A stretch of DNA of 64,000 nucleotides from Pseudomonas oryzae (GTDB lineage: Bacteria > Pseudomonadota > Gammaproteobacteria > Pseudomonadales > Pseudomonadaceae): positions 3,205,001-3,269,000 of the forward strand of contig NZ_LT629751.1 in assembly GCF_900104805.1 (NCBI RefSeq). Direction: 5' to 3'. Below the pieces are notes generated by a model. That model saw nothing but the letters and a program-made list of their open reading frames with translations, had not been told where the DNA came from and searched no databases. Positions 1 through 64,000 of the stretch are shown piece by piece. The position numbers were made by a program, and so were the translations under genes. Each line of letters begins with the position of its first letter. Position 1 is the first letter of the stretch.

Positions 1-7
1 CGGCCCA

Positions 8-16
8 TGCTAAGAT
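8..16 (+). promoter_or_regulatory. Possible extended -10 element upstream of priA
   Basis: The string TGCTAAGAT resembles an extended -10 (TGN followed by TAAGAT). It would place a start near position 22, just ahead of the GTG of priA. The -35 region lies outside the window, so this rests on one hexamer. Confidence 0.3.
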
Positions 17-44
17 CGCCGGCCTTCGCCTGCGGAGCCTCTGC

Positions 45-2264
45 GTGACCCTGCCTATCCTGCGCCTCGCCCTGCCCTCGCCGCTGCGCCGCCTGTTCGA
101 CTATCGCGCCCCCGCTGGCTGCGATGCGTCCCTGTTGCAGCCCGGGGTACGCCTGCGCGTGCCGTTCGGTCGCCGCGAGCTGGTCGGCGTGCTGGTGGAG
201 ACGGTGGCGCACAGCGAGGTGCCCGAGGAGCGCCTGCGTGAAGCCGGCGCCCTGCTCGACCGCCAGCCGGTGCTGCCGCCGGCACTGCTCGAGCTGTGCC
301 GCTGGACCGCCAGCTACTACCAGCACAGCCTCGGCGACACCTACAGCTGGGCGCTGCCCAACCTGCTGCGCCAGGGCGAATCGGCCGAGCGCGGCGAGGA
401 ACGCATCTGGCAGGCCGCGACCGGCGCCCGTCTCGACGACCCGCGCCTGGCCCGCGCGCCGCGCCAGCGCCAGGCGCTGGCCACCCTCGCCCAGCACCCG
501 CACGGCATCAACCAGAACATGCTCGAGCAGTTCCAGCTGTCGCGCGACAGCCTCAAGCTGCTGCACGACAAGGGCCTGGTCGAGGTGATTCGCCGCCAAC
601 CGAACGTTCCCGAGCACCACGGCGCCTGGCTGCTGCAGCCCGAGCTGCCGCTCAACGCCGAGCAGCGCAGCGCCTTCGAGGCGGTGCGCGCCGGCGCGGG
701 CCGCTTCCACCCCTGCCTGCTGGCCGGCGTCACCGGCAGCGGCAAGACCGAGGTCTACCTGCAGCTGATCCGCGAGGCCCTCGAGGCCGGCAAGCAGGCG
801 CTGGTGCTGATCCCCGAGATCAACCTCGGTCCGCAGACCCTCGAGCGCTTCGCCCGCCGCTTCAACGCACGCATCGCCCTGCTGCACTCGGGGCTGACCG
901 ACCGCGAGCGCCTGGAGGCCTGGCAGGCCGCCCGCGAAGGGCATGCGCAGATCGTCATCGGCACCCGCTCGGCGCTGTTCACCCCGCTCAAGTCACCGGG
1001 CCTGATCATCGTCGACGAGGAGCACGACGCCTCCTACAAACAGCAGGAAGGCCTGCGCTATCACGCCCGCGATCTGGCGGTGATGCGTGCGCGCCTGGAG
1101 CGCGTGCCGCTGCTGCTGGGCTCGGCCACCCCCTCGCTGGAAAGCCTGCACAACGCCGAACAGGGCCGCTACGCCCTGCTGCGCCTGACCCAACGCGCCG
1201 GCGGCGCGCGCGAACCGCGCTTCGAATGCCTCGACGTGCGCAGCCGGCCGCTCGACAGCGGCATCTCGCCGCCGCTGCAACGGCTGATCGGCGAGACCCT
1301 GACCGCCGGCCAGCAGGTACTGGTGTTCCTCAACCGCCGCGGCTTCGCCCCCACCCTGCTGTGCCACGACTGCGGCTGGATGGCCAAGTGCCCGCGCTGC
1401 GACGCGCGCCTGACCGTCCACCAGCGCTCCGGCGAGTTGCGCTGCCACCACTGCGACCACCGCGAGAGACCGCCGGCCACCTGCCCGCAGTGCCAGCACG
1501 TCGACCTGCGCCCGGTGGGCGTCGGTACCGAGCGCAGCGAGGAGCGCCTGCGCATCCTGTTCCCCGACCACCCGATCCTGCGCGTCGACCGCGACAGCAC
1601 CGCGCGCAAGGGCGCCATGGAGCAGCTGTTCGCCACCATCCAGCGCGGCGAACCGTGCATCCTGGTCGGTACCCAGATGCTCGCCAAGGGCCACCACTTC
1701 CCGCGCGTCACCCTGGTCGCCATCCTCGACGCCGACGGCGGCCTGTTCAGCGCCGACTTCCGCGCCAGCGAGCGCATGGCCCAGCTGATCGTCCAGGTCG
1801 CCGGCCGCGCCGGCCGCGCCGAAGCCCCGGGGCGGGTGGTGATCCAGACCCACCTGGCCGACCACCCGCTACTGGTGCAACTCAGCGAGCAGGGCTACTT
1901 CGCCTTCGCCGCCCAGGCGCTCAGCGAGCGCCGCGCCGCCGGACTGCCGCCGTTCAGCCACTTGGCGCTGCTGCGCGCCGACGCCTATCAACCGGAGCAG
2001 GCCGAGGCCTTCCTCGACCAGGCTGCCAACCTCGCCGAACAGCGCCTGGCGGACAGCGGCGAGAGCGGCGTGCAGGTGCTCGGCCCGGTGCCGGCGCCGA
2101 TGGAGCGCCGCGCCGGTCGCCACCGCGCCCAGCTGCTGCTGCAGGCGCCCGGCCGTGCGGCGCTGCACCGCCTGCTCGGCCCCTGGCTGGTCGACCTGGA
2201 GAACCTGCCCGGCAACCGCCAGGTGCGCTGGTCGCTGGACGTCGACCCGATCGACCTGTTCTGA
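45..2264 (+). CDS. priA: Primosomal protein N' (replication restart helicase PriA)
   Basis: PriA is a superfamily 2 DNA helicase that recognises stalled or repaired forks and reloads DnaB outside the origin. The 739-residue product has the family length. It shows Walker A GVTGSGKT at residues 228-235, a DEEH Walker B box at 324-327, and eight cysteines in CxxC-type pairs around residues 440-485 that form the two zinc sites. An N-terminal DNA-binding region precedes the helicase core. Translation starts at GTG 45; no ATG fits better. It lies upstream of argS, as in other pseudomonads, but a strong promoter of its own precedes argS. Confidence 0.97.
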   Translation: MTLPILRLALPSPLRRLFDYRAPAGCDASLLQPGVRLRVPFGRRELVGVLVETVAHSEVPEERLREAGALLDRQPVLPPALLELCRWTASYYQHSLGDTYSWALPNLLRQGESAERGEERIWQAATGARLDDPRLARAPRQRQALATLAQHPHGINQNMLEQFQLSRDSLKLLHDKGLVEVIRRQPNVPEHHGAWLLQPELPLNAEQRSAFEAVRAGAGRFHPCLLAGVTGSGKTEVYLQLIREALEAGKQALVLIPEINLGPQTLERFARRFNARIALLHSGLTDRERLEAWQAAREGHAQIVIGTRSALFTPLKSPGLIIVDEEHDASYKQQEGLRYHARDLAVMRARLERVPLLLGSATPSLESLHNAEQGRYALLRLTQRAGGAREPRFECLDVRSRPLDSGISPPLQRLIGETLTAGQQVLVFLNRRGFAPTLLCHDCGWMAKCPRCDARLTVHQRSGELRCHHCDHRERPPATCPQCQHVDLRPVGVGTERSEERLRILFPDHPILRVDRDSTARKGAMEQLFATIQRGEPCILVGTQMLAKGHHFPRVTLVAILDADGGLFSADFRASERMAQLIVQVAGRAGRAEAPGRVVIQTHLADHPLLVQLSEQGYFAFAAQALSERRAAGLPPFSHLALLRADAYQPEQAEAFLDQAANLAEQRLADSGESGVQVLGPVPAPMERRAGRHRAQLLLQAPGRAALHRLLGPWLVDLENLPGNRQVRWSLDVDPIDLF

Positions 2265-2334
2265 GCGCGACCCAGGTCACGCCGCGCGCCAGGCGCCACA
2301 CGCCACCACCGGCCAGCCCCTACACTGTCAGCGG

Positions 2335-4159
<1,825 letters not shown>

Positions 4160-4162
4160 GCC

Positions 4163-4948
4163 ATGGCCGCCCGCAAGCAGAAAGCCAAGCCGCGCGGCGC
4201 CAGCCGCACCAGCGCCGCCCCGGCCCGCAGGCCAGTGCCGGGCTGGATCTGGCTGATCGCCGGGGCAGCGCTCGGCGGCTTCTTCGTCTTCCTCTCGCAG
4301 CTCGAGCCGGGCCGCGAGGAGGTCAGGCGCGCGCCTGCGGGCAAGGCGGAAAGCGCCACGAGCAAGCCGGTCACCCCGCCGGCGCCGCAGCGGCCCAAGT
4401 ACGAGTTCTACGAGGAGCTGGCCAAGGCCAGCCCGCCGCCGCTGCCGGGAGTCCAGCCGACGCCGGAGCAGATCCAGGCCGTGGATGCCGCACGCGCCCA
4501 GGCCCTGCTCGAAGGCCGCACCCCGCCGCCGCCACTGCTGCCCGCCCCGACCACGACTCCTGCTTCGGCTCCGGCTCCGGCCGCCACGCCCGCGCAGCCG
4601 GCGAGCAAGCCGCCGGCCGGCACTCCGGCAACGGCCACTTCGGCCACCAGCACCGCCAAACCCGCCGCGGCCAGCACGCCGCCGCCGGCCGCGAGCAAGC
4701 CGGCCGGCGCCGCGCCGACCCGCTTCGTCCTGCAGGCCGGCTCCTTCGCCAGCCGCGAGCAGGCGGAAAGCACCCGCGCCCGGCTGATCCTGCTCGGCCA
4801 GGACGCGCGCATCGAGTCCGGCAAGGTCGGCGACAAGACCTGGCACCGCGTGGTGGTCGGCCCGTTCGCCAGTCGCCCGCAGGCCGACGCCGCGCAGAAG
4901 CAGCTGAGTGCCGGCGGCGTCAGCAGCGTGGTGCAGCAGCGCCGCTGA
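4163..4948 (+). CDS. SPOR-domain cell-division-type membrane protein
   Basis: A 261-residue single-pass protein resembling FtsN-type factors. A basic N-terminus is followed by one membrane helix at about residues 27-45. A long Pro/Ala/Lys-rich periplasmic linker follows (roughly 70-185), then a C-terminal SPOR domain (about 190-258) beginning [21 protein letters not shown] domains bind denuded glycan strands at the septum. The argS-SPOR-hslV order is conserved in Pseudomonas. It may be FtsN itself or a paralogue; the sequence alone does not decide. Confidence 0.85.
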
Positions 4949-4960
4949 TCCCCCCAGCGA

Positions 4961-4987
4961 CCGCCCGTCTCGACCAAGGTCGGGCGG
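4961..4987 (+). terminator. Weak hairpin after the SPOR gene
   Basis: CCGCCCG (4961-4967) pairs with CGGGCGG (4981-4987) across a 13-base loop. There is no clear T-run, so it may be only a partial terminator ahead of hslV. Confidence 0.35.
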
Positions 4988-5067
4988 GTGGTTGAAAACC
5001 CCGCCCGCCCGCCCCATATCCTCCCGCATCCCGGACGCCCGCCGTCCAGCTGCAGGAGATCGCTCCC

Positions 5068-5598
5068 TTGACCACCATCGTTTCAGTCCGCCGCAACGGC
5101 AAAGTCGTCATGGGCGGCGACGGCCAGGTATCGCTCGGCAACACCGTGATGAAAGGCAACGCCAAGAAGGTGCGCCGCCTGTACCACGGCCAGGTGCTGG
5201 CCGGCTTCGCCGGCGCCACCGCCGACGCCTTCACCCTGTTCGAGCGCTTCGAGGGCCAGCTGGAGAAGCATCAGGGCCACCTGATCCGCGCCGCCGTCGA
5301 ACTGGCCAAGGACTGGCGTACCGACCGCAGCCTGAGCCGCCTAGAAGCCATGCTGGCGGTGGCCAACAAGGACGCTTCCCTGATCATCACCGGCAACGGC
5401 GACGTGGTCGAACCCGAGCACGGCCTGATCGCCATGGGCTCCGGCGGCGGCTTCGCCCAGGCCGCGGCCATGGCCCTGCTGCAGAAGACCGAATTGTCCG
5501 CCCGCGAGATCACCGAGACCGCGCTGAACATCGCCGGCTCCATCTGCGTGTTCACCAACCAGAACCTGACCATCGAGGAAGAAGACTGCGCCCAGTGA
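5068..5598 (+). CDS. hslV: ATP-dependent protease peptidase subunit HslV
   Basis: Threonine protease subunit of the HslUV (ClpYQ) proteasome-like complex. The 176-residue product starts M-TTIVSVRR, so removal of Met exposes the catalytic Thr. The G-rich core ([25 protein letters not shown]) is typical. The start codon is TTG at 5068, with GGAG about ten bases upstream; no ATG or GTG preserves the required N-terminal Thr. hslU follows 23 bases after the stop. Confidence 0.96.
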
Positions 5599-5621
5599 GC
5601 GCGTCTTCCGGAGCCCCCTTC

Positions 5622-6962
5622 ATGTCCATGACGCCCCGCGAGATCGTCCACGAACTCAACCGCCACATCGTCGGCCAGGACGACGCCAAGCGCGCCGTCG
5701 CCATCGCCCTGCGCAACCGCTGGCGGCGCATGCAGCTGCCCGCCGAGCTGCGCGCCGAGGTGACGCCGAAGAACATCCTGATGATCGGCCCGACCGGCGT
5801 CGGCAAGACCGAGATCGCCCGCCGCCTGGCCAAGCTGGCCAACGCGCCGTTCATCAAGGTCGAGGCGACCAAGTTCACCGAGGTCGGCTACGTCGGCCGC
5901 GACGTCGAGTCGATCGTCCGCGATCTGGCCGACGCCGCGCTGAAGATGCTGCGCGAGCAGGAAGTGCAGAAGATGCGCTACCGCGCCGAGGACGCCGCCG
6001 AGGAACGCATCCTCGACGCCCTGCTGCCGCCGGCGCGCACCGGCTTCGGCGACGAGCCGCCGGCCCGCGAGGACTCCAACACCCGCCAGCTGTTCCGCAA
6101 GCGCCTGCGCGAAGGCCAGCTGGACGACAAGGAGATCGACATCGAGGTGGCCGACACGCCGGCCGGCGTCGAGATCATGACCCCGCCGGGCATGGAGGAG
6201 ATGACCAGCCAGCTGCAGAACCTGTTCTCCGGCCTCAGCAAGGGCAAGAAGAAGACCCGCAAGCTCAAGGTCAAGGACGCCCTGAAGATGATCCGCGACG
6301 AGGAAGCCGCCGCGCTGGTCAACGAGGAGGAGCTCAAGGCTCGCGCCCTCGAGGCGGTCGAGCAGCACGGCATCGTGTTCATCGACGAGATCGACAAGAT
6401 CGCCAAGCGCGGCAACGTCAGCGGCGCCGACGTGTCCCGCGAAGGCGTGCAGCGCGACCTGCTGCCGCTGATCGAGGGCTGCACGGTCAACACCAAGCTG
6501 GGCATGGTCAAGACCGACCATATCCTGTTCATCGCCTCCGGCGCCTTCCACCTGGCCAAGCCCAGCGACCTGGTGCCCGAGCTGCAGGGGCGCCTGCCGA
6601 TCCGCGTCGAACTCAAGGCACTCAGCCCGCAGGACTTCGAGCGCATCCTCACCGAGCCGCACGCCTCGCTGACCGAGCAGTACTGCGCGCTGATGAAGAC
6701 CGAAGGGCTGGACATCGCCTTCGCCGCCGACGGCATCCAGCGCCTGGCCGAGATCGCCTGGCAGGTCAACGAGAAGACCGAGAACATCGGCGCCCGCCGC
6801 CTGCACACCCTGCTCGAGCGCCTGCTCGAGGAAGTGTCGTTCAGCGCCGGTGACCTGGCCGCCGACCACAGCGGCCGACCGATCGTGATCGACGCCGCCT
6901 ACGTCAACGGCCACCTCGGCGAACTGGCACAGGACGAGGATCTGTCGCGCTATATCCTGTAA
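5622..6962 (+). CDS. hslU: ATP-dependent protease ATPase subunit HslU
   Basis: AAA+ unfoldase that feeds substrates to HslV. The product starts at [13 protein letters not shown] (ATG 5622) and is 446 residues, the normal family length. It has Walker A GPTGVGKT near residue 56, the inserted I-domain in the middle, and Walker [12 protein letters not shown] near 250. It ends DEDLSRYIL, the C-terminal tail that docks into HslV. A longer in-frame reading upstream through hslV is not real. Palindromic repeats begin directly after its stop. Confidence 0.97.
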
Positions 6963-6981
6963 CCCGGGGTGGCCGGCATGG

Positions 6982-7077
6982 CCGTAGGGTAGGAAACCCG
7001 CGCAGCGGTTTCCTACCGCCACCACGCACTGTGGCCTGAGTGGTGGACAATCGCTGCGCGAGTTGTCCACCCTACGG
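6982..7077. repeat. Composite palindromic repeat (two hairpins) after hslU
   Basis: The outer arms CCGTAGGGT (6982-6990) and ACCCTACGG (7069-7077) enclose two hairpins. The first pairs GGTAGGAAACC (6988-6998) with GGTTTCCTACC (7007-7017). The second pairs GGTGGACAA (7042-7050) with TTGTCCACC (7063-7071) around the loop TCGCTGCGCGAG. The first loop reads as the reverse complement of the core of the second, so two copies of one repeat family sit head to head. Other copies lie at 36217-36262 and 45636-45665. Confidence 0.75.
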
Positions 7078-7146
7078 GCTATATCCTGTAAGCAGACGCT
7101 GGGGGGGGCAACGCGGCACGCCTGCCCACCCCGCCGCTGACTCGGC

Positions 7147-7200
7147 GTAGGGTGCGCCATGCGCACCATGCCTTGCCACGGTGCGCATGGCGCACCCTAC
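7147..7200. repeat. Perfect 21-bp inverted repeat upstream of the DUF971 gene
   Basis: A 21-base arm beginning GTAGGGTGCGCCATG (7147-7167) is perfectly complementary to 7180-7200, with a 12-base spacer. The same arm recurs at 63647-63667. It ends only 24 bases before the DUF971 start codon, so it could influence that gene's leader. Confidence 0.8.
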
Positions 7201-7224
7201 GACCAATCCGCAGAGAATGCCGCC

Positions 7225-7596
7225 ATGCCCATCCCCACCGCCATCCAGCTGCACAAGGCCTCGAAGACCCTCGAGCTGCACTACGGCGACCAGCGCTACA
7301 GCCTCAGCGCCGAGTTCCTCCGCGTGCACTCGCCCTCGGCCGAGGTGCAGGGCCACGGCAACCCCATCCTGCAGTACGGCAAGCTCAACGTCGGCTTCAG
7401 GGGCGCCGAGCCGGCCGGCCAGTACGCCCTCAAGCTGGTGTTCGACGACGGCCACGACAGCGGCCTGTTCACCTGGGACTACCTGTACGAACTGGCCACC
7501 CGCCAGGAGCAGCTGTGGGCCGACTACCTGGCCGCGCTGGCCGCTGCCGGCAAGTCGCGCGACCCGGACGAATCCGTGGTCAAACTGATGCTGTGA
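7225..7596 (+). CDS. DUF971 (GBBH-like N-terminal) domain protein
   Basis: A 123-residue small protein starting MPIPTAIQLHKASKTLELHYGD. The fold matches the DUF971/gamma-butyrobetaine hydroxylase N-terminal-like family, with LVFDDGHDSGLFTWDYLYELA typical of the C-terminal half. ATG 7225 is preferred because upstream in-frame codons lie inside the palindromic repeat. In most Pseudomonas this gene sits between hslU and phaC1; here phaC1 and the following pha genes are missing and ubiE comes next. Its function is not known from sequence. Confidence 0.85.
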   Translation: MPIPTAIQLHKASKTLELHYGDQRYSLSAEFLRVHSPSAEVQGHGNPILQYGKLNVGFRGAEPAGQYALKLVFDDGHDSGLFTWDYLYELATRQEQLWADYLAALAAAGKSRDPDESVVKLML

Positions 7597-7602
7597 ATGG
7601 CC

Positions 7603-7661
7603 GTCTGGTGCGCACGGCGTACCAGACGCAGGCTCGCGCTGCAGGGGGGCGCCGTGCGCAC
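7603..7661. repeat. Overlapping inverted repeats in the DUF971-ubiE gap
   Basis: GTCTGGT (7603-7609) pairs with ACCAGAC (7621-7627). The overlapping 12-mer GTGCGCACGGCG (7608-7619) is perfectly complementary to 7650-7661. The two structures are mutually exclusive. They occupy the place where the pha genes lie in other pseudomonads and may also act as a terminator for the DUF971 gene. Confidence 0.6.
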
Positions 7662-7713
7662 CGCACTCCAGCAGCGCCGAGACAAACTGCCACAGCCCCC
7701 GGCAGGCAGCTTC

Positions 7714-7742
7714 AAGACAAAGCCCGGCGCGGCGATTAGAAT
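7714..7742 (+). promoter_or_regulatory. Promoter of the ubiE operon
   Basis: AAGACA (7714-7719) and TAGAAT (7737-7742) are spaced 17 bases apart. They lie 30 bases ahead of ubiE in a 176-base gap. The fit is good for the -10 and moderate for the -35. Confidence 0.55.
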
Positions 7743-7772
7743 GGCCGCCACATTTTTTCAGGTGACTGCGAC

Positions 7773-8543
7773 ATGAGCGATCCGCGCAAGCCCGACTCCG
7801 CCGAGCCCTCCACCCACTTCGGTTACCAGAGCGTGCCGGAAAGCCAGAAGGCGAAGAAGGTAGCCGAGGTGTTCCACTCGGTGGCGGCCAAGTACGACCT
7901 GATGAACGACGTGCTCTCCGGCGGCATGCACCGCCTGTGGAAGCGCTTCACCATCGAGCTGTCCGGCGTGCGTCCGGGCAACCGCGTGCTCGACATCGCC
8001 GGCGGCACCGGCGACCTGACCCGCCAGTTCGCCCGCCTGGTCGGCCCGAGCGGCGAGGTGGTGCTCGCCGACATCAACGACTCGATGCTCAAGGTCGGCC
8101 GCGACAAGCTGCTCGACTGCGGCGTGGCCGGCAACGTCAAGTTCGTCCAGGCCGACGCCGAGAAGCTGCCGTTCCCCGACAACCACTTCGACGTGGTCAC
8201 CATCGCCTTCGGCCTGCGCAACGTCACCCACAAGGAAGACGCCCTGCGCTCCATGCTGCGCGTGCTCAAGCCGGGCGGTCGCCTGCTGGTGCTGGAATTC
8301 TCCAAGCCGGCCAATGCCCTGCTCGGCAAGGCCTACGACGCCTACTCGTTCGCCTTCATGCCGCTGGCCGGCAAGCTGATCACCAACGACGCCGACAGCT
8401 ACCGCTACCTGGCCGAGTCGATCCGCATGCACCCCGACCAGGAAACCCTCAAGGGCATGATGGTCGACGCCGGCTTCGACCTGGTCACCTACCACAACAT
8501 GACCGGCGGCATCGTCGCCCTGCACCGCGGCATCAAGCCCTGA
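7773..8543 (+). CDS. ubiE: Ubiquinone/menaquinone biosynthesis C-methyltransferase UbiE
   Basis: SAM-dependent C-methyltransferase acting on the polyprenyl-benzoquinol intermediate (and demethylmenaquinol where made). The 256-residue product contains the UbiE signature [17 protein letters not shown] and the SAM motif [12 protein letters not shown] near residue 71. [20 protein letters not shown] also matches, and the protein ends with [12 protein letters not shown]. The stop codon overlaps the ATG of ubiJ by one base, which implies translational coupling. Confidence 0.97.
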
Positions 8544-9157
8544 TGCTCACCACCGCGCTGCTCGCCGGCGTCGAGGCCGGCCTCAACCGCGTGCTGGCGC
8601 TGGACGCCACCGCCGGCCCGCGACTGGCCGCGCTGGAAGGCCGGGTGATCGCCGTCGACTGCACCGCCCCGGCGCTGCGCCTGTACCTGCTGCCCGGCGC
8701 CGACGGCCTGCGCCTGGCCGGCCACTGGGCCGCCGAAGCCGACTGCACCCTGCGCGCTCCGGCCAGCCGCCTGCTGCAGCTGGCCATGCGCCGCGACAAG
8801 ACCGCCGTGCTGCACGCCGCCGACGTCGAGCTGGACGGTCACAGCGGCTGCCTGCTCGATCTGGCCGCGATCCTCCAGGACCTCGAACTGGACTGGGAAG
8901 GCGCGCTGGCCGACTGGCTCGGCCCACTGGGCGCCGTGGCGCTGGCCCGCCCGCTGCAGTCCGCCGGCGCCTGGGGCAGCGATGCCCTGGGCAGCCTGCG
9001 CCTGAACCTGGCCGACTGGCTGGCCGAGGAAGCGCGCAGCGTGGTCGGCCGTCACGAGGCCGAAGCGCAGTTCACCGCCCTGGACGAGCTCAAGCTCGCC
9101 CTCGACCGCCTCGAGGCGCGCAGCGAGCGCCTTGCCCGCCGCCTGGAAAGCGAATGA
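8543..9157 (+). CDS. ubiJ: Ubiquinone biosynthesis accessory factor UbiJ (SCP2 domain)
   Basis: A 204-residue protein with an N-terminal SCP2 sterol-carrier-like lipid-binding fold and a C-terminal helical/coiled-coil tail rich in Glu, Arg and Leu. In E. coli, UbiJ with UbiK organises the soluble Ubi complex. The start at ATG 8543 overlaps the ubiE stop. The low overall conservation but fixed position between ubiE and ubiB is typical. Confidence 0.9.
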
Positions 9158-9161
9158 CCGC

Positions 9162-10742
9162 ATGAAGCTGCTCGCCCTGCGCCGCCTGATCCGCATCCAG
9201 CGGGTCGCCGTCCGCTACCGTCTGGACGACCTGCTGCTCGACCTGCCGCTGCCCTGGTGGCTGCGCGCCCTGCTGCGCGCCGCGCCCTGGCACTGGCTGC
9301 CGCGCGCACCGCTCGCCATGTCGCGCGGCGAGCGTCTGCGCCGTAGCCTGGAAGACCTCGGCCCGGTGTTCATCAAGTTCGGCCAGCTGCTGTCCACCCG
9401 CCGCGACCTGCTGCCCGCCGACATCGCCGACGAGCTGGCGCGCCTGCAGGACCGGGTGCCGCCCTTCCCGCCCGAACAGGCGGTGGCGCTGATCGAGCAG
9501 CAGCTCGGCGCACCGCTCGAGCAGGTGTTCAGCCGCTTCGAGCACCAGCCGCTGGCCTCGGCCTCTGTAGCCCAGGTGCACGCCGCCCAGCTCAGGAGCG
9601 GCGAGGACGTGGTGGTCAAGGTGGTGCGCCCGGGCCTCGAGCCGGTGATCCGCCAGGACATGGCCTGGCTGTTCCTCCTCGCCAAGGTGGCCGAGCGCGC
9701 CTCCGCCGACGCGCGCCGCCTGCGTCCGGTGGAGGTGGTCGGCGACTACGAGAAGACCATCTTCGACGAGCTCGACCTGCTGCGCGAAGCGGCCAACGGC
9801 AGCCAGCTGCGGCGCAACTTCGACGGCTCGCCGCTGCTCTACGTGCCGCAGGTGTACTGGGACTGGTGCCGGCCCAAGGTACTGGTCATGGAACGCATCT
9901 ACGGCATCCCGGTGACCGACCTGGCCGCCCTGCGCGACCAGCACACCGACATGAAGAAACTGGCCGAGCGCGGCGTGGAGATCTTCTTCACCCAGGTATT
10001 CCGCGACAGCTTCTTCCACGCCGACATGCACCCCGGAAACATCTTCGTCAGCACCCGCACGCCGCACGATCCGCAGTACATCGCCATCGACTGCGGGATC
10101 ATCGGCAGCCTCACCCCCGAGGACCAGGACTACCTGGCGCGCAACCTGCTGGCCTTCTTCAAGCGCGACTACCGCAAGGTGGCGCAGCTGCACATCGATT
10201 CCGGCTGGGTGCCGGCCGACACCCCGGTCAACGACTTCGAGGCGGCGATCCGCACCGTGTGCGAGCCGGTGTTCGAGAAGCCGCTCAAGGACATCTCCTT
10301 CGGCCAGGTGCTGCTGCGCCTGTTCCAGACCGCGCGGCGCTTCAACATGGAGGTGCAGCCGCAGCTGGTGCTGCTGCAGAAGACCCTGCTCAACATCGAG
10401 GGCCTCGGCCGCCAGCTGTACCCGGACCTCGACCTGTGGAGCACCGCCAAGCCGTTCCTCGAACGCTGGATGCGCCAGCGCATGAGCCCGCTGCAGCTGC
10501 TGCGCAACCTGCAGACCCAGGCCGAGCAGGTGCCGCAGCTGGCGAAGAAGACCCGCGCGGCGCTGGAGCGCCTCGGCCAGGGCGGGGCGACCGCCGCGCC
10601 GGCACGCAGCGCCTGGCTGGAGCGCCTGCTCGGCGCCGTGCTGCTGCTCGGCGCCGCCAGCCAGGGCCTGGCACCAAGCATGGCAACCTGGCCGACCTGG
10701 GCGATGCTCGCCGGCGGCCTGTACCTGGTCCTGCGCCGATAG
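9162..10742 (+). CDS. ubiB: Atypical kinase/ATPase UbiB for ubiquinone synthesis
   Basis: Member of the ABC1/ADCK/UbiB family, needed for coenzyme Q production. The protein (526 residues from ATG 9162) has the KxGQ-type motif [16 protein letters not shown] and the Ala-rich nucleotide loop [13 protein letters not shown]. The catalytic [10 protein letters not shown] and the metal-binding IDCG are also present. It ends with two hydrophobic C-terminal helices (about 485-524) that anchor it in the inner membrane. The start is 4 bases past the ubiJ stop; a start ten codons earlier inside ubiJ is less likely. Confidence 0.96.
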
Positions 10743-10818
10743 CCAGCACGCGGCGGCACTGGCAAACTGACCGAATTGTGAACCGGCGCCCAGCGCGCCC
10801 CGGACAAGCGAACACGCA

Positions 10819-11223
10819 ATGAGCAACTGGCTGGACGAAATTCACTGGAACGCCGACGGACTGGTCCCGGCGATTGCCCAGGACCACAAGACCGGACGCA
10901 TCCTGATGATGGCCTGGATGAACCGCGAATCCCTGCAGCTGACCGTCGACGAGGGCCGCGCCATCTACTGGTCACGCTCGCGTGGCAAGCTGTGGCGCAA
11001 GGGCGAGGAGTCCGGCCACGTGCAGCAGTTGCACGAGCTGCGCCTGGACTGCGACGCCGACGTCATCGTCCTGCAGGTCGAGCAGCTCGGCGGCATCGCC
11101 TGCCACACCGGGCGCGAGAGCTGCTTCTACCGCGTCTACCAGGACGGCGCGTGGCAGACCGTCGACGCCGTCCTCAAGGATCCGCACGCCATCTACGAGC
11201 ACAAGGGCCACAGCCATGAGTGA
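10819..11223 (+). CDS. hisI: Phosphoribosyl-AMP cyclohydrolase
   Basis: Third step of histidine synthesis: opens the purine ring of phosphoribosyl-AMP. The protein is 134 residues and monofunctional, unlike the fused HisIE of enterics. It contains [14 protein letters not shown] and a C-terminal [10 protein letters not shown], with Cys and Asp ligands for the Zn and Mg sites ([18 protein letters not shown]). It overlaps hisE by 8 bases. The hisI-hisE pair upstream of tatABC is the normal Pseudomonas arrangement. Confidence 0.96.
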
Positions 11224-11563
11224 GCAGAGCAGCAACGACACCCTCGCCCGCCTGGCCGAGGTGCTGGAGGCGCGCAAGAACGCCGCCCCGGACAGTTCCT
11301 ACGTGGCCAGCCTGTACCACAAGGGCCTGAACAAGATTCTGGAGAAAGTCGGCGAGGAATCGGTGGAAACCATCCTCGCCGCCAAGGACGCCGCGCAGAG
11401 CGGCGACTGCAGCGACCTGATCTACGAGACCGCCGACCTGTGGTTCCACTCCCTGGTCATGCTGGCCGCCCTCGGCCAGCATCCGCAGGCGGTGCTCGAC
11501 GAGCTGGACCGCCGCTTCGGCCTCTCCGGGCACGCCGAGAAGGCCGCCCGTTCGCAATCCTGA
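11216..11563 (+). CDS. hisE: Phosphoribosyl-ATP pyrophosphatase
   Basis: Second step of histidine synthesis: hydrolyses phosphoribosyl-ATP to phosphoribosyl-AMP. The product is 115 residues, starting [20 protein letters not shown] (ATG 11216 inside the end of hisI). The MazG-like helical fold is visible through [15 protein letters not shown] and [18 protein letters not shown], which carry the acidic metal ligands. A longer in-frame reading from within hisI is rejected in favour of the coupled ATG. Confidence 0.96.
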
Positions 11564-11588
11564 TTTCAACCTACTCGGAGATTCCATC

Positions 11589-11828
11589 ATGGGACTCGGC
11601 GGCATCAGCATCTGGCAACTCCTGATCATCCTGCTCATCGTGGTCATGCTGTTCGGCACCAAGCGCCTCAAGACGCTCGGCTCGGACGTCGGCGAGGCCA
11701 TCAAGGGCTTTCGCAAGTCGGTGAACGCCGGCGAGGAAGAACCCGCCAAGCCGCAGGTGGACGAGCCCAAGGGCCACACCATCCAGGGCGAAGTGCGCAA
11801 GGTCGACGAACCGGCGAAGAAGGACTGA
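11589..11828 (+). CDS. tatA: Sec-independent translocase subunit TatA
   Basis: Pore-forming component of the twin-arginine translocase in the inner membrane. The 79 residues comprise an N-terminal helix ([17 protein letters not shown]), the FGTKRL hinge, an amphipathic helix ([15 protein letters not shown]) and a charged tail. GGAG precedes the ATG. It is the first gene of tatABC and is followed at short distance by tatB. Confidence 0.96.
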
Positions 11829-11860
11829 CGCACCCGCGGGTGCTGGAGCTTGGCTGAATC

Positions 11861-12328
11861 ATGTTCGACGTAGGCTTTTCCGAACTGCTGCTGGTGGCCC
11901 TGGTGGCCCTGGTGGTGCTCGGCCCCGAGCGCCTGCCGGGCGCCGCGCGCACCGCAGGGCTGTGGGTCGGCCGCCTGAAGCGCAGCTTCGCCGCGATCAA
12001 GACCGAGGTCGAGCGCGAGATCGGCGCCGACCAGATCCGTCTGCAGCTGCACAACGAGCAGATCCTCGAGCGCGAGCGCCAGCAGCAGGCTGCGGGCCAG
12101 GCTGCAGCGCCTGGCGACGCTAGTGCGCCGGTCTCCGGCGCCACGGCAGCGCCTGCGCTGCCGACCGCCGAGCAGGCCAGTGCGCCCATCGCCGCCAACA
12201 GCCGCCTGAACGCGCTCCCCGCGCAGCAGGGCGCCGCCCACACGCCCGCCAGCGGCGAGGCCTCCCCCACCGCCGCCCAGCCCGCGGGCCAGCCGGCGAC
12301 GCCCACTGAGCCACCGCGCCCGACATGA
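11861..12328 (+). CDS. tatB: Sec-independent translocase subunit TatB
   Basis: Receptor-complex subunit that binds Tat signal peptides with TatC. The 155-residue protein starts [26 protein letters not shown], the TatB N-terminal helix with its conserved Glu. An amphipathic helix and a long Ala/Pro-rich C-terminus follow. The stop overlaps the tatC ATG by 4 bases. Confidence 0.95.
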
Positions 12329-13143
12329 GCCAACCGTCCGCCCATGACGATCAGGAAATGCCCCTGATCGCCCATCTCACCGAGCTGCGCAACCGCATCC
12401 TGCGCTGCGTGGTGACCGTGCTGCTGATCTTCGCCGGGCTGTTCTACTTCGCCCAGGACATCTACGCGCTGGTCGCCGCGCCGCTGCGTGCCTACCTGCC
12501 GGAAGGCGCGACCATGATCGCCACCGGGGTGGCCTCGCCGTTCCTCACCCCGTTCAAGCTGACCCTGGTGGTGTCGCTGTTCCTCGCCATCCCGGTGATC
12601 CTCCAGCAGATCTGGGGCTTCATCGCCCCCGGCCTGTACCAGCACGAGAAGCGCATCGCCGTACCGCTGCTGGTCTCCAGCATCCTGCTGTTCTACGCCG
12701 GCATGGCCTTCGCCTACTTCGTGGTGTTCCCGATCATGTTCGGCTTCTTCGCCAGCGTGACGCCGGAAGGCGTGGCGATGATGACCGACATCGGCCAGTA
12801 CCTCGACTTCGTCCTCACCCTGTTCTTCGCCTTCGGCGTGGCCTTCGAGATCCCGGTGGCGACCTTCCTGGTGATCTGGATCGGCCTGATCGACGTCGCC
12901 ACCCTGCGCCGCAGCCGCCCCTACGTGATCGTCGGCTGCTTCGTGGTCGGCATGTTCCTCACCCCGCCGGACGTGTTCTCGCAGACCCTGCTGGCGGTGC
13001 CGATGTGGCTGCTGTTCGAGTCCGGAGTGTTCTTCGGCGCCATGGTGCGCAAGCCGCAGGCCGAGGACAGCGCAGCGCCCGCCGAGGCCGGCACCGCCCT
13101 CGCCACCCGCGACGACGACCAGCCGCCGGCGCCACAGCCGTGA
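12325..13143 (+). CDS. tatC: Sec-independent translocase subunit TatC
   Basis: Six-helix inner-membrane protein that recognises the twin-arginine signal. The product is 272 residues. The N-terminal [16 protein letters not shown] and the segment [20 protein letters not shown] are family hallmarks. The C-terminal tail is extended, acidic and Ala-rich, which is common in Pseudomonas. The stop overlaps the GTG start of rsmE, so tatABC-rsmE is probably one transcript. Confidence 0.96.
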
Positions 13144-13850
13144 ACCTGCTGCTGCTGGAGGACGGCGACTTCGTCGCCGAAGGCCGCGCGCTGCTGCGCG
13201 GTCGGCGCCTGGCGCACCTGCACGAGGTGCACCGGGCGGAGAGCGGCGATGTCCTGCGCGTCGGCCGCCTCGGCGGTGCGATGGGCGCGGGGCGCATCCT
13301 GCGCCTCGACGCCGAGGCGGCGGAAATCGCCGTGGAAACCCTCGAGCAGAACCCGCCGGCCAAGCTGCCGGTCACCCTGCTGCTCGCCCTGCCGCGACCG
13401 AAGATGCTCAAGCGCGTGCTGCAGACCGTGGCCAGCATGGGCGTGCCGCGCCTGGTGCTGCTCAACAGCTACCGGGTGGAAAAGAGCTTCTGGCAGACCC
13501 CCTTCCTCAGCCCCGAGGCGATCCGCGAACAGCTGATCCTCGGCCTCGAGCAGGCGCGCGACACCGTGCTGCCGGAAGTCGTCATCGAGAAGCGCTTCAA
13601 ACCGTTCGTCGAGGACCGCCTGCCACAACTGGCCGCCGGCACGCTCGGCCTGGTCGGCCATCCCGGCGACCACCCGGACTGTCCGCGCCTGGTGGATGCG
13701 CCGGTGACCCTGGCCATCGGCCCGGAGGGCGGCTGGATCCCCTACGAGGTGGAGAAGCTGCAGGAAGCGGGGCTGCAGGCGGTGCAGCTCGGCGAGCGCA
13801 TCCTGCGCGTGGAAACCGCCGTGCCCGTGCTGCTCGCCCGGCTGTTCTGA
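13140..13850 (+). CDS. rsmE: 16S rRNA m3U1498 methyltransferase RsmE
   Basis: SPOUT-class methyltransferase that modifies U1498 of 16S rRNA. The 236-residue protein starts at GTG 13140 ([12 protein letters not shown]), overlapping the tatC stop. The C-terminal knot motifs are clear: [15 protein letters not shown] and [15 protein letters not shown] hairpin terminator follows. Confidence 0.93.
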
Positions 13851-13870
13851 GCCCGCGGGCGGCAAACGCG

Positions 13871-13892
13871 CCCGGCGGCTTCCGCCGCCGGG
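13871..13892. terminator. Hairpin between convergent rsmE and the MFS gene
   Basis: CCCGGCGGC (13871-13879) pairs perfectly with GCCGCCGGG (13884-13892) around a TTCC tetraloop. The nine GC-rich pairs lie midway between two converging genes, which suits a bidirectional terminator. No strong T-run is seen. Confidence 0.65.
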
Positions 13893-13919
13893 TCAGCTGC
13901 TTCGGCCTTCCCCAACCGC

Positions 13920-15119
13920 TCAGCAGGCCGCGGCAAGCACCGCCTGCGCCTGCCGGTCGCGCCGCTCGACCGCCTTGAGCAGCAGCAGCAGCGCCGTACC
14001 GAGCACCATCAGCGCGGCGGCGAGGTACAGCCCGCCGGCATAGCTGCCCAGGCTGGCCGCCAGCCAGCCGGTCACCGCCGGGCCGATGATCTGCGCCGCG
14101 CCGTAGGACAGGGTCATCTTGCCCATCATCTTCGCCGGCCGGCTCGGGTAGTAGCGCCCGGCCATGGTCAGCACCAGGCTGACCATGCCGACGAAGGTGC
14201 CGCCGAACAGCAGCGCCCCGGCCAGCGCACCCCACGGCCCGCCGGACAGCGGCAGCAGGATGCCCACCACCTGCAGCACCGCCGAAAGGATCAGCGCGTT
14301 GAGTTCGCCGGTACGGCGGGCGATCAGGTCCCAGACGATGCACGCCGGCGCCGAGGCCACGCCGATGGCCAGGAAGCTCCAGCCACCGAGGCCGTCCAGC
14401 CCGGGCAACTGGTCGACGATGGCGACGATGAAGGTGGCGCTGACCACGTAGCCGATCCCGGCGCAGAAGTAGGCGGCCATGAACACGCGCAGGAACAGCC
14501 GGCTCGGCGGATTGTCGGGCATCGGCTGGCCGCTGCTGGTCAGCGGGCTGGGATCGGGCCTGGGCAGCCAGGCCAGCGCGGGCACCAGCAGCAGGCCGCC
14601 CAGCGCGCCGAGGACCAGCCACTGGCCGCGCCAGTCCAGCCACTGGTCCAGCAGCGCCACCGCCACGGAGCAGCCGACGATGCCGAGGCCGACGCCGGAG
14701 AAGTGGATGCCCAGTTCGCTGCGCAGGTTGTTGCGGATCAGCCAGTTGAGGATCAGCCCGGTGCCCAGCAGCATGCTGGCCGCCGTGCTCAGGCCGGCGA
14801 CGAAGCGCGCCACGGCCCACAGGACGAAGTCGGTGGTCAGCCCCATCGCCAGGGTACTGAGCACCGCCAGCAGCATGCCGACACGGTACAGGCGATCCTT
14901 GAGCACCAGGTCGCTGATCAGCGAGGCGAGCAGGGCGCCGGCCAGATAGCCGGCGTAGTTGAACGCGGCCAGCCAGCCGCCCTCGGCCAGGCCGAGACCG
15001 GCCTCGGCCTGCATCAGCGGCAGCAGCGGGGTGTAGGCGAAGCGGGCGATGCCCATGGCGAGGAGCAGGCTGAAGATGCCCGCGCCGAGCACCTTCATGC
15101 GTTGTCCCTGAGAGGTCAT
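13920..15119 (-). CDS. MFS transporter, YbfB/YjiJ-like family
   Basis: A 399-residue twelve-helix major facilitator protein. The N-terminal ARFAYTPLLPLMQAEAGL, WLAAFNYAGYLAGAL and the following helices match the YbfB/YjiJ group, whose substrates are largely unknown. No substrate can be assigned. ATG 15119 is taken; MKVLG a few codons in is an alternative. It is transcribed toward rsmE and away from an unremarkable gap that precedes dtd. Confidence 0.85.
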   Translation of the reverse strand: MTSQGQRMKVLGAGIFSLLLAMGIARFAYTPLLPLMQAEAGLGLAEGGWLAAFNYAGYLAGALLASLISDLVLKDRLYRVGMLLAVLSTLAMGLTTDFVLWAVARFVAGLSTAASMLLGTGLILNWLIRNNLRSELGIHFSGVGLGIVGCSVAVALLDQWLDWRGQWLVLGALGGLLLVPALAWLPRPDPSPLTSSGQPMPDNPPSRLFLRVFMAAYFCAGIGYVVSATFIVAIVDQLPGLDGLGGWSFLAIGVASAPACIVWDLIARRTGELNALILSAVLQVVGILLPLSGGPWGALAGALLFGGTFVGMVSLVLTMAGRYYPSRPAKMMGKMTLSYGAAQIIGPAVTGWLAASLGSYAGGLYLAAALMVLGTALLLLLKAVERRDRQAQAVLAAAC

Positions 15120-15210
15120 GGGCTGGCTTCCTGCGCAGTGGTGGAAGCCACACCATAGAGGGCGCTGCCCGTCGCCTCAAGCGATTCCTGCGACAACCCG
15201 CCGCAGAAGG

Positions 15211-15648
15211 TCACACCTCGAGCAGGAAGGTCACCGGTCCGTCGTTGACCAGGTGCACCTGCATCTCGGCGCCGAAGCGCCCGCTGGCCACCTGCGGATG
15301 CTGCTCGCGGGCGCGCGCCAGCAGGTAGTCGAACAGCGCCGCGCCCTGCGCCGGCGGGGCGGCGCTGGAGAAGCTCGGGCGCATGCCGCTGCGGGTATCG
15401 GCGGCCAGGGTGAACTGCGAGACCAACAGCAGTCCGCCACCGACATCCTTGAGCGACAGGTTCATCTTGCCGGCCGCATCACTGAACACTCGGTAGTTGA
15501 GCAGCTTGTGCAGCAGCTTGTCGGCGCTGGCCTCGCTGTCCTGCGGCTCGACGCCGACCAGCACCAGCAGTCCGCCATCGATGGCGCCGACCACCTCGCC
15601 GGCCACCTCGACGCGGGCGCCGCGCACCCGTTGCAACAGCGCCTTCAT
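15211..15648 (-). CDS. dtd: D-aminoacyl-tRNA deacylase
   Basis: Removes D-amino acids (and glycine mischarged on tRNA-Ala) from tRNA. The 145-residue product begins [15 protein letters not shown]. It contains the two active-site motifs SQFTLAADT and NDGPVT; the latter is the cross-subunit Gly-cisPro element. The ATG overlaps the pip stop as ATGA, so the two are translationally coupled. Confidence 0.96.
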
Positions 15649-16616
15649 GCCTCGCCGTCCGGCAGGTCGAGCAGGCGCTTGGCCACCTGGCCGGTGGCGC
15701 GCACCAGCGCGTCGGTGATGCCCAGCTCGCCGGCGGCGTGGCCGGCGTCGCGGATGATCGACAGCTCGCTGTTCGGCCAGGCCTGGTGCAGCGCCCAGGC
15801 GTTGTCCAGCGGGCAGACCACGTCGTAGCGGCCGTGCACGATCACCCCGGGGATGTGGGCGATCTTGTGCATGTCACGCAGCAGCTGGTTGTCTTCGAGG
15901 AAGGCGTTGTTGATGAAGTAGTGGCACTCGATGCGGGCGATCGACAGCGCGCGCTGCGGCTCGGAGAAGCGCTCGATCACCTGGCCGTTGGGCCGCAGGG
16001 TGGCGGTGCGCCCTTCCCAGATCGACCAGGACTTGGCCGCGTGCATCTGCGCGATCTGGTCGCTGCCGGTGAGGCGGCGGTAGAAGGCGGCGACCAGGTC
16101 GTGGCGCTCCTCGGCCGGGATCGGCGCCAGGTAGTCCTCCCAGTAGTCGGGGAACAGGCGGCTGGCGCCTTCCTGGTAGAACCACTGGATCTCCTGCGGA
16201 CGACACAGGAAGATGCCGCGCAGGATCAGCGCGTGCACCCGTTCCGGATAGGTCTGCGCGTAGGCCAGCGACAGGGTCGAGCCCCAGGAGCCGCCGAACA
16301 GCACCCACTTGTCGATGCCGAGGTGCTCGCGGATGCGCTCCATGTCCGCCACCAGGTCCCAGGTAGTGTTGCACTCCAGGCTGGCGTGCGGGGTCGAACG
16401 GCCGCAGCCGCGCTGGTCGAAGGTGACGATGCGGTACACGGTGGGATCGAACCAGCGCCGGCTCGCCGCGTCGCAGCCGGCCCCCGGGCCGCCGTGGACG
16501 AACAGCACCGGCAGGCCGTCCGGCGTGCCGCTCTCGTCGACGTACAGCTCGTGCGGATGATCCACCGCCAGCTGATGGCGCGCGTAGGGTTTGATCTCCG
16601 GATACAGGGTCAGCAT
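15645..16616 (-). CDS. pip: Proline iminopeptidase
   Basis: Alpha/beta-hydrolase (peptidase S33) that releases N-terminal proline from peptides. The protein is 323 residues from ATG 16616, with GGAGG eight bases upstream. Visible features are the oxyanion motif [12 protein letters not shown], the nucleophile elbow [13 protein letters not shown], and a C-terminal [12 protein letters not shown] and DAGHAAGE supplying Asp and His. An upstream in-frame ATG lacks a ribosome site. Confidence 0.95.
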
Positions 16617-16779
16617 GCAGGGCCTCCGAGGCTGGCGCAGGACCGTCGGTCCTGCCGGGATGAACGGCATCATAGCGAGGATTGGCGCCGCGCGGCATGC
16701 CCGGGATCAGCGCCGCTTGCAGGCCGCCGGCCAGCGCCTAAGGTGAAAGCCAGAGACCGGCGAGCGAAGGAAGCGGCCC

Positions 16780-19476
16780 GTGCGCATCACCCAGCTCAGC
16801 CCGCGCGAGGCGCTGGCCAGCCTGCACAGCAGCGCCGGCGGCCTCGGCTCGGCCGAGGCGCGCAAGCGTCAGGACGAGTATGGCCCCAACCGCATCGAAC
16901 ACATCCGCGGCGCGCCGCTGTGGCGGCAGTTCGCCGGCGAGTTCGTGCACTTCTTCGCCCTGATCCTCTGGCTGGCGGCGGCGCTGGCGTTCTTCGCCGA
17001 GTCGCGCGAACCCGGCGAGGGCATGGCCACCCTCGGCTGGGCGATTCTCGGCGTGATCGCCATCAACGGCAGCTTCTCCTTCTGGCAGGCCTACCGCGCC
17101 GAGCGGGCGATCGCCGCGCTGGGCCGCCTGCTGCCGCAGCAGGTCACCGTGCTGCGCGACGGCCGCGCCAACCGGCTGCACGCCGAACAGCTGGTACCCG
17201 GCGACGTGGTGCTGGTCCAGGAGGGCGACAGCGTGCCGGCCGACTGCCGCCTGCTGGAGGCCGACGGCCTGCGCCTGAGCCTGGCCACCCTGACCGGCGA
17301 ATCGCTGCCGCAGAGCCGCACGGCCGAGGCCAGCGGCAGCAGCGACCCGCTCGGCGCCACCAACCTGCTGCTGGCCGGCACCGCGGTGGTCGCCGGCCAC
17401 GGCCGCGCGCTGGTGTTCGCCACCGGCATGCGCACCGAGTTCGGCAAGATCGCCCGCCTGACCCAGACCGGCGGCGAGGGCCGCTCACCGCTGCAGGAGG
17501 AGATCGTCCGCCTGTCGCGCCTGCTCGCCAGCATCGCCCTGGGCATCGGCGTGCTGTTCTTCCTGATCGGCCAGGCGCTCGGCCTGCCTTTCTGGAGCAA
17601 CCTGATCTTCGCCATCGGCATCATCGTCGCCAACGTCCCCGAAGGCCTGCTGCCCACCGTGACCCTGGCGCTGGCCATGGCCACCCAGCGCATGGCGCGC
17701 AACAACGCGCTGATCCGCCACCTGCCGGCGGTCGAGACCCTCGGCGCGGCCACGGTGATCTGCACCGACAAGACCGGCACCCTGACGCTGAACCGCATGA
17801 GCGTGCGCCAGCTGTACGTCGGCGACGGCCTGCTCGAGCTGCCGCTGGACGCCGCGCAGCGCCAGCGCTGCCGGCCGCTGCTGGCGGTGGCGCGGCATTG
17901 CCACGACCTGCGCGAGGTCAGCGAGGCCGGCCGCCAGCAGGTGCTCGGCGACCCCATGGAAGTGGCGCTGGTGGAAATGGCCCGCGACGCCGGCGAGGAC
18001 GCCGGGCATGCCAGCCGGGTCCACGAGCTGCCCTTCGACGCGGCGCGCAAGCGCATGTCCACGGTGCACGACCTGGCCGAGGGCCGCCGGCTGTTCTGCA
18101 AGGGCGCCCCCGAGGTGGTGCTGGAGCTGTGCAACCGCATGCTCGAAGCCGGCAGCGTGCGCGAGCTGGACCCGGCGCGGCGCGCGCGCCTGCGCGCGGC
18201 CCAGGAGGGCATGGCCGGTCGCGGCCTGCGCGTGCTGGCGCTGGCCTGGCGCGAGCTGGCCGGCGAACCGCTCGGCGCCGAGCTGGAGAGCGGGCTGATC
18301 CTCGCCGGCCTGGTCGGCATCGAGGACCCGCCGCGCGCCGAGGTGCCGCAGGCGATCCGCCGCTGCCGCGAGGCCGGCATCCAGGTGATCATGCTCACCG
18401 GCGACCACCCGGTGACCGCCACCGCCATCGCCCGCGAGATCGGCCTGGTCGACGCCGCGCCGCCACGGGTGCTCACCGGCGGCGAACTGGCGCACCTGTC
18501 CGACAGCCAGCTGCAGTTCGCCCTCGACGCGCCGCAGATCCTCTTCGCCCGGGTCAGCGCCGACCAGAAGCTGCGCGTGGTCGAGGCGCTGCAGCGCAAG
18601 GGCGCGGTGGTCGCCGCCACCGGCGACGGGGTCAACGACGCGCCGGCGCTCAGGCGCGCCGACATCGGCATCGCCATGGGCGTGAGCGGCACCGACGTGG
18701 CGCGCGAGGCGGCGGACATGGTGCTGCTCGACGACAACTTCGCCAGCATCGTCCGCGCCGTCGAGGAAGGCCGCGCGGTGTACGCCAACCTGCGCAAGTT
18801 CCTCACCTACATCCTCAGCTCCAACATTCCCGAGCTGGTGCCCTACCTGGCCTTCGTCCTGCTGCGCATCCCGCTGCCGCTGACCATCATCCAGATCCTC
18901 GCCGTCGACCTCGGCACCGACATGCTGCCGGCGCTGGCCCTCGGCGCCGAGCGCGCCGACCCGCAGGTGATGCAGCGCCCGCCGCGGCCGCGCAGCGAGC
19001 GCCTGCTGTCCTGGCCGCTGCTGGCGCGCGCCTACCTGTTCCTCGGCCCGCTGGAGGCGCTGGCCGGGATGAGCCTGTTCTTCCTGGTCCTCGACTGGGG
19101 CGGCTGGCAGTACGGCAGCCCGCTGGCACGCCTCGACCCGCTGTACCTGCAGGCCACCGGCGCCTGCCTGGCCGCCATCGTGGTGATGCAGGTGGCCAAC
19201 GTGCTGGTCTGCCGCAGCCCCACCGAGTCGATCCGCAACACGGGCATGGGCGGCAATCCGTTGGGCGGCAATCCGCTGCTGCTTGCCGGCATCGCCTTCG
19301 AACTGGCGCTGATCGCGGCGATTGTCTACACGCCCTGGGGCCAGGCGCTGTTCGGCACCGCCGCCCTGCCCGCCGCGGCCTGGCTGGCCATGCTGCCGTT
19401 CGCCGGGCTCCTGCTGCTGCTCGAGGAGCTGCGCAAGGCCTGGGTGCGGCGGCGCCAGGGGCCGCCACGGCAGTAG
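16780..19476 (+). CDS. P2-type cation-transporting ATPase (Na+/K+-ATPase-like membrane core)
   Basis: An 898-residue P-type ATPase. It has the TLTGES actuator loop, the phosphorylation motif CTDKTGTLT with Asp near residue 329, VIMLTGDHPVTA, and the hinge GDGVNDAP. About ten membrane helices are present. Helix 4 reads VANVPEGLLPTVTLAL; PEGLL is typical of the P2C (Na,K/H,K) group, whereas bacterial Ca2+ pumps of P2A type usually have PEGLP. The transported ion cannot be fixed from sequence. It starts at GTG 16780. A small DUF2238 gene follows. Confidence 0.88.
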   Translation: MRITQLSPREALASLHSSAGGLGSAEARKRQDEYGPNRIEHIRGAPLWRQFAGEFVHFFALILWLAAALAFFAESREPGEGMATLGWAILGVIAINGSFSFWQAYRAERAIAALGRLLPQQVTVLRDGRANRLHAEQLVPGDVVLVQEGDSVPADCRLLEADGLRLSLATLTGESLPQSRTAEASGSSDPLGATNLLLAGTAVVAGHGRALVFATGMRTEFGKIARLTQTGGEGRSPLQEEIVRLSRLLASIALGIGVLFFLIGQALGLPFWSNLIFAIGIIVANVPEGLLPTVTLALAMATQRMARNNALIRHLPAVETLGAATVICTDKTGTLTLNRMSVRQLYVGDGLLELPLDAAQRQRCRPLLAVARHCHDLREVSEAGRQQVLGDPMEVALVEMARDAGEDAGHASRVHELPFDAARKRMSTVHDLAEGRRLFCKGAPEVVLELCNRMLEAGSVRELDPARRARLRAAQEGMAGRGLRVLALAWRELAGEPLGAELESGLILAGLVGIEDPPRAEVPQAIRRCREAGIQVIMLTGDHPVTATAIAREIGLVDAAPPRVLTGGELAHLSDSQLQFALDAPQILFARVSADQKLRVVEALQRKGAVVAATGDGVNDAPALRRADIGIAMGVSGTDVAREAADMVLLDDNFASIVRAVEEGRAVYANLRKFLTYILSSNIPELVPYLAFVLLRIPLPLTIIQILAVDLGTDMLPALALGAERADPQVMQRPPRPRSERLLSWPLLARAYLFLGPLEALAGMSLFFLVLDWGGWQYGSPLARLDPLYLQATGACLAAIVVMQVANVLVCRSPTESIRNTGMGGNPLGGNPLLLAGIAFELALIAAIVYTPWGQALFGTAALPAAAWLAMLPFAGLLLLLEELRKAWVRRRQGPPRQ

Positions 19477-19524
19477 CCGAACGGCGGCTACACTGCAGGT
19501 GTCCGGCCAGGGAAGAACGTCCGC

Positions 19525-20121
19525 ATGACTCCGCAAACCCAGCTGCGCCTGATCGTCATCCTGCTCCTGCTGGTCTGGCTGTGGGCGGCGATCGCCCCGC
19601 TGAGCCGCTCGGACTGGCTGCTGGAGAACCTGCTGGTGCTGTTCTACGCCGCCCTGCTGGCCGCCACCTACCGGCGCTTCGCCTTCTCGCTGGCCGCCTA
19701 CTGGCTGTTCGCCCTGTTCATGGCCCTGCACCTGTACGGCTCGCACTACACCTACGCGGAAACCCCGCTGGGTTTCTGGGCCCGCGATGCCCTCGGCCTC
19801 GAGCGCAACCACTACGACCGCCTGGTGCACTTCGCCTTCGGCCTGCTGCTGGCCTGCCCGCTGCGCGAGCTGCTGCAGCGCCGCGCCGGCCTGGCCGGGC
19901 GCTGGCTCGACTGGCTGGCGCTGAGCGTGGTGATGGCGATGAGCGCCTTCTACGAGCAACTGGAGATGCTCACCGCGCTGCTGGTCAGCCCGGAGCTGGG
20001 CTCGGCGTTCCTCGGCACCCAGGGCGACGAGTGGGACGCACAGAAGGACGCCGGCCTGGCGATGCTCGGCGCCATCCTCGCCCTCGGCCTGCGGCCACGG
20101 CTGGCGCGCCTGGCGCGCTGA
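19525..20121 (+). CDS. DUF2238 inner-membrane protein (YjdF-like)
   Basis: A 198-residue protein with about six hydrophobic helices. DUF2238 signatures include HLYGSHYTYAETPLG, RNHYDRLVHFAFGLLLACP, SAFYEQLEML and GTQGDEWDAQKDAGLAMLGA. The conserved polar residues inside membrane segments suggest an enzymatic or binding role, but none is established. A possible -10 (TACACT, 19489-19494) lies in the 48-base gap after the ATPase gene, so it may have its own promoter. Confidence 0.85.
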   Translation: MTPQTQLRLIVILLLLVWLWAAIAPLSRSDWLLENLLVLFYAALLAATYRRFAFSLAAYWLFALFMALHLYGSHYTYAETPLGFWARDALGLERNHYDRLVHFAFGLLLACPLRELLQRRAGLAGRWLDWLALSVVMAMSAFYEQLEMLTALLVSPELGSAFLGTQGDEWDAQKDAGLAMLGAILALGLRPRLARLAR

Positions 20122-20130
20122 GCCAGGCCC

Positions 20131-20604
20131 TCACTCCAGCGGCAGCTCGGTGGTGCGCTTCACCTCACTCATGGTGATGTGCGAGTGCGCCTCCTGCACC
20201 AACGGGTTCTGCAGCAGGTGGTCGCGCAGGAAGCGCTCGTAGCCGGCGATGTCGCGGGCCACCACCTTGAGCAGGTAGTCGTACTGACCGGCCATCGAAT
20301 AGCACTCCAGCACCTCGGGATAGCCGACCACGTCCGCCTCGAAGGCCTCGAGGTTGCGCCGGCCGTGCGTCGACAGCTTGATGTCGACGAACACCGTCAT
20401 GCCCAGGCCGAGCTTGCGCGGGTCGAGCAGGGCGACCTTGCGCTCGATCACCCCCTCTTCCTGCAGGCGATTGATCCGCCGCCAGCACGGCGACTGCGAC
20501 AGCTCGACCTTCTCGGCGATTTCCGCCGCCGACAGGTCGGCGTCGTGCTGCAGCAGGCGCAGGATGCGCCGGTCGAGGGGGCTCAGCGGACTGTGCATGA
20601 TCAT
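20131..20604 (-). CDS. Lrp/AsnC-family transcriptional regulator
   Basis: A 157-residue regulator with an N-terminal winged helix-turn-helix (LSAAEIAEKVELSQSPCWRRINRLQEEGVI). The C-terminal RAM ligand-binding domain includes LECYSMAGQYDYLLKVVARD. It starts at ATG 20604 with GGGA upstream; a second ATG lies two codons in. It is divergent from the indolepyruvate oxidoreductase gene, and by family habit it probably controls that gene in response to an amino acid. Confidence 0.92.
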   Translation of the reverse strand: MIMHSPLSPLDRRILRLLQHDADLSAAEIAEKVELSQSPCWRRINRLQEEGVIERKVALLDPRKLGLGMTVFVDIKLSTHGRRNLEAFEADVVGYPEVLECYSMAGQYDYLLKVVARDIAGYERFLRDHLLQNPLVQEAHSHITMSEVKRTTELPLE

Positions 20605-20795
20605 TTCCCGTTTGGAGTTGTTATGGAAAGAGTCATGCACAACATAGCCATTGCAGACGAAAAATAGAAAGAAAAAGCCCGCTGCCCTGCCCCATATTCT
20701 TGTCCACACCGTCTGCCGCGGCGATCCCGCGGACAGGCCGACCGCGGCGCCCACCGGTGCCGCTTCGCTCGCCATAAGAATAAAAGGAGCGCCCC
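20605..20795. promoter_or_regulatory. Divergent control region, Lrp-type regulator / oxidoreductase
   Basis: The 191-base gap has an AT-rich half (about 20605-20690, including GACGAAAAATAGAAAG) that stands out against the GC-rich surroundings. This is the usual character of Lrp/AsnC binding regions. AGGAG before 20796 is the oxidoreductase ribosome site. No precise operator can be drawn. Confidence 0.45.
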
Positions 20796-23700
20796 ATGTC
20801 TCTGGCCGAGATCCGTCTGGACGACAAATACCGCCTTGCCACCGGTCACCTCTACCTGACCGGCACCCAGGCGCTGACCCGCCTGCCCATGCTGCAGAAG
20901 CAGCGCGACGCCGCCTTCGGCCTGAACACCGCCTGCTTCATCTCCGGCTACCGCGGCTCGCCCTTGGGCAACCTCGACAAGAGCCTGTGGGAAGCCAAGC
21001 AGTACCTGCGGGACAACCACATCCACTTCCAGCCCGGGGTCAACGAGGAGCTGGCCGCCACCGCGGTGTGGGGCAGCCAGCAGACCAGCCTGTTCCCCGG
21101 CGCGCGCTACGACGGCGTGTTCGCCATGTGGTACGGCAAGGGCCCGGGCGTCGACCGCTGCGGCGACGTGTTCAAGCACGGCAACTCGGCCGGGGTGTCG
21201 CCGCACGGCGGCGTGCTGCTGCTGGCCGGTGACGACCACGGCTGCAAGTCCTCCAGCATCGCCCACCAGAGCGAGCACGCCTTCATCGCCGCGTCGATCC
21301 CGGTGCTCAACCCGGCCAACGTCCAGGAAATCCTCGACTACGGCATCCTCGGCTGGGAGCTGTCGCGCTACAGCGGCTGCTGGGTGGCGCTGAAGACCAT
21401 CGCCGAGAACGTCGACTCCTCGGCGGTGGTCGAGGTCGACCCGCTGCGCGTCGCGGTGCGGATTCCCGAGGACTTCGTCCTGCCCGAGGACGGCGTGCAC
21501 ATCCGCTGGCCGGACCCGCCGCTGGTCCAGGAGGCGCGCCTCAACACCTACAAGATCTACGCCGCGCGCGCCTTCGCCCGCGCCAACCAGCTCAACCAGA
21601 TCAAGCTGAATTCGCCCAACCCGCGCCTGGGCATCATCACCACCGGCAAGTCCTACCTCGACGTGCGCCAGGCCCTCGACGACCTCGGCCTCGACGAGGC
21701 ACTGTGCGCCCGGGTCGGCCTGCGCGTGCTCAAGGTCGGCATGAGCTGGCCGCTGGAGCCGGTGTCGGTGCACGAGTTCGCCGAGGGCCTCGACGAGATC
21801 CTGGTGGTCGAGGAGAAGCGCAGCATCATCGAGGACCAGCTCACCGGCCAGCTTTACAACTGGCCGGTGGACAAGCGCCCGCGGGTGGTCGGCGAGTTCG
21901 ACGAGGACGGCAACTCCCTGCTGCCCAACCTGGCCGAGCTGACCCCGGCGATGATCGCCCGGGTGATCGCCAAGCGCCTGGCGCCGATCTACAGCAGCGC
22001 GCAGATCGAGGAGCGCCTGGCCTTCCTCGCCGCCAAGGAAGCCGCGCTGGCCGCGCCCAGGCACCACACCGCGCGCACCCCGCACTTCTGTTCGGGCTGT
22101 CCGCACAACAGCTCGACCAAGCTGCCCGAGGGCAGCCGCGCCCTCGGCGGCATCGGCTGTCACTACATGACCCAGTGGATGGACCGCAACACCGACACCT
22201 TCACCCAGATGGGCGGCGAAGGCGCCACCTGGATCGGCCAGGCGCCGTTCACCGACACCCCGCACGTGTTCCAGAACCTCGGCGACGGCACCTACTTCCA
22301 CTCCGGCCAGCTGGCCCTGCGCGCCGCTGTGGCCGCCGGGGTGAACATCACCTACAAGATCCTCTACAACGACGCGGTGGCGATGACCGGCGGCCAGCCG
22401 ATCGACGGCGAGCTGCGCATCGACCAGCTCAGCCAGCAGGTCTACGCCGAAGGGGTGAAGCGCATCGCCCTGGTCTCCGACGAGCCGGACAAGTACCCGA
22501 GCCGCGCCGGCTTCGCGCCCATCGTCACCTTCCACCACCGCCGCGAGCTGGACGCCGTGCAGCGCGAGCTGCGCGAGTTCAAGGGCGTGTCGGTGATCCT
22601 CTACGACCAGACCTGCGCCACCGAGAAGCGCCGCCGGCGCAAGCGCGGCAAGCTGGTCGATCCGCAGAAGCGCGCCTTCATCAACCCGGCGGTGTGCGAG
22701 GGCTGCGGCGACTGCAGCGTGAAGTCCAACTGCCTGTCGGTGCTGCCGCTGGAGACCGAGCTGGGCCGCAAGCGGCAGATCGACCAGAACGCCTGCAACA
22801 AGGACTTCTCCTGCGTCGAGGGCTTCTGCCCGAGCTTCGTCACCGTTCACGGCGGCGAGCTGCGCCAGCCCGAGGCGCAGGGCCGCAACGCCGCGTTCGC
22901 CGAACTGCCCGAGCCGCAGCAGCCGGCACTGGAGCGGCCGTGGAACATCCTCCTGCCCGGCGTCGGCGGCAGCGGCGTGACCACCGTCGGCGCCCTGCTC
23001 GGCATGGCCGCGCACCTGGAGGGCAAGGGCTGCACCGTGCTCGACCAGGCGGGTCTCGCGCAGAAGTTCGGCCCGGTGATCAGCCACATCCGCATCGCCG
23101 CCAAGCAGGACGACATCTACGCGGTGCGCATCGCCGCCGGCGAGACCGACCTGCTGCTCGGCTGCGACCTGGTGGTGGCGGCCAGCGAGGAGGCGCTGGC
23201 CAAGCTCAACGACAAGATCGCCCACGCGGTGATCAACAGCTTCGAAGCGGCCACCGCCGAGTTCACCCGCAACCCGGACGCCGAGGTGCCCGGCGCGGCC
23301 ATGCGCGAGGCGCTGCTCGAGGCGGTCGGCGCGGCCAAGACCCACTTCGTCGACGCCACCCGCCTGGCCACCGCGCTGCTCGGCGACAGCATCGCCAGCA
23401 ACCTGTTCATGCTCGGCTTCGCCTGGCAGAAGGGCCTGGTGCCGGTGTCCGCCGAGGCCATCGCCAAGGCCATCGAGCTCAACGGCGTGGCCGTGGCGCT
23501 CAACCAGCAGGCCTTCCTCTGGGGCCGCCGCGCCGCCCATGACCTGGCGGCGGTGGAAAAGCTGGCCGCGCCCAAGGTGGTCGAGGCGCCGCGCTGCGAG
23601 AGCCTCGACGAGATCGTCGCTGACCGCGTGGCACGGCTGACCGCCTACCAGGACGCCGCCTACGCGCAGCGCTACCGCGCCCTGGTCGAGCGCGTGCGCG

Positions 23701-24263
23701 CCGCCGACCGCGATCCGCAGCAGCGTCTCGCTCAGGCAGTAGCCCGCAGCTACCACAAGCTGCTGGCCTACAAGGACGAGTACGAGGTGGCGCGGCTGTA
23801 CAGCGACGGCGAGTTCGTCCGCCAGCTCGAGGCGCAGTTCCAGGGCGACTACCGCCTGCAGTTCCACCTGGCGCCGTCCTGGCTATGCAAGACCGATCCC
23901 ACCACCGGCGAGCCGCGCAAGCGCGAGTTCGGCCCGTGGCTGCTCAAGGCCTTCGCCGTGCTGGCGCGCGGCAAGTTCCTGCGCGGCAGCGTCCTCGACC
24001 CCTTCGGTCACAGCGCCGAGCGCAAGCTGGAGCGCGCGCTGATCGCGGAGTACGAGCAGGACGTCGAGCTGCTGCTCGGCGCGCTCAGCCCCGGCAACTA
24101 CGCCAGCGCCGTGGCGCTGGCCGAACTGCCGGCGCAGATCCGCGGCTACGGCCACGTCAAGGAACGCGCCCTGGCCAAGGTCCGCGAGCAGGCTGCGGCG
24201 CTGCGCGAGCGCCTGAGCGCCCGCGCGATCCCGGTGGTGCAGCTCTGCCAGCCGGCGGCCTGA
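20796..24263 (+). CDS. Fused indolepyruvate:ferredoxin oxidoreductase
   Basis: A single 1155-residue chain combining the alpha and gamma parts of 2-oxoacid:ferredoxin oxidoreductase. It decarboxylates aryl or branched 2-oxoacids to acyl-CoA and passes electrons to an iron-sulfur acceptor. The N-terminal pyruvate-ferredoxin-type domain is followed by HFCSGCPHN near residue 431. The TPP-binding segment (GDGTYFHSG to [10 protein letters not shown]) comes next, then a cysteine-rich cluster region ([14 protein letters not shown] and FSCVEGFCP, about 634-683). The gamma domain begins [13 protein letters not shown]. An amino-acid dehydrogenase and transporter lie downstream. Confidence 0.92.
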
Positions 24264-24285
24264 ATCTCCCCCGCTAACCCCATCC

Positions 24286-24308
24286 CCCTCTCCCGCCACG
24301 GGAGAGGG
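24286..24308. terminator. Hairpin between the oxidoreductase and dehydrogenase genes
   Basis: CCCTCTCCC (24286-24294) pairs perfectly with GGGAGAGGG (24300-24308) across a 5-base loop. There is no T-run. It may attenuate or protect the transcript rather than fully separate the two genes. Confidence 0.5.
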
Positions 24309-24345
24309 CTGCCTCCCGACAACCACAAGAAACCGAGGTAATCCG

Positions 24346-25389
24346 ATGTCCGTGTTCTCCCACCCGGAATTCGACCAGCACGAGCAGGTGGTCTTCGGCC
24401 ACGACCAGGCCAGCGGCCTGAAGGCCATCATCGCCATCCACGACACCAGCCGCGGCCCGGCCCTCGGCGGCTGCCGCATGTGGTCCTACGCCAGCGACGA
24501 GGAAGCGCTGCGCGACGTGCTGCGCCTGTCGCGCGGCATGACCTACAAGTCGGCGCTGGCCAACCTGCCGCTCGGCGGCGGCAAGGCGGTGATCATCGGC
24601 GACCCGCACCGCGGCAAGAGCGACGCGCTGTTCGAGGCCATGGGCGCGTTCGTCGACAGCCTCGGCGGGCGCTACGTCAGCGCAGCCGACTCAGGCACCG
24701 GGGTGGCCGAGATGCAGCTGATGGCCCGGCGTACCCGCCACGTCGCCGGCGCCGAGGCACGCGAGGGCTTCAATGGCGACCCGTCGCCGTCCACCGCCTA
24801 CGGGGTGTTCGTCGGCCTCAAGGCCGCGGTGCGCCATCGCCTCGGCCGCGACGACCTCGGGGGCCTCAAGGTGGCGATCCAGGGCGTCGGCCAGGTCGGC
24901 TTCGGTCTCGCCCGCCACCTGCGCGAGGCCGGCGCCGAGCTGTTCGTCACCGACATCGTCGCCGCCAACGTGCAGCGCGCGGTCGACGAGCTGGGCGCCC
25001 ACGCCGTGCGCCAGCAGGACATCTACGGCCTCGACGTCGACGTGTTCGCCCCCTGCGCCCTCGGCGCCATCGTCAATCGCGACAGCCTCGAGGCGCTGCG
25101 CGCGCCGGTGATCGCCGGCGCCGCCAACAACCAGCTGGCCAGCCCGGAACTGGCCGAGGAGCTGCACAGCCGCGGCTGCCTGTACGCGCCGGACTACGCG
25201 ATCAACGCCGGCGGCATCATCGACGTCGCCTTCCAGCGCGGCGACGCCACCCCGGCCGAGCTGCGGGCGCACCTCGACGGCATCGGCGCGACCCTGGCGG
25301 AGATCTTCGCCCGCGCCGACGCCGAGGGCGCCACCACCACGGCCGTCGCCGACCGTCTGGCGCGCGAGCGCCTGCAGGCCGGCCGCTGA
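24346..25389 (+). CDS. Leu/Phe/Val dehydrogenase (Glu/Leu/Phe/Val family)
   Basis: NAD-dependent amino-acid dehydrogenase of 347 residues, converting branched or aromatic amino acids to 2-oxoacids and ammonia. The substrate pocket shows ALGGCRMW and [22 protein letters not shown] with its two catalytic lysines. The Rossmann half has [17 protein letters not shown]. The length fits leucine or phenylalanine dehydrogenases. Its product would feed the preceding ferredoxin oxidoreductase. Which amino acid is preferred cannot be told from sequence. Confidence 0.9.
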
Positions 25390-25453
25390 TGTACGGGGGC
25401 GGTTGCCCGCCCCCTTTCCCTGACCCACTACAAAAACAATGAGGGCAAGCCCC

Positions 25454-26851
25454 ATGAGTCAAGAGAGCATCGCCGCCGGCGCCAGCGCCGGCTCCATCCG
25501 CAGCGAGGCCGGCCGCGGCCTGTGGTCGTCGCGCTGGGTATTCTTCCTCGCCGCCACCGGATCGGCGGTCGGCCTGGGCAACATCTGGAAGTTTCCCTAT
25601 ATCACCGGGCAGAACGGCGGCGGCGCCTTCGTGCTGGTCTACCTGGCGTGCATCCTCGCCATCGGCATCCCGCTGCTGATGGCCGAGTTCATGATCGGCC
25701 GGCGCGGCCGCGCCAACCCCGAGGGCGCCATCGCCGCGGTGGCGCGCGAGGCCGGCGCCAGCAAGCACTGGCGGCGCATCGGCAGCATGGCGGTGCTCAC
25801 CGGCTTCCTGATCCTCAGCTTCTATGCGGTGATCGCCGGCTGGACCCTGGCCTACACCCCGGCGGCGTTCAGCGGCAGCTTCGCCGGGCTGGACGGCGCA
25901 AAGAGCGGCGCGCTGTTCGAGGCGCTGCTCGCCGATCCGTGGCAGCTCGCCCTGTACGGCAGCCTGGTGCTGGCGGTGACCCTGGGCATAGTCGCGCTCG
26001 GCGTGCGCGACGGCCTGGAGCGCGCGCTGCGCTTCATGATGCCGGGGCTGTTCCTGATCCTGCTGGTGCTGGTCGGCTACGCCGCCACCACCGGCAACTT
26101 CCTGCAGGCGGTGGAGTTCCTGTTCGCCCCCGACTTCAGCAAGCTCACCGGCCAGGGCGTACTGATGGCCCTCGGCCACGCCTTCTTCACCCTGAGCCTG
26201 GCCAGCGGCGCGATGATGGCCTATGGCTCCTACCTGCCGGCCGGCACCTCGATCGTGCGCACCTCGCTGCTGGTGGCACTGGCCGACACCGCGGTGGCGC
26301 TGCTCGCCGGCCTGGCGATCTTCCCGCTGGTGTTCGCCAACGGCCTGGAGCCGGGTTCCGGCCCGGGGCTGATCTTCGTCACCCTGCCGATCGCCTTCGG
26401 CCAGATGCCGCTGGGCACCCTGATCGGCGGGCTGTTCTTCGTCATGCTGGCGCTGGCCGCGCTGACCTCGACCATCTCGCTGATCGAGCCGGCCATCGCC
26501 TGGCTCGGCGAACGCTTCGGCATGGGCCGGGTCAAGGCGGTGCTGCTCAGCGGCGCCGCGGTGTGGCTGCTGAGCCTCGGCTCGGTGCTGTCGTTCAACG
26601 CCTGGAGCGAGGTCACCCTGTTCGGCAAGACCTTCTTCGACGCCCTCGACTTCCTCACCAGCAACCTGATGATGCCGCTCGGCGGCCTGCTCACCGTGCT
26701 GTTCACCGGCTGGGCGCTGCAGCGCGCGATCGCCGCACAGGCCCTCGGCATTGAACAGTCCGGCGGCTTCGGCCTGTGGTGGCTGGCGGTGCGCTGGATC
26801 ACCCCGCTGGCGATTGCCCTGATGTTCCTGCACAGCCTCGGCCTGTTCTAA
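25454..26851 (+). CDS. Sodium-dependent amino-acid transporter (NSS/SNF family)
   Basis: A 465-residue neurotransmitter:sodium symporter. Helix 1 carries FFLAATGSAVGLGNIWKFPYITGQNGGGAFVLVYL, written here in parts: GSAVGLGNIWKFPY is the unwound Na+/substrate site and GGGAFVLVYL follows. About eleven to twelve helices are present. Start ATG 25454 (MSQESIAAG) has GAGGG eight bases upstream; an in-frame ATG 15 bases earlier is less likely. It is last in the catabolic block and probably imports that pathway's amino acid. Confidence 0.9.
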   Translation: MSQESIAAGASAGSIRSEAGRGLWSSRWVFFLAATGSAVGLGNIWKFPYITGQNGGGAFVLVYLACILAIGIPLLMAEFMIGRRGRANPEGAIAAVAREAGASKHWRRIGSMAVLTGFLILSFYAVIAGWTLAYTPAAFSGSFAGLDGAKSGALFEALLADPWQLALYGSLVLAVTLGIVALGVRDGLERALRFMMPGLFLILLVLVGYAATTGNFLQAVEFLFAPDFSKLTGQGVLMALGHAFFTLSLASGAMMAYGSYLPAGTSIVRTSLLVALADTAVALLAGLAIFPLVFANGLEPGSGPGLIFVTLPIAFGQMPLGTLIGGLFFVMLALAALTSTISLIEPAIAWLGERFGMGRVKAVLLSGAAVWLLSLGSVLSFNAWSEVTLFGKTFFDALDFLTSNLMMPLGGLLTVLFTGWALQRAIAAQALGIEQSGGFGLWWLAVRWITPLAIALMFLHSLGLF

Positions 26852-26865
26852 GCGCGGCGAGTGCC

Positions 26866-26891
26866 GGGGCGGGTCGCGCGCGATCCGCCCC
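26866..26891. terminator. Bidirectional hairpin between transporter and SPFH genes
   Basis: GGGGCGGGTCG (26866-26876) pairs with CGATCCGCCCC (26881-26891), eleven pairs with one GU, around a 4-base loop. It lies between converging genes. Confidence 0.65.
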
Positions 26892-26911
26892 GCGCACGTC
26901 AGCGGCGCGCG

Positions 26912-27763
26912 TCAGCGACGGGCATCGATGAACGGCACGCCGCCGTTGGGCAGCACGGTGGTCGGCAGCACGCCGTTCCAGCGCTCGGCCTTGGTCAGCT
27001 CGACCAGGTTCTGGTTGCTGGCCAGCGCCTCGGCGCGGGCGCGGATCGCCGAAGCCTCGGCCTCGCCGCGCAGGCGGGTGGCCTCGGCGTCGGCGCGGGC
27101 CTGGGCGAGCTTGGCCTCGGCCTCGGCGCGCGCCTGGGTGACGCGGATCTCCGCCTGCACCTTCTCGGTGGCGAGCATCTGCTCGCGGGTCTTCACCTGC
27201 ACCTCGGCCTTCATGCGTTCCTCGATGGACTTCTCGTAGGCGTCGGAGAAGTCGATGTTCTCCACCTGCACGCTGTCGATCACCACCGGCCCCTTGATCT
27301 CCGTCTTGATCGCCGCGGCGATGTCGGCGACGAACTGGCCGCGGTTCTGCACCGCGTTGATCGCCGTGTAGCGGCCGAACACGTTCTCCACCTGGGTCGG
27401 CACCTGGCGGCTGATCAGCCGCGAGACCATGGTGTCGAGGTCGCCGTAACCGCGGTACAGGTCGGCGACCTGACCCGGCTCGACGTGCCAGGACACCGAG
27501 ACGTTGAGGCCGGCGGCCTGCTGATCCTTGCTGTAGGCCTGCAGGTTCTCGTAGCGCACGGTGTTGTTCTGCACGCTGATGAACTTGACCTTCTCGAAGA
27601 TCGGCAGCTTGAAGGCCAGGCCCGGCTCGGCGATGCCGATCAGGGCACCGTTGCGTAGCACGACGCCGCGCTCCTTCTCGTCGACCGTGTAGAAGCTGCC
27701 GAGCACGACGCTGGCCACGGCGATGCCGCCGATGACCAGGCCCAGGCGCGAGGGGGTGAGCAT
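26912..27763 (-). CDS. Prohibitin/SPFH-domain membrane protein
   Basis: A 283-residue protein with an N-terminal membrane helix (LGLVIGGIAVASVVLGSFY) and an SPFH/PHB domain (roughly 28-200). A long Ala/Glu/Arg-rich coiled coil (about 195-255) follows. It resembles HflC and prohibitins, which form large rings at the inner membrane and modulate proteases or membrane domains. ATG 27763 with GGAG seven bases upstream is preferred over the in-frame ATG at 27775. It is divergent from creB. The client is unknown. Confidence 0.88.
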   Translation of the reverse strand: MLTPSRLGLVIGGIAVASVVLGSFYTVDEKERGVVLRNGALIGIAEPGLAFKLPIFEKVKFISVQNNTVRYENLQAYSKDQQAAGLNVSVSWHVEPGQVADLYRGYGDLDTMVSRLISRQVPTQVENVFGRYTAINAVQNRGQFVADIAAAIKTEIKGPVVIDSVQVENIDFSDAYEKSIEERMKAEVQVKTREQMLATEKVQAEIRVTQARAEAEAKLAQARADAEATRLRGEAEASAIRARAEALASNQNLVELTKAERWNGVLPTTVLPNGGVPFIDARR

Positions 27764-27944
27764 GCGATTCTCCATCCTTGTTCGAGACTGTTGTGAGCTG
27801 CGGCCACTCCGGGCGGGCGCCCGGGAAGCACGCGGGGTTGCGGGGCGCCAGCATGACAGGAAGGCGCCGCGCCGGACAGCCGGATTGACGCCCGCGCCGC
27901 TCTGCTGCACCGTTCGCCCATCCCCCGCTGCCCGCACGGACGCC

Positions 27945-28631
27945 ATGTCGCACATACTCATCGTCGAAGACGAAGCCGCCATCGCCGACACCCTGGTCTA
28001 CGCCCTCGAGACCGAAGGCTTCGCCACCAGCTGGCTGACCCTCGGCGAAGCCGCGCTGGACTTCCAGGCCGCCACCCCGGCGGACCTGGTGATCCTCGAC
28101 GTCGGTCTGCCGGACATCAGCGGCTTCGAGGCCTGCCGGCGTCTGCGCCGCTTCTCCGAGGTGCCGGTGATCTTCCTCACCGCGCGCAACGCCGAGATCG
28201 ACCGCGTGGTCGGCCTGGAGATCGGCGCCGACGACTACGTGGTCAAGCCGTTCAGCCCGCGCGAGGTGGCGGCGCGGGTGCGCGCCATCCTCAAGCGCGT
28301 GGCGCCGCGTCCGGCTGCGGCGGATGCCGCAGCCCCCCTGCAGCGCGGCCCCTTCCGCCTCGATCCCGCGCGCGTGCGGATCCACTACCACGGCCAGCCG
28401 CTGGCGCTGACCCGCCACGAATACCGCCTGCTGGAGACCCTGCTCGGCCAGCCGGAGCGGGTGTTCTCCCGCGAGCAGCTGCTCGCCGCCTGCGGGGTGG
28501 CCTGCGAGGCCGGCTACGAGCGCAACGTCGACAGCCACATCAAGAGCCTGCGCGCCAAGCTGCGCCAGGTCGCCGCCGCCGAACCGATCCAGACCCACCG
28601 CGGCCTGGGCTATAGCCTGAGGCTGGACTGA
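27945..28631 (+). CDS. creB: Response regulator CreB
   Basis: OmpR/PhoB-type regulator of 228 residues. The receiver domain has acidic residues at the N-terminus (IVEDEAAIADT), the phospho-acceptor Asp52 in LVILDVGLPD, and the Lys of YVVKPFSPRE. The winged-helix domain follows an Ala/Pro linker and ends THRGLGYSLRLD. Its stop overlaps the creC ATG. In Pseudomonas and Aeromonas, CreBC controls creD and influences beta-lactamase and envelope phenotypes. Confidence 0.93.
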   Translation: MSHILIVEDEAAIADTLVYALETEGFATSWLTLGEAALDFQAATPADLVILDVGLPDISGFEACRRLRRFSEVPVIFLTARNAEIDRVVGLEIGADDYVVKPFSPREVAARVRAILKRVAPRPAAADAAAPLQRGPFRLDPARVRIHYHGQPLALTRHEYRLLETLLGQPERVFSREQLLAACGVACEAGYERNVDSHIKSLRAKLRQVAAAEPIQTHRGLGYSLRLD

Positions 28632-30055
28632 TGCCGCTGGGAATCCGCATCTTCCTGGTCTACTTCCTGTTCGTCGGCCTGGCCGGCTGGTTCGTGCTCA
28701 GCACGGTGATGGACGAGATCCGCCCCGGCGTGCGGCAGAGCACCGAGGAAACCCTGGTCGACACCGCCAACCTGCTCGCCGAGCTGCTGCGCGACGAGCT
28801 GCGCGCCGGCACCCTCGGCCAGGGCCGCCTGCCCGAGGTGCTGCGCGCCTACGGCCAGCGCCAGCCGCAGGCGCAGATCTGGGGGGTGACCAAGACCGCG
28901 GTGAACCACCGCATCTACGTCACCGACGCGCACGGCATCGTCCTGCTCGACTCCAGCGGCCAGGCGGTCGGCGAGGACTACTCGCGCTGGAACGACGTCT
29001 ACCTGACCCTGCGCGGCCAGTACGGCGCGCGCTCCACCGCCGAGGACCCGCAGGATCCGGACAGCTCGGTGATGTACGTGGCGGCGCCGATCAGGGACGG
29101 CGCGCGGATCATCGGCGTGGTCTCGGTGGCCAAGCCGAACCGCTCGCTGCAGCCCTACATCGAGCGCTCCGAGCGGCGCCTGAGCTGGCTAGGCGGCGGC
29201 CTGATCGGTCTTGGCCTGCTGGTCGGCGCCCTGCTGTCCTGGTGGCTGAGCGCCTCGCTGCGCCGCCTGACCCGCTACGCCCAGGCGGTCAGCGCCGGGC
29301 AGCGCGCCGAGCTGCCGCAGCTGCGCGGCGGCGAGCTGGCGCAGCTGGCCGAGGCGGTGGAGAAGATGCGCACCGAGCTGGAGGGCAAGGCCTACGTCGA
29401 GCGCTACGTGCATACCCTGACCCACGAGCTGAAGAGCCCGCTGGCGGCGATCCGCGGCGCCGCCGAACTGCTCGAGGGCGAGCTGCCGGCCGAGCAGCGC
29501 CGCCGCTTCGTCGCCAACATCGCCGGCGAGGGCGCGCGCCTCGAGCAACTGGCCGAGCGCCTGCTCAACCTGGCCCAGGTCGAGCAGCGCCAGGGCCTCG
29601 AGGAGCGTGTGGCGGTGGAGCTGCGCGCGCTGGCCGAGGAACTCTGCCAGGGCCAGGCGGCGCGCATCGCCGCCGCCGGCCTCGCGGTGGACAACGCCAT
29701 CCCGCCCGGCCTGTGCGTGCGCGGCGAGCGCTTCCTGCTGCGCCAGGCGCTGGCCAACCTGCTCGACAACGCCCTCGACTTCACCCCGCAAGGCGGGCAG
29801 CTGCGCTTCAGCGCCGCGACGCAGGACGGCCGGGTCGAGCTGCGCCTGTTCAACCAGGGTCCGGCGATCCCCGCCTACGCCATGGCGCGCCTGACCGAAC
29901 GCTTCTACTCGCTGCCGCGCCCGGCCAGCGGGCGCAAGAGCACCGGGCTGGGCCTAAACTTCGTGCAGGAAGTGGCCAATCTTCACCGGGGGACGCTGGC
30001 CCTGGCCAACGTCGCGGACGGCGTGGCGGCGCGCCTGAGTCTGCAGGCGGCCTGA
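28631..30055 (+). CDS. creC: Sensor histidine kinase CreC
   Basis: A 474-residue inner-membrane kinase. It has an N-terminal helix (IFLVYFLFVGLAGWFVL), a periplasmic sensor of about 150 residues, and a second helix near 187-210. HAMP follows, then the phospho-acceptor His265 in HTLTHELKSPLAAIRG. The ATPase domain has N and G boxes (LANLLDNALDF, STGLGLNFVQEV). It is translationally coupled to creB. Confidence 0.93.
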   Translation: MPLGIRIFLVYFLFVGLAGWFVLSTVMDEIRPGVRQSTEETLVDTANLLAELLRDELRAGTLGQGRLPEVLRAYGQRQPQAQIWGVTKTAVNHRIYVTDAHGIVLLDSSGQAVGEDYSRWNDVYLTLRGQYGARSTAEDPQDPDSSVMYVAAPIRDGARIIGVVSVAKPNRSLQPYIERSERRLSWLGGGLIGLGLLVGALLSWWLSASLRRLTRYAQAVSAGQRAELPQLRGGELAQLAEAVEKMRTELEGKAYVERYVHTLTHELKSPLAAIRGAAELLEGELPAEQRRRFVANIAGEGARLEQLAERLLNLAQVEQRQGLEERVAVELRALAEELCQGQAARIAAAGLAVDNAIPPGLCVRGERFLLRQALANLLDNALDFTPQGGQLRFSAATQDGRVELRLFNQGPAIPAYAMARLTERFYSLPRPASGRKSTGLGLNFVQEVANLHRGTLALANVADGVAARLSLQAA

Positions 30056-30261
30056 GCGGCGACCTGCACATATCCGGCAACGCTCTGCCAGGTGCGCGGC
30101 CCGCGCGGATCGGTTAAACAATCCCCAGGCGCGCCCTGACGTAACAGGAGCCTGTCAGCATCGGCAGTCGACGCAGCGGCACTGGCAGGGAAGCTGCATG
30201 AACCTCTCGCCAGCCCCGCCGCGGCGCCACAGGCCCGCAGAACGAGACACCGGAGGGAAAC

Positions 30262-30693
30262 ATGAGAACCGTCGCGCAAATGCTCCGCGCCAAACCCAAC
30301 CAGGACATCTACACCATCGCGCCCACGGCCACGGTGCTCGAGGCGCTGCAGCTGATGGCGGAGAAGAACATCGGCGCCCTGATCGTCACCGAGGGCGACC
30401 AGGTGGTCGGTCTCGTCAGCGAGCGCGACTACGCGCGCAAGATGGTGCTGCGCGGGCGCTCCTCGGTGGGTACACCGGTGAGCCTGATCATGGCCTCGCC
30501 GGTGATCAGCGTGAACTCGACGCAGAACACCCGCGACTGCCTGCGCCTGATGGGCCGCGGCCACCTGCGCCACCTGCCGGTGATCGACGACGGCAAGCTG
30601 GTCGGCATGCTGTCGGTGGGCAACCTGGTCAAGGAAGTGCTCGCCGAGCAGGACGAGATGATCCAGCAGCTCGAGCAGTACATCCGCGGCTGA
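30262..30693 (+). CDS. Tandem CBS-domain protein
   Basis: A 143-residue protein made almost entirely of two CBS domains (GALIVTEGDQVVGLVSERDYARK and, later, HLPVIDDGKLVGMLSVGNLV). These typically bind adenosyl nucleotides. Such stand-alone CBS proteins act as energy or redox sensors; the partner is unknown. It is separated from creC by 206 bases and from creD by 96 bases, so it is not obviously part of the cre operon. Confidence 0.9.
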   Translation: MRTVAQMLRAKPNQDIYTIAPTATVLEALQLMAEKNIGALIVTEGDQVVGLVSERDYARKMVLRGRSSVGTPVSLIMASPVISVNSTQNTRDCLRLMGRGHLRHLPVIDDGKLVGMLSVGNLVKEVLAEQDEMIQQLEQYIRG

Positions 30694-30705
30694 GGCCGGC
30701 CACTC

Positions 30706-30721
30706 TCCACACAGTCTCCAC
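30706..30721 (+). promoter_or_regulatory. Candidate CreB binding site (cre-tag-like repeat)
   Basis: The direct repeat TCCAC-N6-TCCAC lies 69 bases upstream of creD. The published cre tag is TTCAC-N6-TTCAC, so each half differs by one base but spacing and period (11 bases) are exact. The position and the neighbouring creBC genes support the call. Confidence 0.55.
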
Positions 30722-30789
30722 ACGACGGCCACGCTGCCCCCACGGGGGCGCGCCAGACTGGCGCTGTCCGAACCGTCTGGAGACTGTCC

Positions 30790-32133
30790 ATGATCCGCTC
30801 CCTTAGCTTCAAACTGGGCGCCATCGCCCTGCTTATCCTGCTGCTGAGCATTCCCCTGCTGATGATCGGCGGCCTGGTCGCCGAGCGCCAGGCGCTGCGC
30901 GATGGCGTGGTGGATGACATCGCCCGCTCGTCCAGCCACGCGCAGCAGCTTACCGGCCCGCTGCTGGTGGTGCCCTACCGCAAGCTGGTGCGCAACTGGA
31001 ACACCCACCCGGTGAGCGGCGAACGCCGGCTGGAGGAGCGCGAACAGCGCGGCCGCCTGTACTTCCTTCCTGAACGCTTCGCCCTCGACGGCGACCTCAG
31101 CACCGAGCTGCGCTCGCGCGGCATCTACCAGGCGCGCCTGTACCGCAGCAGCAACCGTATCAGCGGCCACTTCGCCCTGCCCGCGCAACTCGGCATCGCC
31201 GAGGACTTCGCCGACTACCGCTTCGACGCGCCGTTCCTCGCCGTCGGCATCAGCGACATCCGCGGCATCGGCAATGCCCTGCAGCTGCGTCTGGGCGGAC
31301 AGACCGTCGCCTTCCAGCCGGGCTCGGCCGAGCCACTGCTTGGCGCCGGCGTGCACGCGCCGCTGGCCGCCCTCGACGCCAGCCGGGCGCAGCGCCTGGA
31401 GTTCGCCTTCGAGCTCGAGCTGCAGGGCACCGGCCAACTCGCCATCACCCCGGTCGGCCGCGAGAGCCAGGTCGCGCTGCGCGCCGACTGGCCGCATCCG
31501 CGCTTCGTCGGCGACTACCTGCCGGTCGAGCGCGAGGTGCGCGGCGACGGCTTCGCCGCGCGCTGGCAGACCAGCTTCTTCGCCACCAACCTGGAGGAAA
31601 CGCTGCAGCGCTGCACCGACGGCCACGGCTGCGAGACCTTCAACGCCCGCCACTTCGGCGTCAGCCTGATCGACCCGGTGGACCAGTACCTGAAGAGCGA
31701 GCGCGCGATCAAGTACGCCCTGCTGTTCATCGTCCTCACCTTCGCCGGCTTCTTCCTCTGCGAGGTGCTCGGCCGCCTGGCGGTGCATCCGGTGCAGTAC
31801 GGCCTGGTCGGTCTGGCGCTGGCGCTGTTCTACCTGCTGCTGCTGTCGCTCGCCGAACACCTGGCTTTCGCCCTCGCCTACCTGCTGGCAGCCGGCGCCT
31901 GCGTGACGCTGATCGGCGTGTACGCCGGCTGCATCCTGCACAGCGCCCGGCGCGGTGCCGGCTTCGCGGTCGCCCTCGGCGGGCTATACGCGATGCTCTA
32001 CGCCCTGCTCGGTGCCGAGGACTACGCCCTGCTGATGGGCTCGCTGCTGGTGTTCGCCCTGCTCGCCGCCTTCATGCTGCTGACCCGCAAGCTGGACTGG
32101 TACGCCGTCGGCAAGCCGGCCAGCGCCCTGTGA
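30790..32133 (+). CDS. creD: Inner-membrane protein CreD
   Basis: A 447-residue member of the CreD family, the main target of CreBC. One N-terminal helix (residues 7-30) is followed by a large periplasmic domain with LTGPLLVVPYRKLV. At least five C-terminal helices follow (from about 310), including the family pattern SERAIKYALLFIVLTF. The molecular role is not established. The repeat at 30706-30721 is the likely control site. Confidence 0.92.
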   Translation: MIRSLSFKLGAIALLILLLSIPLLMIGGLVAERQALRDGVVDDIARSSSHAQQLTGPLLVVPYRKLVRNWNTHPVSGERRLEEREQRGRLYFLPERFALDGDLSTELRSRGIYQARLYRSSNRISGHFALPAQLGIAEDFADYRFDAPFLAVGISDIRGIGNALQLRLGGQTVAFQPGSAEPLLGAGVHAPLAALDASRAQRLEFAFELELQGTGQLAITPVGRESQVALRADWPHPRFVGDYLPVEREVRGDGFAARWQTSFFATNLEETLQRCTDGHGCETFNARHFGVSLIDPVDQYLKSERAIKYALLFIVLTFAGFFLCEVLGRLAVHPVQYGLVGLALALFYLLLLSLAEHLAFALAYLLAAGACVTLIGVYAGCILHSARRGAGFAVALGGLYAMLYALLGAEDYALLMGSLLVFALLAAFMLLTRKLDWYAVGKPASAL

Positions 32134-32153
32134 GCCGCGGGGAGAAGCCGACG

Positions 32154-32456
32154 ATGCGTATCCTGCTGCAGTTTTCCGCCTGTTTCGCCCTCGGCCTGGT
32201 GCTGGCCGCCGTGCTGCTGGTCGTCCTGCTGCTGCTCGGCCAGTTCGAGCTGATCAGGGCCTTGCTGCTCACCGGCAAGCCGCTGGCCGGCCTCGGCCTG
32301 CTGCTGTTGCCGGACGCCTTCTGGGACGCGCTGACCGGGGTGGCGAATGCCGCCCGCAACCCCTCGGTGCGCTCCTTCCTCGAGCTGTGCACCGCCCTGG
32401 CGCAGCTCGCCCTGCTGGCGGCGGCGGGGCTGTTCCGCCTGTGGTACCGGCGATGA
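32154..32456 (+). CDS. Small two- to three-helix membrane protein downstream of creD
   Basis: A 100-residue hydrophobic protein with helices near 5-28, 32-50 and 78-95, and no recognised domain. ATG 32154 is chosen because GGGGAG lies nine bases upstream; a GTG at 32130 overlapping the creD stop is possible. Its location suggests co-expression with creD. Function unknown. Confidence 0.65.
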   Translation: MRILLQFSACFALGLVLAAVLLVVLLLLGQFELIRALLLTGKPLAGLGLLLLPDAFWDALTGVANAARNPSVRSFLELCTALAQLALLAAAGLFRLWYRR

Positions 32457-32518
32457 GCGGCCTGCGCGAGGAGGCGCGCTGGGCCGCACGCCTGGCCCGG
32501 CGGCTCGCCGGGCTGTTG

Positions 32519-32548
32519 CCGCCGCCCGGCGCAGGGAGCCGGCGGCGG
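32519..32548. terminator. GC-rich hairpin between convergent genes
   Basis: CCGCCGCCCGGC (32519-32530) pairs with GCCGGCGGCGG (32538-32548) with one bulged base and a 7-base loop. It lies between the small membrane protein gene and the lipoprotein gene. Confidence 0.55.
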
Positions 32549-32563
32549 CGCGGGAGGGCTGGG

Positions 32564-32824
32564 TTACTTGAGGCCCTTGCCGGAGAAGATCAGCACCTTG
32601 TCGTTGCCGAACTGGATGCTGACGAAGGGGCCCTGCGTCTCGTTGCCCCAGGAGCAGCTGGTGAAGCCGAGGGCGCCGGCGCACTCGGTGGGTTGGCCGA
32701 GCAGCTGCTCGACCTCGGCCTTGGTCATGCCGGCGCGGATCTTGGAGAAGTTTTCCTGATTGACCTTGTTGCAGGCAGCCAGCAACAGGCAGACACCGAT
32801 CAGGGCGGCGGCGCGGAACGACAT
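32564..32824 (-). CDS. Small BamE/SmpA-like lipoprotein
   Basis: An 86-residue lipoprotein: a signal helix ending in the lipobox LLAAC (Cys18), then FSKIRAGMTKAEVEQLLGQP. That segment is the helix-turn signature shared by BamE/SmpA-like and DUF3862 proteins. A strand pair with two more cysteines (ECAGALGFTSCSW) follows. AGGAG lies seven bases before ATG 32824. It is probably anchored in the outer membrane. The client is unknown; it is too divergent to call BamE. Confidence 0.8.
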   Translation of the reverse strand: MSFRAAALIGVCLLLAACNKVNQENFSKIRAGMTKAEVEQLLGQPTECAGALGFTSCSWGNETQGPFVSIQFGNDKVLIFSGKGLK

Positions 32825-32896
32825 GGACGAACTCCTGTGCACGAATGAGCGGCGCAGCTTGCCACAGGGCGCGGCAGGCGCACTGTCGATTGGACG

Positions 32897-33499
32897 TCAG
32901 AAGCGCGAGCCGGGTTCCGCGAGGAAGGCGCACTCCGCGGCCGTCGAGGTGCGCCCGAGGATGGCGTTGCGGTGCGGGAAACGGCCGAAGCGGGCGATCA
33001 CCGCATGGTGGCGCTCGGCGTAGACGAGAAAGTCGGCGAACAGCGTGCGCTCACCCTCCGCGGCCTGTTCGTGCAGGACGCGGAAGCGGCGCACTGCCTC
33101 GTCCTGCAGGGCGAGATCCTCGGCGTGCTCGAGCACCAGGTAGACGAACACCTGGCGGATCGCCGGCAGGGTCGCCTCGCGCCCGGCGGCCAGGCCGTCC
33201 AGCGCCAGCGTGCGGGCGCGCGCGTCGCCGGCGAAGGCGCGCGGCGTGTCGCGATGGATCATCCGCGGCAGCTGGTCGAGCAGCAAGAGCAGCGCCAGCC
33301 AGCCGTCGCGCGTATCGGCCCAGTCGCCCAGACCGCCGTCCAGTGCCGCGCAAACGAGAACGCCGAAGCGCTCGCGCGCTTCGGCGTCCTGCTGGGCCCG
33401 CTTGGCGAACCACAGGCCGTGCTTGTCCGCCGCCACCGCGGCAGCCTCGCTCGCGGGGCCGAACCACCAGTCGAGCAACGGCTGCCAGGGCGCGGCCAC
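32897..33499 (-). CDS. DUF924 family protein
   Basis: A 200-residue all-helical protein of the DUF924 family. Signatures are LLLLDQLPRMIHRDTPRAFAGD and the C-terminal FGRFPHRNAILGRTSTAAE. The TPR-like fold has a conserved His/Arg/Asp surface, but no activity is established. It starts at GTG 33499, two bases after the fbp stop, so it is likely co-transcribed with fbp. Confidence 0.87.
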   Translation of the reverse strand: MAAPWQPLLDWWFGPASEAAAVAADKHGLWFAKRAQQDAEARERFGVLVCAALDGGLGDWADTRDGWLALLLLLDQLPRMIHRDTPRAFAGDARARTLALDGLAAGREATLPAIRQVFVYLVLEHAEDLALQDEAVRRFRVLHEQAAEGERTLFADFLVYAERHHAVIARFGRFPHRNAILGRTSTAAECAFLAEPGSRF

Positions 33500-33501
33500 G
33501 A

Positions 33502-34509
33502 TCAGGCCTGGTGGTAGCCGGTGATGCGCTCGACCTCTTCCCTCGAGCCGAGGAACACCGGCACGCGCTGGTGCAGCGAGGTCGGCTGGACGTCGAGGAT
33601 GCGCTGGGTGCCGGTGGTGGCGGCGCCGCCGGCCTGCTCGATGATCATCGACATCGGGTTGGCCTCGTACATCAGGCGCAGCTTGCCGGCCTTGTCCGGC
33701 TCGCGGGCGTCACGCGGGTACATGAAGATGCCGCCGCGGGTGAGGATACGGTGCACGTCGGCGACCATCGAGGCGATCCAGCGCATGTTGTAGTTCTTGC
33801 CCAGCGGGCCTTCCTTGCCGGCCAGCAGCTCGCCGACGTAGCGCTGCACCGGGGCTTCCCAGTGGCGCTGGTTGGACATGTTGATGGCGAACTCGGCGGT
33901 GCTCTGCGGCACGCGGATGTCGTCGTGGGTGAGCACGAAGCTGCCCAGCTCGCGGTCGAGGGTGAAGCCCTTGACGCCGTTGCCGAGGGTCAGCATCAGC
34001 ATGGTCTGCGGGCCGTAGATGGCGTAGCCGGCGGCGACCTGACGGGTACCCGGCTGGAGGAAGGCGTCCTCGCCGAGGTCGCAGCTGTTGTCGCATTCGT
34101 CCGGGCAGCGCAGCACCGAGAAGATGGTGCCGACCGAGACGTTGACGTCGATGTTGGAGGAGCCGTCGAGCGGGTCGAACACCAGCAGGTAGGCGCCCTT
34201 CGGATAATGGCCGGGGATCTGGTAGGCGTGGTCCATCTCCTCGGAAGCCATGCCGGCCAGGTGGCCGCCCCACTCGTTGGCCTCGAGGAGGATCTCGTTG
34301 GACAGCACGTCGAGCTTCTTCTGCACCTCGCCCTGCACGTTCTCGCTGCCGGCGCTGCCCAGCACGCCGCCCAGCGCACCCTTGGACACCGCGTGGCTGA
34401 TTTCCTTGCAGGCACGCGCCACCACCTCGATGAGGAAACGCAGGTCGGCCGGGGTATGGTTGCTGCGGGTCTCTTCGATCAGATAGCGACTGAGAGTAAC
34501 GCGGGACAT
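33502..34509 (-). CDS. fbp: Fructose-1,6-bisphosphatase class 1
   Basis: Gluconeogenic phosphatase of 335 residues. The metal-binding motif [12 protein letters not shown] is present, along with substrate motifs [18 protein letters not shown] and GGIFMYPRD. The start at ATG 34509 gives [15 protein letters not shown], the normal N-terminus; a longer open frame upstream is not credible. A -10-like TAAAAT on this strand lies at 34547-34552. Confidence 0.96.
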
Positions 34510-34701
34510 GGAGGGCTCCGGGGTGGGGCAGGTGAAAAATGACCGCATTTTACTCCGTCCCGCCCCGCCGCGCCTCCTGCCTTGCGTCATTCCGGCAGCG
34601 CACAGGCGACCGGCTGGCGAAAAATCCGACAAAAACTGCTGCGCGCGCGGCGCCGGCTCCTTATCATCGCGCCCCCGCCCCCACATGCCCGCCCCGACCG
34701 A

Positions 34702-35112
34702 ATGACCAAGCTCATACATGGCTACGGCGCCGACCCCGAGCGCCTGGAAACCTGGCTCAAGTTCACCGGCAACCCGATGTGCCTCGACTGCAGCGCCACC
34801 TGCTGCAGCCTGCCGGTGGAGGTGCGCCTCAAGGACCTGATCCGCCTCGGCGTGATCGACGAATTCGAGGCGGAGGAGCCGGCCAAGCAGATCGCCAAGC
34901 GGCTGATGAAGGAGGGCATCGTCGGCCGTTTCAACCAGAAGTCGGGGATCTTCACCCTGGAGCAGCACTCCAGCGGCGACTGCCTGTACCTGGACCAGAA
35001 GACCCGCCTGTGCACGGTGTACGCCAACCGCCCGGACACCTGCCGCAACCACCCGCGCATCGGCCCCAAGCCGGGCTACTGCGCCTGGCGGCCCAAGCTG
35101 CAGCGCCGCTGA
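34702..35112 (+). CDS. YkgJ-family cysteine-cluster protein
   Basis: A 136-residue protein with the YkgJ (zinc- or iron-chelating) cysteine pattern: [15 protein letters not shown] near the N-terminus, CLYLD in the middle, and RPDTCRNHP plus a terminal Cys. Eight conserved cysteines could bind a metal or cluster. It is divergent from fbp. Function unknown. Confidence 0.85.
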
Positions 35113-35121
35113 AACGCCGAA

Positions 35122-35154
35122 GGGCGCCGCTTGGCGCCCCCTGCCCGGGCAGGG
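35122..35154 (+). terminator. Tandem hairpins after the YkgJ-like gene
   Basis: GGGCGCC (35122-35128) pairs with GGCGCCC (35133-35139). It is followed by the perfect palindrome CCCTGCCCGGGCAGGG (35139-35154). No T-run. They lie ahead of the convergent hpaD gene. Confidence 0.5.
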
Positions 35155-35222
35155 TGGGCTAGCCGCACCGCGGCGTAACCCAGCATGGATGCCGCAGGCA
35201 CCCGACTGGCGCTGCCCTTATC

Positions 35223-36074
35223 TCAATCCAGCGGGAACAGCACGTTGCACTGCCCTGTGCCCGAGCTCTCGAAGTACGGGGTGAGCACCTCGGCGCGGCC
35301 GCGGTAATTCTTCCAGCCGAGCAGGCCGTAGAGCATGGCGGTGTCGTGCATGCCGCCCTCGCCGTCGCAGTCGCGGGCGTACTGCGGCAGCATGTCGAGG
35401 AAGTCGGCGTGGTCGCCACGCTGCCACATTTCCATCACCTTGAGGTCGACCTGCTTGTTGAACGGCCGGCTGATCTTCTGCAGGTGGTCGCTGACCTCGC
35501 GGTTGGGCGCGATGCGGTGCGACAGCGAACCGCTGGCAAGGAAAGCCACGCGGCGGTCGGAAGCCTCCACCGCCTGGCGGATCGACTCGCCCATGGTCTT
35601 CGAGTCCTCCAGATGGGCGTCGTACAGCCAGGCGGCGATCGAGACGATCTTGATGCTCTTGTCGATGCCCATGTAGCGCAGCGGCACCAGGGTGCCGTAC
35701 TGCAGGCCGAGCGACGGCACGTCGCTGTGGCAGCGGGTGAACACGTCGTTGGCGCTGGCGGTGGCGGCGATGGCGTTGCCCAGCTCGGCGTCGCCGACGT
35801 AGTCGTAGGGCAGGTCGCGGATGAAGTGCGGGAACTCGGTGCTGGTGTACAGGCCCGAGCAATCGCTGTTGGCGTTGATGTGGTAGCCGGCGTTGACCAG
35901 CCAGTGGGTGTCGGCGACCACGATGGTGTCGACCGCCAGCTCGCGGACCAGCTCGCCCAGACGACGGTGCCCGGCGATGGCGGCGGCGCGGCAGCCGTGG
36001 TGCGGGCCGGGCTGCTCGGAGATGAACATCGACGGAACGTGGGTGACCTTGGCGGCCAGAACGATCTCACCCAT
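35223..36074 (-). CDS. hpaD: 3,4-dihydroxyphenylacetate 2,3-dioxygenase
   Basis: Class III (LigB-type) extradiol dioxygenase that opens the ring of homoprotocatechuate in the 4-hydroxyphenylacetate pathway. The protein is 283 residues from ATG 36074, exactly the family length. It has the metal-site THVPSMFISEQPGPHHGCR, VADTHWLVNAGYHINA and FLASGSLSHRIAPN. It stands alone here: hpaB and hpaC are 23 kb away, and no hpaE/F/G/H/I genes are in the window. GAGGA precedes the start. Confidence 0.9.
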   Translation of the reverse strand: MGEIVLAAKVTHVPSMFISEQPGPHHGCRAAAIAGHRRLGELVRELAVDTIVVADTHWLVNAGYHINANSDCSGLYTSTEFPHFIRDLPYDYVGDAELGNAIAATASANDVFTRCHSDVPSLGLQYGTLVPLRYMGIDKSIKIVSIAAWLYDAHLEDSKTMGESIRQAVEASDRRVAFLASGSLSHRIAPNREVSDHLQKISRPFNKQVDLKVMEMWQRGDHADFLDMLPQYARDCDGEGGMHDTAMLYGLLGWKNYRGRAEVLTPYFESSGTGQCNVLFPLD

Positions 36075-36216
36075 GGCGGCTTCCTCTTGTTGTGGGCTCG
36101 GGGCAGGCGCCACAGCGGCGCCGGATGAGTCCAGTATCCGCACCCGCCCTGGGGATAACATTGCCGCTGGCGGCAAAAGACTAGCCTTTACGCGCAACTC
36201 ACTGCATCCAGAGGCT

Positions 36217-36262
36217 AGGCGTAGGATGGGTAATCGCGGCGCGAGTTACCCACCCTACGCCT
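36217..36262. repeat. Dispersed palindromic repeat, copy 2 (loop TCGCGGCGCGAG)
   Basis: A 17-base arm containing GCGTAGGATGGGTAA (36219-36233) pairs with TTACCCACCCTACGC (36246-36260) with one mismatch. The 12-base loop nearly matches the copies at 7051-7062 and 45645-45656. It lies upstream of hpaD, between it and the AraC gene. Confidence 0.75.
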
Positions 36263-36302
36263 GAGCATCGGTAGAAGATCCAGCATGTGAGCGAACCGGT
36301 GG

Positions 36303-36365
36303 CCTGTAGGGGCGAATTCATTCGCCAAAAAGTCCCGTAAAGGCGAATGAATTCGCCCCTACAGG
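36303..36365. repeat. Perfect 24-bp inverted repeat overlapping the end of the AraC gene
   Basis: Arms 36303-36326 and 36342-36365 are perfectly complementary over 24 bases (core GGCGAATGAATTCGCC), separated by 15 bases. The distal arm contains the stop codon and last codons of the AraC-family gene. It is among the longest perfect palindromes seen in the window and is AT-richer than its surroundings. Confidence 0.85.
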
Positions 36366-37402
36366 GGACCGGCACCTTCGCCAGTCGCCGGGCGCAGCCG
36401 CGCCCGGTAGCGGCTCGGCGTCTCGCCGGTCCAGCGCTTGAAGGCGCGGTTGAAGTGGCTGGGCTCGGAGAAGCCGAGCGAATAGGCCAGCGCGCTGAAC
36501 GGCTGCTGCGACTGCTGCACGTAGCGGCGCGCCAGGGTGGCGCGCACCTCGTCGAGGATCCCGCTGAACGAAGTGCCCTGGCGCGCCAGGCGGTACTGCA
36601 GGGTGCGTGGACTACTGCCCAGCTCGGCGGCCACCGTCTCGAGGGTCGGCGTGCCGCCGGGCAGCAGTTCGAGCAGGCGCGCGCGCACCTGCAGCGCCGG
36701 GTTGAGCAACTGGTGGCGGGCCAGGTACTCGGCCACCAGGCGGTCGTTCTGCCGCGCCAGCTCGGGGTTGCCGGTGGGCAGCGGGCGCTGCAGCTCGGCG
36801 GCGTCGAGCAGCAGGCTGTTGTCGGCCGCGGCGAACTGCACCGGCGCGGCGAAGTGCGCGCGCCACGGGTCGGGGTCGGCCGGCGCCGCGCGCATCAGGT
36901 TGACCGCGCGCGGGGCGAAGCCCGGCCCGCGCATGTCCTGCAGCAGCTTGCTCACCGCGCCGAGGAAGTAGTCCACCCCCTCCGGGGCGATCTGTGGCTG
37001 GCCGTCGATCTCCTGCACCAGCATGCGGAAACGCAAGGCGTCGCCCTCGGCCTCCAGGCTGAGGTCGGCGCCGTCGTTGAGCAGCGCGGCGAAGCGCACC
37101 ATGCGCTCCAGCGCCTCCAGCAGCGTGCTGCTCGCCCACAGCGAAAAGCCGAGAGCGTGGAAGGTGGTCGGGCAAACGAAGCGCGCGGCGTGCAGGCCGA
37201 TGTCGGCGTGGCCGGTGCGCGCCACCGCCAGCGGCCAGAAGCGCCGCGTCACGGCCGAGGAGAAACGCGCCTCCTGGGCGTACTTGGCCGCCGGATCGGC
37301 GCCGGCCTCGGCCAGCAGCGCGTCGGCGTCCAGGCCGAGGGCCTCGAGGGTACGGGTCACCGCCGCCAGCCAGCCGGCCACCACCGAGGATGTCTGTGTC
37401 AT
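36359..37402 (-). CDS. AraC-family transcriptional regulator with arabinose-binding-type sensor
   Basis: A 347-residue regulator. The N-terminal two thirds match the AraC N-terminal sensor of OruR/ArgR-like type (ALGFSLWASSTLLEALERM). The C-terminal 100 residues hold the double helix-turn-helix, with ETVAAELGSSPRTLQYRLARQG and AYSLGFSEPSHFNRAFKRWTGETPSRYR. The last codons and stop lie inside a palindromic repeat, so the C-terminus (GEGAGPL) may be repeat-derived. It is adjacent to hpaD, but control of hpaD is only a guess. Confidence 0.9.
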   Translation of the reverse strand: MTQTSSVVAGWLAAVTRTLEALGLDADALLAEAGADPAAKYAQEARFSSAVTRRFWPLAVARTGHADIGLHAARFVCPTTFHALGFSLWASSTLLEALERMVRFAALLNDGADLSLEAEGDALRFRMLVQEIDGQPQIAPEGVDYFLGAVSKLLQDMRGPGFAPRAVNLMRAAPADPDPWRAHFAAPVQFAAADNSLLLDAAELQRPLPTGNPELARQNDRLVAEYLARHQLLNPALQVRARLLELLPGGTPTLETVAAELGSSPRTLQYRLARQGTSFSGILDEVRATLARRYVQQSQQPFSALAYSLGFSEPSHFNRAFKRWTGETPSRYRARLRPATGEGAGPL

Positions 37403-37484
37403 GCCATGCTCCGTGTCGGGGAGTCGCCATCTTGCCGGCGCCCGCCAGCGGGCGTCCTGCGCTGGATCATGCCGCCGGCCAGGC

Positions 37485-38297
37485 TCAGCCCGCCAGTAGC
37501 GTCGCGCCCCACAGCAGCAGCGCGACGCCGCCCAGCCGGCCCAGCCAGGGCCCGGCCGGCAGCAGCTTCTCGACCAGCACCCAGAGGCTGAGACCGACGA
37601 TCCAGTACAGGTTCATCAGCCCGCCGACGAACAGCAGCGCCATCAGCAGCCAGCAGCAGCCCAGGCAGTAGCTGCCGTGGGCCATGCCCAGCCACAGGCT
37701 GCCGCGCCGGCGCTGGCGGGTCAGCAGCTCCAGCGGCGAGCGGCAGTGGCGCAGGCAGGCACTCTTCAGCGGTGCCAGCTGCCAGGCGCCGGCGACCAGC
37801 AGCAGGCCCCCGGACAGCACGGCCTGCTGGCTGCGCAGCAGCGGGTCGAGCAGCTGCAGGCTGCCCAGCCACCACTGTGCGGCGGTGGCCAGCAGGCTGA
37901 ACGCACCCCAGGCCAGCAGGTAGCCGGCGGCGAAACCGGCCGCCGCGCCGTAGGGCGGACGCTGCGGGCGCATCCGCCGGTTGAGCGCGGCGACCAGCAG
38001 GATCACCGGCGCGGCGCTGGGCAGCATCATCGCCAGCATCATGCTCCACCACATGGCGAACATCAGCAGCGCGTAGCGCCAGCCCCACGCCGGCGCCGCC
38101 ATGCCGTGCATACCGGCCATCTCGTCCATGTCTTTCATGCCATCCATGCCCGGCATCGCCCCCGCGTCCGCCGGCCCGGCCAGCGGCAGGTGCATGCCGG
38201 CGCCGGCGAGCAGCCAGCCCCAGGCCAGCGCCAGCACCACGGCCAGCGCCGCCAGCGACAGCCAGCGGTCGCGGCGCAGCAGCGCCTCCAGGCTCAC
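37485..38297 (-). CDS. DUF2182 metal-binding-type integral membrane protein
   Basis: A 270-residue protein with about seven helices. A Met/His-rich luminal stretch at roughly residues 47-65 (MPGMDGMKDMDEMAGMHGM) looks like a copper- or other soft-metal-binding loop. The C-terminal AHGSYCLGCCWLLMALLFVGG is the DUF2182 signature. It starts at GTG 38297, overlapping the DUF1326 stop by four bases. The substrate is unknown. Confidence 0.85.
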   Translation of the reverse strand: MSLEALLRRDRWLSLAALAVVLALAWGWLLAGAGMHLPLAGPADAGAMPGMDGMKDMDEMAGMHGMAAPAWGWRYALLMFAMWWSMMLAMMLPSAAPVILLVAALNRRMRPQRPPYGAAAGFAAGYLLAWGAFSLLATAAQWWLGSLQLLDPLLRSQQAVLSGGLLLVAGAWQLAPLKSACLRHCRSPLELLTRQRRRGSLWLGMAHGSYCLGCCWLLMALLFVGGLMNLYWIVGLSLWVLVEKLLPAGPWLGRLGGVALLLWGATLLAG

Positions 38298-38941
38298 GGC
38301 CGGCTGCCGTGCACCACGCCGTCGCGCGAGTGGCGCAGCAGGTTGAACTGCCCGTAGGTGTCGGCGAGATCGAGGCGGATGGCGCCGGTCGCCGTGGTGG
38401 TAGCGCTGCCGATCTCGGCCAGCTCGAACTCGATGCCGTTGGGAATGTCGATGCGCACGCGGTGCTCGTCGCCGGTGGCCGGGCTGACGATCGGCCGGCC
38501 CACCGACTCCAGCACGCCGGGAATGCTGACCCGGGCCCGCCGCGCGTCGATGTCGACCGTGCAGCCGATGGGCAGGAACAGCGGCTCGTGCACGCGGTCG
38601 CACATCGCGTGGAACACCCACCAGTGGGTGGCGCCCGCGCTGGTTTCCTCGCCGTGCAGGATCTTCACCAGCGCCTCGCGCTGGGCGGCGTCGGCCGAGG
38701 CGTCGACGATGGCCTGCATCTCGCCGCAGCCCTCGAAGATCGGCCCCGGCCAGGCGTACAGCAGCGCGGCGCGCAGGCCGGCAAGATCGGTGGCGCCGAA
38801 ATGCCCGCGATCGATGCGCACCACCTCGAAACCGCGGCAATAGCCCTGGCTGGGCAGGCCTTCGAACTGACAGGGACAGGCATGGATGCAACTGCAACTG
38901 CCGAACTCCACCCCTTCCACATACCAATCGACGGCGCTCAT
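38294..38941 (-). CDS. DUF1326 protein
   Basis: A 215-residue soluble protein starting MSAVDWYVEGVEFGSCSC. An N-terminal cysteine cluster (CSCIHACPCQFEG) and a later conserved Cys suggest metal or redox function. GAGGAGG precedes the ATG. It overlaps the DUF2182 gene as GTGA, and the pairing of these two families implies a joint role. Confidence 0.85.
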   Translation of the reverse strand: MSAVDWYVEGVEFGSCSCIHACPCQFEGLPSQGYCRGFEVVRIDRGHFGATDLAGLRAALLYAWPGPIFEGCGEMQAIVDASADAAQREALVKILHGEETSAGATHWWVFHAMCDRVHEPLFLPIGCTVDIDARRARVSIPGVLESVGRPIVSPATGDEHRVRIDIPNGIEFELAEIGSATTTATGAIRLDLADTYGQFNLLRHSRDGVVHGSRP

Positions 38942-39066
38942 GGCAGACCTCCTCGCGCAGCGCTACCCCCGGCCGGCGCGCGCCGGTCAGCGCAAGTGTT
39001 GCCCCTCGCTCAGTCTAATCCGCGCACCGCGCCCAGGACCGACCGTTGATCCAGCGCCGCCGGCGC

Positions 39067-40002
39067 TCAGGCCCAGTAGGCGGGATTGTCGAGATCGGCC
39101 GTGTCGCGGGCGAGGATGCGCGGCAGTTCGCTCTTGAGGAACTCGATCCAGGTTCGGATCTTGGCGTCGAGGAAGCGCCGCGACGAATACAGCGCGTACA
39201 GGCTGCGCTCGTGCAGCTGCCAGGCGGGCAGCAGGCGCACCAGGCTGCCGTCGCGCATGGCGTGGGCGGCGACGAAGTTGGGCAGCAGGCAGACGCCCAT
39301 GCCGGCCACCGCCGCCTGCACCATGGCCTCGGAGACGTTGACCTGGAAGCCCTGGCCGGGATCGATCACCTGGCGCGAGCCGTCGCGCTCGAACACCCAG
39401 TCGCCCGGGTACACCGGGTCGACCAGGCTCAGGCAGCGGTGCCCGCGCAGCTCCTCGGGCGTCTGCGGCGTGCCGTGCTGACGCAGATAGGTCGGCGCGG
39501 CGCAGACCACGCTGTAGATCTGGCCGAGGCGCTGGGCGACCAGCTCGGAGTCGGGCAGCCCGCGCGAGTGGGTGATCACCACGTCGTAGCCCTCCTCCAG
39601 CAGGTCGGGATTGCGCTGCGACAGGGCCAGGTCGAGGTTGACCTCGGGATAGACGCGGGCGTACTCGGCGGCCAGCGGCACCATGTAGTGGATGCCCATG
39701 CCGGTGAAGGAGTGCACGCGCAGGCGGCCGCGCGGGGTGATCAGCGCGCCGCTGGCCTCGGCGGCGGCGGCGTCGACCTCGGCGAGGATCTGCCGGCAGC
39801 GCTCCAGATAGCGCTCGCCGACCTCGGTCAGGCGCAGGCGCCGGGTGGTGCGCTGCAACAGACGGGCGCTGAGGCTGCTCTCCAGGTCGGACACCTGGCG
39901 CGACACCTGGGCGGTGGACAGGCCGAGAGCCTGGGCGGCGGCGGTGAAACTGCCACTGTCGATGACCCGCGCGAACACGCGCATCGCCTGCAGTACATCC
40001 AT
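39067..40002 (-). CDS. LysR-family transcriptional regulator
   Basis: A 311-residue LTTR. The N-terminal winged helix (MDVLQAMRVFARVIDSGSF, then AAQALGLSTAQVSRQVSDLE) is followed by a periplasmic-binding-like effector domain (VHSFTGMGIHYMVPLAAEYA; YPGDWVFERDG). It belongs to the CrgA-like group by pattern. The target is not clear; the nearest upstream gene is the small DUF2790 gene on the same strand. Confidence 0.9.
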   Translation of the reverse strand: MDVLQAMRVFARVIDSGSFTAAAQALGLSTAQVSRQVSDLESSLSARLLQRTTRRLRLTEVGERYLERCRQILAEVDAAAAEASGALITPRGRLRVHSFTGMGIHYMVPLAAEYARVYPEVNLDLALSQRNPDLLEEGYDVVITHSRGLPDSELVAQRLGQIYSVVCAAPTYLRQHGTPQTPEELRGHRCLSLVDPVYPGDWVFERDGSRQVIDPGQGFQVNVSEAMVQAAVAGMGVCLLPNFVAAHAMRDGSLVRLLPAWQLHERSLYALYSSRRFLDAKIRTWIEFLKSELPRILARDTADLDNPAYWA

Positions 40003-40235
40003 CGCCTACTCCCGGAGGTGACGGCGCGCCGGTGGCGCGGCCAGTTGCCGGCAAAGATAGCGCACACACGGGGCGGAGCTGAACCGGACGGGGAGCGGCA
40101 GGAGCGCAGACGAGCGCCAGCGACCGGATAGCGACGGGACGGCGAGAGGGGGGCAGCGGATGGAGCGGGCCGTCACTGGCCCGTCACCGGCAACAGGCTG
40201 CCGCCGGCGGGCGGCATGGCCTGGCAGCGGGCCGG

Positions 40236-40493
40236 TCACTCGCAGAGCGGATCCTGCTTGACGTAGTCGACCACGTGCAGCTCGCCCTGCGAGTCGCGGT
40301 AGGTCATGCGGCTGTTGACCGGCTCGCAGCGGCCGTGCGGAGCTTCCTTGATGCTGACCAGCTCGGCGACGTCGAGCTGCATGCCGTAGCTGTAGGGCAC
40401 CGGCTGCACGCCGCTGTCGGCATGGGCGGGCTGCTCGGCCATCACACCGGCCGAGGCCAGCAGGGCAACGATGAAGAAGACGGGTTTGCGCAT
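40236..40493 (-). CDS. DUF2790 small periplasmic protein
   Basis: An 85-residue secreted protein: a signal peptide of about 20 residues (MRKPVFFIVALLASAGVMA) is followed by YSYGMQLDVAELVSIKE and a C-terminal MTYRDSQGELHVVDYVKQD, the DUF2790 pattern common in Pseudomonas. AGG precedes ATG 40493. Function unknown. It was probably the original downstream neighbour of typA before the island entered. Confidence 0.85.
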   Translation of the reverse strand: MRKPVFFIVALLASAGVMAEQPAHADSGVQPVPYSYGMQLDVAELVSIKEAPHGRCEPVNSRMTYRDSQGELHVVDYVKQDPLCE

Positions 40494-40656
40494 CGCGGGG
40501 ACCTCAGGTGGACAAGGAGGGAACGCTCGCGGAGGGGCCTCCGCGGGCGTGAGCACATTGTCCGGCAGCGCTAATGCTCGAAAAATCGTGGTTCCGACAA
40601 GCGACTATTACCTAATGCGCAACAATACCCCTCATGCTTCGCCGCAAGCCGCGCAC

Positions 40657-40689
40657 AAAAAAGCCCCCATCGGCGACGCCGACGGGGGC
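40657..40689 (-). terminator. Rho-independent terminator of the truncated typA copy
   Basis: On the minus strand a 12-bp stem (one mismatch; arms 40663-40674 and 40678-40689) with a 3-base loop is followed by six T residues (A-run 40657-40662 on the plus strand). It sits just past the typA 3'-end copy, so it is presumably the ancestral typA terminator. Confidence 0.85.
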
Positions 40690-40711
40690 CCGGTTCAGCT
40701 CAGCAGACGGC

Positions 40712-40829
40712 TCAGACCTTGCTGCGCTCGTAGCGCTTGCGGTCGTTCTCGTTGAGCATCTTCTTGCGCAGGCGGATCGACTTCGGGGTGACTTCCACCA
40801 GCTCGTCGTCACCGATGAACTCCAGTGCC
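40712..40829 (-). pseudogene. Duplicate of the typA 3' end (island boundary)
   Basis: These 118 bases match 48241-48358 with a single difference (position 40787). They encode the last 39 codons and stop of TypA. Homology stops abruptly at 40829. A shared string CGGTTCAGCTCAG also lies just downstream of each copy (40691-40703 and 48214-48226). The copy has no start and cannot make a protein. It marks the left edge of the accessory island. Confidence 0.93.
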
Positions 40830-40901
40830 GCCCCTGTACTGCAGCTCGGATCAGTGCTTGAAGTCCCCATTACTGCCCGCAGCCGCCATGACGGCCCATC
40901 G

Positions 40902-41552
40902 CTATTCCATTACAACCGGATAGCAAGCATCGCCCCACAGGGTGTCCGGGTTGTCCATCATCAGCTCGATGATCAACGGCACCAGCTTGCCCAACAGGCT
41001 CACGCAGTCGCGCAACTGCTCGCGGTTGACCGCGCCATCCCAGGTCGCACCGCCATGCATCAACTGGTTGCGCAGGGTGTAGATGCGGTTGAACAGCACC
41101 CCGAGCAATGCCGGTGTATCGCCGCTGGCCAGCGCCTGCTGGGCCGCCCGCTTGCCGCTGGCGAAGCGCCTCTTCCACTCGTCCGCACCGATCTTGCCGT
41201 TCTGGTGCTCCCAGAAGCTCTGGAACACGTAGGGATTATCCAGCAGCACGCGGATGCTGCCGGAGAACTCCCGCCAGACCAGCCCGTCGATACGCCTGCC
41301 CCTGTCCAGGCTGCAGAGCTTTTCCAGGAACGCCTTGAACGCCTCCTGCTCGGACAAGCGGTAGCGCTCGTCGATCTCGCTGGCGTAGGCGGCGTTGAAG
41401 GCAATCCACAGGAAGATGAAGCGCCCGTCACGATCCTCAGCCTGCTCGGCCCGATCCAGCCAGCTCAGCGCGCGATGCAGGCGCAGGCGGAGGTTGGGGT
41501 GCTGGCTGTCGCGCTCCTGGCGATGGCGCTGCTTCAAGACGGCATGCTGCAT
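40902..41552 (-). CDS. HEPN-type protein
   Basis: A 216-residue, largely helical protein with no close named family that I recognise. Residues 161-166 read RNQLMH, the R-x4-H (RNxxxH) motif that defines HEPN nucleases, placed near the C-terminal helix as expected. HEPN domains occur in RNA-cleaving toxins and defence proteins. GGGAG lies seven bases before ATG 41552. There is no obvious antitoxin partner beside it. Confidence 0.65.
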
Positions 41553-41735
41553 GGTGTGACTCCCTGTTGTAATGGCTCAAAGATACCCGATCGATCCGCC
41601 CCCGATCCCCCGCCCCCTGCCGCTGCAACGTGCTCGCGGCGAATGCGACGCGCCCTGTCGCAGCCACCATGAACAATACCTGCAAGGCCCGACCCCACAC
41701 ACGGGCCAAGCCATGGTCGCCAAGGAGCTTGCCGC

Positions 41736-42296
41736 ATGCACGACGACACCCCCAACGTAGCCCTGTGGTTCTACGAAGCCAACGGTGAACGGCACGGAAC
41801 CCTCGACGAAGCGCAGATGATCGGACTGATCCGCGCAGGACGACTCGACCGCGACACGCCGGTGTGGAAAACCGGCTACACCGACTGGCGACTACTCGAA
41901 GAAACCGAACTGCGCGCCCACCTCGACGCACGCTCGCCGGCGCCGCCGAGCGGCCGGCATGTCGACAACAGCCTCGTCTGGCTGCTGGCCTTTGCCCCGC
42001 TGCTCGGCTACCTGCTGGAGTGGCTGCTGGCCTTCGCCCTCGACAGCAGCGCCATCGGGGTCCAGCGCGCCATGGCGGAATCCCGCTACTGGTACATGAC
42101 CCTGGGCCTGAACATCCTGCTGGGCGTACTGGACGAACAGTACCTGCGCAGTGCCGGCCACAACACGCGAGCCTTCCGCGGCTGGGTCTGTCTCGGACCG
42201 GTCTACCTCTACCGGCGCGCCTGGCACCTGCAGCAGAGCCTGAACTACTGCGTCGTCTGGCTGCTCACCTGCGGCCTGCTCCTGCTCCGGGCATGA
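41736..42296 (+). CDS. GYF_2 (DUF4339) domain membrane protein
   Basis: A 186-residue protein. The first 60 residues form a GYF_2/DUF4339 module (ALWFYEANGERHGTLDEAQM, VWKTGYTDWRLLEETEL). Three hydrophobic segments follow (about 75-100, 115-130, 165-183). Such proteins are common in accessory regions and probably bring peptide-binding modules to the membrane. AAGGAG precedes the ATG. Function unknown. Confidence 0.75.
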   Translation: MHDDTPNVALWFYEANGERHGTLDEAQMIGLIRAGRLDRDTPVWKTGYTDWRLLEETELRAHLDARSPAPPSGRHVDNSLVWLLAFAPLLGYLLEWLLAFALDSSAIGVQRAMAESRYWYMTLGLNILLGVLDEQYLRSAGHNTRAFRGWVCLGPVYLYRRAWHLQQSLNYCVVWLLTCGLLLLRA

Positions 42297-42384
42297 CCGG
42301 GCGCTCCGCCGTCGCGCCCGAGGAAAAGCCGATTCCGAGCTTTTCATGCTGGCAAACTGCCGGCACACTCTCTTACACTAAAAA

Positions 42385-42400
42385 TGTGACGTCAATCACA
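42385..42400 (+). promoter_or_regulatory. Perfect CRP/Vfr-like palindrome ahead of the WYL gene
   Basis: TGTGA-cgtcaa-TCACA is an exact TGTGA-N6-TCACA dyad 34 bases before the ATG. A -10-like TACACT lies at 42375-42380, so the dyad would overlap the transcription start. It could bind Vfr/CRP or be the operator of the WYL regulator itself. Confidence 0.5.
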
Positions 42401-42433
42401 TGACAGGCATAGTACCGACACGGAAGCCGTAAC

Positions 42434-43534
42434 ATGTCCGAAAGCAAGGACCCCCTGTTCCGCTACCTCGCCCTGCTGCAGCTGATCCCGCGCTGGCCGG
42501 GACGCATCTCGACCCCGACCCTGCAGGAAAAGCTCAGGGACAAGGGCTTCGAGGTCGACATCCGCTCCCTGCAGCGCGACCTGCGCGACAAGCTGGCACG
42601 GCGCTTCCCGATCATCTGCGACGAAAGCCAGCGCCCCTACCGCTGGAGCCTCGACCGCGACGCCGCCCACGGCCTGCCGGCCATCGACACCGCCTCCGCG
42701 CTGGCCTTGCACCTGGCCGAAAGCCACCTGAACCACCTGCTGCCGCAGAGCGTGCTGGACCAACTCAACCCGCACTTTCGCAGCGCCCGCGACTACCTCG
42801 ACGGCATGGAGCGCAACGGCCTGGCGCACTGGGCGCGCCGCGTGCGCGCCCTGCCCAACGGCAAGGCCCTGCTGCCCGCGCCGCTGCAACCGGCGATCTG
42901 GACCCTGGTCTGCACCGCCCTGCTCGAGCGCCGCTAGCTGCGGGTCGACTACCTCAGCCGCAGCAAGGGCGACGCCAAGCGCCTGCGCATCCACCCCGCC
43001 GGCCTGGTGTCGCGCCACTCCAGCAGCTACCTGATCGGCAGCGCCAACGACTACGCCGACCTGCGCCAGTTCGCCCTGCACCGCATCCAGCGCGCCGAAC
43101 TGCTCGACGCCCCGGCCCGCGAGCACGACGGCTTCGACATCGACCGCTACATCGAAGGCGGCGCCTTCGCCTGGCGCCAGTCGCCCGACGAAGTCGAGCT
43201 GATCGCCGACGTCGCCCCGCAGACCGCCTGGCTGCTCGGCGAAACTCCGCTCAGTCGCCAGCAGCGCCTCGAAGCGCTGCCCGGCAGCGACTGGCAACGC
43301 CTGCACGCCCGCGTGCCGCTGGACCAGGAAACCCTCTGGTGGATCTTCGGCCTCAACGACCAGATCCGCGTGCATGCGCCCAAGGTCTGGGTGGAGGAGA
43401 TCGGCCGCAAGCTGCAAAGCCTGCAGAAAATGTATGCCACCCCCGCCGCCTGCGACACAGTCTGTCGCACGGATGTGGAAACTGGAGATCAGGCACCAGA
43501 CACCACCCTCACCCGGGAGAACGCCCCATGCTGA
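42434..43534 (+). pseudogene. WYL-domain transcriptional regulator interrupted by an in-frame amber codon
   Basis: The reading frame runs 167 codons to a TAG at 42935-42937, then continues open in the same frame to 43534 (366 codons in all). The first part has a DeoR-type helix-turn-helix (LQEKLRDKGFEVDIRSLQRDL). The part after the stop resumes LRVDYLSRSKGDAKRLRIHP and continues through a WYL-type sensor and its C-terminal extension. One base (CAG to TAG) would explain the break. It is probably a recent nonsense mutation; readthrough or a separate downstream start is possible. Confidence 0.75.
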
Positions 43535-43683
43535 AGAACATCCTCGCCGCCGTTGGCCTCTACTTCGTCGCCAAGAAGGGCTACGAGCATTATCAGGAAT
43601 ACAGCGAGTTGAAGCGGGAGAAGGAGGAAAAGGAAGAACAGCTTAAGCAAGACCCGGACGTGCAGGTAGGCAGCAGCAAGTGA
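43528..43683 (+). CDS. 51-residue membrane-anchored charged peptide
   Basis: Starts MLKNILAAVGLYFVAKKGYE with GGGAGA eight bases upstream. One short hydrophobic helix is followed by a highly charged helix (ELKREKEEKEEQL). It overlaps the end of the WYL frame by 7 bases. No known family is recognised. Confidence 0.6.
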   Translation: MLKNILAAVGLYFVAKKGYEHYQEYSELKREKEEKEEQLKQDPDVQVGSSK

Positions 43684-43733
43684 AAACCAGGGCGATCGCT
43701 TTCCAGTAACAAGTGGGGTAAGGAGTCGCAGTA

Positions 43734-44504
43734 ATGACCGAAATCGATATCAGCAATACCCGACAGCTTCTGCAGCATGCCAGCAACGAAGATCTGGAGC
43801 CGCTCGTCGAGTACATCCTCAAGACCAAGACCGAGGCGCTCTCGGATCACGTAGACTTCAAGCGCTGGCAGCCGGATCATCGGCGTTATACAGGGGCGAT
43901 CTTCGACGAACTGCGCCTGTTCGGCGGCAACAGCTTCGCCAATCTATGGCGCAAGAGCGGGCCGTCTTATATCGAGCTGGTGCGGGATGTCGCTGACAAG
44001 TTCAAGGTCAAGAATACCGGCTCCATGGAACTGACCGAGCTGGAGGAGGCTCTGGTCCAGTCCATCCTGCGTCAGGCTCTGGAGAAGTCCTCCGGCGAAG
44101 ATCGTCGGGCGCTGGAGGAGATCCTGTGCGAGGCCGGACTCGACAATAGCAAGATGGCTGCCCTGCTCAGTGGCTCTGCGCTGAGTGGCCTGGTTGTGCC
44201 GGCCGTGGCGCGCCTGATCCTCTATCGCAGCTCGATGGTGATCGGGAACTCGATAGCTCAGCAGGTGCTGGGGCATGGTCTGCGCAGTGCGGTGATCGCC
44301 AGTGGCACCTTTGCTGGCGGGCGTGCTGTCGCCGCCCTGGCAGGGCCGGTCGGCTGGGTAATTGCCGGAGTCTGGACCGCCGTGGATCTGGCCGGTCCTG
44401 CTTACCGCGTGACCATTCCCTGCGTGCTGCATATCGCCATGCTGCGTCTGAAAATTCGTGCCCAAACCCGTACCGAGTTCATGACTGGAGCTTTCGATGG
44501 CTGA
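43734..44504 (+). CDS. YaaW/UPF0174-family protein
   Basis: A 256-residue protein resembling E. coli YaaW. FDELRLFGGNSFANLWRKSG and the C-terminal GPAYRVTIPCVLHIAMLRLK are the family signatures. Glycine-rich hydrophobic stretches at about 141-165 and 195-225 suggest membrane association. AAGGAG precedes the ATG. The end overlaps the next gene by 8 bases, so the two form a unit. The base composition is AT-richer than the backbone. The biochemical role is unknown. Confidence 0.8.
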   Translation: MTEIDISNTRQLLQHASNEDLEPLVEYILKTKTEALSDHVDFKRWQPDHRRYTGAIFDELRLFGGNSFANLWRKSGPSYIELVRDVADKFKVKNTGSMELTELEEALVQSILRQALEKSSGEDRRALEEILCEAGLDNSKMAALLSGSALSGLVVPAVARLILYRSSMVIGNSIAQQVLGHGLRSAVIASGTFAGGRAVAALAGPVGWVIAGVWTAVDLAGPAYRVTIPCVLHIAMLRLKIRAQTRTEFMTGAFDG

Positions 44505-45447
44505 TTTGCAAGTGATCTTCCAAGTGCCTGAGGCTGTTTCTGAAGGTCTGCGAAATGGCACGCTTGAGCGTGTTGGTGGCGTAATCCGTAAGGTTGGCGA
44601 CAAGCAGATCGTGATGTGGCTGCAGGAAGGTGTGCTGTTGAAGCGAGATACCGCAGAGCAACTTCTGAAACAGGGAGGTGAGCAGATACAGCTGTTACGT
44701 CAGCAGTCGGAGCAACTCATTCAGCTGGGCGTGCAGCAGCAGATGCTGATGGGGTTGCAGGTTGCCAATCTGGCCGTGAGTGTAGTGGGCTTCGCTCTGG
44801 TATTGTACAAATTGCAGGGGCTTGAAAGACAGCTCACGAGTATGGACAGCAAGCTGGATGGCATCCGCCAAGGCGTGGAATGGTTGGATGCCAAGCAGAT
44901 GATCGAGCGGCTGGCGCCATTGCATAGTGCCTTGCAGCATCTGCGTGAAGCCGGACTGTACCGCAACCCTGCATTGATGCAGCAGCAACTTGTCATTGCC
45001 AGCGACCGGCTGACTGAAGGGCAAAGCTATTTTGCTGGCCTGATCCGGCATGTGCAGGGGAATCGGCTGGAGTATTTACAGGCTGCGGAGCTGAGCGCGG
45101 CATATCGTGGCTGGGTAATGTCGGCTCAGGGCAGGATGCAGATTCTGTCCCATTTGGGTGAAATGGATCTTGCGGCAAAGGTCGCCAGCGAGTTCAAAGA
45201 TCGGCATGGCGACTTCGGCAGACAACTGCAGCAGACTTTGGCTGATCCGGCGGCGCTCCTGCACTCTGGTCATGAACGCGAAGGCCATGCTCACCTGCTG
45301 GATATGGCCCAGCAGGCGGTCGGCGCGCATGAAATCATCCGTGGCAATGTATTGCAGCTGGAGTTCATGCGTGATGAGCACCTAGCCTTGCCTGCCGTCA
45401 GCGCTCCACCAGGGCATCAGGGGCTGGCGTTCTGCCGGGTCGGCTGA
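44497..45447 (+). CDS. Membrane/coiled-coil protein coupled to the YaaW gene
   Basis: A 316-residue protein with no recognised family. A Gln-rich coiled coil (about 58-85) leads into one membrane helix (roughly 87-107, VANLAVSVVGFALVLY) and a second coiled coil (108-130). A helical domain follows. CTGGAG precedes the ATG, which overlaps the YaaW gene. Codon use is clearly less GC-rich than the backbone, which points to recent transfer. The frame one base over stays open past its stop to 45520, so a C-terminal frameshift cannot be excluded. Confidence 0.65.
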   Translation: MADLQVIFQVPEAVSEGLRNGTLERVGGVIRKVGDKQIVMWLQEGVLLKRDTAEQLLKQGGEQIQLLRQQSEQLIQLGVQQQMLMGLQVANLAVSVVGFALVLYKLQGLERQLTSMDSKLDGIRQGVEWLDAKQMIERLAPLHSALQHLREAGLYRNPALMQQQLVIASDRLTEGQSYFAGLIRHVQGNRLEYLQAAELSAAYRGWVMSAQGRMQILSHLGEMDLAAKVASEFKDRHGDFGRQLQQTLADPAALLHSGHEREGHAHLLDMAQQAVGAHEIIRGNVLQLEFMRDEHLALPAVSAPPGHQGLAFCRVG

Positions 45448-45520
45448 TGCAGAATCGGCTAACGCCCTCGACCCCACCGGTGAATTTCAGCACTGGGAGC
45501 CGCTGGAGAGCAGCGCATGA

Positions 45521-45568
45521 CCGATACCGATACCGATACCGATACCGATACCGATACCGATACCGATA
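45521..45568 (+). repeat. Hexanucleotide tandem repeat (CCGATA)8
   Basis: Eight perfect copies of CCGATA. The repeat falls in the gap between the coiled-coil protein gene and the convergent ATPase/nuclease gene. The copies are identical, which points to recent expansion by slippage. Confidence 0.95.
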
Positions 45569-45635
45569 GGCTGTTGCTGCTCATGAGCAACGCAACCCAC
45601 AATCATTGCCGCTCACACCCGCCATTCCCGCCCCC

Positions 45636-45665
45636 GGTCGAAGATCGCTACGCGAGTCTTCGACC
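45636..45665. repeat. Dispersed palindromic repeat, copy 3 (loop TCGCTACGCGAG)
   Basis: GGTCGAAGA (45636-45644) pairs with TCTTCGACC (45657-45665) around a loop that matches copies at 7051 and 36234. The following CTACGGG, part of the repeat in the first copy, supplies the stop codon of the minus-strand ATPase gene. Confidence 0.75.
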
Positions 45666-47210
45666 CTACGGGTGCTCGACCTCAAACCCCACCACACTCC
45701 GCCGCTCGCGGCTGAACTCCACCCCGATCAGGTGGATCGGCTCGCCGCGGGCGCGGTACTTGTCGGCGTAGCCCCGCTCGATCAGCTGCTGCAGCGCCTT
45801 GCCCTCGGGGACCAGCTCGACCACCTTGAACTCGAACAGGTAGACGTGGCCGTTGAACAGCACGGTCATGTCGATGCGCCCGTGGTGGGTGGTGTCCTCC
45901 AGGCGGATGTCCAGGCCGAGGGCGGCGAAGTGGCTGTAGAACACGCTGGCCCAGTAGCCCTCGTACTGGGCGATGGGGTTGTTGCGGTACCAGTCGTGGG
46001 GGATGCTGGCGAAGAAGGCTTCGAACAGCCGCTGCAGGCCGGGGAAGTCGTTGGCCAGCAGGCGGTCGTAGAGCTGCGGCAGGTGCGTGGAGGGGCGCGC
46101 CGGATTGTCGCCCCAGGCCTGCAGCAGCGCGCTGTTCAGGCTGCTGCGCACTTCGAGGTTGGGGTAGCGCAGGGTCATCTGCAGCTGGCCGGGCAGGCGG
46201 CGCACGCTGTCGATGGTCAGGTAGCCGGCCTGGAACATCAGCGCTTCGCTGGGGATCTGCTCGACATCGAAGCTGGACAGCAGCGACTCCAGCGCCATGA
46301 CCCGCTCCAGATCCGGCAGGAAGGTGCGCCGTGCGGTGAGCAGGTCGATCAGGAAGGTCGGCGTGCCGGTCTCGAACCAGTAGGGGCGGAATTCGCGCTT
46401 CTGGAACAGCAGCAGCAGGTCGAACGGGTTGTACACCGAGGTGCCCATCCAGTTGTAGCCGTTGTACCAGCGGCGGATCTCGTCGCGGTCCAGGCCGGCC
46501 AGCTCGGGGGCGAAGACCGTATCGACGTCCTCGTCGGTGTAGCCGCAGATCGCCGAGTAGCGGGCATCGATGGTGATGTCGTTGAGGTTGTTCAGCCCGG
46601 AGAGCAGGCTGACCTTGCTGAACTTGGAGACGCCGGTGAGCATGGCGAAGCGGATGTGCGCATCGCTGTCCTTGATCACCGAGTAGAGGTTGCGCAGCTC
46701 GTCGCGGATCTCGCGGGCGATCTGCGGGCGGGTCAGGTTGTCGAGGATCGGCTTGTCGTACTCGTCGACCAGCACCACCACACGCTGGCCGGCCTGGCGC
46801 TCGGCGCTGCGGATCAGCTCGGCGAAGCGGGCGCGACTCTCCGCCTGCGTGCAGGCGAGGCCGAGCGCCTGCTCGTTGATGCTCAGCAGTTCGCCGATCT
46901 TGCCCTGCAGGTCGGCGGCATCGCGGATCACCCCGCCGCCGAAACTGAGGCGCAACACCGGATAACGGCGCCCCCAGTCCCACTGGTCATGCACCGCCAG
47001 CCCGCAGAACAGCGGCTCGTTGCCCTCGAACAGTTCGGCCAGGGTGTCGAGGAACAGGCTCTTGCCGAAGCGCCGCGGCCGGGACAGGAAGTAGTACTTG
47101 CCCTCTTCGATCAGCTGCCGGGCGATGGCGCTCTTGTCGACGTAGTAATGCCCTTCCTCGCGGATCTCGCGGAAGGTCTGGATACCGATGGGCAGCTTCT
47201 GGCGGGGCAT
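45666..47210 (-). CDS. AAA-ATPase-like / PD-(D/E)XK nuclease-like protein (DUF1703)
   Basis: A 514-residue two-part protein. The N-terminal AAA-ATPase-like domain has the family motif KYYFLSRPRRFGKSLFL (residues 38-54) and VVVLVDEYDKPI. The C-terminal DUF1703 region has RIDMTVLFNGHVYLFEFKV, a PD-(D/E)XK nuclease-type core with Asp and E-x-K. These proteins are abundant in accessory DNA, and the role is uncertain. ATG 47210 is preferred over a TTG nine bases upstream. The stop is contributed by a palindromic repeat. Confidence 0.88.
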   Translation of the reverse strand: MPRQKLPIGIQTFREIREEGHYYVDKSAIARQLIEEGKYYFLSRPRRFGKSLFLDTLAELFEGNEPLFCGLAVHDQWDWGRRYPVLRLSFGGGVIRDAADLQGKIGELLSINEQALGLACTQAESRARFAELIRSAERQAGQRVVVLVDEYDKPILDNLTRPQIAREIRDELRNLYSVIKDSDAHIRFAMLTGVSKFSKVSLLSGLNNLNDITIDARYSAICGYTDEDVDTVFAPELAGLDRDEIRRWYNGYNWMGTSVYNPFDLLLLFQKREFRPYWFETGTPTFLIDLLTARRTFLPDLERVMALESLLSSFDVEQIPSEALMFQAGYLTIDSVRRLPGQLQMTLRYPNLEVRSSLNSALLQAWGDNPARPSTHLPQLYDRLLANDFPGLQRLFEAFFASIPHDWYRNNPIAQYEGYWASVFYSHFAALGLDIRLEDTTHHGRIDMTVLFNGHVYLFEFKVVELVPEGKALQQLIERGYADKYRARGEPIHLIGVEFSRERRSVVGFEVEHP

Positions 47211-47259
47211 GGCGGGCAACCTGGGGCAACATGCGCCGATTGTAGTCCATGCGCCGATG

Positions 47260-47289
47260 CAAAAAGCCCCGCCTGACTCTCGCCAGGCG
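47260..47289 (-). terminator. Degraded copy of the typA terminator
   Basis: These 30 bases match 48176-48205 with one difference. The 3' part of the hairpin arm diverges (AGGCGCGCC instead of AGGCGGGGC), leaving about five pairs plus the T-run on the minus strand. Terminator function is probably weakened. Confidence 0.75.
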
Positions 47290-47291
47290 CG

Positions 47292-47345
47292 CCTGCAGGG
47301 TTTCCAGCGAGCAGGTCAGCGCGGTGCCGATGGCCGTGGAGACCT
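47292..47345 (-). pseudogene. Internal typA fragment fused to the terminator copy
   Basis: This segment aligns with 48543-48596 inside typA, with about seven differences. It directly abuts the terminator copy at 47260-47289, so a segment of about 337 bases present at the intact locus is missing. The higher divergence suggests an older event or another source than the 40712 copy. Confidence 0.75.
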
Positions 47346-47368
47346 GGGCAAACCGGAACAGACCGGCA

Positions 47369-47695
47369 TCACATCGGAGTTGCCTTCCCCAAATCGGCAA
47401 AGTTGCTGATTTTCACCGCTCCATCGGGAAAACGGGCGACCACCTCGAGCTCGCCGCCCATGGCCTCGATATGGCTGCGCAGGGTTGAGAGGTACATGTC
47501 GGCGCGCTTCTCCATCTTGGCGATGGCCGGCTGCTGCACCTGTAGCACTTCCGCCAGCATTTTTTGCGACAGCCCACGTGCCTGGCGCAGCTCGTTGAGC
47601 GGCATCTCGGCCAGCATGGCCTGTGCAGCACTCTCGGCTTGAGCGCGTGCCTCGGCGGACATAGCGGCGCGTAGTTCGGAGAATTTCTTAGCCAT
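47369..47695 (-). CDS. higA: HigA-type antitoxin (XRE helix-turn-helix)
   Basis: A 108-residue DNA-binding protein. The helix-turn-helix (LNELRQARGLSQKMLAEVLQVQQ, then AIAKMEKRADMYLSTLRSHI) is typical of antitoxins paired with HigB/RelE-like toxins. It overlaps higB by 8 bases, toxin first, as in higBA. It would neutralise the toxin and repress the promoter at 48061-48097. Confidence 0.87.
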   Translation of the reverse strand: MAKKFSELRAAMSAEARAQAESAAQAMLAEMPLNELRQARGLSQKMLAEVLQVQQPAIAKMEKRADMYLSTLRSHIEAMGGELEVVARFPDGAVKISNFADLGKATPM

Positions 47696-48053
47696 CTATC
47701 AACCCCTCCTGGCGCAGTTGTTCGAGATGTTCCGTGTAGAGGCGATCCGCCAGCGGAACATGTGTGTCATACCAGCGATCGTCGCCGGTCTTGTCTCCAC
47801 CGATCAGCAAGATCGCATGGCGGCGAGGATCGAAGGCGTACAGGGTCCGAAAAGGGCGACCATCGTGCTGAGTGCGCAACTCTCGCATATGCCCGTATAT
47901 CGACCCGTTGATGCCGCTGCTGTGCGGAAAACCAAGCGCTGGCCCGCGCTCTTCAAGCAGACGTACCGAAGCGGCTACGGACACCTGCTCGGCCTCGCTC
48001 AGGCCAGACCACCAGTCACCGAACTCGTCGGTATATTCGATTTCCCAGTTCAT
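47688..48053 (-). CDS. higB: HigB/RelE-like toxin
   Basis: A 121-residue protein of the phage-derived Gp49-like/HigB family, starting MNWEIEYTDEFGDWW. The core MRELRTQHDGRPFRTLYAFDPRRHAILLIGGDKTG is the family signature (given here for location: residues about 58-92). Such toxins cleave mRNA at the ribosome. No ribosome-binding site is seen before ATG 48053; the predicted transcript starts at or next to the ATG, so it may be leaderless. Confidence 0.85.
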   Translation of the reverse strand: MNWEIEYTDEFGDWWSGLSEAEQVSVAASVRLLEERGPALGFPHSSGINGSIYGHMRELRTQHDGRPFRTLYAFDPRRHAILLIGGDKTGDDRWYDTHVPLADRLYTEHLEQLRQEGLIDG

Positions 48054-48060
48054 GCGGTGG

Positions 48061-48097
48061 AATGTAGACGTCGCCAAACATTCCGTCAATGGAATGT
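48061..48097 (-). promoter_or_regulatory. higBA promoter with overlapping operator
   Basis: On the minus strand TTGACG (48084-48089) is followed after 17 bases by TACATT (48061-48066). The -35 lies inside the perfect dyad ACATTCC-N6-GGAATGT (48078-48097), the expected autorepression site for HigA/HigBA. The predicted start is about 48054. Confidence 0.7.
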
Positions 48098-48175
48098 ACG
48101 ACGATATGGGTGCCACAGACCGCACAGCCTGCCCTTGCCAGCGGACAACAGTCCAGCCCTCCCTCAACCCGACAA

Positions 48176-48210
48176 CAAAAAGCCCCGTCTGACTCTCGCC
48201 AGGCGGGGCT
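48176..48210 (-). terminator. Rho-independent terminator of typA
   Basis: AGCCCCGTCT (48181-48190) pairs with AGGCGGGGCT (48201-48210, one GU). It is followed on the minus strand by a T-run (A-run ending at 48181 on the plus strand). It lies 31 bases after the typA stop and upstream of higB. Confidence 0.8.
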
Positions 48211-48240
48211 TTTCGGTTCAGCTCAGGGTCGACCCAGCGA

Positions 48241-50061
48241 TCAGACCTTGCTGCGCTCGTAGCGCTTGCGGTCGTTCTCGTTGAGCATCTTCTTGCGCAG
48301 GCGGATCGACTTCGGAGTGACTTCCACCAGCTCGTCGTCACCGATGAACTCCAGTGCCTGCTCGAGGGTGAACTTCAGCGCCGGGGTCAGCTGGATGGTC
48401 TCGTCCTTGCCGGATGCGCGCATGTTGTCGAGCTTCTTGGCCTTGGTCGGGTTGATCACCAGGTCGTTGTCGCGGCTGTGGATGCCGGCCAGCTGGCCTT
48501 CGTAGACCTCGTCGCCCGGGGACAGGAACAGCTTGCCGCGGTCCTGCAGGGTTTCCAGCGAGTAGGTCAGCGCGGTGCCGGTGGCCATCGACACCAGCAC
48601 GCCGTTCAGGCGGTTGGTGACTTCGCCGGCCTTGATCGGGCCGTAGTGGCTGAAGGTCGAGGTCAGGATGCCGGTGCCCGAGGTCAGGGTCAGGAAGTTG
48701 TTGCGGAAGCCGATCAGGCCGCGCGCCGGGATGGTGTACTCCAGGCGGATGCGACCCTTGCCGTCGGGGATCATGTTGGTCAGATCGCCCTTGCGCAGGC
48801 CCATCTGCTCCATCACCGGACCCTGGTGCTGTTCCTCGATGTCGATGGTGACGTTCTCGTACGGCTCCTGCTTCTCGCCGGCCTCGTTCTCGATGATCAC
48901 CACTTCCGGACGGCCGACGGCCAGCTCGAAGCCTTCGCGGCGCATGGTCTCGATCAGCACCGACAGGTGCAGCTCGCCACGGCCGGAGACCTTGAACTTC
49001 TCCGGGCTGTCGCCCTGCTCGACGCGCAGCGCCACGTTGTGCAGCAGCTCCTTGTCCAGGCGGTCCTTGATGTTGCGGCTGGTGACGAACTTGCCTTCCT
49101 TGCCGGCGAACGGCGAGTCGTTGACCTGGAAGGTCATGCTCACGGTCGGCTGGTCGACGGTCAGCGGCGGCAGCGCCTCGACGTTGTTCTGGTCGCACAG
49201 GGTGTCGGAGATGAACAGCTCGTCCATGCCGGACACGCAGACGATGTCGCCGGCGGTGGCTTCGGCCACCTCGACGCGCTGCAGACCGTGGTGACCCATG
49301 ATCTTCAGGATGCGGCCGTTGCGCTTCTTGCCGTCGGCGCCGATGGCGGTCACCGGGGTGTTGGTCTTCACGGTGCCGCGGGCGATGCGGCCGATGCCGA
49401 TGACGCCGAGGAAGCTGTTGTAGTCCAGCTGGGAGATCTGCATCTGGAACGGACCTTCGGTGTCCACCACCGGGGCCGGCACGTGGTCGACGATGGCCTG
49501 GAACAGCGCGTCCATGTTGTCGTCCATGGCCTCGTGGTCGAGACCGGCGATGCCGTTCAGGGCGCTGGCGTAGACGATCGGGAAGTCCAGCTGCTCGTCG
49601 GTGGCGCCGAGGTTGTCGAACAGATCGAAGATCTGGTCGATGACCCAGTCCGGACGCGCGCCCGGACGGTCGATCTTGTTGACCACGACGATCGGACGCA
49701 GGCCGGCCTTGAACGCCTTCTGGGTCACGAAGCGGGTCTGCGGCATGGGGCCGTCCTGGGCGTCGACCACCAGCAGCACGGAGTCGACCATGCTCATCAC
49801 GCGCTCCACCTCGCCGCCGAAGTCGGCGTGGCCGGGGGTGTCGACGATGTTGATGCGGTAGTCGTTCCACTTGATCGCGGTGTTCTTGGCCAGGATGGTG
49901 ATGCCGCGTTCCTTTTCCTGGTCGTTGGAGTCCATCACGCGCTCGTTCTCGGCTTCCTTGCGGTCGAGGGTGCCGGACAGCTTGAGCAGCTTGTCGACGA
50001 GGGTGGTCTTGCCATGGTCGACGTGGGCGATGATGGCGATGTTGCGCAGATTTTCGATCAC
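48241..50061 (-). CDS. typA: Translational GTPase TypA/BipA
   Basis: Ribosome-associated GTPase of 606 residues, needed for ribosome assembly and stress or low-temperature growth. It has G1 AHVDHGKTT (residues 13-21), [27 protein letters not shown]-Tu-like domains and the BipA C-terminal region with [17 protein letters not shown]. The last 118 bases are duplicated at 40712-40829, and an internal piece at 47292-47345, which marks the 3' end as an insertion hotspot. It is intact and normal in length. Confidence 0.97.
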
Positions 50062-50195
50062 TGGAGTGTCTTCTCGGTAGATAACGCGGAAATTCGGATG
50101 CCGGGCGGATTGTCACCGCCTGCCGGCGACAGTCTGATTAACGACGGCAGTCGGGGGGGCGGTGACGGATGCTGCCGCCGAGCAGGCCGGCCTGC

Positions 50196-51653
50196 TTAGG
50201 CCGGACGATAAACGCGCACATTGGCATGCCCCTCGCTGAGCAGGTGGTGGGCATGCAGGCGGCTCATCACGCCACGGTCGCAGTACAGCAGGTACTGGCG
50301 GTTGGCATCCAGTTCCTTGAAACGGTTGTTGAGCGCGTAGAACGGCAGCGCCTGCACCTCGATGCCGGGCAGCGCCAGCGGCTCGTCCTCGGCGGCGTCG
50401 GGATGGCGGATGTCGAGGACGATCTGCCCGGGCAGCGCCTCGCGCACCTCCTCGACCTGGACGTCCTCGCCCAGCTCGTCGATCAGGCGGTCGACGGTCA
50501 CCTTGCGCGCGCGCTCCAGAGCGCGCTCGAGGATGGCCATGTCGAACTGCGCCTCCTCGTGCTCGACGCGGTAGCGCTTGGCGCGGGTGGTCGGGTTGAC
50601 CGAGATGACCCCGCAGTACTCGGGCATGTTCTTGGCGAACTCGGCGGTGCCGATGCGCGTCGCGGTGTCGATGATGTCCTGCTTGTGCGCAGCGATCAGC
50701 GGGCGCAGCACCAGGGTGTCGGTCACCGAGTCGATCACAGAGAGGTTGGGCAGGGTCTGGCTGGACACCTGGGAGATCGCCTCGCCGGTGACCAGCGCGT
50801 CGATATGCAGCTCTTCGGCGATTTTCGACGCGGCGCGCAGCATCATGCGCTTGAGCACCACGCCCATCTGGCTGTTGTCGACCTTGGCGAGGATCTCACC
50901 GACCACTTCCTCGAACGGCACGCTGACGAACAGCACGCGGTGCGAGCGGCCGAACTTCTCCCACAGGTAGTGGGCGACTTCCATCACCCCCAGCTCGTGG
51001 GCACGGCCGCCGAGGTTGAAGAAGCAGAAGTGGGTGAGCAGGCCGCGGCGCATCATCTGGTAGGCCGCCACGGTGGAGTCGAAGCCGCCGGACATCAGTA
51101 CCAGGGTCTGTTCGATCGAGCCCAGCGGGTAGCCGCCCATGCCCTCGTGGCGGGCGTGCTCGACCAGCAGGCGGTCGTAGCGCGCCTCGAAGCGCACCTC
51201 GACTTCGGGATGCTTGAGGTCGATGCCGGCGGCCCCGCACTCGCGGCGCAGGCGGCTGCCGACGTGGGCGGCCAGGTCGACCGAGGAGAAGTCGTGGGTG
51301 TTGCCCGAGCGCTTGCAGCGCACAGCGAACACCTTGCCGGCGAGCTTCGCACCAAAATGGTGCTTGCACTTCTCGGTGACGTCGTCGAAATCGCCCAGCG
51401 GGTACTCGTGGACCTCGAGGAAGTGGGCGATGCCCGGCGTGCAGCGCAGGCGGGCGAGCATCTCGCGCAGCACCTGCGGATCGCGGGCGGCGGTCTGCAG
51501 CTCGACGTTGTCCCACTCGCCCTCGACCCGCAGGTCGGCGTCGAGATCCCTGAGCACCGCGCGGATGTTCTTGCCGAGCTGGCGGATGAACTGCTTGCGC
51601 ACCGGCCGGCTCTTGATGGTGATCTCGGCGAAGGGTTTGACGATGAGTTTCAT
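50196..51653 (-). CDS. thiI: tRNA 4-thiouridine synthase / thiamine thiazole sulfurtransferase ThiI
   Basis: Makes s4U8 in tRNA and supplies sulfur for thiamine. The protein is 485 residues. It has an N-terminal ferredoxin-like/THUMP region, the PP-loop [15 protein letters not shown], and a C-terminal rhodanese domain with LYCDRGVMS carrying the catalytic Cys. ATG 51653 gives [16 protein letters not shown] perfect NtrC-type palindrome lies inside its coding region at 51349-51363. Confidence 0.96.
51349..51363. promoter_or_regulatory. Consensus NtrC-type palindrome inside thiI
   Basis: GCACCAAAATGGTGC matches the NtrC enhancer consensus exactly and is identical to the site at 54121-54135. It lies about 510 bases upstream of the glnA -24 element, within range for a looping enhancer. 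It sits in codons for KHHFGAKL, so coincidence is possible. Confidence 0.5.
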
Positions 51654-51749
51654 GATGGGCGAGGGGTGCAGCAGCCGGGCGGAAAAAAGGGCGCAGATTA
51701 TAGCGGAATTGCTCAAGCCTTGAGCAGAAATCCGCGCAACGGCAAATTC

Positions 51750-51795
51750 GCACCAAAATAGGGCTACCGGAGACTTGCAAGCACTTGCTTGGTGC
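51750..51795 (+). promoter_or_regulatory. NtrC binding sites upstream of glnA
   Basis: GCACCAAAATAGGGC (51750-51764) is one strong half-site with a degenerate partner. GCACTTGCTTGGTGC (51781-51795) has both half-sites of the NtrC dyad. They lie about 100-145 bases upstream of the predicted start, the classical enhancer position. Confidence 0.7.
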
Positions 51796-51870
51796 ACAAT
51801 ATTGGCTATCCATGTGAGCGCTGCCCCGAAAAGCCCCATATTCCGGGGGCTGGCGTCCATTAACGGGCAC

Positions 51871-51885
51871 TGGCACGCTACTTGC
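51871..51885 (+). promoter_or_regulatory. Sigma-54 promoter of glnA
   Basis: TGGCAC-gctac-TTGC has the exact -24/-12 spacing and the invariant GG and GC of the RpoN consensus. The predicted start near 51897 leaves an 85-base leader before ATG 51982. Other than these elements and the NtrC sites, the 328-base thiI-glnA gap holds no gene. Confidence 0.85.
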
Positions 51886-51981
51886 CTATGCAATCGGGCC
51901 AAATTTTTCCGGCGGTTTCGGATCCGGGCCAACCAACTCCCGGATACCAATATCCCCCGCCTGCACACCCTGGAGGACAGC

Positions 51982-53388
51982 ATGTCGAAGGCGCTGCAAC
52001 TGATTCAAGAACACGACGCGAAGTGGGTCGATCTCCGTTTCACCGACCCGAAGGGCCGCCAGCACCACATCACCATGCCGGCACGTGACGCCGACGAAGA
52101 CTTCTTCGAGCATGGCAAGATGTTCGACGGCTCCTCCATCGAAGGCTGGAAGGGCATCGAAGCCTCCGACATGATCCTGCGCCCGGACGACAGCACCGCC
52201 GTGATGGATCCGTTCACCGAAGAGCCGACCCTGATCCTGGTCTGCGACGTGATCGAGCCGTCCACCCTGCAGGGCTACGAGCGCGACCCGCGCGCCATCG
52301 CCAAGCGCGCCGAGGAATACCTGAAGACCACCGGTATCGGTGACACCGTGTTCGCCGGTCCGGAGCCGGAGTTCTTCATCTTCGACTCCGTGAAGTACAA
52401 GTCGGACATGTCCGGCTCCATGTTCAAGATCTTCTCCGAGCAGGCAGCCTGGAACAGCGACGCCGACATGAACGGCGGCCAGGGCAACAACGGCCACCGC
52501 ATCGCCGTCAAGGGCGGCTACCTGCCGACCCCGCCGGCCGACCCGGATCACGAGATCCGTACCGCCATGTGCAACGCCCTGGAAGAGATGGGTCAGATCG
52601 TCGAGGTGCACCACCACGAAGTGGCCGGCGCCCAGAACGAGATCGGCGTGAAGTTCAACACCCTGGTCGCCAAGGCCGACGAAGTGCAGAACCTCAAGTA
52701 CTGCGTGCAGAACGTCGCCGCCGCCTACGGCAAGACCGTGACCTTCATGCCGAAGCCGCTGTACGGCGACAACGGTTCGGGCATGCACGTGCACATGTCC
52801 ATCGCCAAAGACGGCAAGAACACCTTCGCCGGTGAAGGCTATGCCGGCCTGTCCGATACCGCCCTGTACTTCATCGGCGGCATCATCAAGCACGGCAAGG
52901 CGCTGAACGCCCTGACCAACCCGTCGACCAACTCCTACAAGCGTCTGGTCCCGGGCTTCGAGGCTCCGGTGATGCTGGCCTACTCGGCCCGCAACCGTTC
53001 CGCTTCCATCCGCATCCCGTACGTCGCCAGCCCGAAGGGCCGTCGTATCGAGGCGCGCTTCCCGGATCCGTCGGCCAACCCGTACCTGGCCTTCGCCGCT
53101 CTGCTGATGGCCGGCCTGGACGGCATCCAGAACAAGATCCACCCGGGCGATGCCGCCGACAAGAACCTGTACGACCTGCCGCCGGAAGAAGCCGCCAACA
53201 TCCCGCAGGTGTGCGGCAGCCTGAAGGAGGCCCTGGAAGCCCTGGAAGCCGACCACGAGTTCCTGCTCAAGGGCGGCGTGTTCACCAAGGACTTCCTGGA
53301 CTCCTACGTCGAGCTGAAGTCCGCCGAGGAAATCAAGGTGCGCACCTTCGTGCACCCGCTGGAGTACGAGCTGTACTACAGCTGCTAA
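51982..53388 (+). CDS. glnA: Glutamine synthetase type I
   Basis: Assimilates ammonia into glutamine. The 468-residue protein starts [20 protein letters not shown]. It has the GSI signature [12 protein letters not shown], the metal and ATP motifs EPEFFIF and [16 protein letters not shown], and Tyr397 in NLYDLPPEE, the site adenylylated by GlnE. GGAGGA precedes the ATG. Longer in-frame starts upstream are excluded by the promoter. It is controlled by sigma-54 and NtrC and followed by a strong terminator. Confidence 0.98.
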
Positions 53389-53421
53389 GCCAGGCGCCGG
53401 TCGCGCACCGGCACTGACTGC

Positions 53422-53455
53422 CAGAGAGGCCTCCTGCGGGAGGCCTCTCTGTTTT
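53422..53455 (+). terminator. Strong rho-independent terminator of glnA
   Basis: CAGAGAGGCCTCC (53422-53434) pairs perfectly with GGAGGCCTCTCTG (53439-53451), 13 pairs with a 4-base loop, followed by TTTT (53452-53455). Confidence 0.92.
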
Positions 53456-53568
53456 CCGGGCCGGCGCAACGGCGCTTTGCGTCCGCGCGCACAGCACGCC
53501 GGCCCGCCGCTTGCCAGGCGCACGCGGGAATGCAAGGCTGACGCCGCCATCCCGCCACAAGGACTCCC

Positions 53569-54054
53569 ATGCGCCTGACCTGCGTCGCCTGTGCACTGCT
53601 GCTCGGCAGCCTGTCCGCCCATGCCGGCGTCTACACCTACCTGGACGCCGAGGGCAACCGGGTGTTCACCGACCAGCCGCGCCGCGCCAATGCCGAGCGC
53701 CTCGAACTGGGGCCGCCGGCCGCCGCCGAGGCGCCCGTCCTGCCACCCGTCGCCCCGCTGCCGCCCTACCTGCTGCTGCGCATCGGCCTGCCCCTGCCCG
53801 GCGCGGTGATCCACAGCACCGGCGGCCTGCTGGTCAGCCTGGAGAGCGAGCCCGCCCTGCAAGGCGACCATCGCTATCGCCTGCTGCTGGACGGCCAGCC
53901 GCTCGGCGAGCCGGGGCGCAGCCCGGTGTTCGCCCTCGCCGACCTGCCCGCCGGCGACCACCAGCTGGCCGCGGAGATCATCGACGGCGCCGGACGCATC
54001 GTCGAGCGCACCCCCAGCCAGCCGCTGCGCCTGGAGGCGCCGTCGCCGCCCTGA
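53569..54054 (+). CDS. DUF4124-domain secreted protein
   Basis: A 161-residue protein with a signal peptide cleaved near residue 19 (SLSAHA). The DUF4124 motif VYTYLDAEGNRVFTDQPR comes next, then a Pro-rich linker. The C-terminal beta-type region ends LVSLESEPAL...LRLEAPSPP. It lies between glnA and ntrB, as in other pseudomonads. Periplasmic function unknown. Confidence 0.82.
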   Translation: MRLTCVACALLLGSLSAHAGVYTYLDAEGNRVFTDQPRRANAERLELGPPAAAEAPVLPPVAPLPPYLLLRIGLPLPGAVIHSTGGLLVSLESEPALQGDHRYRLLLDGQPLGEPGRSPVFALADLPAGDHQLAAEIIDGAGRIVERTPSQPLRLEAPSPP

Positions 54055-54120
54055 GCATCGCGCGAGGCGCCGCCGCCTGCACCAGGAACGAACCAGGGCT
54101 GCGCCACCCCTGTGCACTCA

Positions 54121-54135
54121 GCACCAAAATGGTGC
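54121..54135. promoter_or_regulatory. Perfect NtrC palindrome upstream of ntrB
   Basis: GCACCAAAATGGTGC is an exact NtrC consensus dyad. It lies 19 bases upstream of a TATACT -10-like hexamer (54155-54160), where NtrC would block a sigma-70 promoter. It is also about 235 bases upstream of a sigma-54-type element, where it could act as an enhancer. Confidence 0.7.
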
Positions 54136-54356
54136 AGACAGATATCCTGCACACTATACTCAGATGCCGCCGTGGCGCCGCCGGGGCGCGCCACCAGGCC
54201 CGCGCAAGGGCCCACCCCTCCTCCACCGGTGCCCACCCGGCAGCGCCGCAGCCGCGACGCAGCCCTTGCGCGACGCGGCCCCGCCGCCTCCAGGCGCAGC
54301 ACCGGCCGATGCACAAAAAAGCAGCATGGCCATGCTCCGCAGCGTCCTGCAATCAG

Positions 54357-54372
54357 TGGCGCGCTTTTTGCA
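54357..54372 (+). promoter_or_regulatory. Probable sigma-54 promoter of ntrBC
   Basis: TGGCGC-gcttt-TTGCA keeps the RpoN spacing, the GG and GC cores and a T-rich -12 region; one base of TGGCAC differs. Predicted start about 54382-54384, with the ribosome site AGGAG immediately downstream at 54389-54393. Confidence 0.6.
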
Positions 54373-54405
54373 GTAACGGTGCACCTACAGGAGCACATGC
54401 TTGCC

Positions 54406-55487
54406 ATGGCCTACGACTCACTGCAGCGCCTGCTGCTCGACAACCTGACCACCGCGGTCATTCTGCTGAATGCCGAACTGCGCCTGGAGTACATGAACCC
54501 GGCGGCGGAGATGCTGCTCGGCTTCAGCGGCCAGCGCAGCCAGGGCCAGTTCATCACCGAACTGTGCAGCGAGAGCCCGGACGGTCTGTCCGCCCTGCGC
54601 CAGGCGGTCGCCAGCGGCAATCCGTTCACCAAGCGCGAGGCGCAGCTGGTGTCGGCCAGCGGCCAGCAGCTGACCGTCGACTACGCCGCCACGCCGATTT
54701 CCGGCCTGCGCGGCCCCCTGCTGCTGCTCGAACTGCACCCGCGCGACCGCCTCATGCGCATCACCAAGGAAGAGGCGCAGCTGGCCAAGCAGGAGACCAC
54801 CCGCCTGCTGGTGCGCGGCCTGGCCCACGAGATCAAGAATCCGCTCGGCGGCATCCGCGGCGCCGCGCAGCTGCTGGCGCGCGAGCTGCCCGACGAGAGC
54901 CTCAAGGATTACACCAACGTGATCATCGAGGAGGCCGACCGTCTGCGGAACCTGGTCGACCGCATGCTCGGCTCCAACAAGCTGCCGCAGCTGACCGCGA
55001 CCAACATCCACGAGGTGCTTGAGCGGGTGTGCAGCCTGGTCGAGGCCGAGACGCAGGGTCGGCTGGCCCTCGAGCGCGACTACGATCCGAGCATCCCCGA
55101 GCTGCTGGCCGACCGCGAGCAGCTGATCCAGGCGCTGCTCAACGTGGTGCGCAACGCCATGCAGGCGATCTTCGGCCAGAAACCGCCGCACGCGCCGGGA
55201 CGCATCCTGCTGCGCACCCGCACCCTGCGCCAGTTCACCATCGGCCACCATCGCCATCGCCTGGTGTGCCGCATCGAGGTGATCGACAACGGCCCGGGCA
55301 TCCCCGCGGAACTCAAGGACACCCTCTTCTACCCCATGGTCAGCGGCCGCGCCGACGGCACCGGCCTGGGCCTGGCCATCGCCCAGAACATCCTCAACCA
55401 GCATCAGGGGCTGATCGAATGCGAGAGCCAGCCGGGCCGCACGGTCTTCTCGCTGTTTCTGCCGCTTGAACAAGGAGCACCGACCCC

Positions 55488-55491
<4 letters not shown>
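54406..55491 (+). CDS. ntrB: Nitrogen-regulation sensor kinase NtrB (GlnL)
   Basis: Cytosolic kinase/phosphatase for NtrC, controlled by PII. The protein is 361 residues. An N-terminal PAS domain (LLLDNLTTAVILLNAELRL) precedes phospho-acceptor His141 in RGLAHEIKNPLGGIRGAAQL. The ATPase boxes are RNAMQAIFG and IDNGPGIPAEL and GTGLGLAIAQNIL. AGGAG lies 12 bases before ATG 54406. An in-frame ATG at 54397 is only three bases from that site and is less likely. The stop overlaps the ntrC ATG by four bases. Confidence 0.96.
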
Positions 55492-56918
<1,427 letters not shown>

Positions 56919-56941
56919 ACCGGCCGCAGCGTCACACGGGC

Positions 56942-56975
56942 AAAAAAAGCCCCGGCATGCAGGACATGCCGGGGC
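56942..56975. terminator. Terminator after ntrC
   Basis: GCCCCGGCAT (56949-56958) pairs with ATGCCGGGGC (56966-56975) around a 7-base loop. The A-run on its upstream side makes it a good terminator for the minus-strand MFS gene as well. Confidence 0.7.
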
Positions 56976-57051
56976 AAACAATGGCGAGAGCCTCAGGCGG
57001 GGCAACCGACCTGACTCCATCGCCGCTCGGGTCGCACCCCCGAATCGTGCC

Positions 57052-57083
57052 GAACCTGTCCACGCGCCGGCGTGGACAGGTTC
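57052..57083. terminator. Perfect 14-bp hairpin between ntrC and the MFS gene
   Basis: GAACCTGTCCACGC (57052-57065) pairs perfectly with 57070-57083 around GCCG. It lies one base from the minus-strand MFS stop. No T-run follows it, but the A-run further on (56942-56948) would serve. Confidence 0.7.
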
Positions 57084-57084
57084 C

Positions 57085-58344
57085 TCAGAGCGCGGCCTGA
57101 CCCTGCAGGTCAGCGCGCACCTGCTGGCGCAGCACGCGACGCTGCCCCAGCAACCAGATACAGAACAGCAGCAGCACGCCGCCCTCCAGCGCCAGGGTCA
57201 GCGGCGCGCCGATGCGCGCGGCCAGCAGGCCGGCGAGCAGGCCGCCGATGGCGTCGAAGCCGAAGCGCGTCGAGGTGAAGAAGGCCACCACCCGGCCACG
57301 CAGGTGTTCCGGCGCCAGGCTCTGCAGCAGCATGTTGATGCCGACGTTGCCCACCGAGATGGCGAAGCCGAGCAGCGCCATGGCGAGCAGCGCCAGCGGC
57401 ACCGTCTGACTGGCGGCGAAGGCCAGCAGGGCCGCCGCGCCGAGCACCGCGCCGACCTGCACCACGCGCACCAGCCCGGGCAGCGCCTGGCGGGTGGCGA
57501 GGAACAGGGTGGAGAGGAAGGCGCCGCAACCGGCGGCGCCCCACAGCCAGCCGAGGGTCTGCGCATCGCCGCCGAACACGTCCTTGGCGAACACCGGCAG
57601 CAGCACCGCGTAGCTGGAGGCGGTGATGTTGACCATCGCCAGGCTGACGATCAGCAGGCGCACCCCCTGGTTGCCCCACACGTAGGCGAGGCCCTCGCGG
57701 AACACCGCGCCCATCGAACCCTTGGCCCGGCTCGGCGCCTCGACGCGGATCAGCAGCAGGCCGACCAGCAGGGCGAGGAACGACAGGCCGTTCAGGGCGA
57801 AGCACCAGGCCTCGCCGGTCAGCGCCAGCAGCACGCCGGCCAGCGGCGGGCCGACGAAGCGTCCGGCGTTGAACAGCATGGCGTTGAGCGCCAGGGCATT
57901 GGGCAGGTCGTCGCGGCTGCCGACGAAGCTGCCGATCAGCGCCTGGCGCAGCGGCGTGTCGAAGGCGTTGAGCACGCCGAGCAGCAGCGACATGGCGATG
58001 ATCAGCGTCGGTCCGATCCATTCCAGCGCGGTGAGCGCAGCAAGCAGCAGGGCCTGGACGGCGAGCAGGGCCTGCACGCCGATCAGCAGGCGGCGCTTGT
58101 CGCGGCGGTCGACCCAGGCGCCGGCGAAGGGGCCGACCAGCAGTTGCGGCAACAGCGCGGCGAAGGTGGTGACGCCGAGCAGTGCCGCCGAACCGGTCAG
58201 CCGGTAGATCAGCCAGGCCAGGGCGACCTGCTGGATCCAGCTGCCGAGGATCGACACCCCCTGGCCGGCGAAATACAGGCGGAAGTTGACGTGCTGCAGC
58301 GCCCGCACGGACGCGGGCCACTGGCGAGCGGCAGATGGACTCAT
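57085..58344 (-). CDS. MFS exporter (EntS-like/MFS_3 family)
   Basis: A 419-residue twelve-helix transporter. The N-terminal HVNFRLYFAGQGVSILGSWIQ, WVDRRDKRRLLIG and NAFDTPLRQALIGSFV match the enterobactin-exporter-like MFS_3 group. The substrate is not inferable. Its promoter region contains the palindrome TTAACATGTTAA, a likely operator. It is convergent with ntrC. Confidence 0.87.
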   Translation of the reverse strand: MSPSAARQWPASVRALQHVNFRLYFAGQGVSILGSWIQQVALAWLIYRLTGSAALLGVTTFAALLPQLLVGPFAGAWVDRRDKRRLLIGVQALLAVQALLLAALTALEWIGPTLIIAMSLLLGVLNAFDTPLRQALIGSFVGSRDDLPNALALNAMLFNAGRFVGPPLAGVLLALTGEAWCFALNGLSFLALLVGLLLIRVEAPSRAKGSMGAVFREGLAYVWGNQGVRLLIVSLAMVNITASSYAVLLPVFAKDVFGGDAQTLGWLWGAAGCGAFLSTLFLATRQALPGLVRVVQVGAVLGAAALLAFAASQTVPLALLAMALLGFAISVGNVGINMLLQSLAPEHLRGRVVAFFTSTRFGFDAIGGLLAGLLAARIGAPLTLALEGGVLLLFCIWLLGQRRVLRQQVRADLQGQAAL

Positions 58345-58657
58345 GGCGCCTCCTGCGGCGGGCTACGCCACTTTGGCAGCATCGGCGAAGAAAACGCTGC
58401 CGTCCCGAAGGGGGCTCGGCACCCGGGGGCGCCGGGGACGGCAGCACATGATTAACATGTTAACCCTTGCGCGCACGCTTGGCCAGCCCCGCCGTCGCGC
58501 GGCAAACGCGGGAGCTGCTCGGCCAGGCGCAGCACCCCGGCGAGGATCAGGCGCACCAGCGCCTGCAGGTTCTGCTCGCGGCCCGGGCGCTGCCGCTCGG
58601 CCGCGCGGCGATTACACTTGCCCACCAAGGCCCATCTGGCGAACGAGAACGCACGAC
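58345..58657. other. 313-base divergent gap between the MFS and LuxR genes
   Basis: No gene recognised. The region contains the MFS promoter side (58345-58470) and the LuxR leader. A 71-codon minus-strand open frame across it shows no conserved features and is probably chance in GC-rich DNA. Confidence 0.5.
58452..58463. promoter_or_regulatory. Perfect palindrome TTAACATGTTAA
   Basis: A 12-base perfect dyad (TTAACATGTTAA) about 110 bases upstream of the MFS start codon. It stands out as AT-rich in GC-rich flanks. The form resembles MarR- or TetR-type operators, but no such regulator gene adjoins it. Confidence 0.4.
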
Positions 58658-59410
58658 ATGACCGCATCCCCGACCGGCCAGCCGGCGACCGACTGGCTGC
58701 CCTCCGCCGACCTGCTGAACCTGGTCGACAGCCTCGGCGAGGAGACGTTCCTCGACCGCCTGCTCGACTGGGTCCGCGTCGCCCTGGGCGCCGATCAGTG
58801 CATGCTGTTCTTCTGCTCCGCCGACAAGAGCGTCTCCACCCTGCTGTACAAGGACTTCGCCGAGGACGAGTCGGCGCGCACCCTGGCGCATACCTACATC
58901 AGCGAGCGCCGCTACATGCAGGACCCCAACTTCGCCCTGCTCAAGGAGAGCCCGCCGGGCGCGCTGCACGTCCTGCACCTGCACCACCTCAGCCCGGAGA
59001 TGGGCCCGACCTACCGCCGGCGGTTCTTCGACGAACCCGGCTTCAAGGACAAGCTGTCGATCATCCGCGGCCACGCGGCGGGCAACTACTACCTCAACCT
59101 GTACCGCCGCAGCGGCAGCTTCGGCGAGGTGTTCCACGCTGCCGAGGACGAAACCGGCGCCGCGCGCCTGCTCAGCGCCCTGATCGTCAAGCACTACCAG
59201 ATCAACCAGAAGATGCTCGCCCAGGGCCCGCTGGCGTTCCTCTCGCACCGCGAGCAGCAGGTCTGCCAGGCGGTGCTGCAGGGCAAGAAGAACGAGATCA
59301 TCGCCGACGAACTGGGCGTCTCGCTGAACAGCGTGGTCACCTACCGCAAGCGCGCCTACGAGAAGCTCGGCATCTCCAGCCGCGCCCAGCTGTTCGCCCT
59401 GTGCCAGTAG
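58658..59410 (+). CDS. LuxR-family transcriptional regulator
   Basis: A 250-residue regulator. Residues 1-180 form an uncharacterised sensor (LGADQCMLFFCSADKSVST; YYLNLYRRSGSFGEV). The C-terminal LuxR helix-turn-helix is LSHREQQVCQAVLQGKKNEI with LGVSLNSVVTYRKRAYEKLGI. It starts at ATG 58658. A hairpin terminator (59435-59457) separates it from hpaB. It may regulate the neighbouring hpa genes, but that is inference from position. Confidence 0.88.
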   Translation: MTASPTGQPATDWLPSADLLNLVDSLGEETFLDRLLDWVRVALGADQCMLFFCSADKSVSTLLYKDFAEDESARTLAHTYISERRYMQDPNFALLKESPPGALHVLHLHHLSPEMGPTYRRRFFDEPGFKDKLSIIRGHAAGNYYLNLYRRSGSFGEVFHAAEDETGAARLLSALIVKHYQINQKMLAQGPLAFLSHREQQVCQAVLQGKKNEIIADELGVSLNSVVTYRKRAYEKLGISSRAQLFALCQ

Positions 59411-59434
59411 CGGCCTGACCGCACCGGCCACCGG

Positions 59435-59457
59435 CTGTCCCCATTTTCAGGGGACAG
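59435..59457 (+). terminator. Hairpin after the LuxR-type gene
   Basis: CTGTCCCC (59435-59442) pairs perfectly with GGGGACAG (59450-59457) across a 7-base loop. There is no T-run after it. Confidence 0.5.
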
Positions 59458-59532
59458 GCGCCGCCGCCCGCTTCCCTTAACCTCCGCGCCTCAGCCGTAG
59501 TCAGCCACTACAAGAATCGAGAGAGCGTGCCC

Positions 59533-61056
59533 ATGAAACCCGAAAGCCACATCCAGCAAGCCGGTCGCCCGTTCACCGGCGAGGAATTCCTCGCCAGCCT
59601 GCGCGACGGTCGCGAGGTCTACTACGCCGGCGAACGCGTCGCGGACGTCACCACCCATCCGGCGTTCCGCAACTCGGCGCAGACCGTGGCTTCCCTCTAC
59701 GACGCCCTGCACGTCCCGGAAACCAAGGACAAGCTGTGCTGGGCCACCGACACCGGCAACGGCGGCTACACCCACAAGTTCTTCCGCTACGCCCGCTCGC
59801 GCGAGGAGATGCTCGAGCAGCGCGACGCCATCGCCGAATGGGCGCGCATGAGCTACGGCTGGATGGGCCGCACCGCCGACTACAAGGCCGCCTTCGGCGA
59901 CACCCTGGGCGCCAACCCGGAGTTCTACGGCCGCTTCGAAGGCAACGCGCGGACCTGGTACAAGCGCATCCAGGAAAACTGCCTGTACCTCAACCACGCC
60001 ATCGTCAACCCGCCGATCGACCGCAACAAGCCGAGCGACACGGTCAAGGACGTCTATGTCCACGTCACCCGCGAGACCGCCGAGGGCATCTACGTCAACG
60101 GCGCCAAGGTGGTGGCCACCAACTCCGCGCTGACCCACTACAACTTCATCGGCCAGACCGCGGCCCAGGAAATCGGCGACGATCCGGACTTCGCCCTGCT
60201 GTTCATCACCCCGATGAACGCCAAGGGGGTCAGGCTGATCTCCCGCGTGTCCTACGAGAAGAACGCCACCGACAGCGCCTCGCCGTTCGACTACCCGCTG
60301 TCCTCGCGCTTCGACGAGAACGACGCGATCCTGATCCTCGAGAACGTGTTCATCCCCTGGGAAGACGTGCTGATCTACAAGGACAAGCAGAAGCTCATGC
60401 AGTGGGGCTTCGCCGCCGGCTTCGGTCGCCTCTACCCGCTGCAGGCCTGCACCCGCTTCGCGGTCAAGCTGGACTTCCTCGCCGGCCTGCTCGAGCAGGT
60501 ACTGGAATGCACCGGCGCCATCGACTTCCGCAGCGTGAGCGCCGACCTGGGTGAGGTGGTCGCCTGGCGCAACCTGTTCTGGTCGATCACCGAGCACATG
60601 TGCCTGGCCGCCGAGGAGTGGAAGAGCGGCGCCTACCTGCCGCCGGTGGAGTCGGCGTTCAACTACCGCACCTTCGCGCCGATGGCCTACGACAAGATCT
60701 TCCACATCGTGAAGACCACCGCGGCCAGCGGCCTGATCTACCTGCCGGGCAGCCACGTCGACCTGCAGAACCCGGAACTCGACGCCGCCCTGGCCCGCTA
60801 CTGCCGCGGCTCCGGCGACATCAAGCACACCGACCGGATCAAGATCATGAAGCTGATGTGGGACGCCATCGGCACCGAGTTCGGCGGCCGCCACCACCTG
60901 TACGAGCTGAACTACGCCGGCACCGCCGACGCCATCCGCATCCAGTGCCTGGGCGCCGCCCGCGCCAGCGGCCAGATGGCGAAGATGCGCGAACTGTCGC
61001 AGAAGTGCATGAGCGAGTACGACGTCGACGGCTGGAAGATTCCCGGGCTGAAGTAA
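59533..61056 (+). CDS. hpaB: 4-hydroxyphenylacetate 3-monooxygenase, oxygenase component
   Basis: FADH2-utilising hydroxylase that converts 4-hydroxyphenylacetate to 3,4-dihydroxyphenylacetate; relatives also act on tyrosine and other phenols. The protein is 507 residues. An N-terminal TGEEFLASLRDGREVYYAGE and an acyl-CoA-dehydrogenase-like core (NSALTHYNFIGQTAAQEIG) are present. The C-terminal half has GRHHLYELNYAGTADAIR. ATG 59533 is preferred, with GAGAG seven bases upstream; GTG 59527 is an alternative. Its reductase partner hpaC is convergent rather than in the same operon. Confidence 0.92.
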   Translation: MKPESHIQQAGRPFTGEEFLASLRDGREVYYAGERVADVTTHPAFRNSAQTVASLYDALHVPETKDKLCWATDTGNGGYTHKFFRYARSREEMLEQRDAIAEWARMSYGWMGRTADYKAAFGDTLGANPEFYGRFEGNARTWYKRIQENCLYLNHAIVNPPIDRNKPSDTVKDVYVHVTRETAEGIYVNGAKVVATNSALTHYNFIGQTAAQEIGDDPDFALLFITPMNAKGVRLISRVSYEKNATDSASPFDYPLSSRFDENDAILILENVFIPWEDVLIYKDKQKLMQWGFAAGFGRLYPLQACTRFAVKLDFLAGLLEQVLECTGAIDFRSVSADLGEVVAWRNLFWSITEHMCLAAEEWKSGAYLPPVESAFNYRTFAPMAYDKIFHIVKTTAASGLIYLPGSHVDLQNPELDAALARYCRGSGDIKHTDRIKIMKLMWDAIGTEFGGRHHLYELNYAGTADAIRIQCLGAARASGQMAKMRELSQKCMSEYDVDGWKIPGLK

Positions 61057-61067
61057 CCCTCCGCTCC

Positions 61068-61099
61068 GCAGGAAGCCGGCCCCCGGGCCGGCTTCCTGC
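61068..61099 (+). terminator. Terminator of hpaB
   Basis: A near-perfect palindrome: GCAGGAAGCCGGCCC (61068-61082) and its complement at 61085-61099, up to 13-15 pairs. It lies 11 bases past the hpaB stop. The T-content downstream is modest. Confidence 0.75.
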
Positions 61100-61242
61100 G
61101 TTCCAGGCCCAGCGGAACCGCTCGTGCAACGGGGCGACCCGCTGCCGCGCGTGCTGGCACTGTCCACCCCGGTTGCGGCAGCCGGGCACGACGGTTGTTC
61201 TGCAAGGGCCTGACGGGGTGGTTATCGCCGCCCTCAAACGCA

Positions 61243-61270
61243 GAAAGGCCGCTGTCACCAGCGGCCTTTC
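61243..61270 (-). terminator. Terminator of hpaC
   Basis: GAAAGGCCGCTG (61243-61254) pairs perfectly with CAGCGGCCTTTC (61259-61270) around TCAC. It is 37 bases beyond the hpaC stop on the minus strand. The segment 61100-61242 holds nothing recognisable. Confidence 0.7.
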
Positions 61271-61307
61271 CGTTGATCCTGTGGCTGCGCCGCACGCGGC
61301 GCGGGGC

Positions 61308-61817
61308 TCAGGCGGCGCGTTCGACGCGGCGGAACGCGCGGCTGAAGTACACCAGGCTGTCGCCTTCCGGACGCACGTGGATGTCGTCCAGCTCGACCAG
61401 CAGCACCGAGTGGGTGCCGATCTCCTGGGTCTCGACGATGCGCCCCTGCAGGTTGGCCAGCGCGCCGTCCAGCACCGGCAGGCCCTGGCTGCCGGTGGTC
61501 CACGGGTCGAGGGCGAAGCGCTCTTCCATGGCCACCCCGGTCATCCCGGCGAAATGCTTGGCGGCCTCTTCCTGGGCGCCGGACAGCACGTTGACGCACA
61601 GCCGGCCGTTGGCCTTGAACACCGCGTTCATCGCGCTGTTGCGGTTGACGCAGACCATCACGGTGGGCGGCGTGTCGGTCACCGAGCACACCGCGGTGGC
61701 GGTGATGCCGCAGCGGCCGGCCTCGCCGTCGCTGGTGACGATGTTCACCGCCGCGCTCATGTGCGCCATGGCATTGCGGAAGGCGAGTTGTTTCGGATCG
61801 AGCTGCTGCTGGGACAT
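61308..61817 (-). CDS. hpaC: 4-hydroxyphenylacetate 3-monooxygenase, flavin reductase component
   Basis: NADH:flavin reductase that supplies FADH2 to HpaB. The 169-residue protein starts MSQQQLDPKQLAFRNAMAHM. The flavin_reduct fold shows AVNIVTSDGEAGRCGITATAVCSVTDTPP, best located as residues about 22-50, with FKANGRLCVNVLS after it. AGGAG lies eight bases before ATG 61817. A -10-like TACGAT on this strand (61945-61950) with an upstream TG marks a probable promoter. Confidence 0.92.
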   Translation of the reverse strand: MSQQQLDPKQLAFRNAMAHMSAAVNIVTSDGEAGRCGITATAVCSVTDTPPTVMVCVNRNSAMNAVFKANGRLCVNVLSGAQEEAAKHFAGMTGVAMEERFALDPWTTGSQGLPVLDGALANLQGRIVETQEIGTHSVLLVELDDIHVRPEGDSLVYFSRAFRRVERAA

Positions 61818-62214
61818 GAGCGGTACTCCTGACGCAAGGGGTGAAGGCACGGAACCTGGTCCCGTGGCCAGCGGCATCACTGCGGATGCTGTCGCCTGCA
61901 TGGCTGCCGCGCAGGCGGCGCATGCCGATGGACGAATCATGAACATCGTAACAAATTTGCAGAATGCCTTTTCCGCACTTTGCCTTGCACTTTTCACGAA
62001 ACGCAACCGTCCATCGCCAGTGGCCGGCGTCTACCCCCTCGCACCGGCAGGCCATCTGCCCCGCAGCCTGCCCGGCAGCTTCTGCCAACCACCGATGAGT
62101 CCCATGCTAGGGGCTGGATTTTTCCCGGACTTGCCTGCCTGCGACCTGCACTTGCCGTTCCCGGCAACGGCGGGGCTTGCCTTGTCCCACCGGCATCGTG
62201 CTAGAGTGAAAAAC
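61818..62214. other. 397-base gap between hpaC and the tyrS leader
   Basis: The hpaC-proximal half holds the hpaC leader and its probable -10 (61945-61950). The AT-rich stretch 61940-61995 is the likely promoter core. From about 62020 to 62160 nothing is recognised. The tyrS promoter lies at 62177-62207. Confidence 0.55.
62177..62207 (+). promoter_or_regulatory. Probable tyrS promoter
   Basis: An extended -10, TGC-TAGAGT (62199-62207), with TTGCCT (62177-62182) 19 bases upstream of TAGAGT. The predicted start is near 62214, right at the leader-peptide ATG, so the leader may be translated without a Shine-Dalgarno sequence. Confidence 0.5.
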
Positions 62215-62280
62215 ATGAACCTGTTAATCAATTCCCGCGCCCGCTATTACGCCTATTACCGCACCTCACCGAGGCGGTAG
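62215..62280 (+). CDS. Tyrosine-rich leader peptide upstream of tyrS
   Basis: A 21-codon open frame with the core RARYYAYYRTSPRR and stop at 62278-62280. Four Tyr codons fall within five positions (codons 11, 12, 14, 15), followed by a terminator and then tyrS. This is the layout of ribosome-mediated attenuation leaders such as trpL and pheL. TACCGC (62257-62262, including the last Tyr codon) pairs with GCGGTA (62274-62279). AGGCGG (62272-62277) can instead pair with CCGCCT (62300-62305), which would disrupt the terminator. No ribosome site is seen; translation may be leaderless. Confidence 0.75.
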   Translation: MNLLINSRARYYAYYRTSPRR

Positions 62281-62292
62281 GCGCGTGCGCGC

Positions 62293-62325
62293 ATCCGATC
62301 CGCCTGAGGCGGACCGGATCGTTTT
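62293..62325 (+). terminator. Attenuator terminator ahead of tyrS
   Basis: ATCCGATCCGCC (62293-62304) pairs with GGCGGACCGGAT (62308-62319), 11 of 12 positions, around a TGA loop. It is followed by CG and TTTT (62322-62325). It lies 49 bases before the tyrS ATG and would abort transcription unless the alternative pairing 62272-62277 with 62300-62305 forms. Confidence 0.82.
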
Positions 62326-62373
62326 CTCCACAGTCTCCTCAGGCGTTTCGCCATTCCCCCCAAGGAGACTGCA

Positions 62374-63612
62374 ATGCCCACGATCGACACCGACCTGCTC
62401 GCCCTGCTCGAAGAGCGCGGCTTCGTCCACCAGAGCACCGACGCCGACGGCCTGCGCGCCGCCCTCGCCCGTGGCCCGCTGACCGCCTACCTGGGCTTCG
62501 ACGCCACCGCCGACAGCCTGCACGTCGGCCACCTGCAGGGCCTGATGCTGATGCGCTGGCTGCAGCACGCCGGGCACAAGCCGCTGCTCTTGATCGGCGG
62601 CGCCACCACGCGCATCGGCGACCCGAGCTTCCGCGACAGCAGCCGGCCCATGCTCGACGAGGCGACCATCGCCGCCAACATGCGCGGCATCGGCAGCGCC
62701 TTCCGCCGCTACCTGCGTCTGGGCGACGGCGCCGGCGACGCCCAGGTGGTGAACAACGCCGACTGGCTGGACGGCCTCGGCTACCTGGAATTCCTCAACC
62801 GCGTCGGCCGCCACTTCAGCGTCAACCGCCTGCTGACCTTCGACGCGGTGCGCAGCCGCCTGGAGCACTCGCTGTCGTTCCAGGAGTTCGGCTACACCCT
62901 GCTGCAGGCCTTCGACTTCACCGAGCTGGCGCGCCGCCACGGCTGCACCCTGCAGATCGGCGGCGCCGACCAGTGGGCCAACATCATCAACGGCGTCGAG
63001 CTGTCGCGCCGCCAGGACGGCCAGCAGCTGTACGGCCTGACCATGCCGCTGTTGACCACCAGCGACGGCCGCAAGATGGGCAAGTCGGCGCAGGGCGCGG
63101 TGTGGCTGAACGCCGAACGCCTGGCGCCGTTCGACTTCTGGCAGTTCTGGCGCAACTGCGACGACCGCGACGTCGGCCGCTTCCTCGCCCTGTTCAGCGA
63201 ACTGCCGATGGCCGAGGTGCGCCGCCTCGGCGCGCTGCAGGGCGCCGAGCTCAACGAGGCGAAGATCGTCCTGGCCAACGAGGCCACCCGCCTGGCCCAC
63301 GGCGCGGCAGCCGCCGAGGCGGCGGCCAACGCAGCGCGCGGGGTGTTCGACGGCGCCAGCGCCGCCGAGGGCCTGCCGACCCTGCCGATCACGCCCGCGC
63401 GCCTGGCCGCCGGGGTGAGCCTGGCCGAGCTGGCGGTGGAGGCCGGCCTGGCCGCCTCGCGTAGCGCCGCCCGGCGCCTGGCCGCCGGCGGCGGCCTGCG
63501 CCTGGACGGCGTGGCGGTGAGCGACGCCGACCAGCCGCTGGTCGGCGACGGCAGCGAGTGGCGCCTGTCGGCCGGGCGCAAGCAGCACGTGCGCATCGCC
63601 GTGGGCGAGTGA
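62374..63612 (+). CDS. tyrS: Tyrosyl-tRNA synthetase
   Basis: Class I synthetase of 412 residues charging tRNA-Tyr. HVGH at residues 50-53 ([19 protein letters not shown]), the tyrosine-pocket segment [17 protein letters not shown], and KMGKS near 234-238 are clear. A C-terminal S4 RNA-binding domain ends the protein. AAGGAGA precedes the ATG. Some Pseudomonas carry two TyrRS genes, and this may be one of a pair. The upstream leader suggests control by charged tRNA-Tyr. It adjoins the hpaBC genes of tyrosine-derived aromatic breakdown. Confidence 0.95.
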
Positions 63613-63620
63613 CGTGACCC

Positions 63621-63667
63621 GGTGCGCGCGGCACCCCCTACCCTGAGTAGGGTGCGCCATGCGCACC
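63621..63667. repeat. Inverted repeat after tyrS, related to 7147-7200
   Basis: The arm 63647-63667 is identical to the 21-base arm at 7147-7167. The preceding segment 63621-63641 is its imperfect reverse complement, with arm order swapped relative to the 7147 copy and only 5 bases between arms. It lies between convergent tyrS and the next gene and may serve as a terminator. Confidence 0.7.
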
Positions 63668-63682
63668 GTCAGACGCCGTCGG

Positions 63683-64000
63683 TCATTCCTCCTCCCGCGC
63701 CACGAACCCCTCCAGCGCGCCGGCCGCTTGCTCGTAGCGCTGCGCGGCGGCGTGCGCCAGCGCCGTGGCCTGCACGCCTTCCTGGGCGATCATGTAGCGC
63801 AGGAAGGCGGCGTCCTCGGCCGCCGCCGGCGCGGCGAGCGCGCGCATCTCGGCCAGGTACCTGGCGGTGCCGCCGGCCAGCATGGCCAGGAAGCGCTCGG
63901 GGAACAGCCGGGCGAAGCGGATCGAGCCCCAGGCCTTGAGGTCGACCAGCAGGCCGCCGCCGGCCAGGCCGTGGCGCGCGGCCACCGGCGCGTAGCGCGG
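63683..64000 (-). CDS. C-terminal part of an unidentified protein (5' end outside the window)
   Basis: The frame is open from the window edge to the stop at 63683-63685, giving about 105 residues that end EGFVAREEE. It is Ala/Arg-rich and predicted helical, with LAGGGLLVDLKAWGSIRFAR and FLRYMIAQEGVQATALAHAA. No family is recognised. High GC at third positions and the lack of a competing frame support a real gene. Confidence 0.5.
   Translation of the reverse strand, partial: PRYAPVAARHGLAGGGLLVDLKAWGSIRFARLFPERFLAMLAGGTARYLAEMRALAAPAAAEDAAFLRYMIAQEGVQATALAHAAAQRYEQAAGALEGFVAREEE

Follow-up and report, generated by a model that had tools for sequence, protein, structure and literature searches.

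The window analysed here, a 64,000 nt stretch of Pseudomonas oryzae DNA (GCF_900104805.1, NZ_LT629751.1, positions 3,205,001-3,269,000 of the forward strand), contains an accessory tyrosyl-tRNA synthetase gene, tyrS, preceded by a short open reading frame that carries Tyr codons and by a series of potential RNA hairpins (Table 1). No Shine-Dalgarno (SD) sequence is evident before the ATG of the leader ORF. An earlier note on this DNA had read the region as a Tyr-codon leader controlling tyrS, and the leader ORF, the pairing strands, the hairpin at 62293, its TTTT and tyrS all lie where the note had put them, exact to the base. The Tyr-codon leader itself is upheld by both the window sequence and its relatives. 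Adjoining tyrS are genes for HpaB and HpaC, a 4-hydroxyphenylacetate 3-monooxygenase and reductase, the HpaB score being slightly below its equivalog cut-off. The sole tRNA gene called in the window encodes an unusually long tRNA-Ala (GGC).

Table 1. Positions of the tyrS leader elements and of other genes mentioned in the text, counted from the first base of the window.
Feature	Position	Strand	Detail
tRNA-Ala (GGC)	9620-9717	-	98 bases
HpaB	59527-61056	+	
HpaC	61308-62006	-	
Promoter-like pair	62177-62207	+	TTGCCT 62177-62182, 19-nt spacer, extended -10 TGCTAGAGT 62199-62207
Leader peptide ORF	62215-62280	+	encodes MNLLINSRARYYAYYRTSPRR, then stop
Leader ORF Tyr codons	62245-62250 and 62254-62259	+	
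P1 (protector stem)	62257-62279	+	strand 1 TACCGC 62257-62262 with strand 2 GCGGTA 62274-62279
Helix 2:3	62272-62305	+	AGGCGG 62272-62277 with CCGCCT 62300-62305
P3 (terminator hairpin of the earlier note)	62293-62319	+	11 pairs, one A.C mismatch
Helix 4:5	62301-62345	+	CGCCTGAGG 62301-62309 with CCTCAGGCG 62337-62345, nine perfect pairs
Weak U-tract of P3	62322-62325	+	TTTT
P4	62331-62371	+	CAGTCTCCT 62331-62339 with AGGAGACTG 62363-62371
tyrS Shine-Dalgarno	62362-62367	+	AAGGAG, sequestered by P4
tyrS, accessory tyrosyl-tRNA synthetase	62374-63612	+	412 aa; NCBIfam TIGR00234, E = 1.1e-96

Among 248 genomes of the family, 28 TyrS orthologues were recovered at E ≤ 1e-120, and a Tyr-rich leader ORF occupies the equivalent place in 27 of them, L037 being without one; conservation of the Tyr codons in relatives was a check that the earlier note had proposed. 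When the genome collection was searched with alignment A1 and the best 80 of at least 412 relatives were taken, the leader was located at 54 of these 80 named loci, one locus (L055) having 4 bases upstream and not being judgeable. Over the 28 family loci and the best 80 of at least 412 relatives, the leader is present in 81 of 108 (63 of 90 once 18 duplicated loci are merged) and spans three classes, the alpha-, beta- and gammaproteobacteria. Gamma/beta carriers are Pseudomonas, Massilia and its relatives, Thauera, Pseudothauera, Methyloversatilis and Caldimonas, and alpha carriers are Azospirillum, Microvirga, Chelatococcus, Telmatospirillum, Thalassospira and one MAG. Within the 80 named loci the leader was not found in Rhodobacterales, P. 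viridiflava, P. ovata and P. marincola, among others. Folding was performed on 61 unique leaders (46 gamma/beta and 15 alpha; L105 removed, L078 and L102 added by hand), and the two Thalassospira leaders (L092 and L099), added to the leader counts later, lie outside this set. Tyr makes up 14.4% of residues in these 61 leaders, with one Tyr codon in 5, two in 21, three in 20 and four in 15. In a TyrS tree with 77 labelled rows, 53 of them carrying a leader, the leader label requires 4 changes compared with 20.7 when shuffled, bearing in mind that relatedness alone clusters labels; L043, L055 and L116 were omitted on purpose and L071, with a tyrS stop at codon 246, was dropped. This last record, from P. 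anguilliseptica, has an intact leader before the interrupted tyrS (2501-3721), and the in-frame stop may be a sequencing error or decay.

The leader is predicted to fold into three consecutive hairpins: P1, which incorporates the last Tyr codons and the leader end, then P3, then P4. Folding of the 132-nt leader is stronger than expected by chance (z = -2.94; 2 of 200 shuffles equally good). Strand 1 of P1 consists of the last Tyr codon plus CGC. P4 and helix 4:5 are both absent from the list of elements in the earlier note. Helix 4:5 pairs the P3 loop and 3' arm with the anti-SD strand of P4, and its formation therefore precludes P3 and P4 together. Judged from sequence and covariation, the leader appears to possess what a translation attenuator needs, namely a stem that sequesters the downstream SD (P4) and an alternative helix that excludes it (4:5). 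By eye, a P4-like region is also kept before tyrS in a P. aeruginosa plasmid record (L038, 2880-2990), in which the leader ORF has been replaced.

Covariation supports most of these helices. In the gamma/beta alignment A2 (46 leaders, 45 distinct), P1, P3 and P4 together have 59 doubly changed cells compared with 23.5 ± 5.3 after shuffling, and 4:5 has 27 compared with 5.9 ± 2.8, slid controls giving 0-5; P1 alone has zero doubly changed pairs in A2, and its register differs among clades. A register-free strand-swap test compared each locus's own strands with swapped ones over 5,000 permutations (lowest possible p = 2e-4), the duplex-test column windows being placed by eye on A2 and on the alpha alignment A3 after viewing the data. 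In gamma/beta leaders, P1, P3, P4 and 4:5 each gave p = 2e-4, and 4:5 alone gave p = 5e-5 with 20,000 permutations, values that overstate independence because the sequences are related and kinship is uncorrected; four negative-control strand pairs gave p = 0.10-0.96. The 15 alpha leaders of A3 gave 6e-4 for P3, 0.0012 for 4:5 and 0.036 for P1, and P4 reached 4e-4 once its window was re-anchored on GTCTCC, a first, badly placed window having given 0.91. In Massilia L045 both sides of P4 have changed, pairing GGTTCC with GGAACC. Helix 2:3 is near-invariant, with 95.5% of cells paired in the 45 distinct sequences, and strands 2 and 4 share sequence; no covariation signal was detected for 2:3 in the 45 distinct gamma/beta leaders (strand-swap p = 0.92; alpha 0.39), a result that weighs against the relay model set out below. 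Of the three stems described in the earlier note, the protector stem and the 62293 hairpin are thus real and conserved, as is the capacity for exclusive 2:3 pairing, and the compensating changes that the note called for are seen in P1 (by the strand-swap test only) and P3 and lacking in 2:3.

These elements, together with the evidence on termination considered below, suggest a molecular model in which the leader is probably a translation attenuator worked by the ribosome through three relay hairpins before tyrS. Transcription would begin at or near the leader AUG, and the leader peptide would be translated without an SD. When charged Tyr-tRNA is ample, the ribosome would reach the stop codon and cover strand 2, allowing P3 and P4 to form and hiding the tyrS SD, and in the absence of translation P1, P3 and P4 would all form, both being OFF states. 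When charged Tyr-tRNA is short, the ribosome would stall on the Tyr codons and cover strand 1, leaving strand 2 free to pair with strand 3 as helix 2:3 and so to open P3. The opened P3 loop and 3' arm would then pair with the anti-SD strand as helix 4:5, P4 would open, and the released SD would permit translation of tyrS (ON). We infer the stalling, the 2:3 step, the order of events and the tyrosine response, tyrosine sensing being drawn from the codons themselves. The presence of a single Tyr codon in 5 of the 61 leaders speaks against such a relay. A remnant in genome G063 (L134, 500-1013) speaks for it: tyrS is cut after about 33 codons, with an unrelated fragment behind it, the leader hairpins remain, and the leader, now MRIFLCPISAYTTT and a stop, has its Tyr run frameshifted and lost alongside the broken tyrS.

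Equilibrium folding with 30 nt blocked around each codon, as a model of the ribosome, weakly suggests that ribosome position shifts the fold in the expected direction, though not in size. In 39 of 46 gamma/beta loci, a ribosome at the first Tyr codon gives a lower ON minus OFF balance than one at the stop (median -1.27 kcal/mol), which favours the relay. Other outcomes count against it. Of 46 gamma/beta leaders, 45 favour OFF wherever the ribosome is placed, L015 alone falling below zero; the ON-OFF shift is due largely to the ribosome being at the stop, with a mean difference of about 0.5 kcal/mol between Tyr codons and earlier ones; and the mean shift at the last Tyr codon is zero. Across the 61 leaders, the median SD opening energy is 8.4 kcal/mol without a ribosome and 8.5 kcal/mol at the stop; at the best Tyr codon, taken as the lowest value among one to four, it is 7.7 kcal/mol. 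Compared with ribosome-free RNA, stalling at the best Tyr codon brings a drop of over 1 kcal/mol in only 18 of 61 leaders, and in only 20 of 61 does the SD open most easily with the ribosome at a Tyr codon. As proof of a switch such folding was rejected, the effect being small and mixed. When the RNA ends before the SD, 4:5 beats P3 without a ribosome in 30 of 46, though not in the oryzihabitans group, and control must therefore be partly kinetic, depending on co-transcriptional timing.

The proposed start of transcription is consistent with the sequence immediately upstream. Of the 61 unique leaders, 45 are preceded by a promoter-like pair scoring at least 7 of 12, each with a -10 element that ends 6-8 nt upstream of the leader ATG. 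This spacing puts the start at or beside the AUG and predicts, except in Azospirillum, a leader ORF that is leaderless. The window is not among these high scorers, having a weak -35 and a pair score of 5 of 12, and its -10 element ends 7 nt before the ATG, which would place the transcript start at about 62213-62216, at the leader AUG. Nine of the 16 lower-scoring leaders, seven of them from the window's genus, likewise have the -10 at 6-8 nt and one has it at 9, while in six Azospirillum leaders the best pair is poor and lies at 28 nt. The leader ORF is thus probably leaderless.

The earlier note had proposed classical transcription attenuation, with P3 as an intrinsic terminator ending transcripts near 62325 and 2:3 as the antiterminator, a reading we consider unlikely although it explains part of the data. 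A U-tract, taken as at least five T in 8 nt at the P3 3' end with the count beginning two columns inside P3, was found in 7 of 46 gamma/beta leaders: the window (L009), five congeners and L077. Within the window's genus, six of eight leaders have five or six T (the window five), which suits termination, as do the two Thalassospira tyrS leaders (L092 and L099, each at 2240-2430), where by eye MENVFAQFNSYYPLHT and a stop are followed by a clear intrinsic terminator with a T-run, and six of ten related P9 leaders (see below) with a run of four or more T after P3. The U-tract is nevertheless missing from 39 of 46 gamma/beta leaders, congeners L015 and L016 (two T each) among them, P3 is absent from the output of a simple terminator scan, and termination leaves the covarying P4 and 4:5 unexplained. 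Termination at 62325 as the main mechanism is accordingly not borne out, P4 and 4:5 pointing instead to SD sequestration. P3 is probably not the main effector as a terminator; most likely the sensor is conserved and the output varies, with SD sequestration as the common form and control exerted on translation. We also infer that termination at P3 may add to this control in the window's genus.

Nascent-peptide arrest would retain the same downstream hairpins and differ in the sensor, a leader end resembling [YF][YF]-x-P stalling the ribosome on a small molecule such as tyrosine or a TyrRS inhibitor. Alpha leaders do retain an aromatic pair plus Pro (NYFTPSP, YYAPSP, MYYPPLT), and the leaders with a single Tyr codon noted above sit easily with arrest. 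By eye, however, the peptide before the aromatic pair differs among clades, and a Tyr codon number that ranges from one to four suits codon sensing; we hold arrest to be improbable. The least probable account, to which we give very little credence, is a riboswitch, T-box or protein-binding element in which the ORF is incidental. The strength and conservation of the structure would accord with it, but no Rfam family scored over its cut-off in either 4 kb of the window or ten related loci, and the T-box covariance model likewise had no match in them (E up to 1 in the 4 kb, gathering score in the ten loci). A Tyr-bearing frame at the same place in the 81 loci counted above, out of 108 that include the best 80 of at least 412 relatives, also disfavours an incidental ORF, as does the frameshifted Tyr run of the G063 remnant, the sole remnant seen.

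Amino-acid leader-peptide attenuators govern trp, his, phe and pheST in gammaproteobacteria. The tyrS leader shares with them the codons of the regulated amino acid, exclusive helices and a target gene concerned with that same amino acid, and would differ in acting mainly through SD sequestration rather than an intrinsic terminator, in its use of Tyr, in the extra relay helix 4:5 and in a leader ORF that is probably leaderless. Translation attenuators are represented by the erm and cat leaders and by the leaderless poly-Cys uORFs of mycobacteria. As in these, the position of a ribosome on the leader ORF would decide downstream translation, and the mycobacterial uORFs provide a parallel for the probable leaderless start; the Tyr codons, aminoacyl-tRNA synthetase target, proteobacterial hosts and three-hairpin relay set the tyrS leader apart. 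In Firmicutes, Tyr T-boxes before tyrS bind tRNA directly. The gene and the kind of signal (uncharged Tyr-tRNA) would be the same for the proteobacterial leader, and direct tRNA binding belongs to the T-box only. Tyrosine genes under T-box control are treated in PMC1262725. If correct, our model describes a widespread Tyr-codon attenuator of an aminoacyl-tRNA synthetase outside Firmicutes that acts mainly on translation. Among the literature matches listed, none mentions a Tyr-codon leader before tyrS in its title or in the opening of its abstract. A comparative study by Lopatovskaya et al. 2010 (doi 10.1134/S0026893310010164), reportedly on attenuation of aminoacyl-tRNA operons, may describe the tyrS leader element; two of PMC4833913, PMC1262725, PMC3349714 and PMC10272879 cite it. 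The leader is of a known kind, leader-peptide attenuation, in a form that may be new, priority being unsure.

A model built from the gamma/beta leaders (R1) connects the tyrS leader with the Rfam family RF00624, 'sRNA P9', which is said to originate from Livny et al. 2006. At E ≤ 0.001, R1 matches 43 of 248 family genomes, with 28 strong sites (E < 1e-21), strong on the leaders used to build it by construction, and 23 weaker ones. Of the strong sites, 27 lie before tyrS and one at the G063 remnant; the window genome has a single R1 site at this threshold, before tyrS. The weaker sites coincide with Rfam P9 sites in 21 of 23 cases (E 1e-7 to 7e-5), the matches in G102 and G193 being judged chance on reading the sequence. 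A class search with R1 matched 2 of 369 genomes, G000 and G486 (6e-4), and the G486 match lies inside an open reading frame on translation and was judged chance. RF00624 itself matches 98 of 248 family genomes, 97 over its cut-off, and the window scores 21 bits, under the 43-bit cut-off. We had regarded this window match as chance, since P9 sits elsewhere in relatives, a view dropped once R1 recovered the 21 P9 sites.

The P9 loci examined (L119-L128, about 1470-1620 on the P9 strand) have a layout similar to that of the tyrS leader in promoter spacing, hairpins and strand 1. All ten have a leader ORF with ITAI near its end and a TTGAC-type promoter 6-9 nt upstream of the leader ATG, and eight (not L119 or L126) are predicted to fold with a P3-like GC hairpin and an SD-sequestering stem. 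They differ from the tyrS leader in their Ile/Thr codons, in reading frame, in the T-runs of six of ten and in gene context, nine of ten lying directly before a threonine ammonia-lyase (ilvA) ORF by eye (the three that were run all matched the family) and L121 before another small ORF. Rfam 'sRNA P9' looks like a leader-peptide attenuator of ilvA, which would make a supposed sRNA the leader of that gene. The strand-1 strings, ATTATTACCGCC in P9 and TATTACCGCT (L020) and TATTATTACTACC (L022) in Tyr leaders, are nearly alike and differ in frame, the near-shared string beginning TATTACCGC being read as TAT TAC CGC (Tyr) in the tyrS family and as ATT ACC GCC (Ile-Thr-Ala) in the P9/ilvA family. 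Shared descent with a frame change and convergence on the same pairing needs are both possible sources of this likeness. We put forward only tentatively that one RNA chassis of leaderless ORF, P1, relay hairpin and SD sequestrator underlies the two families and that a one-base frame shift re-specified its sensor; that its output stage switches between SD sequestration and termination is an equally speculative part of this proposal.

The leader-bearing tyrS is nearly always a second TyrRS gene. In the window genome the other TyrRS is divergent, with 34% identity. As searched over 50 of the 80 named loci (L098 left out), two TyrRS genes are present in 32 of 33 leader genomes and in 5 of 16 taken as leaderless. 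With Thalassospira re-sorted, a change made after its leaders were found and which moved two of the five two-TyrRS "leaderless" genomes, the figures become 34 of 35 with a leader and 3 of 14 without (Fisher p = 1.4e-7, kinship uncorrected). If the proposed translation attenuator operates as described, it would explain how an accessory TyrRS remains unexpressed for as long as the main enzyme can charge its tRNA; charging may fail on starvation or with a TyrRS inhibitor. Among leader carriers of the family, 24 of 26 genomes have two TyrRS genes. The single TyrRS found in G119 and in G125 is the leader-controlled one, the other being either truly lost or masked in the sequence.
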